From a virus, in the IMG/VR virus record IMGVR_UViG_3300009130_000066, positions 1 through 39,464 of that record: 39,464 nt of DNA; one strand, 5' to 3'. Both the position numbers and the translations under genes were made by a program. The notes under the pieces were generated by a model, which was not told the origin of the DNA, did not search any database, and was given only the letters and a program-made list of their open reading frames with translations. Positions 1-39,464 of the stretch are shown here, one piece after another. Position 1 is the stretch's first letter; each line of letters begins with the position of its first letter.

Positions 1-22
1 ATCAACAATCTAAAACAAGGAG
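1..22 (+). promoter_or_regulatory. Early-gene translation leader with Shine-Dalgarno
   Basis: An ATCAACAATC stretch is followed by AAGGAG at 17-22, nine bases before the ATG at 32. The same CAA-rich leader recurs before several other early genes (609, 1271, 1508, 1781, 2747, 4574), so it is treated as a repeated translation-initiation element. The core similarity is seen directly; its function is inferred. Confidence 0.5.
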
Positions 23-31
23 TTGACCACT

Positions 32-202
32 ATGCAAATTTGCAAAGCTGTTCAAAAAATACAAAGGGCTTCTTCTCTTTCAAAGTTCAAAGATGAACAA
101 GAAAAGAAGGAACACTTTGAAGCCTACTCCAAAGCAAAGACGAAGGAAAAGAAATTAAAACTTTTCCATGAAGCTATTGCAGAGGGGTGGATTAGTGCCT
201 AG
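32..202 (+). CDS. Small early hypothetical protein (56 aa)
   Basis: The frame starts MQICKAVQKIQRASSLSKF and ends at TAG 200-202. A good Shine-Dalgarno (AAGGAG, 17-22) sits nine bases before the ATG, and the recurring ATCAACAATC leader precedes it. The protein is small, lysine and glutamate rich, and probably helical; no domain is recognised. It overlaps the next frame. As the first gene at the left side of the early region it is a candidate host-takeover or regulatory protein, but that rests on position only. Confidence 0.6.
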   Translation: MQICKAVQKIQRASSLSKFKDEQEKKEHFEAYSKAKTKEKKLKLFHEAIAEGWISA

Positions 203-353
203 ACAATTAAGTTTGTTTAGTCCTGAAGAGTTGGCGGAATGCTACCTGCATTCAGTTGTAGTTAGGAAAGTTCGTCAATCTCTACACAAAGAGAAACAGA
301 AAAAACAGAAACTTAACAATATAATTAAGTTTCCAAAAAGATTTGTTTCTTAA
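195..353 (+). CDS. Small hypothetical protein (52 aa from GTG 195)
   Basis: This frame is open from ATG 168, but that start has no ribosome site and overlaps the previous gene by 35 bases. GTG 195 lies a few bases after a purine-rich AGAGGGG (181-187) and overlaps the previous gene by only eight bases, so it is preferred. The product begins PRQLSLFSPEELAECYLHS after the initiator and has a basic, lysine-rich C-terminal half. No family is recognised. Its stop TAA overlaps the next ATG (TAATG), which suggests translational coupling. Confidence 0.5.
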   Translation: MPRQLSLFSPEELAECYLHSVVVRKVRQSLHKEKQKKQKLNNIIKFPKRFVS

Positions 354-571
354 TGTGTTTAATTGGCTTGGGTTGTCAGACTTTGGAAAGCCTATTTGAA
401 GATATTAAAATCAATCAAATAGGATTTACTAAAAATGGCAGACAGACACTCAACGACCAAGAACACATGTTTGTTGAAAATCTAATTGATGATGAAAAAG
501 CAATTTATAACGAATTGCCACTGGATAAAAAACTAGAGCTTCATCAAAAGAAATACTTTAGCAAATATTAA
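353..571 (+). CDS. Small hypothetical protein (72 aa)
   Basis: The ATG at 353 overlaps the preceding stop codon as TAATG, so it is likely made by coupled translation. The sequence starts MCLIGLGCQTLESLFEDIK and has an acidic middle (ENLIDDEKAIYNELP) and a lysine-rich end. The short hydrophobic N-terminus with two cysteines is not a convincing lipoprotein signal. No domain is recognised. A GC-rich hairpin follows 13 bases after the stop. Confidence 0.5.
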   Translation: MCLIGLGCQTLESLFEDIKINQIGFTKNGRQTLNDQEHMFVENLIDDEKAIYNELPLDKKLELHQKKYFSKY

Positions 572-584
572 AATTTAAAACATT

Positions 585-607
585 GGGCGGAGCAATCCGC
601 CCTTGTT
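585..607 (+). terminator. Rho-independent-like terminator
   Basis: A perfect 7-bp stem GGGCGGA / TCCGCCC (585-591 and 596-602) closes a GCAA tetraloop and is followed by TTGTT. It stands out sharply in this AT-rich sequence and sits between two genes. The U tract is imperfect, so it may be a processing or attenuation hairpin instead. Confidence 0.6.
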
Positions 608-608
608 C

Positions 609-632
609 AATCAACAATTAACAACAATGGAG
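609..632 (+). promoter_or_regulatory. Early-gene translation leader, second copy
   Basis: AATCAACAATTAACAACAA followed by TGGAG, nine to ten bases before the ATG at 641. It matches the leader at 1-22 and those further downstream. Confidence 0.45.
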
Positions 633-640
633 AAACCACA

Positions 641-994
641 ATGAGAGTGAACAACATGACGAGCAGTAGAGGAAACAAAATAGCAAATCAATTTGAAATA
701 TATGACCATGAAAACAACATATCATATTTTCAAAGCTATAAGTCAATAATAGTAAAAAATGACGCTGAAGGTCAAATTTGGTTAGATAAAAACAAGTGGG
801 ACTATTCAGTAACAACAGGCAAATACAGAAATTTGTATTTGGGAGAGAATAAAGCCGAAACGCTTAAAAAGATAAAAAGCGGAGAATACAAACTTACAGA
901 TTTAAATACTAGAAAATCTGAATTTAAGGCGGTGGCGTGTGATGAAGCAAAACAGGAGCAAATTTGCAAAGATGTGTTCCAAATATTGGAGTAA
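641..994 (+). CDS. Conserved phage protein of the RGNKIANQF / WDYSVTTGKYR type (117 aa)
   Basis: The start at 641 has a GGAG nine bases upstream and the recurring leader; an in-frame ATG at 656 is a weaker alternative. The central stretch has a conserved look: RGNKIANQFEI near residues 10-20, an FQSYKSII segment, then WDYSVTTGKYRNLYL and a GEYKLTDLN segment. I recall proteins with this pattern in many marine phages, where they are annotated as uncharacterised domains. No catalytic residues are evident. A hairpin beginning at 1019 follows the gene. Confidence 0.65.
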   Translation: MRVNNMTSSRGNKIANQFEIYDHENNISYFQSYKSIIVKNDAEGQIWLDKNKWDYSVTTGKYRNLYLGENKAETLKKIKSGEYKLTDLNTRKSEFKAVACDEAKQEQICKDVFQILE

Positions 995-1018
995 TAACAA
1001 AAGAAAGTATAAAATTTG

Positions 1019-1041
1019 AAGCGGTGGCAGGTCTACCGCTT
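1019..1041 (+). terminator. Terminator-like hairpin
   Basis: AAGCGGT (1019-1025) pairs perfectly with ACCGCTT (1035-1041) around a 9-base loop, 25 bases after the preceding stop. The tail is TGAGATTTATATT, only weakly T-rich, so it may be the first hairpin of the structured stretch that follows rather than a terminator. Confidence 0.4.
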
Positions 1042-1044
1042 TGA

Positions 1045-1270
1045 GATTTATATTCATTTATAAATCATGGGTTGTTTAACGAGTAGCCCAAAGGGACTGA
1101 TATATAACCTTAAAATACTAGGAACAAAGAGATACGAGTATGGCTCTTCTGTCTGGAGACTTAATAATAATACAACTCTATATATCGCTTAAATGTTGTC
1201 TAGTTTATATGTCAGAGGATATAAGTTTAAAGACTAAATTGTGCTGATAATGGACTAGACGACATTTTTA
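1045..1270 (+). ncRNA. Gene-free, highly structured stretch; candidate noncoding RNA or long leader
   Basis: No frame of useful size with a ribosome site lies here. A perfect 8-bp hairpin GATTTATA / TATAAATC (1045-1052, 1059-1066) opens it. At the far end a 14-bp stem (1191-1204 with 1254-1267, one G·T pair) encloses two further hairpins, TTATAT/ATATAA (1205-1210, 1219-1224) and AGTTTA/TAAATT (1224-1229, 1235-1240), giving a three-way-junction shape. The 3' arm ends in a run of five T (1265-1269), as in an intrinsic terminator. A TATAAAA (1008-1014) upstream could be a -10 element without a clear -35. No known RNA family is recognised, and the strand is assumed from the T run. Confidence 0.4.
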
Positions 1271-1291
1271 AATCAACAATCAACAATGGAG
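1271..1291 (+). promoter_or_regulatory. Early-gene translation leader, third copy
   Basis: AATCAACAATCAACAA followed by TGGAG, six bases before the ATG at 1298. It is nearly identical to the copies at 1508 and 1781. Confidence 0.5.
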
Positions 1292-1297
1292 TGAGCT

Positions 1298-1507
1298 ATG
1301 ACAAAAGATGACGCAATGTTCTTCAAAGGTGTAATTGAAGGACTTAAAGCGAAACTTAAAAAAATAGAAAGGCACTGCAAAGCTGAAGTAAAAATAAATG
1401 AAGATGAAGAAACGCATTTTTCAAAAATGACTGATGGAACAGATGGAATATGCGAGGGACGTTTAGAGTTTGCAGAGGGCGTTCTTAATATAATAAATAA
1501 AAAGTAA
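1298..1507 (+). CDS. Small hypothetical protein (69 aa)
   Basis: It starts at ATG 1298 behind the recurring leader and a GGAG. The protein (MTKDDAMFFKGVIEGLKAK...) is strongly charged, with a predicted helical first half and an acidic middle; no domain is recognised. The leader of the next gene begins at its stop codon, so the genes are tightly packed. Confidence 0.6.
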   Translation: MTKDDAMFFKGVIEGLKAKLKKIERHCKAEVKINEDEETHFSKMTDGTDGICEGRLEFAEGVLNIINKK

Positions 1508-1528
1508 ATCAACAATCAACAAAAGGAG
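1508..1528 (+). promoter_or_regulatory. Early-gene translation leader, fourth copy
   Basis: ATCAACAATCAACA followed by AAAGGAG, four bases before the ATG at 1533. It is identical over 21 bases to the copy at 1781-1801, although the genes they serve are unrelated. Confidence 0.6.
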
Positions 1529-1532
1529 AACC

Positions 1533-1781
1533 ATGCTAAAAGCGATTAAATTGTTAGGGTTTAAAAGATGGTGCGAGTGGAGATTGGCTCCACTGACTTA
1601 TAAATTCAAGCAACGAAGATATTGGAAAGCAGTTGAAGTTTTAGATGAAGTGCTAGAACGAAAGCTTGACCAAGTAAATGGAGAACCAGAACAAGAAATG
1701 TGGAAAGAACACGCAGAAGGATTAAGACAAGCTATTGAATGTGTTGAAGAGGATATACCTTATCTTAACCCAAATTATTAA
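1533..1781 (+). CDS. Small hypothetical protein (82 aa)
   Basis: It starts at ATG 1533 after a strong AAAGGAG. The N-terminal 35 residues are basic and aromatic (FKRWCEWRLAPLTYKFKQRRYW) and could contact nucleic acid or membrane; the rest is acidic and helical (VLDEVLERKLDQ, MWKEHAEGLRQAIECVEED). No family is recognised. The stop lies directly at the start of the next leader copy. Confidence 0.6.
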   Translation: MLKAIKLLGFKRWCEWRLAPLTYKFKQRRYWKAVEVLDEVLERKLDQVNGEPEQEMWKEHAEGLRQAIECVEEDIPYLNPNY

Positions 1782-1801
1782 TCAACAATCAACAAAAGGA
1801 G
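1781..1801 (+). promoter_or_regulatory. Early-gene translation leader, fifth copy
   Basis: An exact 21-base repeat of 1508-1528, ending in AAAGGAG six bases before the ATG at 1808. Confidence 0.6.
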
Positions 1802-1807
1802 AAAACC

Positions 1808-2038
1808 ATGTACACAAGTATAGAAAATGTAAAACTAACTGAAATAGATGTAGAGAAAGGCAAATACAAAGGAAATAAATTTGTCCCTTTTAAAAAACCT
1901 ATTGAGAAAGTAAAAAAAGTAGTTTTTGAAGATGAATACTCAAACTATTTAGAGGTTGCTTCAGAAATCAAACATGCTTCAGAGAGAAGCCCTGACAAAA
2001 TAATTAGGGTTAGCTTTGATGTAACTGCGGAGTGGTAA
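1808..2038 (+). CDS. Small hypothetical protein (76 aa)
   Basis: It starts at ATG 1808 behind an exact leader copy and AAAGGAG. The product is lysine-rich in its first half (GKYKGNKFVPFKKPIEKVKK) with an alternating hydrophobic C-terminus (KIIRVSFDVTAEW) that looks like a beta strand. No domain is recognised. Its stop begins a TAATTATG junction with the next gene. Confidence 0.6.
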   Translation: MYTSIENVKLTEIDVEKGKYKGNKFVPFKKPIEKVKKVVFEDEYSNYLEVASEIKHASERSPDKIIRVSFDVTAEW

Positions 2039-2040
2039 TT

Positions 2041-2271
2041 ATGATGAAAAGAAAAAAGTATGAAAGAAAACATTGGGATAATACAACAAGAGAAGAAATA
2101 GAAAACGAACATTATCCTATATATTGGAAAATAAATAATGATGAAATTTCTATTACAAATAGAAGAGGTAAAAAACTCTCTAAACATCATTTAGTTTATA
2201 CTACTGAAATAACATTCATTAAAGAAAGAATAGGTGAGTGTACTTTTAGTGGGGAAATATGTTGCGTATAA
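2041..2271 (+). CDS. Small hypothetical protein (76 aa)
   Basis: The preferred start is ATG 2041, two bases after the upstream stop (TAATTATG); a GTG or TTG further upstream lies inside the preceding gene. There is no Shine-Dalgarno, so reinitiation is likely. The sequence MMKRKKYERKHWDNTTREE... is basic at the N-terminus and then mixed; a pair of cysteines lies near the end. No family is recognised. Confidence 0.5.
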   Translation: MMKRKKYERKHWDNTTREEIENEHYPIYWKINNDEISITNRRGKKLSKHHLVYTTEITFIKERIGECTFSGEICCV

Positions 2272-2295
2272 TTAATATCAACCAAGAGAGATAAA

Positions 2296-2460
2296 ATGAT
2301 TAAGAAATGGACAATAATTGGAATACAAGGTCATCATTATAAAGCAGAAATAGAAGCTAATACAGAAGAAGAAGCAATTAAATTAGCTGAAAATAACCAT
2401 GAAAATTATGAATGGGAAAATACTGATTATATTGATGATTGGAACTATAAGGCACAATAA
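2296..2460 (+). CDS. Small protein resembling the C-terminal region of DpnD/PcfM-like proteins (54 aa)
   Basis: The frame is ATG 2296 to TAA 2458-2460, with AGAGAG about five bases upstream and a partial copy of the early leader (ATCAACCAAG, 2277-2286). The translation MIKKWTIIGIQGHHYKAEIE, then ANTEEEAIKLAEN, has the beta-strand plus 'A.TEEEAIKLAE' helix layout seen in DpnD/PcfM-like small domains. That family match is from memory and tentative. The C-terminal third is very acidic and aromatic (YEWENTDYIDDW). Confidence 0.5.
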   Translation: MIKKWTIIGIQGHHYKAEIEANTEEEAIKLAENNHENYEWENTDYIDDWNYKAQ

Positions 2461-2462
2461 AA

Positions 2463-2669
2463 ATGGGCTTTAAAGACTATAAAATAAGAGATGGCGTTCA
2501 TATACCCTCAAAGAAATACAAGGAAGGGTGGAACGCCATTTTTGGTAAAAAAGGAAGTGTACTAAACACTGAAGAAAGTTTTAAAAGTAAAGAGTATAAA
2601 GAATTTAAACCTAAAGGAGAGAACAGCAAAAGACCTTTGGTTTTAAATAAAAAGCCGATAGTGGACTAA
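2463..2669 (+). CDS. Small hypothetical protein (68 aa)
   Basis: ATG 2463 lies two bases after the previous stop, with no ribosome site, so coupled translation is likely. The product is basic and glycine/lysine rich (MGFKDYKIRDGVHIPSKKYK...), with no recognised domain. Its stop codon falls inside the terminator hairpin that follows. Confidence 0.5.
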   Translation: MGFKDYKIRDGVHIPSKKYKEGWNAIFGKKGSVLNTEESFKSKEYKEFKPKGENSKRPLVLNKKPIVD

Positions 2670-2679
2670 TCGGCGTTTT
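2654..2679 (+). terminator. Terminator overlapping a stop codon
   Basis: GCCGAT (2654-2659) pairs with ATCGGC (2669-2674) around a 9-base loop and is followed by GTTTT. The stop codon of the preceding gene lies at the base of the 3' arm. The T run is also the first part of a DnaA-like box. Confidence 0.6.
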
Positions 2680-2693
2680 CCACATGTGGATAA
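2676..2693. promoter_or_regulatory. Head-to-head pair of DnaA boxes
   Basis: TTTTCCACA (2676-2684, 8 of 9 to the consensus TTATCCACA) abuts TGTGGATAA (2685-2693), an exact consensus box on the minus strand. A third, weaker match, TTATCCATG (7 of 9), lies at 2727-2735. The surrounding 80 bases are AT-rich and gene-free. Binding by host DnaA is inferred from the consensus; origin, titration and promoter control are all possible roles. Confidence 0.5.
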
Positions 2694-2715
2694 GTTAAGG
2701 ATTTACAAATAAATC

Positions 2716-2721
2716 TATAAT
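2716..2721 (+). promoter_or_regulatory. Candidate host-type -10 element
   Basis: An exact TATAAT lies about 60 bases upstream of the next gene in a gene-free AT-rich stretch. No good -35 is found at 16-18 bases upstream, so the call is weak. Confidence 0.25.
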
Positions 2722-2746
2722 GCTTATTATCCATGTGCGAGTGATT

Positions 2747-2771
2747 ATCAACAATATAACACAGAAAGGAG
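2747..2771 (+). promoter_or_regulatory. Early-gene translation leader, further copy
   Basis: ATCAACAATATAACACAG then AAAGGAG, six bases before the ATG at 2778. It is a diverged copy of the leader found at 1508 and 1781. Confidence 0.5.
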
Positions 2772-2777
2772 TAAGTT

Positions 2778-2903
2778 ATGCTATTAGCAATTAATGTCGC
2801 TAGAGATAGACCATTTTATAGGTCTTGGTGGACTTGGTTTTACAACTGGTCTCATTATAGTGGCATATTTTTTAACCAGAGAATAACAATCAAAAATCTT
2901 TAG
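2778..2903 (+). CDS. Tiny aromatic-rich protein (41 aa)
   Basis: The frame is ATG 2778 to TAG 2901-2903, behind the recurring leader and AAAGGAG. The translation MLLAINVARDRPFYRSWWTW continues with FYNWSHYSGIFFNQR, an unusually Trp/Tyr/Phe-rich stretch that could be membrane-associated. No family is recognised. The strong ribosome site is the main support. Confidence 0.5.
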   Translation: MLLAINVARDRPFYRSWWTWFYNWSHYSGIFFNQRITIKNL

Positions 2904-2915
2904 AAAGGAGAGGAC

Positions 2916-3044
2916 ATGCGTATCAATTTTATTCTTTTTAAAGTCTATATTGAAAAATATAGTAAATGGAGTAATGTTAAATTAAGTGCCGACAATTATG
3001 AAAAAATAGTAGATTTCGGATATTGGAGATTTTACTTTTCATAA
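2916..3044 (+). CDS. Tiny hypothetical protein (42 aa)
   Basis: The frame is ATG 2916 to TAA 3042-3044. AAAGGAGAGG lies just upstream, overlapping the end of the previous gene. The product MRINFILFKVYIEKYSKWSN... is basic and aromatic. No domain is recognised. The strong Shine-Dalgarno and tight spacing argue that it is real. Confidence 0.5.
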   Translation: MRINFILFKVYIEKYSKWSNVKLSADNYEKIVDFGYWRFYFS

Positions 3045-3051
3045 TTAAATA

Positions 3052-3095
3052 CAAGTGTGGTCGTGTACACTTGGAATAATCAAGAGACGACACGA
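3052..3095 (+). promoter_or_regulatory. Overlapping inverted repeats upstream of the winged-helix regulator
   Basis: CAAGTGT (3052-3058) is inverted as ACACTTG (3067-3073). Inside its loop TCGTGT (3061-3066) can pair instead with ACACGA (3090-3095), so two hairpins compete for the same bases. The site lies 18-61 bases before a MarR-like regulator gene and is a plausible autoregulatory operator or RNA switch. Function is inferred from position. Confidence 0.4.
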
Positions 3096-3112
3096 GAAAG
3101 GTAGAAAGGAAA

Positions 3113-3445
3113 ATGAGTAGCGGTTTAAATCTTCTGAAGATTATAGAAGAGATGCGAAAGTTTGATACGCAGATTGAAGCACAGGCAATAGCTGTGTTTT
3201 TATTTGTTGCAGTACATGGGAAGAGAGAAGGAATAGCCATGCAAACTATAAGTGAAGAATTAGACTTGGCTCAATCATCTGTGTCTAGGAATTGCTATAA
3301 GTTAGCTGACATAAATAGACATAAAAAGACTGGGATAGGTCTATTAGAGACTTTTGAAGACCCAATGGAAAGACGTAGAAAGTTAGTACGTCTTACAGCA
3401 AAAGGCAGAAGAGTATATTCCACTCTTTTGGAATGGGTTAAATAA
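3113..3445 (+). CDS. MarR-like winged-helix transcriptional regulator (110 aa)
   Basis: The start at ATG 3113 follows a purine-rich AAAGGAAA. Residues about 41-67 (IAMQTISEELDLAQSSVSRN...) form a helix-turn-helix, with AQSSVSRN as the recognition helix. The segment after it ends in RRKLVRLTAKGRRVYSTLL, the typical wing and dimer helix of MarR-type proteins. It probably binds DNA in the host cytoplasm. It sits directly before the integrase gene (19-base gap), so a role in the lysis/lysogeny choice or in int control is likely but inferred. An inverted repeat lies just upstream. Confidence 0.8.
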   Translation: MSSGLNLLKIIEEMRKFDTQIEAQAIAVFLFVAVHGKREGIAMQTISEELDLAQSSVSRNCYKLADINRHKKTGIGLLETFEDPMERRRKLVRLTAKGRRVYSTLLEWVK

Positions 3446-3464
3446 CAATGAAAGGCGGTAAAGT

Positions 3465-4346
3465 ATGCAGACTAAAAATCCAAAACTGCTTACAGAGATA
3501 CACCGCAAACTTACTCTTAAAGGGTGGGAAAAGTTGCAACGTGAACGAGCCGAGAAAATTATTACAATGTTGGGTCGTGGAATGTTAGTAACAGAAGTTA
3601 CAGATAATCATGTAGAGCATGTTGTTGATACTTTGGAAAACAGAGGTTATCAAGGCTCAACGATTAATCGGTATCTGTCCTCACTCTCAAAGATGTTAAG
3701 ATATGCCAATCAGAGACAATCTATTTATCATCTTGATAGAATGCCTCACATTGATTGGAATAGAGAGGACAATGGTAGAGAACGATACCTTGAACTAGAG
3801 GAAGAGAAAGAAATTATTAAATTGTTAACTGAATGGAACATGGTTGACTATTTAGAGTTTTTTTTATTTCTAATAGATACAGGTATGAGACTAGGCGAAG
3901 CGTTATCTATTAAGAAGTTAATGATACACAATAACAATGGAAATTATGTTGTTAACTTACCTGCTTCAATTACGAAGAATGGTGAGCCAAGAGGTGTACC
4001 ACTAACAGAACGTGCAAAGTCTATTGTTGTCAAACTGTTGGACAAAGCGGAAAGAAACGACCTTGTATTTTCACATTTAAAATATTGGACGTGTGAGAAT
4101 ACTTGGAGACGTTTAAGAAAAGCAATGAACCTTGAAGAAGACAAAGAGTTTGTCATTCATTGTTTAAGACATACTTGTGCTACTAGGTTAGCTCAATCTG
4201 GGAAGGTAGAACTTCACATGATTGGACAAATGCTAGGGCATAAGTCATGGAAGATGATAAAAAGATACGCTCACTTAATACCAAATAATTTAGTGGGTGC
4301 AGTAAATGTTCTTAATGGGATTAATAGAAATATACAATCCAATTAA
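3465..4346 (+). CDS. int: Tyrosine recombinase / phage integrase (293 aa)
   Basis: It catalyses site-specific integration of the phage genome. The N-terminal core-binding (SAM-like) domain spans about residues 5-90 and the catalytic domain about 105-285. Catalytic residues visible are R142 (DTGMRLGEAL), K171 (SITKNGEPRG), H232 and R235 (HCLRHTCATRL), H259 (MLGHKSW) and the nucleophile Y268 (KRYAHL), so the enzyme looks intact. The start at ATG 3465 has AAAGGCGG upstream. The gene lies directly beside an attP-like region (half a tRNA-Cys, 4433-4473), as expected for an integrase that uses a tRNA gene. Confidence 0.95.
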   Translation: MQTKNPKLLTEIHRKLTLKGWEKLQRERAEKIITMLGRGMLVTEVTDNHVEHVVDTLENRGYQGSTINRYLSSLSKMLRYANQRQSIYHLDRMPHIDWNREDNGRERYLELEEEKEIIKLLTEWNMVDYLEFFLFLIDTGMRLGEALSIKKLMIHNNNGNYVVNLPASITKNGEPRGVPLTERAKSIVVKLLDKAERNDLVFSHLKYWTCENTWRRLRKAMNLEEDKEFVIHCLRHTCATRLAQSGKVELHMIGQMLGHKSWKMIKRYAHLIPNNLVGAVNVLNGINRNIQSN

Positions 4347-4353
4347 GGATTAA

Positions 4354-4374
4354 ATGTAGTATGAGGATAGTTGA
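4354..4374 (+). repeat. Left arm-like inverted repeat of the attP region
   Basis: ATGTAGTA, five bases, then ATAGTTGA. The same pattern with a four-base centre occurs inverted at 4500-4519, on the other side of the tRNA-like core. Paired arms around a core are typical of integrase arm-binding sites. Confidence 0.5.
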
Positions 4375-4432
4375 TTATTTATGTTTATAAATACAAGTAA
4401 AAGGGACTGTTCCACTGGTACATGGGTACAAT

Positions 4433-4473
4433 AGGATTTGCAATCCTCTGCGTAACCATTCCGCCACGTTGCC
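4433..4473 (-). other. attP: attP core: 5' half of tRNA-Cys(GCA)
   Basis: Read on the minus strand from 4473, the sequence folds like tRNA positions 1 to about 41: acceptor 5' strand GGCAACG, a D-arm with stem GCG/CGC and loop GAATGGTTA, then an anticodon arm whose loop TTGCAAA holds anticodon GCA (4441-4439). The match fails at the last anticodon-stem pair and no T-arm follows, so this is a half tRNA. It sits beside the integrase gene and is therefore best read as the attP identity block for a host tRNA-Cys gene. The exact limits need the host sequence. Confidence 0.8.
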
Positions 4474-4484
4474 ATCTCGTTTAT

Positions 4485-4513
4485 TTTATAAGTAAACACT
4501 CAACTATTCTCTA
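4485..4513 (-). promoter_or_regulatory. Candidate promoter facing the half tRNA
   Basis: On the minus strand TAGAGA (4513-4508) and TATAAA (4490-4485) are separated by 17 bases, and the -10 ends 11 bases before tRNA position 1. This would restart the tRNA after integration, when the host's own upstream sequence is displaced. The -35 is only 4 of 6, so support is moderate. Confidence 0.4.
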
Positions 4514-4519
4514 CTACAT
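4500..4519 (-). repeat. Right arm-like inverted repeat of the attP region
   Basis: Read on the minus strand: ATGTAGTA, four bases, then ATAGTTGA, matching 4354-4374. It overlaps the -35 of the candidate tRNA promoter, so integrase binding could compete with transcription. Confidence 0.5.
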
Positions 4520-4533
4520 CTTTAAAAAATAAT

Positions 4534-4569
4534 CAAAGGACTAAACTTAATTTGTAAGCCATTCCTTTG
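4534..4569 (+). promoter_or_regulatory. Inverted repeat upstream of the RNA polymerase gene
   Basis: CAAAGGA (4534-4540) is repeated inverted as TCCTTTG (4563-4569), 28 bases before the polymerase ATG. It could be an operator or an RNA hairpin; nothing further supports either. Confidence 0.25.
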
Positions 4570-4573
4570 GTGC

Positions 4574-4592
4574 ATCAATCAATAATCAGGAG
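4574..4592 (+). promoter_or_regulatory. Translation leader of the RNA polymerase gene
   Basis: ATCAATCAATAATC followed by AGGAG, five bases before ATG 4598. It is a variant of the early-gene leader and links the polymerase to the early set. Confidence 0.45.
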
Positions 4593-4597
4593 AAAAA

Positions 4598-7057
4598 ATG
4601 AAAATACTAGAAATAATGCCGACATACAAAGACCAACATCTAAACGAGACAATGTCTAAAGAGTTAGGTGCAAAGAGGACAAACAAAAGACGCTTATCAC
4701 ATATTGATAGAGGCGAAGAAAGTGTCACTTCTTATGGTAAAGTAATTGTCGCCAATACAATAAGACCATTAGCAATCCGAATAGCAGAATGGGTAGAACA
4801 GAGTTTATCTAATGTTCATTCTAAAACTCCCATTGCTCTAAAATACATTTCCCAAGTAGACCCAAAGATACTAGCGTTGATAACTGCAAAGCATATAATC
4901 AATACTATTACTAATACCAAGAACTTGACTGCTACTGCAATCACTTGTGGTGGTAGAGTTGAGACAGAGATAAGTTTAAAAAACTTTAAAGCTCTTAATC
5001 CTGAACTATACGAAACTGTAAGAAGAGATTTAGACAAAAGGTCTTGGAACTATAACTATAAAAGAAGAAAGTTAAGAGAGAGTGCTAAACGAGACAGCGT
5101 TATGAAATGGGAACAATGGACTACCACCGAAAGATTACATGTTGGTATGCAACTCATTGATTTACTCATTGAAAGTACAGGACTTGTCCAAGTTGGTACA
5201 GAGCAACATAAACATAAAACTGTAAAAGTTATTAAACAAACTGAAAAGACTAAACAGTGGATTGATAACCGAAATAAGTTTAATGAACTATTAAACCCAG
5301 AGTATCTCCCAATGGTTATGCCACCAAAAATGATTGAAGATGGGAAAATTTCAGGTCATGGATATTGGACTGATGAACTCCCAGAGTTAGACCTAGTTAA
5401 GCAAAAAGGTAAGAAATTTAATAAAGAATTAGAAGCCTTTGCTATGCCTGAAGTAACCAAAGCTATTAACTTAATGCAGGGTACAGCTTATAGAATTAAT
5501 AAGTTTGTATTAGGTGTAATGCAACATGCGTGGGATAAGGGACTATCCATTGGTGGTATGCCACCCATAGAAAACTTACCATTACCTAAAAAACCTCACA
5601 ATATAAGTGAAGACACTGAAGAGGGTAAAGCCGCCCTTAAAAAGTTTAAGAAAGATAGTGTCATTGTTCACACAGAGAATAACAGAATGGTATCAAAGAG
5701 ATTATTGTACGCTAAAATTATATGGTTAGCCCAGAAGTTTGTACAATATTTAACACTATTCTTCCCACTACAATTAGACTTCAGAGGAAGAGCATATTGC
5801 GTTCCTGCTTTTCTTAACTATCAGTCTATTGGTGGTGCTAAAGCACTACTTAATTTTGCTGTTGGAAAAGCTATTACGAAAGCCAATAGAGGTGTCTTTT
5901 GGTTAGCTGTTCATGGCTCTAACATGTGGGGTAATGATAAAGTCTCATTAGAAGATAGAGAAAAATGGGCTTATGATAACCTAGAATGGATTAAAGCATG
6001 TGGTACTGACCCAATAGGTAATAGACAATGGGAAGACGCAGATAGTCCTTTTCAGTTTCTAGCTTTTTGTGATGAATGGACAAGATACCATGAAACAGGT
6101 GATGGTTTTATATCTCATTTACCAGTAAACGTAGATGGCTCTTGTAATGGTCTTCAAATTTATTCTCTTTTATTAAGAGATAAAGTTGCAGGTACATTAG
6201 TTAACTGTATTCCTAGTGATAAACCACAAGACATATATCAATTAGTTGCTGATGAAGTTATTAAAACTTTAAAAGTGAAAGCTGAAGAAGGTGATGACTT
6301 GGCGAAGAAATGGTTAGCTTATGGAGTTAAGCGTTCTACTTGTAAAAGACCTATTATGACAATTTGTTATGGGTCTACTAGATATTCATGCACAGATTTC
6401 GTAGTTGAAGATTTAACTAAACGAAAAGATAAAGGTGAGATGCACCCTTTTGATGACATGTTTAAACCTGCTACTTATTTGTCTAAAATTATTTGGGCTA
6501 GTATAGGTGAAAACTTAAAGTCAGCTAGACAAGGAATGGATTTCTTACAAGGGATAGCAAAAGTTATCGCTAAACAAGGTGTTCCTTTACATTGGACTAC
6601 ACCAGTTGGATTTCCAGTATTTCAATTTTATCCTGAAATGAAAACTAAAAGAGTAAAATCAAATCTAATGGGAGAAGTTATTATGCCTCAAATAAAAGAA
6701 GAAACTGAAGGTACTGACAAACTTCGTACTCGTAATGCGGCGGCGGCTAACTATGTTCATAGTTTAGATAGTGCTTGTATGATTAAGACTGTCAATATTG
6801 CAAAAGAAAAAGGTATTGAAAGTTTTTGTAACGTACATGATAGCTTTGCTACACATGCTTGTGACATTGATAAACTTAACGAAAGTATAAGAGAGGCTTT
6901 TGTTGAAACCTTTAGTCAAGATTTATTTGACAAGTTTAAAAAAGAAACCGCCTTATTAGTGGAAGATAAAGAAGCTGTTAAAAAGTTTCCTGAAATTCCT
7001 GCGTCAGGCGAATTGGAGTTGGGTTTACTACATCAATCCAAGTTTTTCTTTGCCTAA
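4598..7057 (+). CDS. T7-like single-subunit DNA-directed RNA polymerase (819 aa)
   Basis: It transcribes the phage middle and late genes from phage-specific promoters. Polymerase signatures are all present: D394-F-R-G-R (T7 DWRGR region), catalytic D513 in VNVDGSCNGLQIYS (T7 D537), K583 and Y591 in KRPIMTICYGS (T7 K631 and Y639), and catalytic D748 in NVHDSFATH (T7 D812). The N-terminal domain is shorter than in T7 (819 versus 883 residues overall), and the protein ends in the aromatic KFFFA (T7 ends FAFA). The start has AGGAG five bases upstream. Three candidate promoters for it are at 7284, 17526 and 31771. A gp3.5-like protein, in T7 an inhibitor of this enzyme, is encoded downstream. Confidence 0.97.
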   Translation: MKILEIMPTYKDQHLNETMSKELGAKRTNKRRLSHIDRGEESVTSYGKVIVANTIRPLAIRIAEWVEQSLSNVHSKTPIALKYISQVDPKILALITAKHIINTITNTKNLTATAITCGGRVETEISLKNFKALNPELYETVRRDLDKRSWNYNYKRRKLRESAKRDSVMKWEQWTTTERLHVGMQLIDLLIESTGLVQVGTEQHKHKTVKVIKQTEKTKQWIDNRNKFNELLNPEYLPMVMPPKMIEDGKISGHGYWTDELPELDLVKQKGKKFNKELEAFAMPEVTKAINLMQGTAYRINKFVLGVMQHAWDKGLSIGGMPPIENLPLPKKPHNISEDTEEGKAALKKFKKDSVIVHTENNRMVSKRLLYAKIIWLAQKFVQYLTLFFPLQLDFRGRAYCVPAFLNYQSIGGAKALLNFAVGKAITKANRGVFWLAVHGSNMWGNDKVSLEDREKWAYDNLEWIKACGTDPIGNRQWEDADSPFQFLAFCDEWTRYHETGDGFISHLPVNVDGSCNGLQIYSLLLRDKVAGTLVNCIPSDKPQDIYQLVADEVIKTLKVKAEEGDDLAKKWLAYGVKRSTCKRPIMTICYGSTRYSCTDFVVEDLTKRKDKGEMHPFDDMFKPATYLSKIIWASIGENLKSARQGMDFLQGIAKVIAKQGVPLHWTTPVGFPVFQFYPEMKTKRVKSNLMGEVIMPQIKEETEGTDKLRTRNAAAANYVHSLDSACMIKTVNIAKEKGIESFCNVHDSFATHACDIDKLNESIREAFVETFSQDLFDKFKKETALLVEDKEAVKKFPEIPASGELELGLLHQSKFFFA

Positions 7058-7081
7058 ACCTATGCAACAGAGGATAGTTGA

Positions 7082-7288
7082 ATGAAAGAATATGTAATAA
7101 TGACTTTACTACTTCTACCTTTTGAGGAAACTTTCAAGGTAGATAGTAAATTATGGCTTCTTGATGTTAAAGCACCTCATTGTGAGGTTGAATTACCAAC
7201 TACTTACCATGAACCACCTGTAAACAAACATGAGATAACGATAGGTGGTAAGAAAATGCAATATGTAGGGCGTATCTGTCCCAAGTAA
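7082..7288 (+). CDS. Small hypothetical protein (68 aa)
   Basis: ATG 7082 follows AGAGGA (7069-7074). The N-terminus MKEYVIMTLLLLPF is hydrophobic and short, and might be a weak signal or anchor; the rest (KVDSKLWLLDVKAPHCEVELP... ICPK) has two cysteines. No family is recognised. The upstream bases 7060-7078 nearly repeat 13077-13095, and the stop lies within the phage promoter-like site at 7284. Confidence 0.55.
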   Translation: MKEYVIMTLLLLPFEETFKVDSKLWLLDVKAPHCEVELPTTYHEPPVNKHEITIGGKKMQYVGRICPK

Positions 7289-7303
7289 AGTTGCACTATT
7301 AGA
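7284..7303 (+). promoter_or_regulatory. Candidate phage RNA polymerase promoter, site 1 (replication module)
   Basis: AGTAAAGTTGCACTATTAGA. It matches the two sites at 17526 and 31771 at 17 or 16 of 20 bases. CACTATTAG resembles the CACTATAG core of T7 and SP6 promoters. It begins at the stop of the preceding gene and precedes the SSB and replication genes. Confidence 0.65.
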
Positions 7304-7351
7304 CTAATCAACATGGTTGGAGAAAACACAGAGATAAACACAAGGAGAAAC

Positions 7352-7966
7352 ATGAGTAAACAAACATACGAAAAACTGGTTACACCTGTAGGTGTATCGC
7401 AGTTTGCTTGGTTAAATAAACCAGATACTAAATTTGATGATAATGGACATTACAAAGTTAATCTAGTAATTGCTTCTGCTGAAGCAAAGCCACTCATTGA
7501 TAAGATAAATGGTGAAGTAACCAAAGCTGTTGCTATGGCTAAAGAGAAATCTAAAGGCAAGAACATAAAAACAGCTAACAAACCTTTTGAAGAAGAATAT
7601 GTAGAAGGTAAGCCTACTGGAAACATAATCTTCAAATTCAAAGCTAAAGCAAAGATAATAATGAAGAATGGGGACGTTATAGATAATAAAGTTCCAATCT
7701 TTGATAGCAAAGGTACACCAATGACCAATCAAGTTTGGTCAGGTAGTCAAATGAAAGCGTCTGCGGACATGATACCATACTACACAGCTATGGCAGGTGC
7801 AGGAGTTTCATTAAGACTTAAAGCAGTGCAAATAACTAAATTAGTTGAAGGTTCAGGTGCAAATTCATCAGCACATGGATTTTCTGAAGTTAAAGATGGT
7901 TATGTAGCACCTGCGGAAGATAAAACTTACGAAAATGAAGTTCAAGAAACGTCAACTGACTTCTAA
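7352..7966 (+). CDS. ssb: T7 gp2.5-like single-stranded DNA-binding protein (204 aa)
   Basis: It coats single-stranded DNA during phage replication and, in T7, recruits polymerase and helicase. The start is ATG 7352 with AAGGAG five bases upstream; an in-frame ATG at 7313 lacks a site. The sequence YEKLVTPVGVSQFAWLNKPD then DNGHYKVNLVI resembles the start of the gp2.5 OB fold, and GVSLRLKAVQITKLVEG its last strands. The C-terminus is mildly acidic and ends in Phe (STDF); a terminal Phe is a key feature of T7 gp2.5. It overlaps the endonuclease gene by 32 bases. Confidence 0.85.
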   Translation: MSKQTYEKLVTPVGVSQFAWLNKPDTKFDDNGHYKVNLVIASAEAKPLIDKINGEVTKAVAMAKEKSKGKNIKTANKPFEEEYVEGKPTGNIIFKFKAKAKIIMKNGDVIDNKVPIFDSKGTPMTNQVWSGSQMKASADMIPYYTAMAGAGVSLRLKAVQITKLVEGSGANSSAHGFSEVKDGYVAPAEDKTYENEVQETSTDF

Positions 7967-8348
7967 TCAAGTAGGGCTTAAATATGGTTTTAGGTCTGGG
8001 CTAGAAATAGCAATCTCACAAGAGTTAGATGCTAATAGCATAAAGTATAAGTATGAACAGGTTAAGTTAAAGTATACTAAACCTCAAAAGATACATACTT
8101 ATACCCCAGACTTTTACCTAGAAGAACAAGACATTTATTTAGAAACAAAAGGGTTATTCACTTCTGCTGATAGACAGAAGATGAGACTTGTTAAAGAACA
8201 ACACCCAGAGAAAGACATTAGATTAATATTCTCTAATTCAAGAAGTAGGATTTCAAAAAAGTCAGCAACTACTTATGCAATGTGGTGTGACAAATATAAT
8301 TTCAAATATGCTGACAAACATATTCCTTTGGAGTGGTTAAATGAATAA
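7935..8348 (+). CDS. T7 gp3-like endonuclease I, Holliday-junction resolvase (137 aa)
   Basis: It resolves branched DNA and in T7 also helps degrade host DNA. The active-site residues match T7: E24 (FRSGLE), D59 (YTPDF), E70 and K72 (LETKG), aligning with E20, D55, E65 and K67. The following DIRLIFSNSRSRISK and the C-terminal KFKYADKHIPLEWL also match gp3. The start lies inside the ssb gene with no clear ribosome site, so coupling is likely. It overlaps the next gene by eight bases. Confidence 0.92.
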   Translation: MKFKKRQLTSNQVGLKYGFRSGLEIAISQELDANSIKYKYEQVKLKYTKPQKIHTYTPDFYLEEQDIYLETKGLFTSADRQKMRLVKEQHPEKDIRLIFSNSRSRISKKSATTYAMWCDKYNFKYADKHIPLEWLNE

Positions 8349-8775
8349 CAATTATAGAAAAAGAACAGATTTCATAGTTATCCACTCCACTAAAACTAAA
8401 CCTAGTGAAAATCTAGGCGTAAAAGAGATTACTAAAAAACAACGTAAAGAAGGTTTTTTTCATTGTGCTTATCATTTTATAATTAAAAGAGATGGTACAA
8501 TAGAAGAAGGTAGAGACATTGAGATGTCTGGTGCAATACTACCTATAAATCAACCTCTTATTACTAACCAAAATTCCATTGCGATAGCACTTGTTGGTGG
8601 TTTATCGCAAGATGGAGCAAATCTTGACACTAACTTCACGTTCAAACAGTTCGTCTCACTGCGAGACCTTGTAAAAAAGTTGAAAAAGAAGTACAGTGTT
8701 GAGGTGGTGGGTTGCAGAAATGCAATTAACTCCAACTCTTGTATGTCTTTTGACGTACAAGCGATTGTTGATTGA
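8341..8775 (+). CDS. T7 gp3.5-like amidase/lysozyme family protein with missing active-site residues (144 aa)
   Basis: In T7 this protein is a zinc N-acetylmuramoyl-L-alanine amidase and also inhibits phage RNA polymerase. Homology is clear: FIVIHSTKTKPSENLGVKEI, AYHFIIKRDGTIEEGRD, ALVGG and CMSFDV. H15 (zinc ligand, T7 H17), Y44 (T7 Y46) and C134 (zinc ligand, T7 C130) are kept. The ligand H122 aligns with R126 in VVGCRNAIN, and catalytic K128 aligns with N132. C125 might substitute as a ligand. The protein also stops soon after SFDV. It may keep only the polymerase-binding role; this is inference. Confidence 0.85.
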   Translation: MNNNYRKRTDFIVIHSTKTKPSENLGVKEITKKQRKEGFFHCAYHFIIKRDGTIEEGRDIEMSGAILPINQPLITNQNSIAIALVGGLSQDGANLDTNFTFKQFVSLRDLVKKLKKKYSVEVVGCRNAINSNSCMSFDVQAIVD

Positions 8776-8817
8776 GACGCATCTAGTTAGAAATAGCTAG
8801 GTGCGTTTCGTATTTTT
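8774..8817 (+). terminator. Strong intrinsic terminator
   Basis: A 13-bp stem (8774-8786 with 8797-8809, containing two G·U pairs) closes a 10-base loop and is followed by GTATTTTT. The stem begins inside the stop codon of the gp3.5-like gene. This is the best intrinsic terminator in the window. Confidence 0.8.
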
Positions 8818-8910
8818 GGGGTGGCTTACAATGAAACTGACCCCATAGGGCTAGTAGAGGGAGACTGAACCTAGCCCATAAAATTCCCAAATATTTTACC
8901 CAAAAAATTT
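8818..8910 (+). promoter_or_regulatory. Structured leader upstream of primase-helicase
   Basis: GGGGT (8818-8822) can pair with ACCCC (8840-8844), and GGGCTAG (8848-8854) with CTAGCCC (8871-8877). The bases before ATG 8911 have no Shine-Dalgarno (CCCAAATATTTTACCC). A regulatory RNA role for primase-helicase expression is possible; no known family is recognised. Confidence 0.35.
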
Positions 8911-10509
8911 ATGCACAAAACAGAAGAAGACTTTTTATATCACAGCCCATGTGAAAACTGCGGCTCTTCAGATGCAAATGCAGTTTATACTAATCATTCG
9001 TATTGCTTTTCTTGCAATACATACACCAAAGGACAATCAACAAATATGGAACTAGAAACTATAACAAAAAAAGAAAGTGGATTTATTAAAGGAGATGTAC
9101 TTCCACTTAATAAAAGAAAAATTAATTTAGATACTGTACAAAAATATAACTACCAAATTGGTGCATGGTTTGGAAGACCATGTCATATTGCTAATTATTA
9201 TAATGATAGCAAAGAGTTAGTAGCACAAAAATTAAGATACCCTTCAAAAGATTTTCAATGGATTGGTGAAGCAAAACAATCAGGATTATTTGGACAAGAA
9301 GTTTGTAAAGGCAAAGGCAAATATATTACAGTTTGCGAAGGCGAAATAGATGCCTTAACCATGTCGCAGATTAACGACAACAGATGGGACGTAGTCTCAA
9401 TTAAATCTGGTGCGGCAGGTGCAAAAAAAGATATTCAAAAATCATTAGATTTCTTGGAAGGTTATGAGAACGTAATCTTCATGTATGACCAAGACATACA
9501 AGGGCAACAAGCGGCAGTAGAATGTGCTAAACTTCTAACTCCGAATAAAGCCAAGATTGCGTCTCTCCCTTTGAAAGACCCTAACGAAATGTTGTTAGCA
9601 GGTAGAACAGAAGAACTTAAACAAGCTATGTGGAATGCAAAACCATATAGACCAGATGGAATTGTACTTGGTACAGAAATCTTTGACGACATAATGAAAG
9701 AAGATACTTACATCACTGCACAATATCCATTTAAAACTATTAATATTAAAACACATGGATTAAGAAAAGGTGAACTAACAACTATCACCGCAGGTACAGG
9801 TGTAGGTAAATCATCTTTTTGTCGTCATGTAGCATTGGATTTATTAAAACAAGGTTTTGGTGTTGGCTACATAGCACTAGAAGAAAGTATTAAACGTAGT
9901 GCATTAGGTATTATGGGTGTCCACCTAAAGAAACCTTTGCATTTAACAAGAGAAGGAATAAGTGAACAGGAACTTCAGGAAACTTTTAAATCAACTATTG
10001 GTAATGGGAATTTTTATTTATATAACCACTTTGGCAGTACAATCGCTGACAACTTATTAAGTAAGATTAGATATTTAGCAAAATCATGTGAAGTAGACTT
10101 TGTAGTATTAGACCATTTACACATGGCTTTGTCTGCACTTGGAGATGAACACACAAGTGATGAAAGAAAACTTATTGACTACTTTGTAAGTAAATTAAGA
10201 ACATTAGTAGAAGAAACAGGTATTGGTTTAATATTAGTTTCACATCTTCGTAGGTCAGAAGGAGACAAAGGTTTTGAAGATGGAAAAGATGTTACTATGA
10301 ATAGTTTGAGAGGCAGTGCCAGTATAGGTCAACTCTCCGATTTAATTTTATCATTATCTAGGGACATTAAATCAGAAAAGAAATTAGCAAAAGTTACAAT
10401 TTTAAAGAACAGGTTTAGCGGTGAGACAGGCAACGCAGGTACATTGCTATATGATTTATCAACTGGTTGTCTTTCAGAAACTACACCTGATGTTTTAGAT
10501 GACTATTAA
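8911..10509 (+). CDS. T7 gp4-like primase-helicase (532 aa)
   Basis: It makes RNA primers and unwinds DNA at the phage fork. In order: a zinc ribbon with C14, C17, C32 and C35; a TOPRIM primase domain with E143 in VCEGEIDAL and a DQD motif (MYDQDIQGQQA); a RecA-like helicase with Walker A GTGVGKSS (K300) and Walker B VVLDHLHM. The N-terminus FLYHSPCENCGSSDANAVY aligns well with T7 gp4, so ATG 8911 is right even though it lacks a ribosome site. An internal ATG at 9046 could yield a form without the zinc ribbon, as T7 gene 4B does. Confidence 0.95.
   Translation: MHKTEEDFLYHSPCENCGSSDANAVYTNHSYCFSCNTYTKGQSTNMELETITKKESGFIKGDVLPLNKRKINLDTVQKYNYQIGAWFGRPCHIANYYNDSKELVAQKLRYPSKDFQWIGEAKQSGLFGQEVCKGKGKYITVCEGEIDALTMSQINDNRWDVVSIKSGAAGAKKDIQKSLDFLEGYENVIFMYDQDIQGQQAAVECAKLLTPNKAKIASLPLKDPNEMLLAGRTEELKQAMWNAKPYRPDGIVLGTEIFDDIMKEDTYITAQYPFKTINIKTHGLRKGELTTITAGTGVGKSSFCRHVALDLLKQGFGVGYIALEESIKRSALGIMGVHLKKPLHLTREGISEQELQETFKSTIGNGNFYLYNHFGSTIADNLLSKIRYLAKSCEVDFVVLDHLHMALSALGDEHTSDERKLIDYFVSKLRTLVEETGIGLILVSHLRRSEGDKGFEDGKDVTMNSLRGSASIGQLSDLILSLSRDIKSEKKLAKVTILKNRFSGETGNAGTLLYDLSTGCLSETTPDVLDDY
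9028..9048 (+). promoter_or_regulatory. Possible internal translation start within primase-helicase
   Basis: AAAGGA (9028-9033) and an AATCAACA stretch resembling the early leader precede the in-frame ATG at 9046-9048 (codon 46), just after the zinc ribbon. The 12-base spacing is longer than ideal. The T7 4A/4B precedent makes this worth noting. Confidence 0.4.
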
Positions 10510-10723
10510 AAAAACTACTCTTCAAAATAGAAGAGACGCAATAAATTGGACTGCTTATGTACTTCAAGCAGTAGATAAAGCAAGAAAAACAAAAAATATT
10601 GTCTTTTTAGATGTAGGCAGAACTCAAACTGCTTTCATTTTACAAGACGCATTAACAACAATGGCATTACAAGGAGATGAAGCGGCTTGGAACGTAGAAG
10701 TACGAGTACACACATTACATTAA
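10499..10723 (+). CDS. Small hypothetical protein (74 aa)
   Basis: It overlaps the end of primase-helicase by 11 bases, with ATG inside the last codons. The product is helical (RRDAINWTAYVLQAVDKARKT) with a strand NIVFLDVG and a second helix. No domain is recognised. Its position in the replication operon suggests an accessory replication factor. Its stop begins a TAATTATG junction. Confidence 0.55.
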   Translation: MTIKKTTLQNRRDAINWTAYVLQAVDKARKTKNIVFLDVGRTQTAFILQDALTTMALQGDEAAWNVEVRVHTLH

Positions 10724-10725
10724 TT

Positions 10726-11004
10726 ATGAAAAATAAAATAAGTGAACCAATTATTGTTGGTAACAAAAAATATTACAAATATAAAATTATTTGGGAAGAT
10801 ATTGTTGGCGATAGCACATTAGCTACACAAAATGATTTTATAAAAATGTCTTGTGCTGATGTTCAAACAGAGTGTTGGATATTTGAGAAGACTACCAATT
10901 ATGTTTATTCATTTGCAAGTTATTGTATTGAAAATGATAGCATAGAATTTGGTGATAGAAATATTTACCCAAGAAGCGTTATCAAGAAAATGGTTAGAAT
11001 ATAA
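10726..11004 (+). CDS. Small hypothetical protein (92 aa)
   Basis: The preferred start is ATG 10726, two bases after the upstream stop (TAATTATG); upstream alternatives lie in the preceding gene. The protein (MKNKISEPIIVGNKKYYKYK...) is rich in beta-prone residues and contains ECWIFEKTTNYVYSF. It resembles short conserved proteins in this position in related marine phages, but no function is known to me. Its final A is the first base of the DNA polymerase ATG. Confidence 0.55.
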   Translation: MKNKISEPIIVGNKKYYKYKIIWEDIVGDSTLATQNDFIKMSCADVQTECWIFEKTTNYVYSFASYCIENDSIEFGDRNIYPRSVIKKMVRI

Positions 11005-12701
11005 TGCGATATATATTTGACATTGAAACAGATGGATTTTTACACACCTGCACAAAAGTACATTGTATTGTACTTAAAGATATAGACAGTGGTGAAATAC
11101 TTACATTAGATAATGAGAGTGCTATTAAAAAATTAGAAGAAGCTGATTTAATTATAGGACATAATATTATTAAGTTTGATATTCCTGTATTACAGAAATT
11201 ATATAACTTTGATTTTAGACAAAAAATTTTTGACACTTTAGTAGGAACAAGATTACTTTTTTCAGACATTAAAGATAAAGACTTTTCAATTAAGGACTTT
11301 CCAAAAGATTGTATAGGTAAACACTCATTAAAAGCATGGGGTAATAGAATAGGTGAGTACAAAGAACAGTTAGAAACTGACTGGCAAACATTCACACCTG
11401 AAATGCTAGAGTATTGTAAGCAAGACACAGAGGTAACTTATAAATTATATAAAGTAATAGAAGAAAAAGGTTACTCACAAGAAGCTATGGATTTAGAACA
11501 TGAAGTAGCACAATTAATATTTAAACAAGAACAATATGGATTTAGTTTTAATAGAGTTAAAGCTGAAGAATTATATATTAAATTAAAAGCTAGAAGTGTA
11601 GAGCTAGAAGAAGATTTACAAAAAGTATTTAAACCTATTGTAAAAGAAAGATGGTCTACAAAGACAGGTAAAAGATTAAAAGATTTAGTTATAGTATTTA
11701 ATCCTAGTTCACGTCATCACATAGCAGAAAGATTAAAAGAAAAGTATGGGTGGGACGCACAAGAATTTAATTCAGATGGTAAAGCAAAGTTAGATGATAA
11801 AATATTATCTCAATTAGAATACCCTGAAGCTAAACTATTAGCTGAACACTTTTTATTAAATAAAAGAATTGCACAAATAGCTACTGGCTCACAGGCTTGG
11901 TTAAAGCATGAACGCAATGGTAAGATACATGGCACATGTAATACTAACTCTTGTGTAACACAAAGAGCTAGTCATTCTTTTCCAAATTTAGGACAGGTTG
12001 TTAGTACGTCTGCACCTTATGGTAAAGAGTGTAGAGAATTATTTACAGTACCAGAAGGTAAACGATTAGTTGGTATTGATGTAAGTTCATTAGAAGTAAT
12101 GATGCTCTGTCATTTTATGTCAAAGTTTGACAATGGTGAGTACACCAAAGTTGCACTTGAAGGAGACATACACACAGAGACACAGAAATTAGCAGGGCTT
12201 GACAGCAGAGACCTAGCGAAGCGTTTTTACTATTGCTTTTTATATGGTGGAAGTGTGAAAAAAATTGCTGAAGTAATAGGGAAACCTTTTAAAGAAGCAG
12301 GAAAGATTAAGAAAAGATTTTTAAATAACTTACCTGCATTGCACAAACTTATTGAAGGTGTGCAGTCTGCGGCTGAACGTGGATATATAAAAGGTTTAGA
12401 CAAAAGAGATATTAAAGTTAGAAATAGTTATGCCGCACTGAATACACTTCTACAAAGTGCAGGAGCTATCTTATGTAAAAGATGGTTAGTAGAATTTAAT
12501 AAAGAAATCAAAAAATTTAATAATGCACAACAAGTTGTATGGGTACATGATGAAATACAAGTTGAGTGTGATGCAAAAGACGCTGATGCTATTGGTAAGA
12601 TAGCAGTAGATTGTATTAGACGAGCAGGTGAACACTACAAATTAAGAGTTCCTCTAACAGGAGAATACAAAGTCTCAACTGATTGGAGTGGAACACATTA
12701 A
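11004..12701 (+). CDS. Family A DNA polymerase with 3'-5' exonuclease domain, T7 gp5-like (565 aa)
   Basis: It replicates the phage genome. Exonuclease motifs are FDIETDG (D6, E8), HNIIKFDIPVL and YCKQDTEVTYKLY. Polymerase motif A is IDVSSLE (D359), motif B R402-x3-K406-x3-Y410-x3-Y414-G415, and motif C VHDE (D516). Position 410, equivalent to E. coli F762 and T7 Y526, is Tyr. It is much shorter than T7 gp5 (704 residues), so a T7-style thioredoxin-binding insert may be absent; I could not confirm this. The start overlaps the previous stop and the stop overlaps the next start (TAATG). Confidence 0.96.
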   Translation: MRYIFDIETDGFLHTCTKVHCIVLKDIDSGEILTLDNESAIKKLEEADLIIGHNIIKFDIPVLQKLYNFDFRQKIFDTLVGTRLLFSDIKDKDFSIKDFPKDCIGKHSLKAWGNRIGEYKEQLETDWQTFTPEMLEYCKQDTEVTYKLYKVIEEKGYSQEAMDLEHEVAQLIFKQEQYGFSFNRVKAEELYIKLKARSVELEEDLQKVFKPIVKERWSTKTGKRLKDLVIVFNPSSRHHIAERLKEKYGWDAQEFNSDGKAKLDDKILSQLEYPEAKLLAEHFLLNKRIAQIATGSQAWLKHERNGKIHGTCNTNSCVTQRASHSFPNLGQVVSTSAPYGKECRELFTVPEGKRLVGIDVSSLEVMMLCHFMSKFDNGEYTKVALEGDIHTETQKLAGLDSRDLAKRFYYCFLYGGSVKKIAEVIGKPFKEAGKIKKRFLNNLPALHKLIEGVQSAAERGYIKGLDKRDIKVRNSYAALNTLLQSAGAILCKRWLVEFNKEIKKFNNAQQVVWVHDEIQVECDAKDADAIGKIAVDCIRRAGEHYKLRVPLTGEYKVSTDWSGTH

Positions 12702-13102
12702 TGAATAAGAAATTTGATATTGACCTGAAGTATGGTCAAGATAGAGAAAAGAAATTAGCATCTATATTAGATAAAGATAAAACTAAAATAGAAGTTAAGA
12801 CAGAAAGAGACTGGTGGTTTAAGACTGGAAACATTGCTATTGAAATGGAATGTAATGGTAAACCTTCAGGTGTCATGGCTACAAAGTCTGACTACTGGGT
12901 ACATATCCTAGCAGAAGGAGAGAAAGATTATTGTAGATTAATCTTTGACACAAAGACAATCAAAAGATTGGCAAAGAAATATATCAGCACATTAAAAGCA
13001 GGTGGTGATGGCTTTAGAAGTAAGTTTGTTCTTATACCTTTAGCCGAAATATTTTTGCCAAAAAATTTAACCAAATCTATGCAACAAAGGATAGTAAAAT
13101 AA
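12701..13102 (+). CDS. PD-(D/E)XK-like nuclease (133 aa)
   Basis: The start ATG 12701 overlaps the polymerase stop as TAATG; a start at 12683 would lie inside the polymerase gene. The segment IEVKTERDWWFKTGNIAIEME has the E-V-K core of a PD-(D/E)XK active site (GQDREKKLASILD upstream, then KTKIEVKTE), followed by ATKSDYWVHIL and KDYCRLIFDTKTIKRL. Proteins like this accompany polymerase in many marine T7-like phages. The family call is moderate; the substrate is unknown. Confidence 0.65.
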   Translation: MNKKFDIDLKYGQDREKKLASILDKDKTKIEVKTERDWWFKTGNIAIEMECNGKPSGVMATKSDYWVHILAEGEKDYCRLIFDTKTIKRLAKKYISTLKAGGDGFRSKFVLIPLAEIFLPKNLTKSMQQRIVK

Positions 13103-13861
13103 ATGTATAAGAAAAAGAAAGTTCTCGTTATTGATGGAGACATACTTGCTTATCAAATTGCAACTAATAATGAGATAGAAACAAACTGGGGTGATGGTTT
13201 ATGGACATTACATTCAGATGAGAAGGCTTGTAAAAGTCAACTTGATTTAGTTATTGAGGATTTAGGTGCTAACTTATCAGCAGATGATTATGTTGTAGCA
13301 TTAACAGATAAGAATAATTTTCGTAAAGATGTTCTTCCTTCATACAAATCAAATAGAAATGCTAAACGTAAACCATTAGTTTTAAAAGCTATGCGTGAAC
13401 ACATTATGGAAAAACATAATGGTGTTATGTGGGAGAATTTAGAAGCAGATGATGTCATGGGTATTATGGCAACTGAACCTGCAACTACTGAAGAGAGAGT
13501 TCTTGTCAGTATTGATAAAGATATGCGTACAATTCCATGTACTTTATCTAATGATGGTAGCACTACCGAAGAGATACCAGAGAAACTAGCTAACTATAAT
13601 TTTATGCTTCAAGTTTTAACAGGAGATAAGGTTGATGGTTATGATGGTATTGAAGGAGTAGGTATTAAGACTGCTGAAAAATTAATAAAGAAATATACTA
13701 ACGTACAGCTTAAAGATTTATGGAAGATAGTTAAAGGTATCTATAAAGAAAAAGGGTACACAGAGAAGGAAGCACTACAACAGGCTAGGGTCGCACACAT
13801 TTTAAGACATGGTGAGTACAATAAGAAGACTGGGAAGGTTAAGCTATGGCAGATAAAGTAA
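13103..13861 (+). CDS. T7 gp6-like 5'-3' exonuclease (252 aa)
   Basis: It belongs to the FEN/5'-nuclease family and removes RNA primers and degrades host DNA. Metal-binding acidic residues are visible: D11 and D13 (VIDGDILAY), E114, D116 and D117 (LEADDVMG), D138 and D140 (SIDKDMRT), D175 and D178 (TGDKVDGYDG). The GIEGVGIKTAEKL segment (182-194) is the DNA-binding helical hairpin. An AAAGGA lies upstream at 13086-13091. Its end overlaps the DUF3310 gene by 16 bases. Confidence 0.92.
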   Translation: MYKKKKVLVIDGDILAYQIATNNEIETNWGDGLWTLHSDEKACKSQLDLVIEDLGANLSADDYVVALTDKNNFRKDVLPSYKSNRNAKRKPLVLKAMREHIMEKHNGVMWENLEADDVMGIMATEPATTEERVLVSIDKDMRTIPCTLSNDGSTTEEIPEKLANYNFMLQVLTGDKVDGYDGIEGVGIKTAEKLIKKYTNVQLKDLWKIVKGIYKEKGYTEKEALQQARVAHILRHGEYNKKTGKVKLWQIK

Positions 13862-14088
13862 AGCAACCACCTCATTATTTTAGGTACAAAATAGAACCTG
13901 TTACTTTCATTATGCAAAATGACATTCCCTATGCAGAGGGGAATGCTATTAAATATTTATGTAGATGGCGTTTTAAACACTCAACAAAAGAAAAGCAGAT
14001 TGAGGATTTAAAGAAAGCTAAACAGTACATTGATTTAATACTTGAAAAAGAAACTCAATCAGAAATTAAAATGAAACTAGGTAAGTAA
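13846..14088 (+). CDS. DUF3310-like protein (80 aa)
   Basis: The pattern PPHYFRYKIEPVTFIMQNDI, then GNAIKYLCRWRFK and DLKKAKQYIDLIL, is typical of DUF3310 proteins, which are common in phages. T7 gp1.7, a nucleotide kinase, is reported to contain a related region, so a role in nucleotide metabolism fits the neighbouring RNR genes, but activity is not shown. It overlaps both neighbours (exonuclease by 16 bases, next gene by one base). Confidence 0.75.
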   Translation: MADKVKQPPHYFRYKIEPVTFIMQNDIPYAEGNAIKYLCRWRFKHSTKEKQIEDLKKAKQYIDLILEKETQSEIKMKLGK

Positions 14089-14453
14089 TGCTTGACCACA
14101 AACATATAATTATTCGTGCTGAAGTAAACAAACCACCTACAGATATACGAAAGATAAAAAAACAAATTAAAAAGTTAATAAGAAGTTTAGGTATGAAACC
14201 TTTAGGTAGGGCGGTATCAGTCTATGTATCTAAAGAAGGTAACAAAGGTTTAACATGTGTTCAACCTATAGAAACTTCTCACATAGCTTTACATTCATGG
14301 GACGAATGTGAACCTGCTTTGCTTCAGCTAGATGTCTACACTTGTAGTAAGCTAGATAAACAAACAGTCTTTAATTGGTTTGAAATATTTGAACCAAAAG
14401 AAATTAATTACTTAACAATAGATAGAAAAGATTACATTAAGATAGAGAAATAA
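14088..14453 (+). CDS. speD: S-adenosylmethionine decarboxylase-like (SpeD-family) protein (121 aa)
   Basis: SpeD enzymes are pyruvoyl-dependent and feed polyamine synthesis. The segment TCVQPIETSHIALHSWDE, then LQLDVYTC, matches the family's processing and active-site region: S64 (self-cleavage serine in T-S-H), H69 and C86 have the spacing of Thermotoga maritima S63, H68 and C83. At 121 residues it is close to a bacterial class 1b SpeD. Some phage SpeD relatives decarboxylate ornithine or arginine instead, so the substrate is open. Overlaps of one base with the upstream gene and one base before nrdA place it in the nucleotide-metabolism operon. Confidence 0.8.
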   Translation: MLDHKHIIIRAEVNKPPTDIRKIKKQIKKLIRSLGMKPLGRAVSVYVSKEGNKGLTCVQPIETSHIALHSWDECEPALLQLDVYTCSKLDKQTVFNWFEIFEPKEINYLTIDRKDYIKIEK

Positions 14454-14454
14454 T

Positions 14455-16206
14455 ATGATAGATTATGATAGAGATGAGTTGCTTACTGATTTTGGTAAGA
14501 CTACTTTAAAAGATAGATACTTATTACCAGACGAAACTTCACCGCAAGATGGATTTATGAGAGCCGCTAAAGCGTTCTCTGATAATGATGAGATGGCGGA
14601 ACGTATTTATAATTACGCTTCTAAATTATGGTTTATGTTCTCAACACCTATTTTATCTAATGGCGGAACATCAAGAGGTATGCCTATCTCTTGTTTCTTA
14701 AATTATGTTGGTGATAGTAGAGAAGGATTAACAGGACACTACACAGAGAATGCTTGGTTGGCATCTATTGGTGGTGGTATCGGTGGTTACTGGGGACATG
14801 TTAGAAGTGATGGAGTAAGTACATCTGGTGGTTCACAATCATCAGGTTCAATCCCATTCTTACACGTTGTTGATAGTGAGATAATGGCATTCTCACAAGG
14901 TAAAACTAGACGTGGAAGTTATGCGGCTTACATGGATATATCACACCCAGAGATTATAGAATTTTTAGAAATGCGTAAGCCTAGTGGTGGAGACATACAT
15001 AGAAAATGTCTTAACTTACATCACGCAGTAAATATTTCAGATGAGTTTATGCAATTAATTGAGAAGTGTATTGCTGAACCTACTTATGATGACAGTTGGG
15101 ATTTAATAGACCCACACACTAATGAAGTTATAAGAACTGTATCAGCAAGAGAGTTGTGGCAAAAGATTTTAGAGATTAGAGTTGCTACTGGTGAGCCTTA
15201 TATTTCTTTTACAGATACTATCTATGAAGGAATGCCTGAAACACAAAAGAAATTAGGATTAAATGTACATCATTCTAATTTATGTACAGAAATAGTATTA
15301 CCTACTGACGAACATAGAACAGCAGTGTGTTGTTTGTCTTCTGTAAATTTAGAAAAGTTTGATGAATGGAAAAATAACAATTTATTTATATCTGATTTAG
15401 TTAGATTTTTAGATAATGCTTTAACTTATTTTATTGAGAATGCACCTGATAGTGTATTCAGAGCAAAGTTTAGTGCGGCTAATGAAAGAAGTATTGGTCT
15501 AGGAGCTATGGGTTTCCACGCTTACTTACAATCTAAAGGTATTCCTTTTGAAGGTGCGTTGGCTAAATCAATGAACTTAAAAATATTCAAACACATTAAA
15601 GAACAAGCAGTAGCAGAGAGTAAAAGACTTGCTATTAAAAGAGGTGAAGCTCCTGATATGGAAGGCACTGGTATGCGTAATGCACACTTATTAGCAATAG
15701 CACCTAACGCTTCTTCATCTATTATTTGTGGTACTACTTCACCATCAATAGAACCATACAGAGCAAATGCTTATGTGCAAAAAACTATGTCAGGTTCATT
15801 CTTGGTTAAGAATAAATATTTAGAAAAATTATTAGAAAAGAAGGGTATTAATACAGAGAAAACTTGGACATCTATACTTGCAAACAGAGGTTCAGTATTA
15901 CATTTAAAAGAATTATCTGATTTTGAAAAAGATACTTTTAAAACAGCTATAGAAATTAATCAACAATGGGTAATAGAACATGCTTCTGACAGACAAAAGT
16001 TTATTTGTCAGGCACAATCAGTAAATGTTTTTGTACCTGCTGATGTTAATGTTAAAGAGCTACATGACATACACATGTTGGCTTGGAAACGAAAACTTAA
16101 AACTTTGTACTATTGTAGAAGTGAAGCTATCAAACGTGCAGAGTTATTATCAAAGAAAATAGAAAGAACAATCATACCAGAAGCAGATTGTTTAGCTTGT
16201 GAGTAA
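14455..16206 (+). CDS. nrdA: Class I ribonucleotide reductase large subunit (583 aa)
   Basis: It reduces ribonucleotides to deoxyribonucleotides with NrdB. Catalytic cysteines are C80 (ISCFLN, E. coli C225), C277 with E279 (NLCTEIVLP, E. coli C439 and E441) and C292 (AVCCLSS, E. coli C462). The double tyrosine YYCRSE near the C-terminus and the terminal C579-x2-C582 (ADCLACE) for re-reduction are present. It is shorter than E. coli NrdA (about 760) and lacks the N-terminal ATP cone, so dATP feedback at that site is probably absent. The stop overlaps the next tiny gene (TAATG). Confidence 0.95.
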   Translation: MIDYDRDELLTDFGKTTLKDRYLLPDETSPQDGFMRAAKAFSDNDEMAERIYNYASKLWFMFSTPILSNGGTSRGMPISCFLNYVGDSREGLTGHYTENAWLASIGGGIGGYWGHVRSDGVSTSGGSQSSGSIPFLHVVDSEIMAFSQGKTRRGSYAAYMDISHPEIIEFLEMRKPSGGDIHRKCLNLHHAVNISDEFMQLIEKCIAEPTYDDSWDLIDPHTNEVIRTVSARELWQKILEIRVATGEPYISFTDTIYEGMPETQKKLGLNVHHSNLCTEIVLPTDEHRTAVCCLSSVNLEKFDEWKNNNLFISDLVRFLDNALTYFIENAPDSVFRAKFSAANERSIGLGAMGFHAYLQSKGIPFEGALAKSMNLKIFKHIKEQAVAESKRLAIKRGEAPDMEGTGMRNAHLLAIAPNASSSIICGTTSPSIEPYRANAYVQKTMSGSFLVKNKYLEKLLEKKGINTEKTWTSILANRGSVLHLKELSDFEKDTFKTAIEINQQWVIEHASDRQKFICQAQSVNVFVPADVNVKELHDIHMLAWKRKLKTLYYCRSEAIKRAELLSKKIERTIIPEADCLACE

Positions 16207-16304
16207 TGGGTTGGTTTGAAAAATTATTAATAGCAATGTTATCAGGTTACATGGGATATGTATTTGTATTAGCAGTTATTAATACAATATGTGATTGTAT
16301 ATGA
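16206..16304 (+). CDS. Tiny membrane protein (32 aa)
   Basis: The ATG overlaps the nrdA stop (TAATG) and the frame ends at TGA 16302-16304. The product MGWFEKLLIAMLSGYMGYVF then VLAVINTICDCI is one hydrophobic segment with a CDC motif. It is a likely single-pass inner membrane peptide. No family is recognised, and coupling to its neighbours on both sides supports expression. Confidence 0.45.
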   Translation: MGWFEKLLIAMLSGYMGYVFVLAVINTICDCI

Positions 16305-16414
16305 AAAAGTATTTAATAATTTTAATACTGCTGACAGGTTGTTCACATATTAATGATAAAGTTAACCCTACAACTACTATACTAAAACAAATAATTAAAG
16401 AAACAAACAAATGA
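16301..16414 (+). CDS. Tiny predicted lipoprotein (37 aa)
   Basis: The frame is ATG 16301 (overlapping the previous TGA as ATGA) to TGA 16412-16414. The N-terminus MKKYLIILILLTGC is a textbook lipoprotein signal, with a lipobox LTGC at residues 11-14, leaving a mature peptide of about 24 residues. Small phage lipoproteins include Rz1-type outer-membrane spanins and superinfection-exclusion proteins; which applies here is unknown. A location between nrdA and nrdB is unusual for either. Confidence 0.6.
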   Translation: MKKYLIILILLTGCSHINDKVNPTTTILKQIIKETNK

Positions 16415-16421
16415 AAACAAC

Positions 16422-16583
16422 ATGACATATACAGACCTATTTAAAGATGTAGATAAACCTAGAAAAAAAAGAAGACGTAAAAGAAAAGAAAAACAAACTG
16501 TATTATGGACTGTCTATCACACAATCTTGGCAGTTGAGTTATTAATAATAATTATAATAGAAGGAATAGAGTTATTGAGATGA
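16422..16583 (+). CDS. Tiny basic protein with C-terminal membrane segment (53 aa)
   Basis: The frame is ATG 16422 to TGA 16581-16583. Residues 13-24 are very basic (PRKKRRRKRKEK) and residues about 28-48 are hydrophobic (LWTVYHTILAVELLIIIIIE), so the protein is probably anchored with a cytoplasmic basic tail. Its stop overlaps the nrdB start as ATGA. No family is recognised. Confidence 0.5.
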   Translation: MTYTDLFKDVDKPRKKRRRKRKEKQTVLWTVYHTILAVELLIIIIIEGIELLR

Positions 16584-17530
16584 GTTTATTTAAAAGTAGA
16601 CCTTATTACAAACCATTTGAATATGAATGGGCTTTTGAAGCATACGATATGCAACAGAAAATGCACTGGTTGCCATCTGAAGTTCCTTTACATGAAGACG
16701 TAAGAGATTGGAATGAAAGATTATCTGAACCAGAAAAGAACTTAATAGGTCAAATATTAAAATTCTTTACACAAGGAGATGTAGATATAGCACAAGCATA
16801 TTTAGATAAATATATTCCAATGTTTAAACCACCTGAAGTTAGAATGATGTTATCAGCAATAGCTTCTAGTGAGGCTAACCATGCACATAGTTATTCATTA
16901 TTAAATGATACGATTGGTTTACCTGATAAAGAGTACCAAGCATTCCATGAATATAAAGAGATGTCTAACAAACATGAGTATCTTTTTAAATCTAAAGGAA
17001 AAGGCATAGAAGGATTAGCTAGAGAGATAGCTTGTTTTTCTGCTTTTGGTGAAGGACTACAACTGTTCGCATCTTTTGCTATGTTACTTAACTTTCAAAG
17101 ATATGGAAGAATGAAGGGAATGTGTCAGATAGTTACTTGGAGTATTAGAGATGAGACACACCATGTTGAAAGTATGATTAAATTGTTCCATCAGTTAATA
17201 AAAGAAAACCCAAATATTTGGACAGAAAAATTTAAAGCAAGTATCTATCAAACAGCTAGAGATATGGTTGAACTTGAAGATAAGTTTATTGATTTAGCTT
17301 TTGATATGGGTGGGATTAGAGGTTTAAGACCTGATGAAGTTAAACAATATATTAGATATATAGCTGATAGAAGACTTCTACAGTTGTCTTTAAAACCTAA
17401 TTATAAAGTAAAAGATAATCCACTAGGTTGGCTAGAGTGGGTGTTAAATGGTGTAGAACACGCTAATTTCTTTGAGAATAGAGCAACTGAATACAATAAA
17501 GGTACTGTTACAGGTAATCTGTGGGAGTAA
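16580..17530 (+). CDS. nrdB: Class I ribonucleotide reductase small subunit (316 aa)
   Basis: It generates the radical used by NrdA. All six metal ligands are present with the right spacing: D67, E98 and H101 (SSEANHAHSY), E158 (FGEGLQ), E192 and H195 (RDETHHVES). The radical tyrosine is Y105, seven residues after E98 as in E. coli (E115, Y122), so this is a canonical tyrosyl-radical type. The start overlaps the previous stop (ATGA). Its stop lies in the phage promoter-like site at 17526. Confidence 0.95.
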   Translation: MSLFKSRPYYKPFEYEWAFEAYDMQQKMHWLPSEVPLHEDVRDWNERLSEPEKNLIGQILKFFTQGDVDIAQAYLDKYIPMFKPPEVRMMLSAIASSEANHAHSYSLLNDTIGLPDKEYQAFHEYKEMSNKHEYLFKSKGKGIEGLAREIACFSAFGEGLQLFASFAMLLNFQRYGRMKGMCQIVTWSIRDETHHVESMIKLFHQLIKENPNIWTEKFKASIYQTARDMVELEDKFIDLAFDMGGIRGLRPDEVKQYIRYIADRRLLQLSLKPNYKVKDNPLGWLEWVLNGVEHANFFENRATEYNKGTVTGNLWE

Positions 17531-17545
17531 AGTTTCACTTTTAGA
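17526..17545 (+). promoter_or_regulatory. Candidate phage RNA polymerase promoter, site 2 (virion module)
   Basis: AGTAAAGTTTCACTTTTAGA, identical over 19 of 20 bases to the site at 31771. It overlaps the nrdB stop codon and runs into the ATG at 17545, so a transcript started here would have almost no leader for that first gene. Confidence 0.7.
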
Positions 17546-17730
17546 TGAAAAACATTGACGAAGATTTGGTTTTACCTACAAAAGTAGATGACCTAGTCAA
17601 ACTATTAAACAAAGTTTACCCAGAAAAATCGCCTGAATTAAAAGATGATACTAAAACTATTTATTTTAATGCAGGTCAAAGGGACGTGGTTAAATTTATC
17701 AATACTTTAAAAGAGAGGACAGAAAAATAA
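17545..17730 (+). CDS. Small hypothetical protein (61 aa)
   Basis: ATG 17545 directly abuts the promoter-like site, leaving no ribosome-binding site. The product MKNIDEDLVLPTKVDDLVKL then NKVYPEKSPELKDDTK and AGQRDVVKFINTLKERTEK has a conserved look and is found before the head genes. I do not recognise its function. Confidence 0.55.
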   Translation: MKNIDEDLVLPTKVDDLVKLLNKVYPEKSPELKDDTKTIYFNAGQRDVVKFINTLKERTEK

Positions 17731-17731
17731 T

Positions 17732-17950
17732 ATGTGTTCAAGACCAAAAATGCCACCACCACCAAAGCAACCACCTATGCCAGTAAATACTTCACAACAA
17801 GTTGGAGAGCAAACTGCACCAGAGTTGGTTACAGCTAACGAGCAGGATTTAAACATCAAAAAGAAGAAAGTTAAGAAGTCAGGTACAAGTGCTTTAAATA
17901 CTTCTTCAGGTTTAAATATCACTACAAGCGGTGGAACAAACCAAGCATAA
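17732..17950 (+). CDS. Proline-rich small protein upstream of portal (72 aa)
   Basis: The sequence begins MCSRPKMPPPPKQPPMPVN and continues with a Gln/Thr/Ser-rich, disordered region containing a KKKKVKKS basic patch. Short 'MC..P.PPPP' proteins before the portal gene are common in T7-like phages, but their role is unknown to me. It starts one base after the previous stop. Confidence 0.6.
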   Translation: MCSRPKMPPPPKQPPMPVNTSQQVGEQTAPELVTANEQDLNIKKKKVKKSGTSALNTSSGLNITTSGGTNQA

Positions 17951-17956
17951 TAATTA

Positions 17957-19516
17957 ATGGAATATACAGGTGAATTAACTAAACAACAAACAGCTAAAGA
18001 ACGATATAATAAGTTAATCACTAACAGAGAACATTATTTAGATAGAGCAGAAGAGTGTAGTGAATTAACAATTCCTTCCTTAATTAAACCTGATGGTTTC
18101 ACATCATCAAGCGATTTATACAATCCCTTTCAATCAGTTGGTGCTAGAGGTGTCAACAATTTAGCAAGTAAACTTCTTTTACTATTGCTTCCCCCAAACT
18201 CCCCATTTTTTAGACTATCAATAGCAGGAGAAGCTAAAAAAGAATTACAAGAAAATAAAGAAATGAAGACTGACATAGAGAAATCTTTGTCTGTTATTGA
18301 AAAAGAAGTATCAAATAAAATTGAACAACTTGCTTTAAGAGTATCAGTATTTGAAGCATTAAAACATTTAATAGTTGGTGGAAATGTACTAACTTATTTA
18401 CCTAAAAAAGGTTCAATGAGAGTATTTCCTTTATCTCAATATGTAGTTAGAAGAGATGCTTCAGGAAATGTATTAGAAATAATTGTTAAAGAATTAACTA
18501 GCATTTTATCTTTAGGAAAAGAAATAGCGGCACAAGTTATTTCAGACCCAGAGTATAAAGAAGATGAAGATGTAGAAGTTTACACACATATTTATAAATT
18601 AGATGACAATGATTTTTATGTATGTCAGGAAGTTAATGGAATTAAAATTCCTTCAAGTATTGGTAAATTTAAAAAAGAAAGAATGCCTTACCAAGCATTA
18701 AGAATGGTAAGAGTTGATAATGAAGATTATGGCAGAGGATATGTAGAAGAATTTTTAGGAGATTTAAAATCACTAGAAGGTTTATCACAAGCACTTGTGG
18801 AAAGTGCGGCGGCTTCATCTAAAATAGTATTTATGGTTAGACCTAACAGTGTAACTAGAAAGAAAGATTTAGCACAAACTAGAAATGGCGATATTATTAC
18901 AGGAACACAAGATGATGTTTCAGTATTACAAGCACAAAAACAATATGATTTACAAGTAGTAGAGAAATCTATTGCTAAATTAGAAGAGAGAATGTCTTAC
19001 GCATTCTTATTACACACAGCAATACAAAGAGATGCAGAAAGAGTAACAGCACAAGAAATTAGATACATGGCTGAACAACTAGAAACAGCTATGGGTGGTA
19101 TATATTCATTATTATCACAAGAGTTCCAACTTCCATTAGTAGCAATACTTATGAAAAGAATGGAACAAGCTAGTGAAATTCCAACATTACCTAAAGGAAC
19201 AGTACAGCCAACTATTATTACTGGTATTGAAGCATTAGGTAGAGGAAATGATTTACAAAAATTAAGAGAATTTGTTGCAGAGATAGGAAATCTTGCACAG
19301 ATAAATCCGCAAGTTGTTCAGGCTTTAAATCCTGATGATTTAATTAAAAGAATAGCTATTGGTCTAGGAATAGATACTGATGGTCTTCTTAAATCACCAG
19401 AACAATTAGCCCAAGAAGCGGAAGCACAAGCTGAACAAGCAGAGCAACAACAAGTTATGCAAATGGCAGAGAAGGCGGTTGCACCAGTTGCAAATAATTT
19501 ATCTAAACCGCAATAA
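17957..19516 (+). CDS. Portal / head-tail connector protein, T7 gp8-like (519 aa)
   Basis: It forms the dodecameric DNA gateway at one capsid vertex. Typical features are the N-terminal REHYLDRAEECSELTIPSLI helix, QSVGARGVNNLASKLLLLLLPPNSPFFRL near residues 55-83, AESAAASSKIVFMVRP-like central stretch and DAERVTAQEIRYMAEQLE. The length is close to T7 gp8 (536). The C-terminal 40 residues are Gln/Ala/Glu-rich. The start is six bases after the previous stop, without a Shine-Dalgarno. Confidence 0.93.
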   Translation: MEYTGELTKQQTAKERYNKLITNREHYLDRAEECSELTIPSLIKPDGFTSSSDLYNPFQSVGARGVNNLASKLLLLLLPPNSPFFRLSIAGEAKKELQENKEMKTDIEKSLSVIEKEVSNKIEQLALRVSVFEALKHLIVGGNVLTYLPKKGSMRVFPLSQYVVRRDASGNVLEIIVKELTSILSLGKEIAAQVISDPEYKEDEDVEVYTHIYKLDDNDFYVCQEVNGIKIPSSIGKFKKERMPYQALRMVRVDNEDYGRGYVEEFLGDLKSLEGLSQALVESAAASSKIVFMVRPNSVTRKKDLAQTRNGDIITGTQDDVSVLQAQKQYDLQVVEKSIAKLEERMSYAFLLHTAIQRDAERVTAQEIRYMAEQLETAMGGIYSLLSQEFQLPLVAILMKRMEQASEIPTLPKGTVQPTIITGIEALGRGNDLQKLREFVAEIGNLAQINPQVVQALNPDDLIKRIAIGLGIDTDGLLKSPEQLAQEAEAQAEQAEQQQVMQMAEKAVAPVANNLSKPQ

Positions 19517-19528
19517 TAAGGAAACACA

Positions 19529-20290
19529 ATGGTAGAACAAGTAACAATAAATAAAGAAGAAGAAACTACTAGCGAAAAGCCAGTAGCGGAGCAGTCTACA
19601 CAAAGTAAACCTGAAGGCTTACCTGAAAAATTCAACAGTGTTGAAGATTTAGCAAAGTCATATTCAGAGTTAGAAAAGAAACTTGGTGAACAAACTCCAA
19701 AAGAGGAAGTAGACCCAACAAGTAAAGCTACTTTAAAAGAAGATGCACCTAAAGAACAAAAAGGTGAATTAGATATTGCTGAAAAAGCAGTGGCTAGTGC
19801 AGGTTTAAATATGGAAAATCTGTCAAATGAATATGCTGAAAAAGGACAGCTTGATGAAAAATCATATCAAGCATTAGAAAAAGCAGGAATACCTAAAGAT
19901 TATGTTGACCAATTTATTGAAGGTCAAAAAGCAATCGGTGAAAAGCAAACTAATACAGTTAAAGAATTAGTAGGTGGTAATGATGCTTATTCTGAAATGG
20001 CAAACTGGGCGGCTGATAATTTAACAGACGCAGAGAAAACAGCATATAATACAGCAGTTAATTCTAAAGATTTAGAAACAGCGAAGTTAGCTGTAGTAGG
20101 ATTAAAAGCAAAATTTGAAAAAGCTAATGGTTCAGAGCCTAGTTTAGTTGAAGGTAAATCTGCTCCATCAGGAGAAGCAGGTTATAAATCTTGGGCTGAA
20201 GTTACTAGAGCAATGTCTGATGATAGATACCAAAAAGACCCTGCTTATCAAGCGGCAGTCAAAGACAAACTTTCTAAATCGGAGTTATAA
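19529..20290 (+). CDS. Capsid scaffolding protein, T7 gp9-like (253 aa)
   Basis: It guides capsid assembly and leaves the mature head. The protein is acidic and helical with few hydrophobics, starting MVEQVTINKEEETTSEKPVA, then GLPEKFNSVEDLAKSYSELEKKLGE, a segment typical of gp9-like proteins. The C-terminal part (SWAEVTRAMSDDRYQKDPAYQ) matches the capsid-binding helix region. TAAGGAAA lies upstream. Its place between portal and capsid supports the call. Confidence 0.9.
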   Translation: MVEQVTINKEEETTSEKPVAEQSTQSKPEGLPEKFNSVEDLAKSYSELEKKLGEQTPKEEVDPTSKATLKEDAPKEQKGELDIAEKAVASAGLNMENLSNEYAEKGQLDEKSYQALEKAGIPKDYVDQFIEGQKAIGEKQTNTVKELVGGNDAYSEMANWAADNLTDAEKTAYNTAVNSKDLETAKLAVVGLKAKFEKANGSEPSLVEGKSAPSGEAGYKSWAEVTRAMSDDRYQKDPAYQAAVKDKLSKSEL

Positions 20291-20291
20291 T

Positions 20292-20513
20292 ATGTGGTTA
20301 CTAGCATTAAGAAAATTATATGATGCAGAAGTTGCTGAAAGTACAGCAATCATTGACACATTTTTACAAAATTCTGTTGGCGTAGCTGACCATGATAAAT
20401 TTATTAAAACTTTAAAAACACATTTTGATAAATTAGTTCATTCTAAATTAGCTATATCTGAAATAGATAAACTAACAGAAGCGTCCATGAAAAAGGACAA
20501 AGACAAAAAATAG
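20292..20513 (+). CDS. Small hypothetical protein between scaffold and capsid (73 aa)
   Basis: The frame is open further upstream inside the scaffold gene, but ATG 20292, one base after the scaffold stop with GGAG eight bases before it, is the likely start. The product is MWLLALRKLYDAEVAESTAI... with a lysine-rich end (MKKDKDKK). It is helical, and no family is recognised. Position suggests a virion assembly role. Confidence 0.55.
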   Translation: MWLLALRKLYDAEVAESTAIIDTFLQNSVGVADHDKFIKTLKTHFDKLVHSKLAISEIDKLTEASMKKDKDKK

Positions 20514-20514
20514 T

Positions 20515-20670
20515 ATGTGTATGTCATCTACAAATTCTTTAGATTTATCAGAAACTAATTCTTTTCTTGATAATGAAACAGCAAAAGTAGATTTAGATTA
20601 TGGTTCAAAATCAGATATGATTACTGAAAAACAATCTAAAGAAATGACAGACAACACGCTATCTATATAA
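20515..20670 (+). CDS. Tiny hypothetical protein (51 aa)
   Basis: The frame is ATG 20515 to TAA 20668-20670, one base after the previous stop. The product MCMSSTNSLDLSETNSFLDN then ETAKVDLDYGSKSDMITEKQ is Ser/Thr/Asp-rich and probably disordered. Its start resembles the 'MC..' small protein upstream of the portal. Support is mainly position. Confidence 0.4.
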   Translation: MCMSSTNSLDLSETNSFLDNETAKVDLDYGSKSDMITEKQSKEMTDNTLSI

Positions 20671-20673
20671 AAT

Positions 20674-20742
20674 AGTTGTGCAACGCTTATGCGTGGCAAC
20701 TGCCAATACAATTTAGCCAAATAACTTGACCTACTGCGGTAG
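20674..20742 (+). promoter_or_regulatory. Hairpins in the leader of the capsid gene
   Basis: GTTG...ACGC TTAT GCGT...CAAC (20674-20700) forms an interrupted hairpin, and CTAC TGCG GTAG (20731-20742) a small second one. The 138-base gap before the capsid gene is long for this genome. There is no T tract and no match to the phage promoter sites. mRNA processing or stability is a possible role. Confidence 0.35.
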
Positions 20743-20808
20743 ACAATCTTGACTAAATAACTGAATTGAAGAGGCTTTTATTAACAATAACAAAAAGGAG
20801 ACACTAAC

Positions 20809-21789
20809 ATGTCAAACGCAAGTCCAGTTAAATTCGGAAATGCTAATAGTGGTGCAACTCGTGATGACGCATTGTTTTTAAAAGTATTCGCAGGTGAAGT
20901 AATTACTTCATTTGATAGAGCTTCAAAAACAGCAGGTGCAGATATGGTAAGAAGTATCTCATCTGGTAAGTCAGCAACTTTTCCTGTTATGGGAAGAATT
21001 GGTGCAGAGTATCATGCAGTTGGAGCTGAAATATTAGGTTCTGCAGTTAACTCAAACGAAAAGGTTATTACAATTAATGACCTTTTAATATCTTCAGTAT
21101 TTATAAGTAATATTGAAGAAGCTAAATCGCATTGGGACGTTAGAAGTGCATACTCTACTGAAATGGGTAGAGCTTTATCTTTCCAAAAAGATAAACACAT
21201 CTTACAAACAATCGGTCTAGCATCACTAGCTTCTGCTAGTGTTACAGGCGGAGACGCTACAACTAACGTAGTAAACACAGGCATTGCTTCTGCTACAGAT
21301 GCAACTGCGGCTAATGCAATGATTGATGCAATCTTTGCGGCGGCTAAAGAGCTTGATGCAAACTACGTTCCTTCAGAAGGCAGAAAATGCTTTATGAGAC
21401 TAGAAGAATACTACAAATTAGCGAATGCTACTAATGCAGTCAATGTTGACTTCACAGGTGGTGCTAATGGTGGTGTGGCTTCTGGAAAAGTGATGAAAAT
21501 TGCAGGTATTGAATTAGTACCTGTTCCTCACTTTGTAGACAGTAACGTAACTGCATTGCCAGATAAAGGTTCAGCAACTAATGGTGGTTCTAACCCACAA
21601 GCTGTTAACCTTTCTAACTTTGTTGCTCTTGTATCTCACCCTTCAGCAGTAGGAACTGTTAAGCTAATGGATTTAGCTGTTGAAAAGGAATACGACATAA
21701 GAAGACAAGGTACGTTAATGGTAGCTAAATACAGCATGGGTCATGGTGTATTAAGACCAGAAGCGGCAGTCGGTATTAAAGAAGCGTAA
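20809..21789 (+). CDS. Major capsid protein, T7 gp10-like (326 aa)
   Basis: It forms the head shell (HK97 fold). Gene order, size (T7 gp10A has 345 residues) and sequence support it: an N-terminal DALFLKVFAGEVITSFDRAS arm, MVRSISSGKSATFPVMGRIG, the central HWDVRSAYSTEMGRALSF segment, and EYDIRRQGTLMVAKYSMGHG near the end, a gp10 signature. A strong AAGGAG lies upstream after an AT-rich leader (TTAACAATAACAAAA). A terminator follows 26 bases after the stop. Confidence 0.96.
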   Translation: MSNASPVKFGNANSGATRDDALFLKVFAGEVITSFDRASKTAGADMVRSISSGKSATFPVMGRIGAEYHAVGAEILGSAVNSNEKVITINDLLISSVFISNIEEAKSHWDVRSAYSTEMGRALSFQKDKHILQTIGLASLASASVTGGDATTNVVNTGIASATDATAANAMIDAIFAAAKELDANYVPSEGRKCFMRLEEYYKLANATNAVNVDFTGGANGGVASGKVMKIAGIELVPVPHFVDSNVTALPDKGSATNGGSNPQAVNLSNFVALVSHPSAVGTVKLMDLAVEKEYDIRRQGTLMVAKYSMGHGVLRPEAAVGIKEA

Positions 21790-21815
21790 TAATTAATTAC
21801 GTTTTTTACTTACAT

Positions 21816-21843
21816 AGGGCGGTGAAATATCCGCCCTGTGTTT
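21816..21843 (+). terminator. Terminator after the capsid gene
   Basis: AGGGCGG (21816-21822) pairs with CCGCCCT (21831-21837) around an 8-base loop and is followed by GTGTTT. The position matches the T7 late terminator downstream of gene 10. The stem closely resembles the one at 585-602. The T tract is weak, so partial read-through into tail genes is likely. Confidence 0.65.
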
Positions 21844-21868
21844 AATCAAAATTTACACAAAGGCACAG

Positions 21869-22477
21869 ATGACAACACAAATCACACCAACAAGTGAGCT
21901 ACAAGCTGTAAATATAATGCTTTCTACAATAGGGGAAGCACCAGTAAATAGTATCACAGGTACTACTACAGTTGATGTAGGTACAGCAAAAAATATTTTA
22001 AATGAAACATCTATGTCCATTCAATCACAAGGGTGGAATTTTAACACACATGTTAACTACTCATCTTTAACTTTAGATAGTAATAATAAAGTTCCCCTGC
22101 CTTCAAACTGCGTAAAAGTTGACGCAAATTCCCAACACAGATATTTAAACTACACATTAAGAAATGGATTTCTATATGATATGGAAAACCATACAGATGT
22201 ATTTGCTTCTGCACCTTCTTCAGTTGATATGGTTTTAGTACAACAATTTGAACATTTACCAGAATACGCTAGACAATATATTACAATGAAAGCGGCTAGA
22301 AGATTTGCTTCAAGGTTTGTTGGTGATAAAGAAATTACTCAATTAATTGGTCAAGATGAAAATGAAGCATTGATGGCATTCCATCAAGCGGATAGCCAAG
22401 AAAGTGACGTAAATATACTTGATGGTGATAGTAATACATTTTCCATAATACACAGACCTACTAGAAGGAATTGGTAA
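21869..22477 (+). CDS. Tail tubular protein A, T7 gp11-like (202 aa)
   Basis: It joins the portal to the tail nozzle. Family features are SELQAVNIMLSTIGEAPVNS at the N-terminus, AKNILNETSMSIQSQGWNFN, and the C-terminal QFEHLPEYARQYITMKAARR then FASRFVGD. The length matches T7 gp11 (196). The next gene starts two bases after its stop (TAATTATG). Confidence 0.94.
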   Translation: MTTQITPTSELQAVNIMLSTIGEAPVNSITGTTTVDVGTAKNILNETSMSIQSQGWNFNTHVNYSSLTLDSNNKVPLPSNCVKVDANSQHRYLNYTLRNGFLYDMENHTDVFASAPSSVDMVLVQQFEHLPEYARQYITMKAARRFASRFVGDKEITQLIGQDENEALMAFHQADSQESDVNILDGDSNTFSIIHRPTRRNW

Positions 22478-22479
22478 TT

Positions 22480-24990
22480 ATGGGTAGTGTTGTTTCACAA
22501 TCTATTCCTAACTTTTTGAATGGCATGTCTCAACAGACACCTACTCAAAGAGGATTAAATCAAGGAGAAGACCAAGTTAATTTACAGAATGGTTTAGTAG
22601 ATGGTTTATCTAAAAGACCACCTTTAGATTATGTAGCAACATTAGATGCTTCAAATATATATTCTAATAAAACAAAATTTTGGCAAATACAAAGAGATGC
22701 TGATAATCAATACATTGTAGCATTATACAATGGTGGTATTAAAGTATTTGATTTAGCAGGTAATTCAAAAACAGTTACTATACAAAGTGGTTCAGGTTAT
22801 TTAACTTCTACTAATCCTAAAGAACATTTTAAATTAGTAAACATTGCTGATTATACTTTTATAGCAAATACACAAACTACTGTAACTGCTGACAGCACAA
22901 CGTCTGCGGCTAAAGTAGAAGAATTTTTAATTGTTTGTAAATTAACAAACTATGGTAGAGAATATAAAGTAGCATTAAATCACCCTAACATGGCTTATGA
23001 ACATGAAGTAGTGTTTCAATTACCTTCAGGTAATGATGCTTCTACTGATAGTAAATTTAGAGATACAAACAAAATTACAGATATATTATTAAATGGTCAT
23101 TCTAGTTCACATTGGGACGCTTCGGCTGATGGTATTGGATTTAAAACTATTAGAACAGATACAGGTGCAACTTTATCTAGTTCACAAGGATTAGCAAACT
23201 ATTCAGGTATATCATCTCATTTTACATTTGAAGCATTTGATAGTGTTATCTATGGAAAACCTACAGGTACAGTTTCATCACCAAACACACTAGCTGATTA
23301 TACAATAAGTTCATCAGATGGTTCTGGTAACACAGCTATGTACGCTATCAGAGATGAAATACAAGATTTTAGTAAATTACCTTTCTATGGAAAGAAAGAT
23401 GTAATTATAAAAGTAACTGGTGAAGAAGGAGATACATTATCAGATTACTATGTTAAATTTACAGGTAAGTCTGGTGTATGGAATGAAACTATAGCACCTG
23501 CTACTTCTGTAGGTATAACTAATTCTACAATGCCACACGCATTGATTAACAATAATAATGGCACATTTACTTTTAAAGAATTAGATTGGACTGATAGAGT
23601 ATGTGGAGATGCTGAAACAAATGCTAATCCTACTTTCGTTGGTAAAAAAATTAACAATCTTACATATTATAAAAACAGATTAGGAATTTTATCAGGAGAG
23701 AATTTAGTATTAACAGAGAATGCTTCTTTCTTTAATTACTTTGCAACTACATCTACACAAGTTTTAGATACTGACCCTATTGATATAGCGGCTTCAGGCA
23801 CACAGGTTAACACACTTAAAAACTCTGTAGGATTTAATGAAAGTTTATTATTATTTTCTGATACAGCACAATATAAATTAGATAGTGCAGGAGATACTAT
23901 ATCACCTACTACAGCTATACTTAATGAAGTATCTTCATTTGAACATGATGATAAAGTAACACCAGTTTCAGCAGGTAAGTTTGCTTACTTTGCACAAGCT
24001 AGAACAAACAACACAGCAATAAGAGAATACTTTGCTGATGATGATACATTAACAAATGATGGTTTAGATATAAGTGTATCAGTACAAAATTTAATACCAT
24101 CTAATTGTTATAAAATTGTAAGTAATACAACAGAAGACACTCTAGTATTTCTTTCGTCTGATGCCGCAGATACACAAACTGCACCATATTCAGGTACAGC
24201 TTCAGCAACAAATGCTAGTACAATGATTATCTATAAGTATTTCTTTGATGGTGGTGAGAAAGTGCAAAACGCTTGGTCTAAATGGACATTTACAGGTGTT
24301 AAAATTATAGGTGTAATGTCTTTAGAAAGTTACCTTTATGTATTAGCTTCTGAAGGTACTACTACAAAATTATTTAAAATAGATTTAAGAAATTTAAAAG
24401 ATACTACTATAGGTCATGGAGTTTATCTTGACCTTAAAACTTCAGTTACAGGAACGTATAGTGCCACAACAGATTTAACTACGTTTACCTCACCTTATGG
24501 TGCAAAGACTGGATTATTAGCTGTAGATAGAACAAATGGTAATGACTACACAGCTACAAACACAAGTGGTTCTACTTATACAATAAAAGGTAATCACACT
24601 TCGTTATACATTGGTGTACCTTATGAAAGTAAATACAGATTATCTACTCCTTATGTCAGAGAAAATACTGGTAGAGGTTTAGTAGCTGTTACTACAGGTA
24701 GATACCAAATTAGAAATATATTATTTAATTTTGAAAACAGTGGGTTCTTTCAGGTGGAAGTAACTCCTACAAATAGAGATAAATCAACTTCAATAATGAA
24801 TGGGTATATCATTGGTACATCTTCATCTATTGTTGGACAACCTGCTATCGCTTCAGGAACATTAAGAGTTCCAGTACAAGCACAAAACACAGAGTTCGTA
24901 TTAGATATTAAATCATCTTCTCACTTACCTATGTATGTCGCAGGTGCAGAAGTTGAAGGTTATTATCATAACAGAGCAAATAGGATTTAA
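22480..24990 (+). CDS. Tail tubular protein B / nozzle, T7 gp12-like (836 aa)
   Basis: It forms the tail nozzle of the virion. The N-terminus VSQSIPNFLNGMSQQTPTQR then GLNQGEDQVNLQNGLVDGLSKRPP is characteristic. Further on are KINNLTYYKNRLGILSGENL and NESLLLFSDTAQYKLDSAGD, typical of gp12. ATG 22480 after TAATT is preferred over a TTG nine bases upstream. The length is close to T7 gp12 (794). Its stop overlaps the next ATG. Confidence 0.94.
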   Translation: MGSVVSQSIPNFLNGMSQQTPTQRGLNQGEDQVNLQNGLVDGLSKRPPLDYVATLDASNIYSNKTKFWQIQRDADNQYIVALYNGGIKVFDLAGNSKTVTIQSGSGYLTSTNPKEHFKLVNIADYTFIANTQTTVTADSTTSAAKVEEFLIVCKLTNYGREYKVALNHPNMAYEHEVVFQLPSGNDASTDSKFRDTNKITDILLNGHSSSHWDASADGIGFKTIRTDTGATLSSSQGLANYSGISSHFTFEAFDSVIYGKPTGTVSSPNTLADYTISSSDGSGNTAMYAIRDEIQDFSKLPFYGKKDVIIKVTGEEGDTLSDYYVKFTGKSGVWNETIAPATSVGITNSTMPHALINNNNGTFTFKELDWTDRVCGDAETNANPTFVGKKINNLTYYKNRLGILSGENLVLTENASFFNYFATTSTQVLDTDPIDIAASGTQVNTLKNSVGFNESLLLFSDTAQYKLDSAGDTISPTTAILNEVSSFEHDDKVTPVSAGKFAYFAQARTNNTAIREYFADDDTLTNDGLDISVSVQNLIPSNCYKIVSNTTEDTLVFLSSDAADTQTAPYSGTASATNASTMIIYKYFFDGGEKVQNAWSKWTFTGVKIIGVMSLESYLYVLASEGTTTKLFKIDLRNLKDTTIGHGVYLDLKTSVTGTYSATTDLTTFTSPYGAKTGLLAVDRTNGNDYTATNTSGSTYTIKGNHTSLYIGVPYESKYRLSTPYVRENTGRGLVAVTTGRYQIRNILFNFENSGFFQVEVTPTNRDKSTSIMNGYIIGTSSSIVGQPAIASGTLRVPVQAQNTEFVLDIKSSSHLPMYVAGAEVEGYYHNRANRI

Positions 24991-25469
24991 TGGTTAAAGA
25001 AAATTATGTACGTCCTGCTATATTAGCGGACACTTTGGAATTAGCACCTAGAGTAAGAATAGGTGATAGAAAAGAAATTATGGCTTCAGATGGTGTCACA
25101 CCATTGGAAGCATTAGTCTTACCTTTTACAGAAGAGAAAGCTAAAATTTATACAATAGTAGGAACTGAAAGCGAAGGTGTAATTGGTATGTTCGGTTCTT
25201 CTCCAACTAAATTAAAAGAGTATGGAGTAGTTTGGCTTCTATCTAGTGAGAAACTTTTTAAACATACAAAACAGTTTATTAAAGAATGTCCTTACTGGGT
25301 GGCAGACATGAGTAAAGATTATAAATATGTTTACAATTTCGTAGATGAAAGAAATTGGAAAGCATTAAAATGGTTACAATTTTTAGGATTTGAACCAAAA
25401 GAAAAAATAGGGAAATTCGGTGTCGGTAAGATGCCATTTTTATTAATGATGAAAGAGGTAAATAAATAA
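24990..25469 (+). CDS. Internal virion protein A-like, DUF2833 / GNAT-fold relative (159 aa)
   Basis: It sits at the T7 gp13 position, and its ATG overlaps the previous stop. RPAILADTLELAPRVRIGDRKE, EGVIGMFGSS and the C-terminal NFVDERNWKALKWLQFLGF (116-134) match the DUF2833 pattern of T7 gp13-like internal core proteins, which have an acetyltransferase-like fold. An enzymatic role is not implied. The family name is from memory. Confidence 0.75.
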   Translation: MVKENYVRPAILADTLELAPRVRIGDRKEIMASDGVTPLEALVLPFTEEKAKIYTIVGTESEGVIGMFGSSPTKLKEYGVVWLLSSEKLFKHTKQFIKECPYWVADMSKDYKYVYNFVDERNWKALKWLQFLGFEPKEKIGKFGVGKMPFLLMMKEVNK

Positions 25470-25975
25470 TGTGTAACATTGGTGCGGCTATTCAAGTAGC
25501 AGGATTAGTTCAAGGTTACAGAGAAAAGAAAGCACAGAACAAAGCTATCAGAAGAGACCAAGAGACTTCACGAAGAAATTTTGATAGAGGATATTTACAT
25601 GACATGAATAAGATTGACCAAGAGAAAGTTAATGCTGATATGGAAAAAACTAAAGCAGAAATTAAATCTAAAGCAGAAAAAGATGGTGAAATCGCACAAA
25701 AAACAAATTTAGGTTTTGGTAATAATACTAAAATAGTTCAATCAATCGGATATTTATTTGATGAAGATTGGAATGCTATTACAAGCGGACATGATAAAGA
25801 TGTTCAAATATTTCAAAACCAACAAACAGAAGCCTACGCTAATCTTCATAAAGGCTATAATAGCTTATCTTCCCCAATAGAACCTTCAAGAACAGGATTA
25901 ATGATAGATGTAGCTTCAGTCTCTTACGAGGCATATCAGGCTAATCAAACAAACAAAGGTGCGAAGAAAAATTAA
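25469..25975 (+). CDS. Internal virion protein B, T7 gp14-like (168 aa)
   Basis: In T7 the equivalent protein is ejected and helps form the channel through the outer membrane. It begins MCNIGAAIQVAGLVQGYREK and is Gln/Lys-rich and helical in its first 70 residues. Position between gp13-like and gp15-like genes and the size (T7 gp14, 196) support the call. The start overlaps the previous stop (TAATG). Confidence 0.8.
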   Translation: MCNIGAAIQVAGLVQGYREKKAQNKAIRRDQETSRRNFDRGYLHDMNKIDQEKVNADMEKTKAEIKSKAEKDGEIAQKTNLGFGNNTKIVQSIGYLFDEDWNAITSGHDKDVQIFQNQQTEAYANLHKGYNSLSSPIEPSRTGLMIDVASVSYEAYQANQTNKGAKKN

Positions 25976-25977
25976 TT

Positions 25978-27990
25978 ATGGCTAAATACGAAAAACAAGC
26001 AACTGGCAAATACTATGGTTTAGGTAGTGCAGGTTATGTGCAAACAGCTAGAGGAAGTGATGGATTAGCTAAATCATTAGAAAACGCAGGTTATAGAATT
26101 GGTAAAGCTGAAAATTTAAAAATTGATAGAAAAAAAGATAAAGCTATTGCAAAGATAGATGAGCTATATGCTTCAGGTAAAAGTTTTGAAACTATCCAAG
26201 CAGAAATTATTGCAAACAAACACCCAGATTTAACTGGTAAGTATGTTGAAGCCACTACAAATTATCATGCAGGTAGAGTTAAAGCAATGGAAGTCATTAC
26301 TAACATTGAACAAAATAAAGATAAGTATGACATTACTGATGAAACACAAACTTTAGATATATTTTACAAACAATATATGCCTGATACTGCGGCAATGGAT
26401 AGTTCAACATTGTTAGGCTTTACTACACAATTTAATAAATTTAGAGCAAAAGATGCTTTAGTAGATGCTGATAATAGAGCCGCTTATGCTACAGATAAAA
26501 AAGTTAGAGAAGGTACAATATTATTAGATGGCATAGATACAGAAAATTTAAAAACTGAATTACCAGATTTTATAAAAAGTTTACAAATAAAAGTACCTAG
26601 CAAAGATGGTAGTTCAAAACCTAATTTATTATATACAAATGCAGAAACACTAGCTGTTGTTAAAAGAAGTATAGAAGAAATTATTGCTAATGCAAAAACT
26701 GAAGATGATTTAGATAGAGCAGATGCTTTATTAAATACCAATTTAGGTTATGGAAAAAATGGTTCAGCTATAGGTACTCTTGCATCAAGAAAATCAAAAG
26801 ACGTTATTGCTTTACAAAAAGCATTAGAAATTCAAAGAAGAAGATTAATAACAAATGATAGAGAAGAAGCAGAATACGAAAGAAAAGAAAAAGTTAAGAA
26901 AATATATGCAGAGTTATATTCAGACGTAACTGAAACTGATGCTGAAGGAAATACAACTACAAGACCTAGAACACATGAAGAAAAGATGGCTTTAAGAGAC
27001 CAATTAGAAGAAATGGGTGATGTTCAAGCTGTAGCTAACTTTGATAAATCTATGAAAGCTGATTTATATATAGATACTGACCCTGCAATTTATGATGGGT
27101 TCATTGAACAAATTTACAATAATGATTTCTTTGATGAAGAAGAAATGAAAGCGGCTTTTAATAAACTTGATGTAGACCCTGCATTAATGAAAGATGCACT
27201 AGGTCATTTTGCTTCAGCAGAAAAAGCAGATAATAGAAAATTACATTTAACTAAAGAACCTTTTATAAAAGGTACAGAAACTATTATGAACTTAATAGAT
27301 AGTAAAATGCCTGATGAAGGTAATCCATTTCAAAAAGCAAAAGCTATTGATACAGCTCGTAAACATATTATTAGAGAAATATATGACTTTGAAAGAGATT
27401 ATTTTAAAGAAAATGGAAAAAGACCTGATAACTTTGCAAGAGCCGAGTTCATGGAGAAATTACAGAAATATATGGTTTCTAAAACAACAAGTCAGAATAT
27501 TAAATTAAAAACTTTTGACCAACAACAAGAAGAAAAAGAAGCCGCAGAGTTAAAAGCTAAACAAGAACTAGAAGCGGCACAAGCTGAAGAAGCTAAAAAA
27601 GAAGTTACAAGACAAGAGACAGGCTTCTATGACACCTTTAATGTGGCTATGTCTCAATTACCTAATATTAATTTACAAGTAGATAAGTTTGATGATAAAT
27701 CTATTACTTTAAATGGTAAGAAAATTAACTTCCCACAAATAGAACAACACAGAACAAACAATGATAACTTACCATTCAATAGTATTTCAACAGAAGATTT
27801 TAACAACGAAGAAGTTATACCATTTATACAAAACGTAGTAACATCAATATTTCCTGAAGGTGTATTAAACAAAGAGTTCTTTGACCTAATTCCACAAGAT
27901 AGAGGCATAGAAATGATAGACAATTTAACTAAACAGTTAGGTCTTGATAGAGAATTAGTTATACAAGCACTTGAAGGATTGGCACAATAA
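25978..27990 (+). CDS. Internal virion protein C, T7 gp15-like (670 aa)
   Basis: In T7 this ejection protein forms the periplasmic tunnel with gp16. The protein is long, highly charged and largely helical (for example EEKEAAELKAKQELEAAQAE near residue 520). It begins with AKYEKQATGKYYGLGSAGYV. Position and length (T7 gp15, 747) support the call; sequence identity with T7 looks low. It starts two bases after the previous stop (TAATTATG) and overlaps gene 16 by one base. Confidence 0.85.
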   Translation: MAKYEKQATGKYYGLGSAGYVQTARGSDGLAKSLENAGYRIGKAENLKIDRKKDKAIAKIDELYASGKSFETIQAEIIANKHPDLTGKYVEATTNYHAGRVKAMEVITNIEQNKDKYDITDETQTLDIFYKQYMPDTAAMDSSTLLGFTTQFNKFRAKDALVDADNRAAYATDKKVREGTILLDGIDTENLKTELPDFIKSLQIKVPSKDGSSKPNLLYTNAETLAVVKRSIEEIIANAKTEDDLDRADALLNTNLGYGKNGSAIGTLASRKSKDVIALQKALEIQRRRLITNDREEAEYERKEKVKKIYAELYSDVTETDAEGNTTTRPRTHEEKMALRDQLEEMGDVQAVANFDKSMKADLYIDTDPAIYDGFIEQIYNNDFFDEEEMKAAFNKLDVDPALMKDALGHFASAEKADNRKLHLTKEPFIKGTETIMNLIDSKMPDEGNPFQKAKAIDTARKHIIREIYDFERDYFKENGKRPDNFARAEFMEKLQKYMVSKTTSQNIKLKTFDQQQEEKEAAELKAKQELEAAQAEEAKKEVTRQETGFYDTFNVAMSQLPNINLQVDKFDDKSITLNGKKINFPQIEQHRTNNDNLPFNSISTEDFNNEEVIPFIQNVVTSIFPEGVLNKEFFDLIPQDRGIEMIDNLTKQLGLDRELVIQALEGLAQ

Positions 27991-30900
27991 TGGATTTTAA
28001 TAAGTTAAAAAATACTTCAACTACTGAAAGTGCTTTTAATGAAAATTACACAGTACCAGAAGTAGGTCAAACAGAGAAAGATGCTTTAGAAGCAATCCAA
28101 ACAGAAGAATTTTATAATACATTAAAAAGTTATTATTCTTATAGAGAGAACGATAAGAAATTTAAAAAGATGTCTCATGCAGATTTATTAGATTATTTCT
28201 ATGAAGACAGGTCTTGGAGAACTAACAATACAGTTTCTATGGGTATGGATATGTATAATGTTACAACAGAAGATGATGAAAAAAGATTAAAAGAATTTGC
28301 ATACATTGCACAAACGTATGAAAACTTACCTTCATTTTGGAATGACCCAAATAGAAGTTTTGGTGCATGGTTAGTTGATAATGGTGGAGCTATGATAGCT
28401 GACCCAGTAAACCTTGTTGGTGTTGGAGTTGGTGGTCAAGCGGCAAAACAAGCATACAAACAAGCATTAAGAGTTACACTTAAAGATAAAATAGCAGGTG
28501 AATTAAGTGAAAGAGCATTAAAAGAAACTGCTAAATACGCACAGAAACAAGCACTAGGAAAAGCTATAGTAAAAGGTGGATTAACCGAAGGTACTATCAA
28601 TGCTGTTATCTCTGGTGGTCAAGATGCTTTATTACAAAATATAAATATTGAAGCAGGTATTCAAGATAGTTACAGTTTACAAAGAGGTGCAATATCTACA
28701 GCCGCAGGGTTTGGATTTGGTACAGCTTTTGGTTCTGCATTTTCAGCAGGAGCATTCAAATTAACAAACAACGCTTTAAGAAGAAAAGGTGTTAAGGCTT
28801 TAAAAGAAATTGAAAACAAAGGTCAAAGTAATTTATCAGGTGCAAAACTATTTGATACATTATTACCTGATGAAACTGTTAAAACATTAAGAAACAAACC
28901 ACCTGTTAAATCTACAAAAGAATATATCAATAAATTAGAAACCGATAAAATCAATCCTGATGATAAACCCCCTAAATTAATAATTAACGCTACAAGACAA
29001 CGTGGAGATTACGAAAGTTTTGTTAAAAATAAAATAGAAGAAGTTACAGAATTAAGAAAAAAAGAAAAGATTACTAAAGAAGAAATGATAAATGAAGTAG
29101 TCGTTGAGTATGGACAAGATAGAGCAAAATTTGAAAAAGCGGCTAATGATTTAGCTAATGAAAAAGCCTTTGTAAAAATGTATGTAAATGTTATTGCACA
29201 AGGAGATGATATAAGAAGTGATTTTGATATGGTAGGTGGATTATCTACTGAATTAAATAGAGTAGATTTAGCACCAGATGAAATAAACCAAATACTCAAT
29301 AAAATTGAAAGTGTTGAACAACGATTAGATAAAACTATTGTTAGAAAAGCTGATAGTGGTACAAACATTGCAAGAGCCTTGTATGCACATAATATAGATG
29401 CTGACGCTACTAGAGCCGCTAAATTATTGACTGACCCTGAAGACCCTAAAATGTTGGCTCTTAAAAGAGGAACACCAGAACAAAGATTAGAATTTTATAG
29501 AGCAGTAGGAAAATTAGCAGACAGAGACCAGATTATTAGAGCATTACAAAAGAAAACTGAAGTTGATAAATATGATATTGCTACAGAATTTGTAAACAAT
29601 AACCTTCTATCATCACCAGATACACACATATTAAACATAGTGTCAGGTCTAGTACAAACACAATGGAAACCTGCAACAATGTTTTTAAGAGGTGTTAATA
29701 TGTATAGAAGAGATAAAGATAGAGCAAGAGTTATAATGAGAGAAGCATTACAAACTTATATTTATCAATATGCTTTTCTTGGACATGCACTAAAAAGATT
29801 TGGTAAATCATTCTATGAAGGTAGAGCAATACTAGATGCTAGACAAATGAAACATGATAGCACTATGAGACAAGGACAACTTCAAGATTTATTTGATGCT
29901 TGGGGTGATGCTTTAACTGACCTTGTAGGTTTAGAAGGTAGTAAATTTGGTAAGTTAATTACAGGAACATTTAGAGCAACTGGTAGAGTATTGTCTACAC
30001 CTATGAGGTTTTTATCAGCAGGTGATGAATTTCTAAAATCTATGATGTTTAAAGCTAGAATGACATCTTTAATTAATTCTAAAATACTTGAAGAAAATCC
30101 TAATTTTTCAGTGCTTAAAGACACAAAACATAAATTAACTGACATAACTTATGGTGAAAAATATGCTAAAAGAGCAAAAGAAATAGAAGCACAATATATT
30201 AAAGAAAATGGTTCAGCTATAGAAATAGATAAGACTGTAGATAAACGAGTAAACTCACCTTTATATTATGCACAAGAAGGTTCATATACACAACACGTTG
30301 GACAAGTTAATCCTAACACTAGAGAAGTAGAAGATAAGATTACAGGTTCTATATTAAAAGTAGCAACAAAACATAAGGCATTAAGATTATTAGGTTTACA
30401 CTTTGTTAATACACCATCAAACTTATTAAGATGGAATGCACAACATTTACCTTTTCTAGGTAGATTTCAATTTCAAATGGCTCACATGTTAGCTGAAAAG
30501 AAAATGCCTAATGGCAAATTAAGAAGTGAAATAGCTAGAGGTTTAAATCCATTTAGAAAAAAAGAATATCTTAATCCTGAAGCGGCGGCTGAAGCAAAAG
30601 CTAGAATACAAATGGGTTGGGCTTTATGGGGTACAGCTATAGGTTTAGCTATGTCAGGTAAAATTACTGGTGGTGGAGATATTGATTATAAAAAGAAAAA
30701 AGAATTAGAACAAACTACTGGTGAACAACCTTATTCTTGGAAGACATCAGATGGTAAATATATTTCATTAAATAGATTAGACCCTTTATTTTTCCCAATG
30801 TTTGTAGCGGCAGATGTATTACAAATTTATAAAAAAGCGGCGGCATCAAATGATGATATAGACCCTGCTGTTGAAAATGATACTAATGAATTAATTATGG

Positions 30901-31775
30901 GTACAGTTGCGGCATTAACAAGAAACCTAACTTCTAAATTTTATACTAAAAACATTATTGAATTGTTTAACTTTATGTTTTCAGATGATGCAATGTATGC
31001 AAGAAGTTTTGATAAAATGGGTTCACAAGTTGCATCACAATTATTCTATAAAGCATTCCCTTTATCTGGTGGTTTAAGATATGTAGACAGAGTTAATGAT
31101 GAATGGGAAAGAGAATTGTATACTTTAGATGATAGAATAAGAATGCTAGTTAAAACACCATTAAGTAGTAAATCAGCAGTAATGCCAAAAAGAAATATGT
31201 TTGGTCAAAAAATAGATAGAAAAGATGGTTGGTTATTTGGTTTAGAGTTATGGTCTTCACCTTTTGCTATGACTAAATTTAAAAATACTAAAACTGCACA
31301 ATTTATTAGAGATAGAGAATTTGAATACAGACACCCAATAGCTACTTTAAGAGTTAAAGGAGATAGTCAAAGCATGAAATTAAAAGAGATTAGAAACTCT
31401 AAAAATCAAACAGCTTATGACAGAATGTTAGAAATTAAGAGTAATGTTAAAGTAGATGCAGATGGTTTTATCATATTTGATAATGAAGGATATACAGGCA
31501 AACAATACTCATTAGAGCAATATGTAGAGAAGATGGTTACTGATTACTATAATCAAAAAGGTGCTATCTACGCACACCCAGATGGAACTATTAATGGTAA
31601 AGATGAACAATCACAAGTTATTATAGATTTTATTCGTAAAATTGACAGATATGCTAAAAAACAAATGATGAAAGAGTTTCCTGAATTTGAGGAAAGAAGA
31701 AAAGCATTGTTAGAGAATAAGTATAAGAAATATAATAAGCATTATGAGACGCTAGAAACCCTAGCAAACCAGTAA
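27990..31775 (+). CDS. Internal virion protein D, T7 gp16-like ejection protein (1261 aa)
   Basis: It is the largest protein of the window and the likely core of the DNA ejection channel. The sequence includes SFGAWLVDNGGAMIADPVNL near residue 128, Gly/Ala-rich hydrophobic stretches near 230-255, and ALWGTAIGLAMSGKITGGGD near 890. T7 gp16 carries an N-terminal lytic transglycosylase; here I see no such domain and no E-S motif, although length (T7 1318) is otherwise similar. The N-terminus TVPEVGQTEKDALEAIQTEE resembles gp16 proteins of other marine podoviruses, which begin near 'MIADPVN'-type segments. Confidence 0.87.
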   Translation: MDFNKLKNTSTTESAFNENYTVPEVGQTEKDALEAIQTEEFYNTLKSYYSYRENDKKFKKMSHADLLDYFYEDRSWRTNNTVSMGMDMYNVTTEDDEKRLKEFAYIAQTYENLPSFWNDPNRSFGAWLVDNGGAMIADPVNLVGVGVGGQAAKQAYKQALRVTLKDKIAGELSERALKETAKYAQKQALGKAIVKGGLTEGTINAVISGGQDALLQNINIEAGIQDSYSLQRGAISTAAGFGFGTAFGSAFSAGAFKLTNNALRRKGVKALKEIENKGQSNLSGAKLFDTLLPDETVKTLRNKPPVKSTKEYINKLETDKINPDDKPPKLIINATRQRGDYESFVKNKIEEVTELRKKEKITKEEMINEVVVEYGQDRAKFEKAANDLANEKAFVKMYVNVIAQGDDIRSDFDMVGGLSTELNRVDLAPDEINQILNKIESVEQRLDKTIVRKADSGTNIARALYAHNIDADATRAAKLLTDPEDPKMLALKRGTPEQRLEFYRAVGKLADRDQIIRALQKKTEVDKYDIATEFVNNNLLSSPDTHILNIVSGLVQTQWKPATMFLRGVNMYRRDKDRARVIMREALQTYIYQYAFLGHALKRFGKSFYEGRAILDARQMKHDSTMRQGQLQDLFDAWGDALTDLVGLEGSKFGKLITGTFRATGRVLSTPMRFLSAGDEFLKSMMFKARMTSLINSKILEENPNFSVLKDTKHKLTDITYGEKYAKRAKEIEAQYIKENGSAIEIDKTVDKRVNSPLYYAQEGSYTQHVGQVNPNTREVEDKITGSILKVATKHKALRLLGLHFVNTPSNLLRWNAQHLPFLGRFQFQMAHMLAEKKMPNGKLRSEIARGLNPFRKKEYLNPEAAAEAKARIQMGWALWGTAIGLAMSGKITGGGDIDYKKKKELEQTTGEQPYSWKTSDGKYISLNRLDPLFFPMFVAADVLQIYKKAAASNDDIDPAVENDTNELIMGTVAALTRNLTSKFYTKNIIELFNFMFSDDAMYARSFDKMGSQVASQLFYKAFPLSGGLRYVDRVNDEWERELYTLDDRIRMLVKTPLSSKSAVMPKRNMFGQKIDRKDGWLFGLELWSSPFAMTKFKNTKTAQFIRDREFEYRHPIATLRVKGDSQSMKLKEIRNSKNQTAYDRMLEIKSNVKVDADGFIIFDNEGYTGKQYSLEQYVEKMVTDYYNQKGAIYAHPDGTINGKDEQSQVIIDFIRKIDRYAKKQMMKEFPEFEERRKALLENKYKKYNKHYETLETLANQ

Positions 31776-31790
31776 AGTTTCACTTTTAGT
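31771..31790 (+). promoter_or_regulatory. Candidate phage RNA polymerase promoter, site 3 (fibre module)
   Basis: AGTAAAGTTTCACTTTTAGT, 19 of 20 identical to the site at 17526. It overlaps the stop of the gp16-like gene and lies 34 bases before the tail-fibre ATG. This is the only sizeable gap between virion genes after the capsid. Confidence 0.7.
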
Positions 31791-31823
31791 AAAACAAATT
31801 CATAAAATAAGGAAAAATCATAG

Positions 31824-33851
31824 ATGGCTAATAGTTTTGTACGTTATACAGGTAATAACAGTACAACATCTTATGCTATCCCTTTTAGCTATAGAGCTAC
31901 AGGAGACCTTACAGTTACCCTAGCAGGGGTGGCTACGACTGCATATACACTAAATGCGGCAGGGACTACTCTTACATTCAATTCTGCACCTGCACAAGAT
32001 GTGGCTATTGAGATAAGAAGAAAAACGTCTCAAACAACAAGATTAACAGACTATGCTGATGGTTCAGTATTAACAGAAAATGATTTAGATACAGATAGTA
32101 CCCAAGCGTTTTATATGGGTCAGGAAGCTATTGATGATGCTAATGATGTTATTAAACCTTCCGCTACAAACTTTCAATGGGACGCAAATAGTAAAAGAAT
32201 TATAAATGTTGCTAACCCAACAGATAACCAAGATGTTGCTACCAAGTATTATCTTGAAAATACATGGTTATCATCTTCAGATAAAGCTAATATTAATACT
32301 TTATCAGGAATATCAGGTTTAGCTACTTTAGCGGCAAACAATACTAATATTAACACTGTAGCGGCAAACAATACTAATGTTACAAATGTTGGTTCTGATA
32401 TTGCAAATGTTAATACAGTCGCAACAAACATTACTTCAGTAAATACAGTTGCTACTAATATTACAAAAGTAATTGCAGTAGCAGATGATTTAGCAGAAGC
32501 AGTTTCAGAAGTTCAAACTGTAGCTGATGACTTAAATGAAACTACAAGTGAAATAGATACAGTAGCTAACAATATTACAAATGTTAATACTGTTGGAAAT
32601 GCAATCGCTAATGTTAATTTAGTTGGTAATGACATTGCTAACGTAAATACTGTAGCAACTAATTTAGCGGCAGTACAAAACTTTGCTGACGTATATAGAA
32701 TTTCAGCAACAGCACCAACATCAAGTTTAAATGTCGGAGATTTATATTTTGATACAAATGCTAATGAATTAAAAGTTTACAAAAGTTCAGGTTGGGCGGC
32801 GGCAGGTAGCACAGTAAATGGTACAGCTCAAAGGTACAACTACACAGCTACAGCAAACCAAACAACATTTACAGGTGCAGACACAGCAGGAAATACACTT
32901 GCGTATGACGCAGGTTACGCTGATGTCTACCTAAATGGTGTAAGATTATCTGCGGCAGATATTACAATTACTTCAGGTACTTCTGTAGTTCTAGCGGCAG
33001 GTGCGGCGGCAGGAGATATTTTAGATGTAGTTGCTTATGGAACTTTCAACGTAGCTTCAGTTAATGGTTCGGCTATTAGTGCAGGAACAATTAACATAGA
33101 CAGATTACCAAGTATTACTAATGCTAAATTAGCAGGTTCAATCTCTAATGATAAATTAGCAGGTTCAATCGCAAATGCTAAATTAGCAAATTCAAGTATT
33201 ACAATAAATGGTTCAGCAGTAGCTTTAGGTGGAAGTGTATCAGTTGGAGAAACTAAACCTACAGCAACAGGGTGTACTCCAAGTACAATTACTAATGACG
33301 CAACTAATGTAGTTATTGCAGGAACTAACTTTGTATCAATTCCTCAAGTTTGGGCTATTAATACAGCAACAGGAATATGGTATTTAGCCAATAGTGTTAC
33401 TTACACAAGTGCAACTTCAATTACAGCTAACTTTACTTTAACTGTAGATGCACAATATAAAATTAGAGTTGAAAACCCAGATGGTAATGCAACTCTTTCT
33501 ACTAACAATATTTTAACAGTTTCAGATGAACCTACTTGGAGTACAAGTGCAGGTTCTTTAGGTTCTGTAGCAGGAAATTTCTCTGGTACAGTTGCTACAT
33601 TATCTGCGAGTTCAGATAGTGCAATAACTTATTCAGAAACAACAAACGTATTAACAAATGCTTCACAAGCGAATTGTTCTTTAAACAGTTCAACAGGAGC
33701 AATTACTACTTCCGATTTCGGTGGTAGTTCAACATCAGCAACAACATATAACTTTACAATCAGAGCAACTGATGCGGAAAGTCAAACAACAGATAGAACA
33801 TTTTCTTTGACTTCTAGCTTTGGTTCATCAGGAGGAGCACAATTTAACTAA
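31824..33851 (+). CDS. Tail fibre protein with T7 gp17-like N-terminus (675 aa)
   Basis: It binds the host receptor. Residues 1-115 (SFVRYTGNNSTTSYAIPFSY, IEIRRKTSQTTRLTDYADGS, TENDLDTDSTQAFYMGQEAI) match the gp17 N-terminal tail-attachment domain. Residues about 155-290 hold many short repeats of the type N-I-x-x-V-N-T-V-A-x-N, expected to form a trimeric shaft. The C-terminal part is Ser/Thr-rich and beta-prone, with a cadherin/Ig-like segment (AITYSETTNVL...FTIRATDAESQTT). AAGGAAAA lies upstream. The next gene starts at a TAATTATG junction. Confidence 0.92.
   Translation: MANSFVRYTGNNSTTSYAIPFSYRATGDLTVTLAGVATTAYTLNAAGTTLTFNSAPAQDVAIEIRRKTSQTTRLTDYADGSVLTENDLDTDSTQAFYMGQEAIDDANDVIKPSATNFQWDANSKRIINVANPTDNQDVATKYYLENTWLSSSDKANINTLSGISGLATLAANNTNINTVAANNTNVTNVGSDIANVNTVATNITSVNTVATNITKVIAVADDLAEAVSEVQTVADDLNETTSEIDTVANNITNVNTVGNAIANVNLVGNDIANVNTVATNLAAVQNFADVYRISATAPTSSLNVGDLYFDTNANELKVYKSSGWAAAGSTVNGTAQRYNYTATANQTTFTGADTAGNTLAYDAGYADVYLNGVRLSAADITITSGTSVVLAAGAAAGDILDVVAYGTFNVASVNGSAISAGTINIDRLPSITNAKLAGSISNDKLAGSIANAKLANSSITINGSAVALGGSVSVGETKPTATGCTPSTITNDATNVVIAGTNFVSIPQVWAINTATGIWYLANSVTYTSATSITANFTLTVDAQYKIRVENPDGNATLSTNNILTVSDEPTWSTSAGSLGSVAGNFSGTVATLSASSDSAITYSETTNVLTNASQANCSLNSSTGAITTSDFGGSSTSATTYNFTIRATDAESQTTDRTFSLTSSFGSSGGAQFN
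32268..32690 (+). repeat. Tandem degenerate repeats in the tail-fibre shaft
   Basis: Units of about 21-36 bases encoding N-I-T-x-V-N-T-V-A-T-N and variants (AANNTNVTNVGSDIANVNTV and so on) follow one another. They are diverged copies, so recombination-driven length change is possible. Boundaries are approximate. Confidence 0.55.
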
Positions 33852-33853
33852 TT

Positions 33854-35158
33854 ATGGCAACAAGTTTAACTAGAAATAATGCGGCAGGGACATCAGCAAG
33901 AAAAGGCACTTTATCATTATGGATAAAATTTAATGACCCAGTGACAGCTAGTGGTGGGCACATGATACACTCACATTACGAAAGTGGTGGAAATTATTTT
34001 AATTTACTTAGAACACAATCAGGTGACAATCTTCAATTTCACTCAACAGTTAGTGGTAGTGATAAAATAAAATTTGTTACAAATAGAAAATTTAGAGATA
34101 TATCGGCTTGGTATCATATAGTTTGGGCAGTTGATACTACACAAGCTACAGAAGCAAATAGAGTTAAAATTTATATTAATGGAGTTCAAGAAACTTCTTT
34201 TAGTACAGCAACTTATCCAACACAAAACCAAGATTTAAAAATGAATATATCAGGAACAGTTGCTAATATTAATAAAAATGGAGATGGAGCAGGTATGGAA
34301 CATAGTTGCTTAATGTCTCATTTACATTGGATAGATGGAACTCAATATGCCGCTTCGGATTTTGGTTCTACAGATAGTACAACTGGCGAATGGAAAATTA
34401 AAACTGATGTAAGTGTCACTTATGGAACTGATGGATATTTTTTATTTAAAGATGACAATTCTGCTAATGACCAATCAGGTAATGGAAATAATTTTACAAT
34501 AACTGGTACACTTACAAAAACAGAAGATAATCCAAGTAATGTTTTTGCTACAATGAACCCATTACAATTTAATTCTAGTGGTGAATATTTTACTAATGGT
34601 AATAATACATTAGTTAGTCATGGTGGCGGAAGTTGGACTACTCATTATGGTTTTTCAACTTTAGCTATGGGTTCTGGTAAATACTATGTAGAAATGAAAG
34701 CAAATAACACAGGAACAAGTGGTCAATCATATCCAATAGGTCTTATAGATGCAGAACAAACTATAACTTCATCACTTGAAGATAATGGATTAGCTTCAAT
34801 AAGAGCATCAAGTGGAAATATAGTTGGTTCAAGTTTCACTAATCAAACAGGATTAACTGCTGTTTCAGCAGGAGATATTTTAGCTATAGCTTATGATGGA
34901 GTTAATGGAACACTTCAATTTTATAGAAATGGCTCTGCTCATGGAACTGCTATTACTGGAATAGATACTTCAAAAGATTATTATATTGCTTGTGATACTT
35001 ATGAGGGAGCTTCAAATTTTGACTTTAATTTTGGTAATGGCTACTTCGGAACAACAGCAGTATCTAGTGCAGGAACTAACGCATCAGGAATAGGTATATT
35101 TGAATATAATGTACCTGCAAACTACACAGCTTTATCAACAAAGGGGTTAAACGAATAA
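33854..35158 (+). CDS. Adhesin-like virion protein with LamG-like and SPRY-like regions (434 aa)
   Basis: Residues about 15-150 (GTLSLWIKFNDP, AWYHIVWAVDTTQ, RVKIYINGVQE, HLHWIDGTQYAASDFG) look like a concanavalin/LamG glycan-binding fold. Residues about 240-400 (YGFSTLAMGSGKYYVEMKAN, GDILAIAYDGVNGTLQFYRN) look like a SPRY/B30.2 fold. Such proteins are likely fibre tips or accessory receptor binders. It is coupled to the tail fibre gene by TAATTATG. Domain calls are from pattern recognition only. Confidence 0.75.
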   Translation: MATSLTRNNAAGTSARKGTLSLWIKFNDPVTASGGHMIHSHYESGGNYFNLLRTQSGDNLQFHSTVSGSDKIKFVTNRKFRDISAWYHIVWAVDTTQATEANRVKIYINGVQETSFSTATYPTQNQDLKMNISGTVANINKNGDGAGMEHSCLMSHLHWIDGTQYAASDFGSTDSTTGEWKIKTDVSVTYGTDGYFLFKDDNSANDQSGNGNNFTITGTLTKTEDNPSNVFATMNPLQFNSSGEYFTNGNNTLVSHGGGSWTTHYGFSTLAMGSGKYYVEMKANNTGTSGQSYPIGLIDAEQTITSSLEDNGLASIRASSGNIVGSSFTNQTGLTAVSAGDILAIAYDGVNGTLQFYRNGSAHGTAITGIDTSKDYYIACDTYEGASNFDFNFGNGYFGTTAVSSAGTNASGIGIFEYNVPANYTALSTKGLNE

Positions 35159-35159
35159 T

Positions 35160-36164
35160 ATGGCTTATACAACAATTAATAAATCTACAGCACACTTTAA
35201 TACTAAACTTTATACTGGTAATGGTTCAACAAATGCAATTACAGGTGTAGGTCATCAACCAGATATGGTTTGGATTAAATCAAGAGATGCTACCTATCAT
35301 CATAGAATTTATGATGCTGTTAGGGGTGTAACAAAAGTAATATATCCCAATCTAACTAATGCAGAAGGAACATCTGCAAATAGTTTGACAGCTTTTGGAA
35401 CAGATGGTTTTACTTTAGGAAGTGAAACTTGGGAAAATAATAGTGGTACAACTTTCGCATCATGGAACTGGAAAGCAAATGGTGCAGGTTCAGCTAATAC
35501 AGATGGAACTATAAACTCAACTGTTAGTGTTAATACTACAGCAGGATTTAGTATTGTTAAATGGACAGGAACAGGAAGTTCTGGGACAGTTGGACATGGA
35601 TTAGGTCAAACACCTAAAATATCATTTACAAAATCATTAGACAATGATGAAGATTGGATTGTTTATTTTACAATGGTTGATGGTTCAATGGATTATATGA
35701 AATTAAATGCAACAGATGCTTCTACTGGAAGTGGTGCATCATTTACATCAACTACTTTTTCTAAATCAGATAGTTCTGGAGAAAATATGATTGCTTACTG
35801 CTTTGCAGAAAAAACTGGTTATAGCAAGTTTGGAAAATATACTGGTAATGGTAATGCTAATGGAACATTTGTTTACACAGGATTTAAACCTGCGTTTGTT
35901 ATGATTAAAAGAACTGATGCAGGTGACAATTGGTTTATGCAAGATGGCACAATAAGTCCATTTAATGTTATTGATGATTATTTACTTGCCCAAAGTAATT
36001 CTGCTAGTGGGACAAATTCGGCAGTTAATATAGATTTTTTGTCCAATGGTTTTAAAATAAGAAATACAGATAGCGGTTTTAATTATAGTGGCGGTACTTA
36101 CATTTATTTGGCATTTGGGCAATCAATAGTAGGAACAAATAATATTCCTGCAACAGCGAGGTAA
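35160..36164 (+). CDS. Virion-associated adhesin-like protein with internal duplication (334 aa)
   Basis: It starts one base after the previous stop. Two related segments are visible: LYTGNGSTNAITGVGHQPDM followed by VWIKSRDATYHH near residues 17-48, and KYTGNGNANGTFVYTGFKPA followed by FVMIKRTDAGDN near residues 225-256. Between them lies SFTKSLDNDEDWIVYF. This 'YTGNG...G..P..VWIK' type is common in marine phage tail regions; binding partners are unknown. It ends at a TAATTATG junction. Confidence 0.7.
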   Translation: MAYTTINKSTAHFNTKLYTGNGSTNAITGVGHQPDMVWIKSRDATYHHRIYDAVRGVTKVIYPNLTNAEGTSANSLTAFGTDGFTLGSETWENNSGTTFASWNWKANGAGSANTDGTINSTVSVNTTAGFSIVKWTGTGSSGTVGHGLGQTPKISFTKSLDNDEDWIVYFTMVDGSMDYMKLNATDASTGSGASFTSTTFSKSDSSGENMIAYCFAEKTGYSKFGKYTGNGNANGTFVYTGFKPAFVMIKRTDAGDNWFMQDGTISPFNVIDDYLLAQSNSASGTNSAVNIDFLSNGFKIRNTDSGFNYSGGTYIYLAFGQSIVGTNNIPATAR

Positions 36165-36166
36165 TT

Positions 36167-36484
36167 ATGACAAAAGCAAGAGATTTGGCTGACATAGTCA
36201 GTAATTTAAGTGCAAACGCAGAGAAAGCGGTTGTAGTTAATGCAGGTGGAACAGAATTAACATTTGGAGACGCAGGTTCTTCAGATTTATATGGATTTGT
36301 AAAAACGAATGGTACAGGTTCTCAAAAAGAGGATTTAATCGTTCACTATACAAATGGCACAGATAATTTATCTGTCTCAACAAACGATACAGCTCAATCA
36401 GATTTATATGATGAGAGTTTTATCGGTAAAAGAGGACTTTCGTTTACTGTAGATGCCAATGGCAACTTAAACGTAACAGTCTAA
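36167..36484 (+). CDS. Small tail-associated protein (105 aa)
   Basis: The beginning MTKARDLADIVSNLSANAEK is a common opening of marine phage tail-fibre proteins, and the rest is beta-prone (LSFTVDANGNLNVTV). It looks like a free-standing fibre N-terminal or connector module. It starts two bases after the previous stop. Confidence 0.6.
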   Translation: MTKARDLADIVSNLSANAEKAVVVNAGGTELTFGDAGSSDLYGFVKTNGTGSQKEDLIVHYTNGTDNLSVSTNDTAQSDLYDESFIGKRGLSFTVDANGNLNVTV

Positions 36485-36515
36485 TCAATAACAATAAATA
36501 AGGAGAAAACAAATA

Positions 36516-37361
36516 ATGGCAACATTAAATTTAGGAAGAATAAAGCCAGTATTCAGAGGAGCTTATGCAGGTGGAACTGCGTATGTAGTTGATGACATTG
36601 TAACGTCAGGAAACGAAACTTTCATTTGTATACAGGCTTCTACTGGAAACGCTACGTCTAATGCTTCCTATTGGACAAAACTAGCGGCTAAAGGTACTGA
36701 TGGTACTGATGTAGGTACAACAATAACAACTCAAGGTGATATACTTTACAGAGATGGAAGTGGCTTACAAAGATTAGCAAAACCTGCTTCTGATATGTAT
36801 TTAAAAAATACTTCAGCAGGTGCATTATCTTGGGCGGCTTTATCTTCTGACTATGTAAAAGTTGCATCAGGTACAATAACTGATACTACAAACTGGGATT
36901 TTGCGGCATCAAACTTTGATGGTTCAACATACAATACTTTTGATATACATTTAGAGCCACAAACTCATAGTGGAAATCATGGTGGTAATGGAGAATTAAG
37001 ATTTTTAATGAATGGAACTCCATTGGGAAGTGGTACAACATCAAGTACAGGTATTGAAATGAACTCATCTAGCTCTTCTGTTAATGGAAAACATAATGAT
37101 GGAGGAGATTCTGGGCTTTTTCTAGGAGATGGTACTAGACCAGCAAGAGGTTTTCTACGAGCAACTTTTAAAGGTTTAAATAGAGGAACAGAAAAAGCTG
37201 GATTTTTCAATTATGTTAGATGTAATCACGATGGCGATACGAGATTAAAATGGAACATTGGCAACATCTATACAAAAGATACTACTGCAACAACTAATGG
37301 TATTAGATTTCAATTTAATACTAATATGACTGGCGACTATATAATCTATGGGAGAAAATAA
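36516..37361 (+). CDS. Tail fibre-like protein with carbohydrate-binding-type module (281 aa)
   Basis: AAGGAG precedes the ATG by 13 bases. Residues about 10-55 (FRGAYAGGTAYVVDDIVTSG then ETFICIQAST...SYWTKL) follow the 'Y..G..Y..GD.V...G..Y.C......P....YW' layout of chitin-binding (CBM5/12-like) modules. A GDILYRDGSGLQRLAKPASD linker follows, then a C-terminal beta-rich domain (about 115-281) that may bind a glycan. Its exact virion place is unknown. Confidence 0.7.
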   Translation: MATLNLGRIKPVFRGAYAGGTAYVVDDIVTSGNETFICIQASTGNATSNASYWTKLAAKGTDGTDVGTTITTQGDILYRDGSGLQRLAKPASDMYLKNTSAGALSWAALSSDYVKVASGTITDTTNWDFAASNFDGSTYNTFDIHLEPQTHSGNHGGNGELRFLMNGTPLGSGTTSSTGIEMNSSSSSVNGKHNDGGDSGLFLGDGTRPARGFLRATFKGLNRGTEKAGFFNYVRCNHDGDTRLKWNIGNIYTKDTTATTNGIRFQFNTNMTGDYIIYGRK

Positions 37362-37363
37362 AT

Positions 37364-37591
37364 ATGACTAGAAAAGCAATAATTGAGGCTGGTTTAAATC
37401 AAGTGACTTATGAAGATTTAACTGCCGAAGAACAAGCTGAACATGATGCTTATGTTCAAAGAGTAGCAGATGCTAAAACAGCAGAAGAAAATGCTAATGC
37501 TGAAAAAGAAACTTTAAAAGCTAGTGCTAAAGCAAAATTAATTGCAGGAGAAGCATTAACTGAAGCTGAAGCTGATACAATAGTATTATAA
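37364..37591 (+). CDS. Small tail-region protein (75 aa)
   Basis: It starts two bases after the previous stop. The sequence YEDLTAEEQAEHDAYVQRVA and onward is Ala/Glu/Lys-rich and helical to the end (GEALTEAEADTIVL). Similar short helical proteins follow fibre genes in many phages and may be chaperone-like. Function is not known. Confidence 0.55.
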   Translation: MTRKAIIEAGLNQVTYEDLTAEEQAEHDAYVQRVADAKTAEENANAEKETLKASAKAKLIAGEALTEAEADTIVL

Positions 37592-37618
37592 TTACTGACA
37601 ACTCTATGGAGTGTGCCT

Positions 37619-37831
37619 ATGGTAAGATGGATTGCCTTTGCGACCACTATGCTAGGCACTTGGTTATTAACCAACACTAATGTTACTTTATTTAGTTTAG
37701 GTTGGGGAATATCTGCAATATCAACTTTAGCTTGGGCTTATTTTGGTTTTAAAGACCAAGATTATCCTAGAGCAATAATGGAAGTATGTTTTGTACTTCT
37801 ATGTATTAGAGGAGTAATAAACTTTTATTAA
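37619..37831 (+). CDS. Small membrane protein (70 aa)
   Basis: The start is ATG 37619 with GGAG (37608-37611) seven bases upstream; a GTG at 37613 is too close to that site. Two to three hydrophobic segments are visible (WIAFATTMLGTWLLT, FSLGWGISAISTLAWAYFGF, MEVCFVLLCIRGVINF). It is a possible holin by size and topology, but no family match is certain. Confidence 0.55.
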   Translation: MVRWIAFATTMLGTWLLTNTNVTLFSLGWGISAISTLAWAYFGFKDQDYPRAIMEVCFVLLCIRGVINFY

Positions 37832-37836
37832 AAACA

Positions 37837-38073
37837 ATGGCAAGAAAAAAATTAACTCAATCGGTTTTAACCGAAAGAGTTGGATTACGTTTATCTTCAC
37901 ATGAAAAAGTATGTGCTGAAAGAATGAAAACTTTATTTAAAGCTATTGATGAATTGAAAGTAGAAGTTAAGTCACTTCGTAATGATGTTTCTAAAGGTAA
38001 GGGTGCAATAAGTGTATTAATATTTTTAGGTTCAATAGTTGTAGCTCTTATTGGTTGGTTTCAATATAGATGA
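37837..38073 (+). CDS. Small protein with coiled coil and C-terminal membrane anchor (78 aa)
   Basis: Residues about 20-52 are charged and helical (CAERMKTLFKAIDELKVEVK) and residues 57-75 hydrophobic (AISVLIFLGSIVVALIGWF). The layout resembles haemolysin XhlA-type phage proteins that accompany holins. The N-terminus is basic (ARKKLTQS). The family call is tentative. Confidence 0.5.
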   Translation: MARKKLTQSVLTERVGLRLSSHEKVCAERMKTLFKAIDELKVEVKSLRNDVSKGKGAISVLIFLGSIVVALIGWFQYR

Positions 38074-38074
38074 A

Positions 38075-38284
38075 ATGTTTAAAATAACTGCAATACTTTG
38101 TGTAATGGCAGTACATGGTCAAAACTTATGTCTTACAGGAGACATACCTTTAACTAAACCAGTTGATAATAAGCAAATGTGTTTAAACACAATAAAAAAT
38201 ATAGCTACTTCGGTAGATGAAGAATTTAAGAACAGAGGCATTTTTTTAGAGATGCACTGTAAACAAATAGGAGAACAAATATGA
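38075..38284 (+). CDS. Small exported cysteine-containing protein (69 aa)
   Basis: The likely start is ATG 38075, one base after the previous stop; the frame is open further upstream only inside the previous gene. MFKITAILCVMAVHGQNLC looks like a signal peptide; the remaining region has cysteines at intervals (LCLTG, MCLN, HCKQ) that could form disulfides in the periplasm. No family is recognised. It overlaps the next frame by four bases. Confidence 0.5.
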   Translation: MFKITAILCVMAVHGQNLCLTGDIPLTKPVDNKQMCLNTIKNIATSVDEEFKNRGIFLEMHCKQIGEQI

Positions 38285-38403
38285 TAATATATGGATATAC
38301 ACCAAAGACTTGGTTAAATAAAGCAAAGATATATTGGCAAGATACAGATAAAAAACTTTTTGTAGCTTTTGTAATCTGGTCAGCAATATTGTGGGCTATG
38401 TAA
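38281..38403 (+). CDS. Tiny membrane protein (40 aa)
   Basis: The frame is ATG 38281 (overlapping the previous stop as ATGA) to TAA 38401-38403. The first half is polar and basic (YTPKTWLNKAKIYWQDTDKK), the second hydrophobic (LFVAFVIWSAILWAM). It is likely a single-pass peptide; GGAG lies upstream at 38270-38273. Function is unknown. Confidence 0.45.
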   Translation: MIIYGYTPKTWLNKAKIYWQDTDKKLFVAFVIWSAILWAM

Positions 38404-38404
38404 C

Positions 38405-38758
38405 ATGTGGTTTGCTTTATTAAAAAATCCCCTTACGAAGATAATAGCAGAAAAAACATTTGGTGCTATTCAGCATAAATTACAAAAAGATAAAATTGTA
38501 AGAGAAAAAGAATTAGATGCGGCTTCACAAATTTCAATAGAACAAATTAAACAACAAGAACACTCGTGGAAAGACGAATGGTTATGTTTGTTTTTCACAG
38601 CCTTAATGGGAATGCACTTCGTGCCATATTTCCAAGACACAATGCAACGTGGTTGGGAAATATTACAAACTGCCGACCCTATGTTCTTTTACATTATTCT
38701 AACAATAGTTGGTGCATCATTTGGTGTAACAACAATGAATAAATTTAAAAAGAAATGA
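38405..38758 (+). CDS. Holin-like membrane protein (117 aa)
   Basis: An amphipathic helical first half (KTFGAIQHKLQKDKIVREKE then AASQISIEQIKQQEHSWKDE) is followed by two hydrophobic segments (WLCLFFTALMGMHFVPYF and MFFYIILTIVGASFGVTTM) and a basic end (KFKKK). The arrangement resembles the three-helix phage/GTA holin type, and the position after fibre genes suits a lysis gene. The call rests on topology and context. Confidence 0.5.
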   Translation: MWFALLKNPLTKIIAEKTFGAIQHKLQKDKIVREKELDAASQISIEQIKQQEHSWKDEWLCLFFTALMGMHFVPYFQDTMQRGWEILQTADPMFFYIILTIVGASFGVTTMNKFKKK

Positions 38759-38874
38759 TAGATAGAGTTTTATTAAAATTTTTTGGATTTATGGACGATA
38801 TTGCTGATTGTTTAGATGCAATTTTCTTTCCTAGAAAAAAATGTAAATGCAAAGGCAAGTGTAAGTGTAAATGA
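38755..38874 (+). CDS. Tiny protein with a palindromic Lys/Cys tail (39 aa)
   Basis: The frame is ATG 38755 (overlapping the previous TGA) to TGA 38872-38874. It begins MIDRVLLKFFGFMDDIADCL and ends in KCKCKGKCKCK, a symmetrical run of alternating lysine and cysteine. The tail could bind metal or nucleic acid. Overlaps with both neighbours (ATGA on each side) support translation. No family is recognised. Confidence 0.45.
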   Translation: MIDRVLLKFFGFMDDIADCLDAIFFPRKKCKCKGKCKCK

Positions 38875-39236
38875 AAATATCAGATAACACAGCTATTTCT
38901 ATGCCAATGAGAAATCTTTTGGCAATACTAGCGGCAGTTGCTATGGGAATTTTTGCTTATACAGAATTGACTACTAGGCTCACAAGTTTAGAGACATCAA
39001 GAGAATTATTTAATGCAGATTTATTAAAAAAGTCAGAGCAAAAGCCTACTGACCAAGAGCAATTCATGTTGTTGGAAGAACTTTATAAAACAGTAGAAAA
39101 AATTGAATTAAGAATTGAAGATATGATGCACAATAAAGTGAATATAGAATTTGTAACAAAGCAATTAGAAAAGGCTTTAAATGATATTGAAGATTTAAAA
39201 GATAAAGTTAGAGCCAATGGAAATGGAACACACTAA
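38871..39236 (+). CDS. Membrane-anchored coiled-coil protein, possible i-spanin (121 aa)
   Basis: Residues about 13-30 are hydrophobic (MRNLLAILAAVAMGIFAYTE) and the rest is a long charged helix (TTRLTSLETSRELFNADLLK ... KQLEKALNDIEDLKDKVR) likely periplasmic. This N-in anchor plus coiled coil is the layout of Rz-type inner-membrane spanins, and the position just before the putative terminase matches T7 gp18.5. No overlapping Rz1 lipoprotein frame was seen here; the only lipoprotein found is at 16301. Confidence 0.5.
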   Translation: MKISDNTAISMPMRNLLAILAAVAMGIFAYTELTTRLTSLETSRELFNADLLKKSEQKPTDQEQFMLLEELYKTVEKIELRIEDMMHNKVNIEFVTKQLEKALNDIEDLKDKVRANGNGTH

Positions 39237-39446
39237 ATGGAAATTGTAATAGCACTTTTAATGTTCGTAAATAACGAAATTAAAGAACATAGAATACAAC
39301 CTTCAATGTCAGAATGCTTGAAGGGGAAAAGAGTGGCTCAACGTGATGCAAAAAGCCATGTTGAATATAAATGTATTAAATCAAAAGCAGAATTAGAAAA
39401 AAATATAGATGGTTCAATAACTATCAAAAAATTAATATTAGAATAA
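39237..39446 (+). CDS. Small conserved marine-phage protein (69 aa)
   Basis: It starts immediately after the previous stop. The pattern IALLMFVNNEIKEHRIQPSM followed by SECLKGKRVAQR recurs, as I recall, in many marine phages close to terminase genes, with unknown function. The N-terminus MEIVIALLMFV is hydrophobic and may be a short anchor. Two cysteines are present. Confidence 0.6.
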   Translation: MEIVIALLMFVNNEIKEHRIQPSMSECLKGKRVAQRDAKSHVEYKCIKSKAELEKNIDGSITIKKLILE

Positions 39447-39450
39447 CACA

Positions 39451-39464
39451 GTGGCTAAAGCACC
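39451..39464 (+). CDS. Possible start of large terminase (partial, cut by window end)
   Basis: GTGGCTAAAGCACC would read (M)AKA from a GTG start, two codons after the previous stop. In T7-like genomes the large terminase gene is expected here and is absent from the rest of the window. Only four codons are visible and there is no ribosome site, so this is position-based. Confidence 0.2.

Follow-up and report, generated by a model that had tools for sequence, protein, structure and literature searches.

The attP core of an HTVC019P-type pelagiphage carries the 5′ half of tRNA-Cys, best explained by sparing of the host tRNA

What does a pelagiphage gain by carrying the first half of a SAR11 tRNA gene in its attachment site, and does the host tRNA survive integration there? 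SAR11 are among the most abundant bacteria, and a comparison of related phages at this locus makes it testable whether the integration of mostly lytic phages matters. We analyzed the window, a 39,464-base IMG/VR record, which belongs to the HTVC019P-type pelagiphages (Pelagivirus) by its genome-wide similarity and the order of its integrase (int) and RNA polymerase (RNAP) genes. In the first 25 kb, 92% was aligned to HTVC121P with 95.8% identity. The window is an uncultured member of the group, 96% identical to HTVC021P across the attP region, and its integrase is 98% identical to those of HTVC121P and HTVC021P. The int–RNAP gap of 251 bp contains attP; the int–attP–RNAP order is common to the isolates and about 33 viral contigs, and no terminator was found on the integrase side of attP. 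HTVC022P and other HTVC019P-type phages belong to the same group as the window and agree with it in gene order, integrase, location of attP, and targeted tRNA.

A preliminary description of this DNA, made from its letters, proposed that attP is built on the 5′ half of tRNA-Cys(GCA) and that identity with the host breaks at the last anticodon-stem pair. Both proposals were confirmed. The minus strand at 4473..4433 reads GGCAACGTGGCGGAATGGTTACGCAGAGGATTGCAAATCCT, exactly nt 1–41 of SAR11 tRNA-Cys(GCA), and the host genes that matched the core are full tRNA-Cys(GCA) genes. In the alignment to SAR11 tRNA-Cys, all 41 bases were matched and the host promoter lay outside the identity: in 121 host matches, phage–host identity to the left of tRNA nt 1 extended over no more than 4 nt, and its right end was nt 41 in 120 matches and nt 43 in one. 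After nt 41, the host continues with T-T/G-... and the phage with A-T-T-G; counted linearly, the anticodon stem spans nt 26–30/38–42, and its last pair breaks first. A 34-nt core probe matched more SAR11 genomes than are among the matches listed. A SAR11 genome generally has a single tRNA-Cys match. With an attP core identical to the host tRNA-Cys, the window falls among the tRNA-Cys-integrating pelagiphages; HTVC022P, in which the same 41 nt were found at E ~1e-19, far beyond chance, is reported to integrate at tRNA-Cys (PMC12753301, citing Zhao et al. 2019). ARAGORN reported no complete tRNA in the window, as would also be expected of a chance match or a decayed tRNA gene without attachment function, but that explanation is already excluded by the 41/41 identity, the location after int, the conserved arm repeats, and the many relatives, and its probability is negligible. 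The features of the locus are summarized in Table 1. As a separate observation, the attP of L231, L263, and HTVC131P has GGCATCG in place of GGCAACG. A rarer host type, represented by 1 of 118 host tRNA-Cys genes, has the corresponding acceptor stem (GGCATCG/CGATGCC), suggesting that attP variants are specific to particular hosts.

Table 1. Coordinates of the features in and around attP in the window.
Feature	Position	Strand	Basis or remark
Integrase gene, tyrosine recombinase, 293 aa	3465..4346	+	Pfam Phage_integrase, E=1e-24
Y-side inverted repeat, probable integrase arm-type site (AGGATAGTTG at 4364-4373)	4363..4390	+	Repeat comparison
Long attP core, tRNA-Cys(GCA) nt 1-41	4433..4473	-	Exact SAR11 tRNA-Cys match; same in 38 related phages/contigs
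Minimal core AGGATTGCAAATCCT, anticodon arm, probable crossover region	4433..4447	-	Sole part retained in short-core relatives
tRNA nt 1-26, for tRNA rebuilding, apparently not recombination	4448..4473	-	Conservation in long-core vs short-core phages
Leader ATAAAATAAACGAGAT, arm site to tRNA nt 1	4474..4489	-	With 4490, contains proposed -10 TATAAA (4485-4490)
X-side inverted repeat, probable integrase arm-type site (AGAATAGTTG at 4510-4501)	4484..4511	-	Repeat comparison
Proposed -35 TAGAGA, overlapping the integrase arm-type repeat	4508..4513	-	Letters and repeat comparison
T7-like RNA polymerase gene, X side of attP	4598..7057	+	Pfam RNA_pol, E=3e-106
Lysozyme–primase interval	8776..8910		Site of tRNA-Cys in short-core relatives; no tRNA here in the window

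The core does not extend to the tRNA 3′ end, as a canonical 3′-half attP does; it equals the first half of the tRNA, as in marine T7-like phages. The use of a 5′ half is less unusual than the preliminary description had held, because other marine T7-like phages have 5′ halves of tRNA-Leu and tRNA-Arg as attP. In T7-like cyanophages, every attP site corresponds to the first half of tRNA-Leu (PMC8776855); elsewhere, first-half sites are described as rare (PMC8371274). For the cyanophages P-SSP7 and S-TIP37, integration was shown experimentally (PMC8776855); they use tRNA-Leu of cyanobacterial hosts, and their integrases are distant from that of the window (~29% identity). In the pTN3-type integrases (PMC8371274), attB is also a 5′ half; in those elements, the rebuilt tRNA is expressed from element sequence. 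They are archaeal, and the integrase gene is split upon integration.

We compared the core among the related phages and found two forms. In intact long-core phages, 25–26 of the 26 nucleotides of tRNA nt 1–26 matched, in contrast to 3–8/26 in most short-core phages, which is about chance level; L206, nested among the closest relatives of the window, had 15/26. The short-core phages, among them the type phage HTVC019P, make up a large share of the group, and they retain the arm sites, a near-fixed spacing, and the 15-bp arm, in a few of them as AGGATTGCAAATCCC instead of AGGATTGCAAATCCT. The distance from the X arm site to the core was 66–68 nt in 60/61 phages, and that from the Y arm site was 74 nt in 61/61. 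Because short-core phages keep the arm and the spacing and lose nt 1–26, the integrase seems to need the anticodon arm alone; apparently, the 15-bp arm and two inverted arm sites at near-fixed distances would suffice for it. Alternatively, integrase recognition could need the whole 41-bp match, with tRNA rebuilding as a by-product, given that tRNA-targeting integrases usually have long common cores. We regard this as highly improbable, because short-core relatives, whose integrases are 81–96% identical, have kept the arm sites at their usual spacing but, of the core, just the anticodon arm, and because the loss of the 5′ half coincides with the gain of a tRNA gene. In L225 (after position 3867), the tRNA-Cys 5′ half has three changes (23/26) and is perhaps starting to decay; this contig stops before the tRNA interval. 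In L237, L238, L261, L269, and L270, an HTVC019P-type int is followed directly by the RNAP gene and the record has no GGATTGCAAATCC core, so their attP may have been lost or moved.

The consequences of integration depend on the orientation of the core, whose 5′ flank (X) faces RNAP and whose 3′ side (Y) faces int. In this orientation, recombination gives an attL composed of the host promoter, tRNA nt 1–41, Y, and int, and an attR composed of X and the complete tRNA; the host promoter is left with a truncated gene that reads toward the 3′ end of int. When phage flanks were joined by a script to the host sequence L119, the simulated attR contained tRNA-Cys for 38/38 long-core phages, and ARAGORN called a tRNA there for 2 of the 22 clearly short-core records (L240 and L241). 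The simulated attL contained a tRNA in none of the records. The preliminary description had stated that the host tRNA would depend on phage sequence for its promoter and leader, and the geometry supports this in that the complete tRNA lies at attR behind X. Integration of the short-core phages, by the same geometry, would break the host tRNA.

A tRNA-Cys(GCA) gene was present in the lysozyme–primase interval in 14 of the 14 short-core records that reach it (HTVC019P and 13 contigs) and in 0 of the 24 long-core tRNA-Cys records that reach it; coverage of the interval was judged from contig coordinates, and the record counts include near-identical contigs and hence are not independent. The annotation of HTVC019P lists no tRNA-Cys in the stretch where one was found. 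On the integrase tree, 3/3 supported independent pairs agreed (four on the best tree; sign test, p=0.25), and these three to four independent state changes are too few for significance alone. The rule also made a prediction for another genus, in which HTVC200P and HTVC119P have merely 11–12 nt of tRNA-Leu(UAA) in the int–RNAP gap: both encode tRNA-Leu(UAA) adjoining int, as found by ARAGORN and missed by the Rfam tRNA model. HTVC105P, HTVC109P, Bylgja, and S42C7, which have 5′ halves of tRNA-Leu or tRNA-Arg, encode no such tRNA.

The tRNA-Cys genes of the phages differ from the host gene in the very arm that the integrase would use. In 14/14 of them, the loop TTGCAAA is kept and the anticodon stem is changed with pairing mostly preserved; the host stem is GAGGA/TCCTT, and the phage stems are GTGGA/TCTAC, GAAGA/TCTTT, GTAGA/TCTAT, and GGAGA/TCTTC. 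The stem of the phage tRNA-Leu is likewise recoded, from AAGGA/TCCTT in the host to CACGA/TCGTG. This recoding would likely keep the phage's own tRNA from serving as an attachment site. The tRNA-Cys genes with stems recoded away from the integrase core are L279–L284 and L286–L293.

We consider that the 5′ half of tRNA-Cys in attP is best explained by tRNA sparing. With a probability of roughly 0.85, positions 4433–4473 are the attachment core of a temperate-type pelagiphage, with the crossover in the anticodon arm and nt 1–26 kept to spare the tRNA, and relatives that have lost them carry tRNA-Cys. The geometry, conservation, and co-variation behind this explanation are apparent in the sequences compared. 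According to this model, the integrase would recombine inside the 15-bp anticodon arm of the host tRNA-Cys gene, the position of the crossover being presumed; the integrase side of the phage would receive the host promoter and tRNA nt 1–41 (attL, without a tRNA), and the host 3′ half would be preceded by the X side and nt 1–41 (attR, with a complete tRNA-Cys). The additional 26 nt would be retained so that the tRNA survives integration in a presumably viable lysogen, with its promoter presumably on the X side, and relatives without nt 1–26 would carry a whole tRNA-Cys gene as a substitute. This explanation offers a simple reason why some phages encode tRNA genes, and it makes such genes predictable from the length of the attP core. 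The phages appear to pay for tRNA safety with either 26 nt of attP or one tRNA gene, and this cost suggests that integrated cells live and reproduce.

A similar state has been defined in actinophages as tRNA-dependent lysogeny, including related phages that differ in tRNA rebuilding (PMC10865867). Actinophages such as Fionnbharth combine a non-rebuilding short core with their own same-isotype tRNA, and so do HTVC019P and the other short-core relatives of the window, the tRNA being present in 14/14 of those covered. In contrast, the window has a long core that rebuilds tRNA-Cys in silico, and it has no same-isotype tRNA gene; among actinophages, the relatives capable of rebuilding the tRNA do so with the 3′ half, whereas the window has the 5′ half. 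Among SAR11-type T7-like phages, uv-Fonsiphage-EPL, HTVC011P, and HTVC025P (HTVC019Pvirus group III; PMC6811365) differ from the window in using tRNA-Leu(TAG) and different integrases, and the Fonsibacter phage carries its own tRNA-Leu, which replaces the lost one (PMC6811365). The 5′-half attP of T7-like marine phages and the integration of HTVC022P at tRNA-Cys are already known. Less familiar is the correlated switch by which some of these phages rebuild the tRNA and others replace it. This switch within HTVC019P-type phages and the recoded stems were not found in the literature searched, and Zhao et al. 2019 may cover part of it. A broader proposition is that one phage group has two interchangeable ways of sparing the tRNA, a rebuilt tRNA or a recoded, recombination-proof one, and that the promoter of the rebuilt tRNA overlaps an arm site, so that the integrase could couple excision to tRNA-Cys expression; we put this forward as an improbable conjecture.

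Tyrosine integrases of this type were also sought in host genomes. No HTVC019P-like prophage was found in 397 Pelagibacteraceae genomes, where integrase matches were weak (best, ≤33% identity), and no clean attL/attR junction for tRNA-Cys pelagiphages was found in the sequences searched; complete tRNA-Cys genes in viral contigs, as attR candidates, gave two matches, neither of which was joined to phage. One contig, L172, was ambiguous. In L172 (4700–6553), the X leader of an unrelated element runs into a Y arm and int of the HTVC019P type; the element itself is seen in L297 (4531–6182), with a different integrase-like gene, a RusA-like resolvase, and tRNA-Cys nt 1–39. L172 was rejected as an attL with the host promoter, because its flank belongs to this other element with the same tRNA half, and the junction may reflect insertion in tandem or a chimeric assembly across the 41 bp common to both. 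The lack of such a prophage in the 397 host genomes favors the view that integration is transient or a dead end, as in T7-like cyanophages, which integrate without stable lysogeny (PMC8776855), and that lysogen viability is not selected. HTVC022P is mainly lytic in culture (PMC12753301), and the records of some relatives with int lack a tRNA-Cys core. However, the two alternating states and the cognate tRNA genes in two genera are explained most simply by selection for a working tRNA, and a related prophage of group III in a Fonsibacter genome brings its own tRNA-Leu (PMC6811365). On balance, we judge transient integration without such selection to be unlikely. Because no prophage was found in the 397 genomes and the cyanophages lack stable lysogeny (PMC8776855), a rebuilt tRNA may benefit the phage seldom or for a short time.

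If integrated cells live, the rebuilt tRNA must be transcribed, probably from the X side, for which the preliminary description had named a TAGAGA-17-TATAAA promoter. The pair is present as described (TAGAGA at 4513–4508 and TATAAA at 4490–4485, the -10 ending 11 nt before tRNA nt 1), but its score was no better than chance, and it was absent from the results of the simple consensus scan. With E. coli matrices, its p value was ~0.5; real host promoters failed too, so these matrices were uninformative and were replaced by a SAR11 promoter model trained on 78 SAR11 tRNA upstream regions. This model recognized held-out host promoters (median p, 0.05; 63% below 0.1), whereas the X side had p values of 0.59 in the window, 0.66 in HTVC121P, and 0.30 in HTVC022P; neither the matrices nor the model detected a promoter above chance there. 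Furthermore, the -35 lies inside the arm repeat, which explains its conservation without a promoter, and L206, whose 5′ half has decayed and which no longer rebuilds the tRNA, retains TAGAGA-17-TATATT, so the named promoter could not be upheld. It is accordingly doubtful that the X side carries a dedicated host-type promoter of this sequence that takes over tRNA-Cys, by which the phage would control an essential host tRNA. In favor of it, the geometry requires some X-side promoter if lysogens live, and the TATAAA-like stretch lies within sequence that differs between the two core types: the leader is A-rich, loosely conserved among long-core phages, and different in short-core ones. The tRNA-Leu phage HTVC105P has TTGAAG-17-TATACA at the corresponding place (p=0.07), the only suggestive X region; inspection by eye showed TTGTGA-16-TATATA in an unrelated element on the same tRNA half, and the leader of an island in a SAR11 tRNA-Cys gene (L058) had p=0.09 with the SAR11 model. 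An X-side promoter likely exists, because the tRNA must be transcribed if integrated cells live; this follows by logic, and none was pinpointed by sequence.

Other elements also occupy host tRNA genes. Two candidates were rejected: the L002 island, proposed from its distance to tRNA-Asn, has intervening DNA that looks like ordinary host genes, and the two copies in G035, on two contigs, have identical flanks and represent redundancy. In the SAR11 genome G184, a relative of the L172/L297 element lies directly upstream of an intact tRNA-Leu(UAA) (L294, 2534–2619); the tRNA-Leu 5′ half is single copy, and no second copy was found in G184. In L058 (SCGC AAA288-G21, SAR11; 6468–7979), an unrelated 1.4-kb island lies in tRNA-Cys; half of the tRNA remains next to the host promoter, and the sole complete tRNA-Cys follows DNA of the element, an arrangement that supports the sparing model. 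In L156 (3337–6168), a 2.7-kb island has the original tRNA-Cys behind it and, on the host-promoter side, a chimeric tRNA-Cys in which GGCCACG is paired with CGTTGCC, with one acceptor mismatch. These two cell genomes have an architecture like that of the proposed phage attR, produced by unrelated elements.
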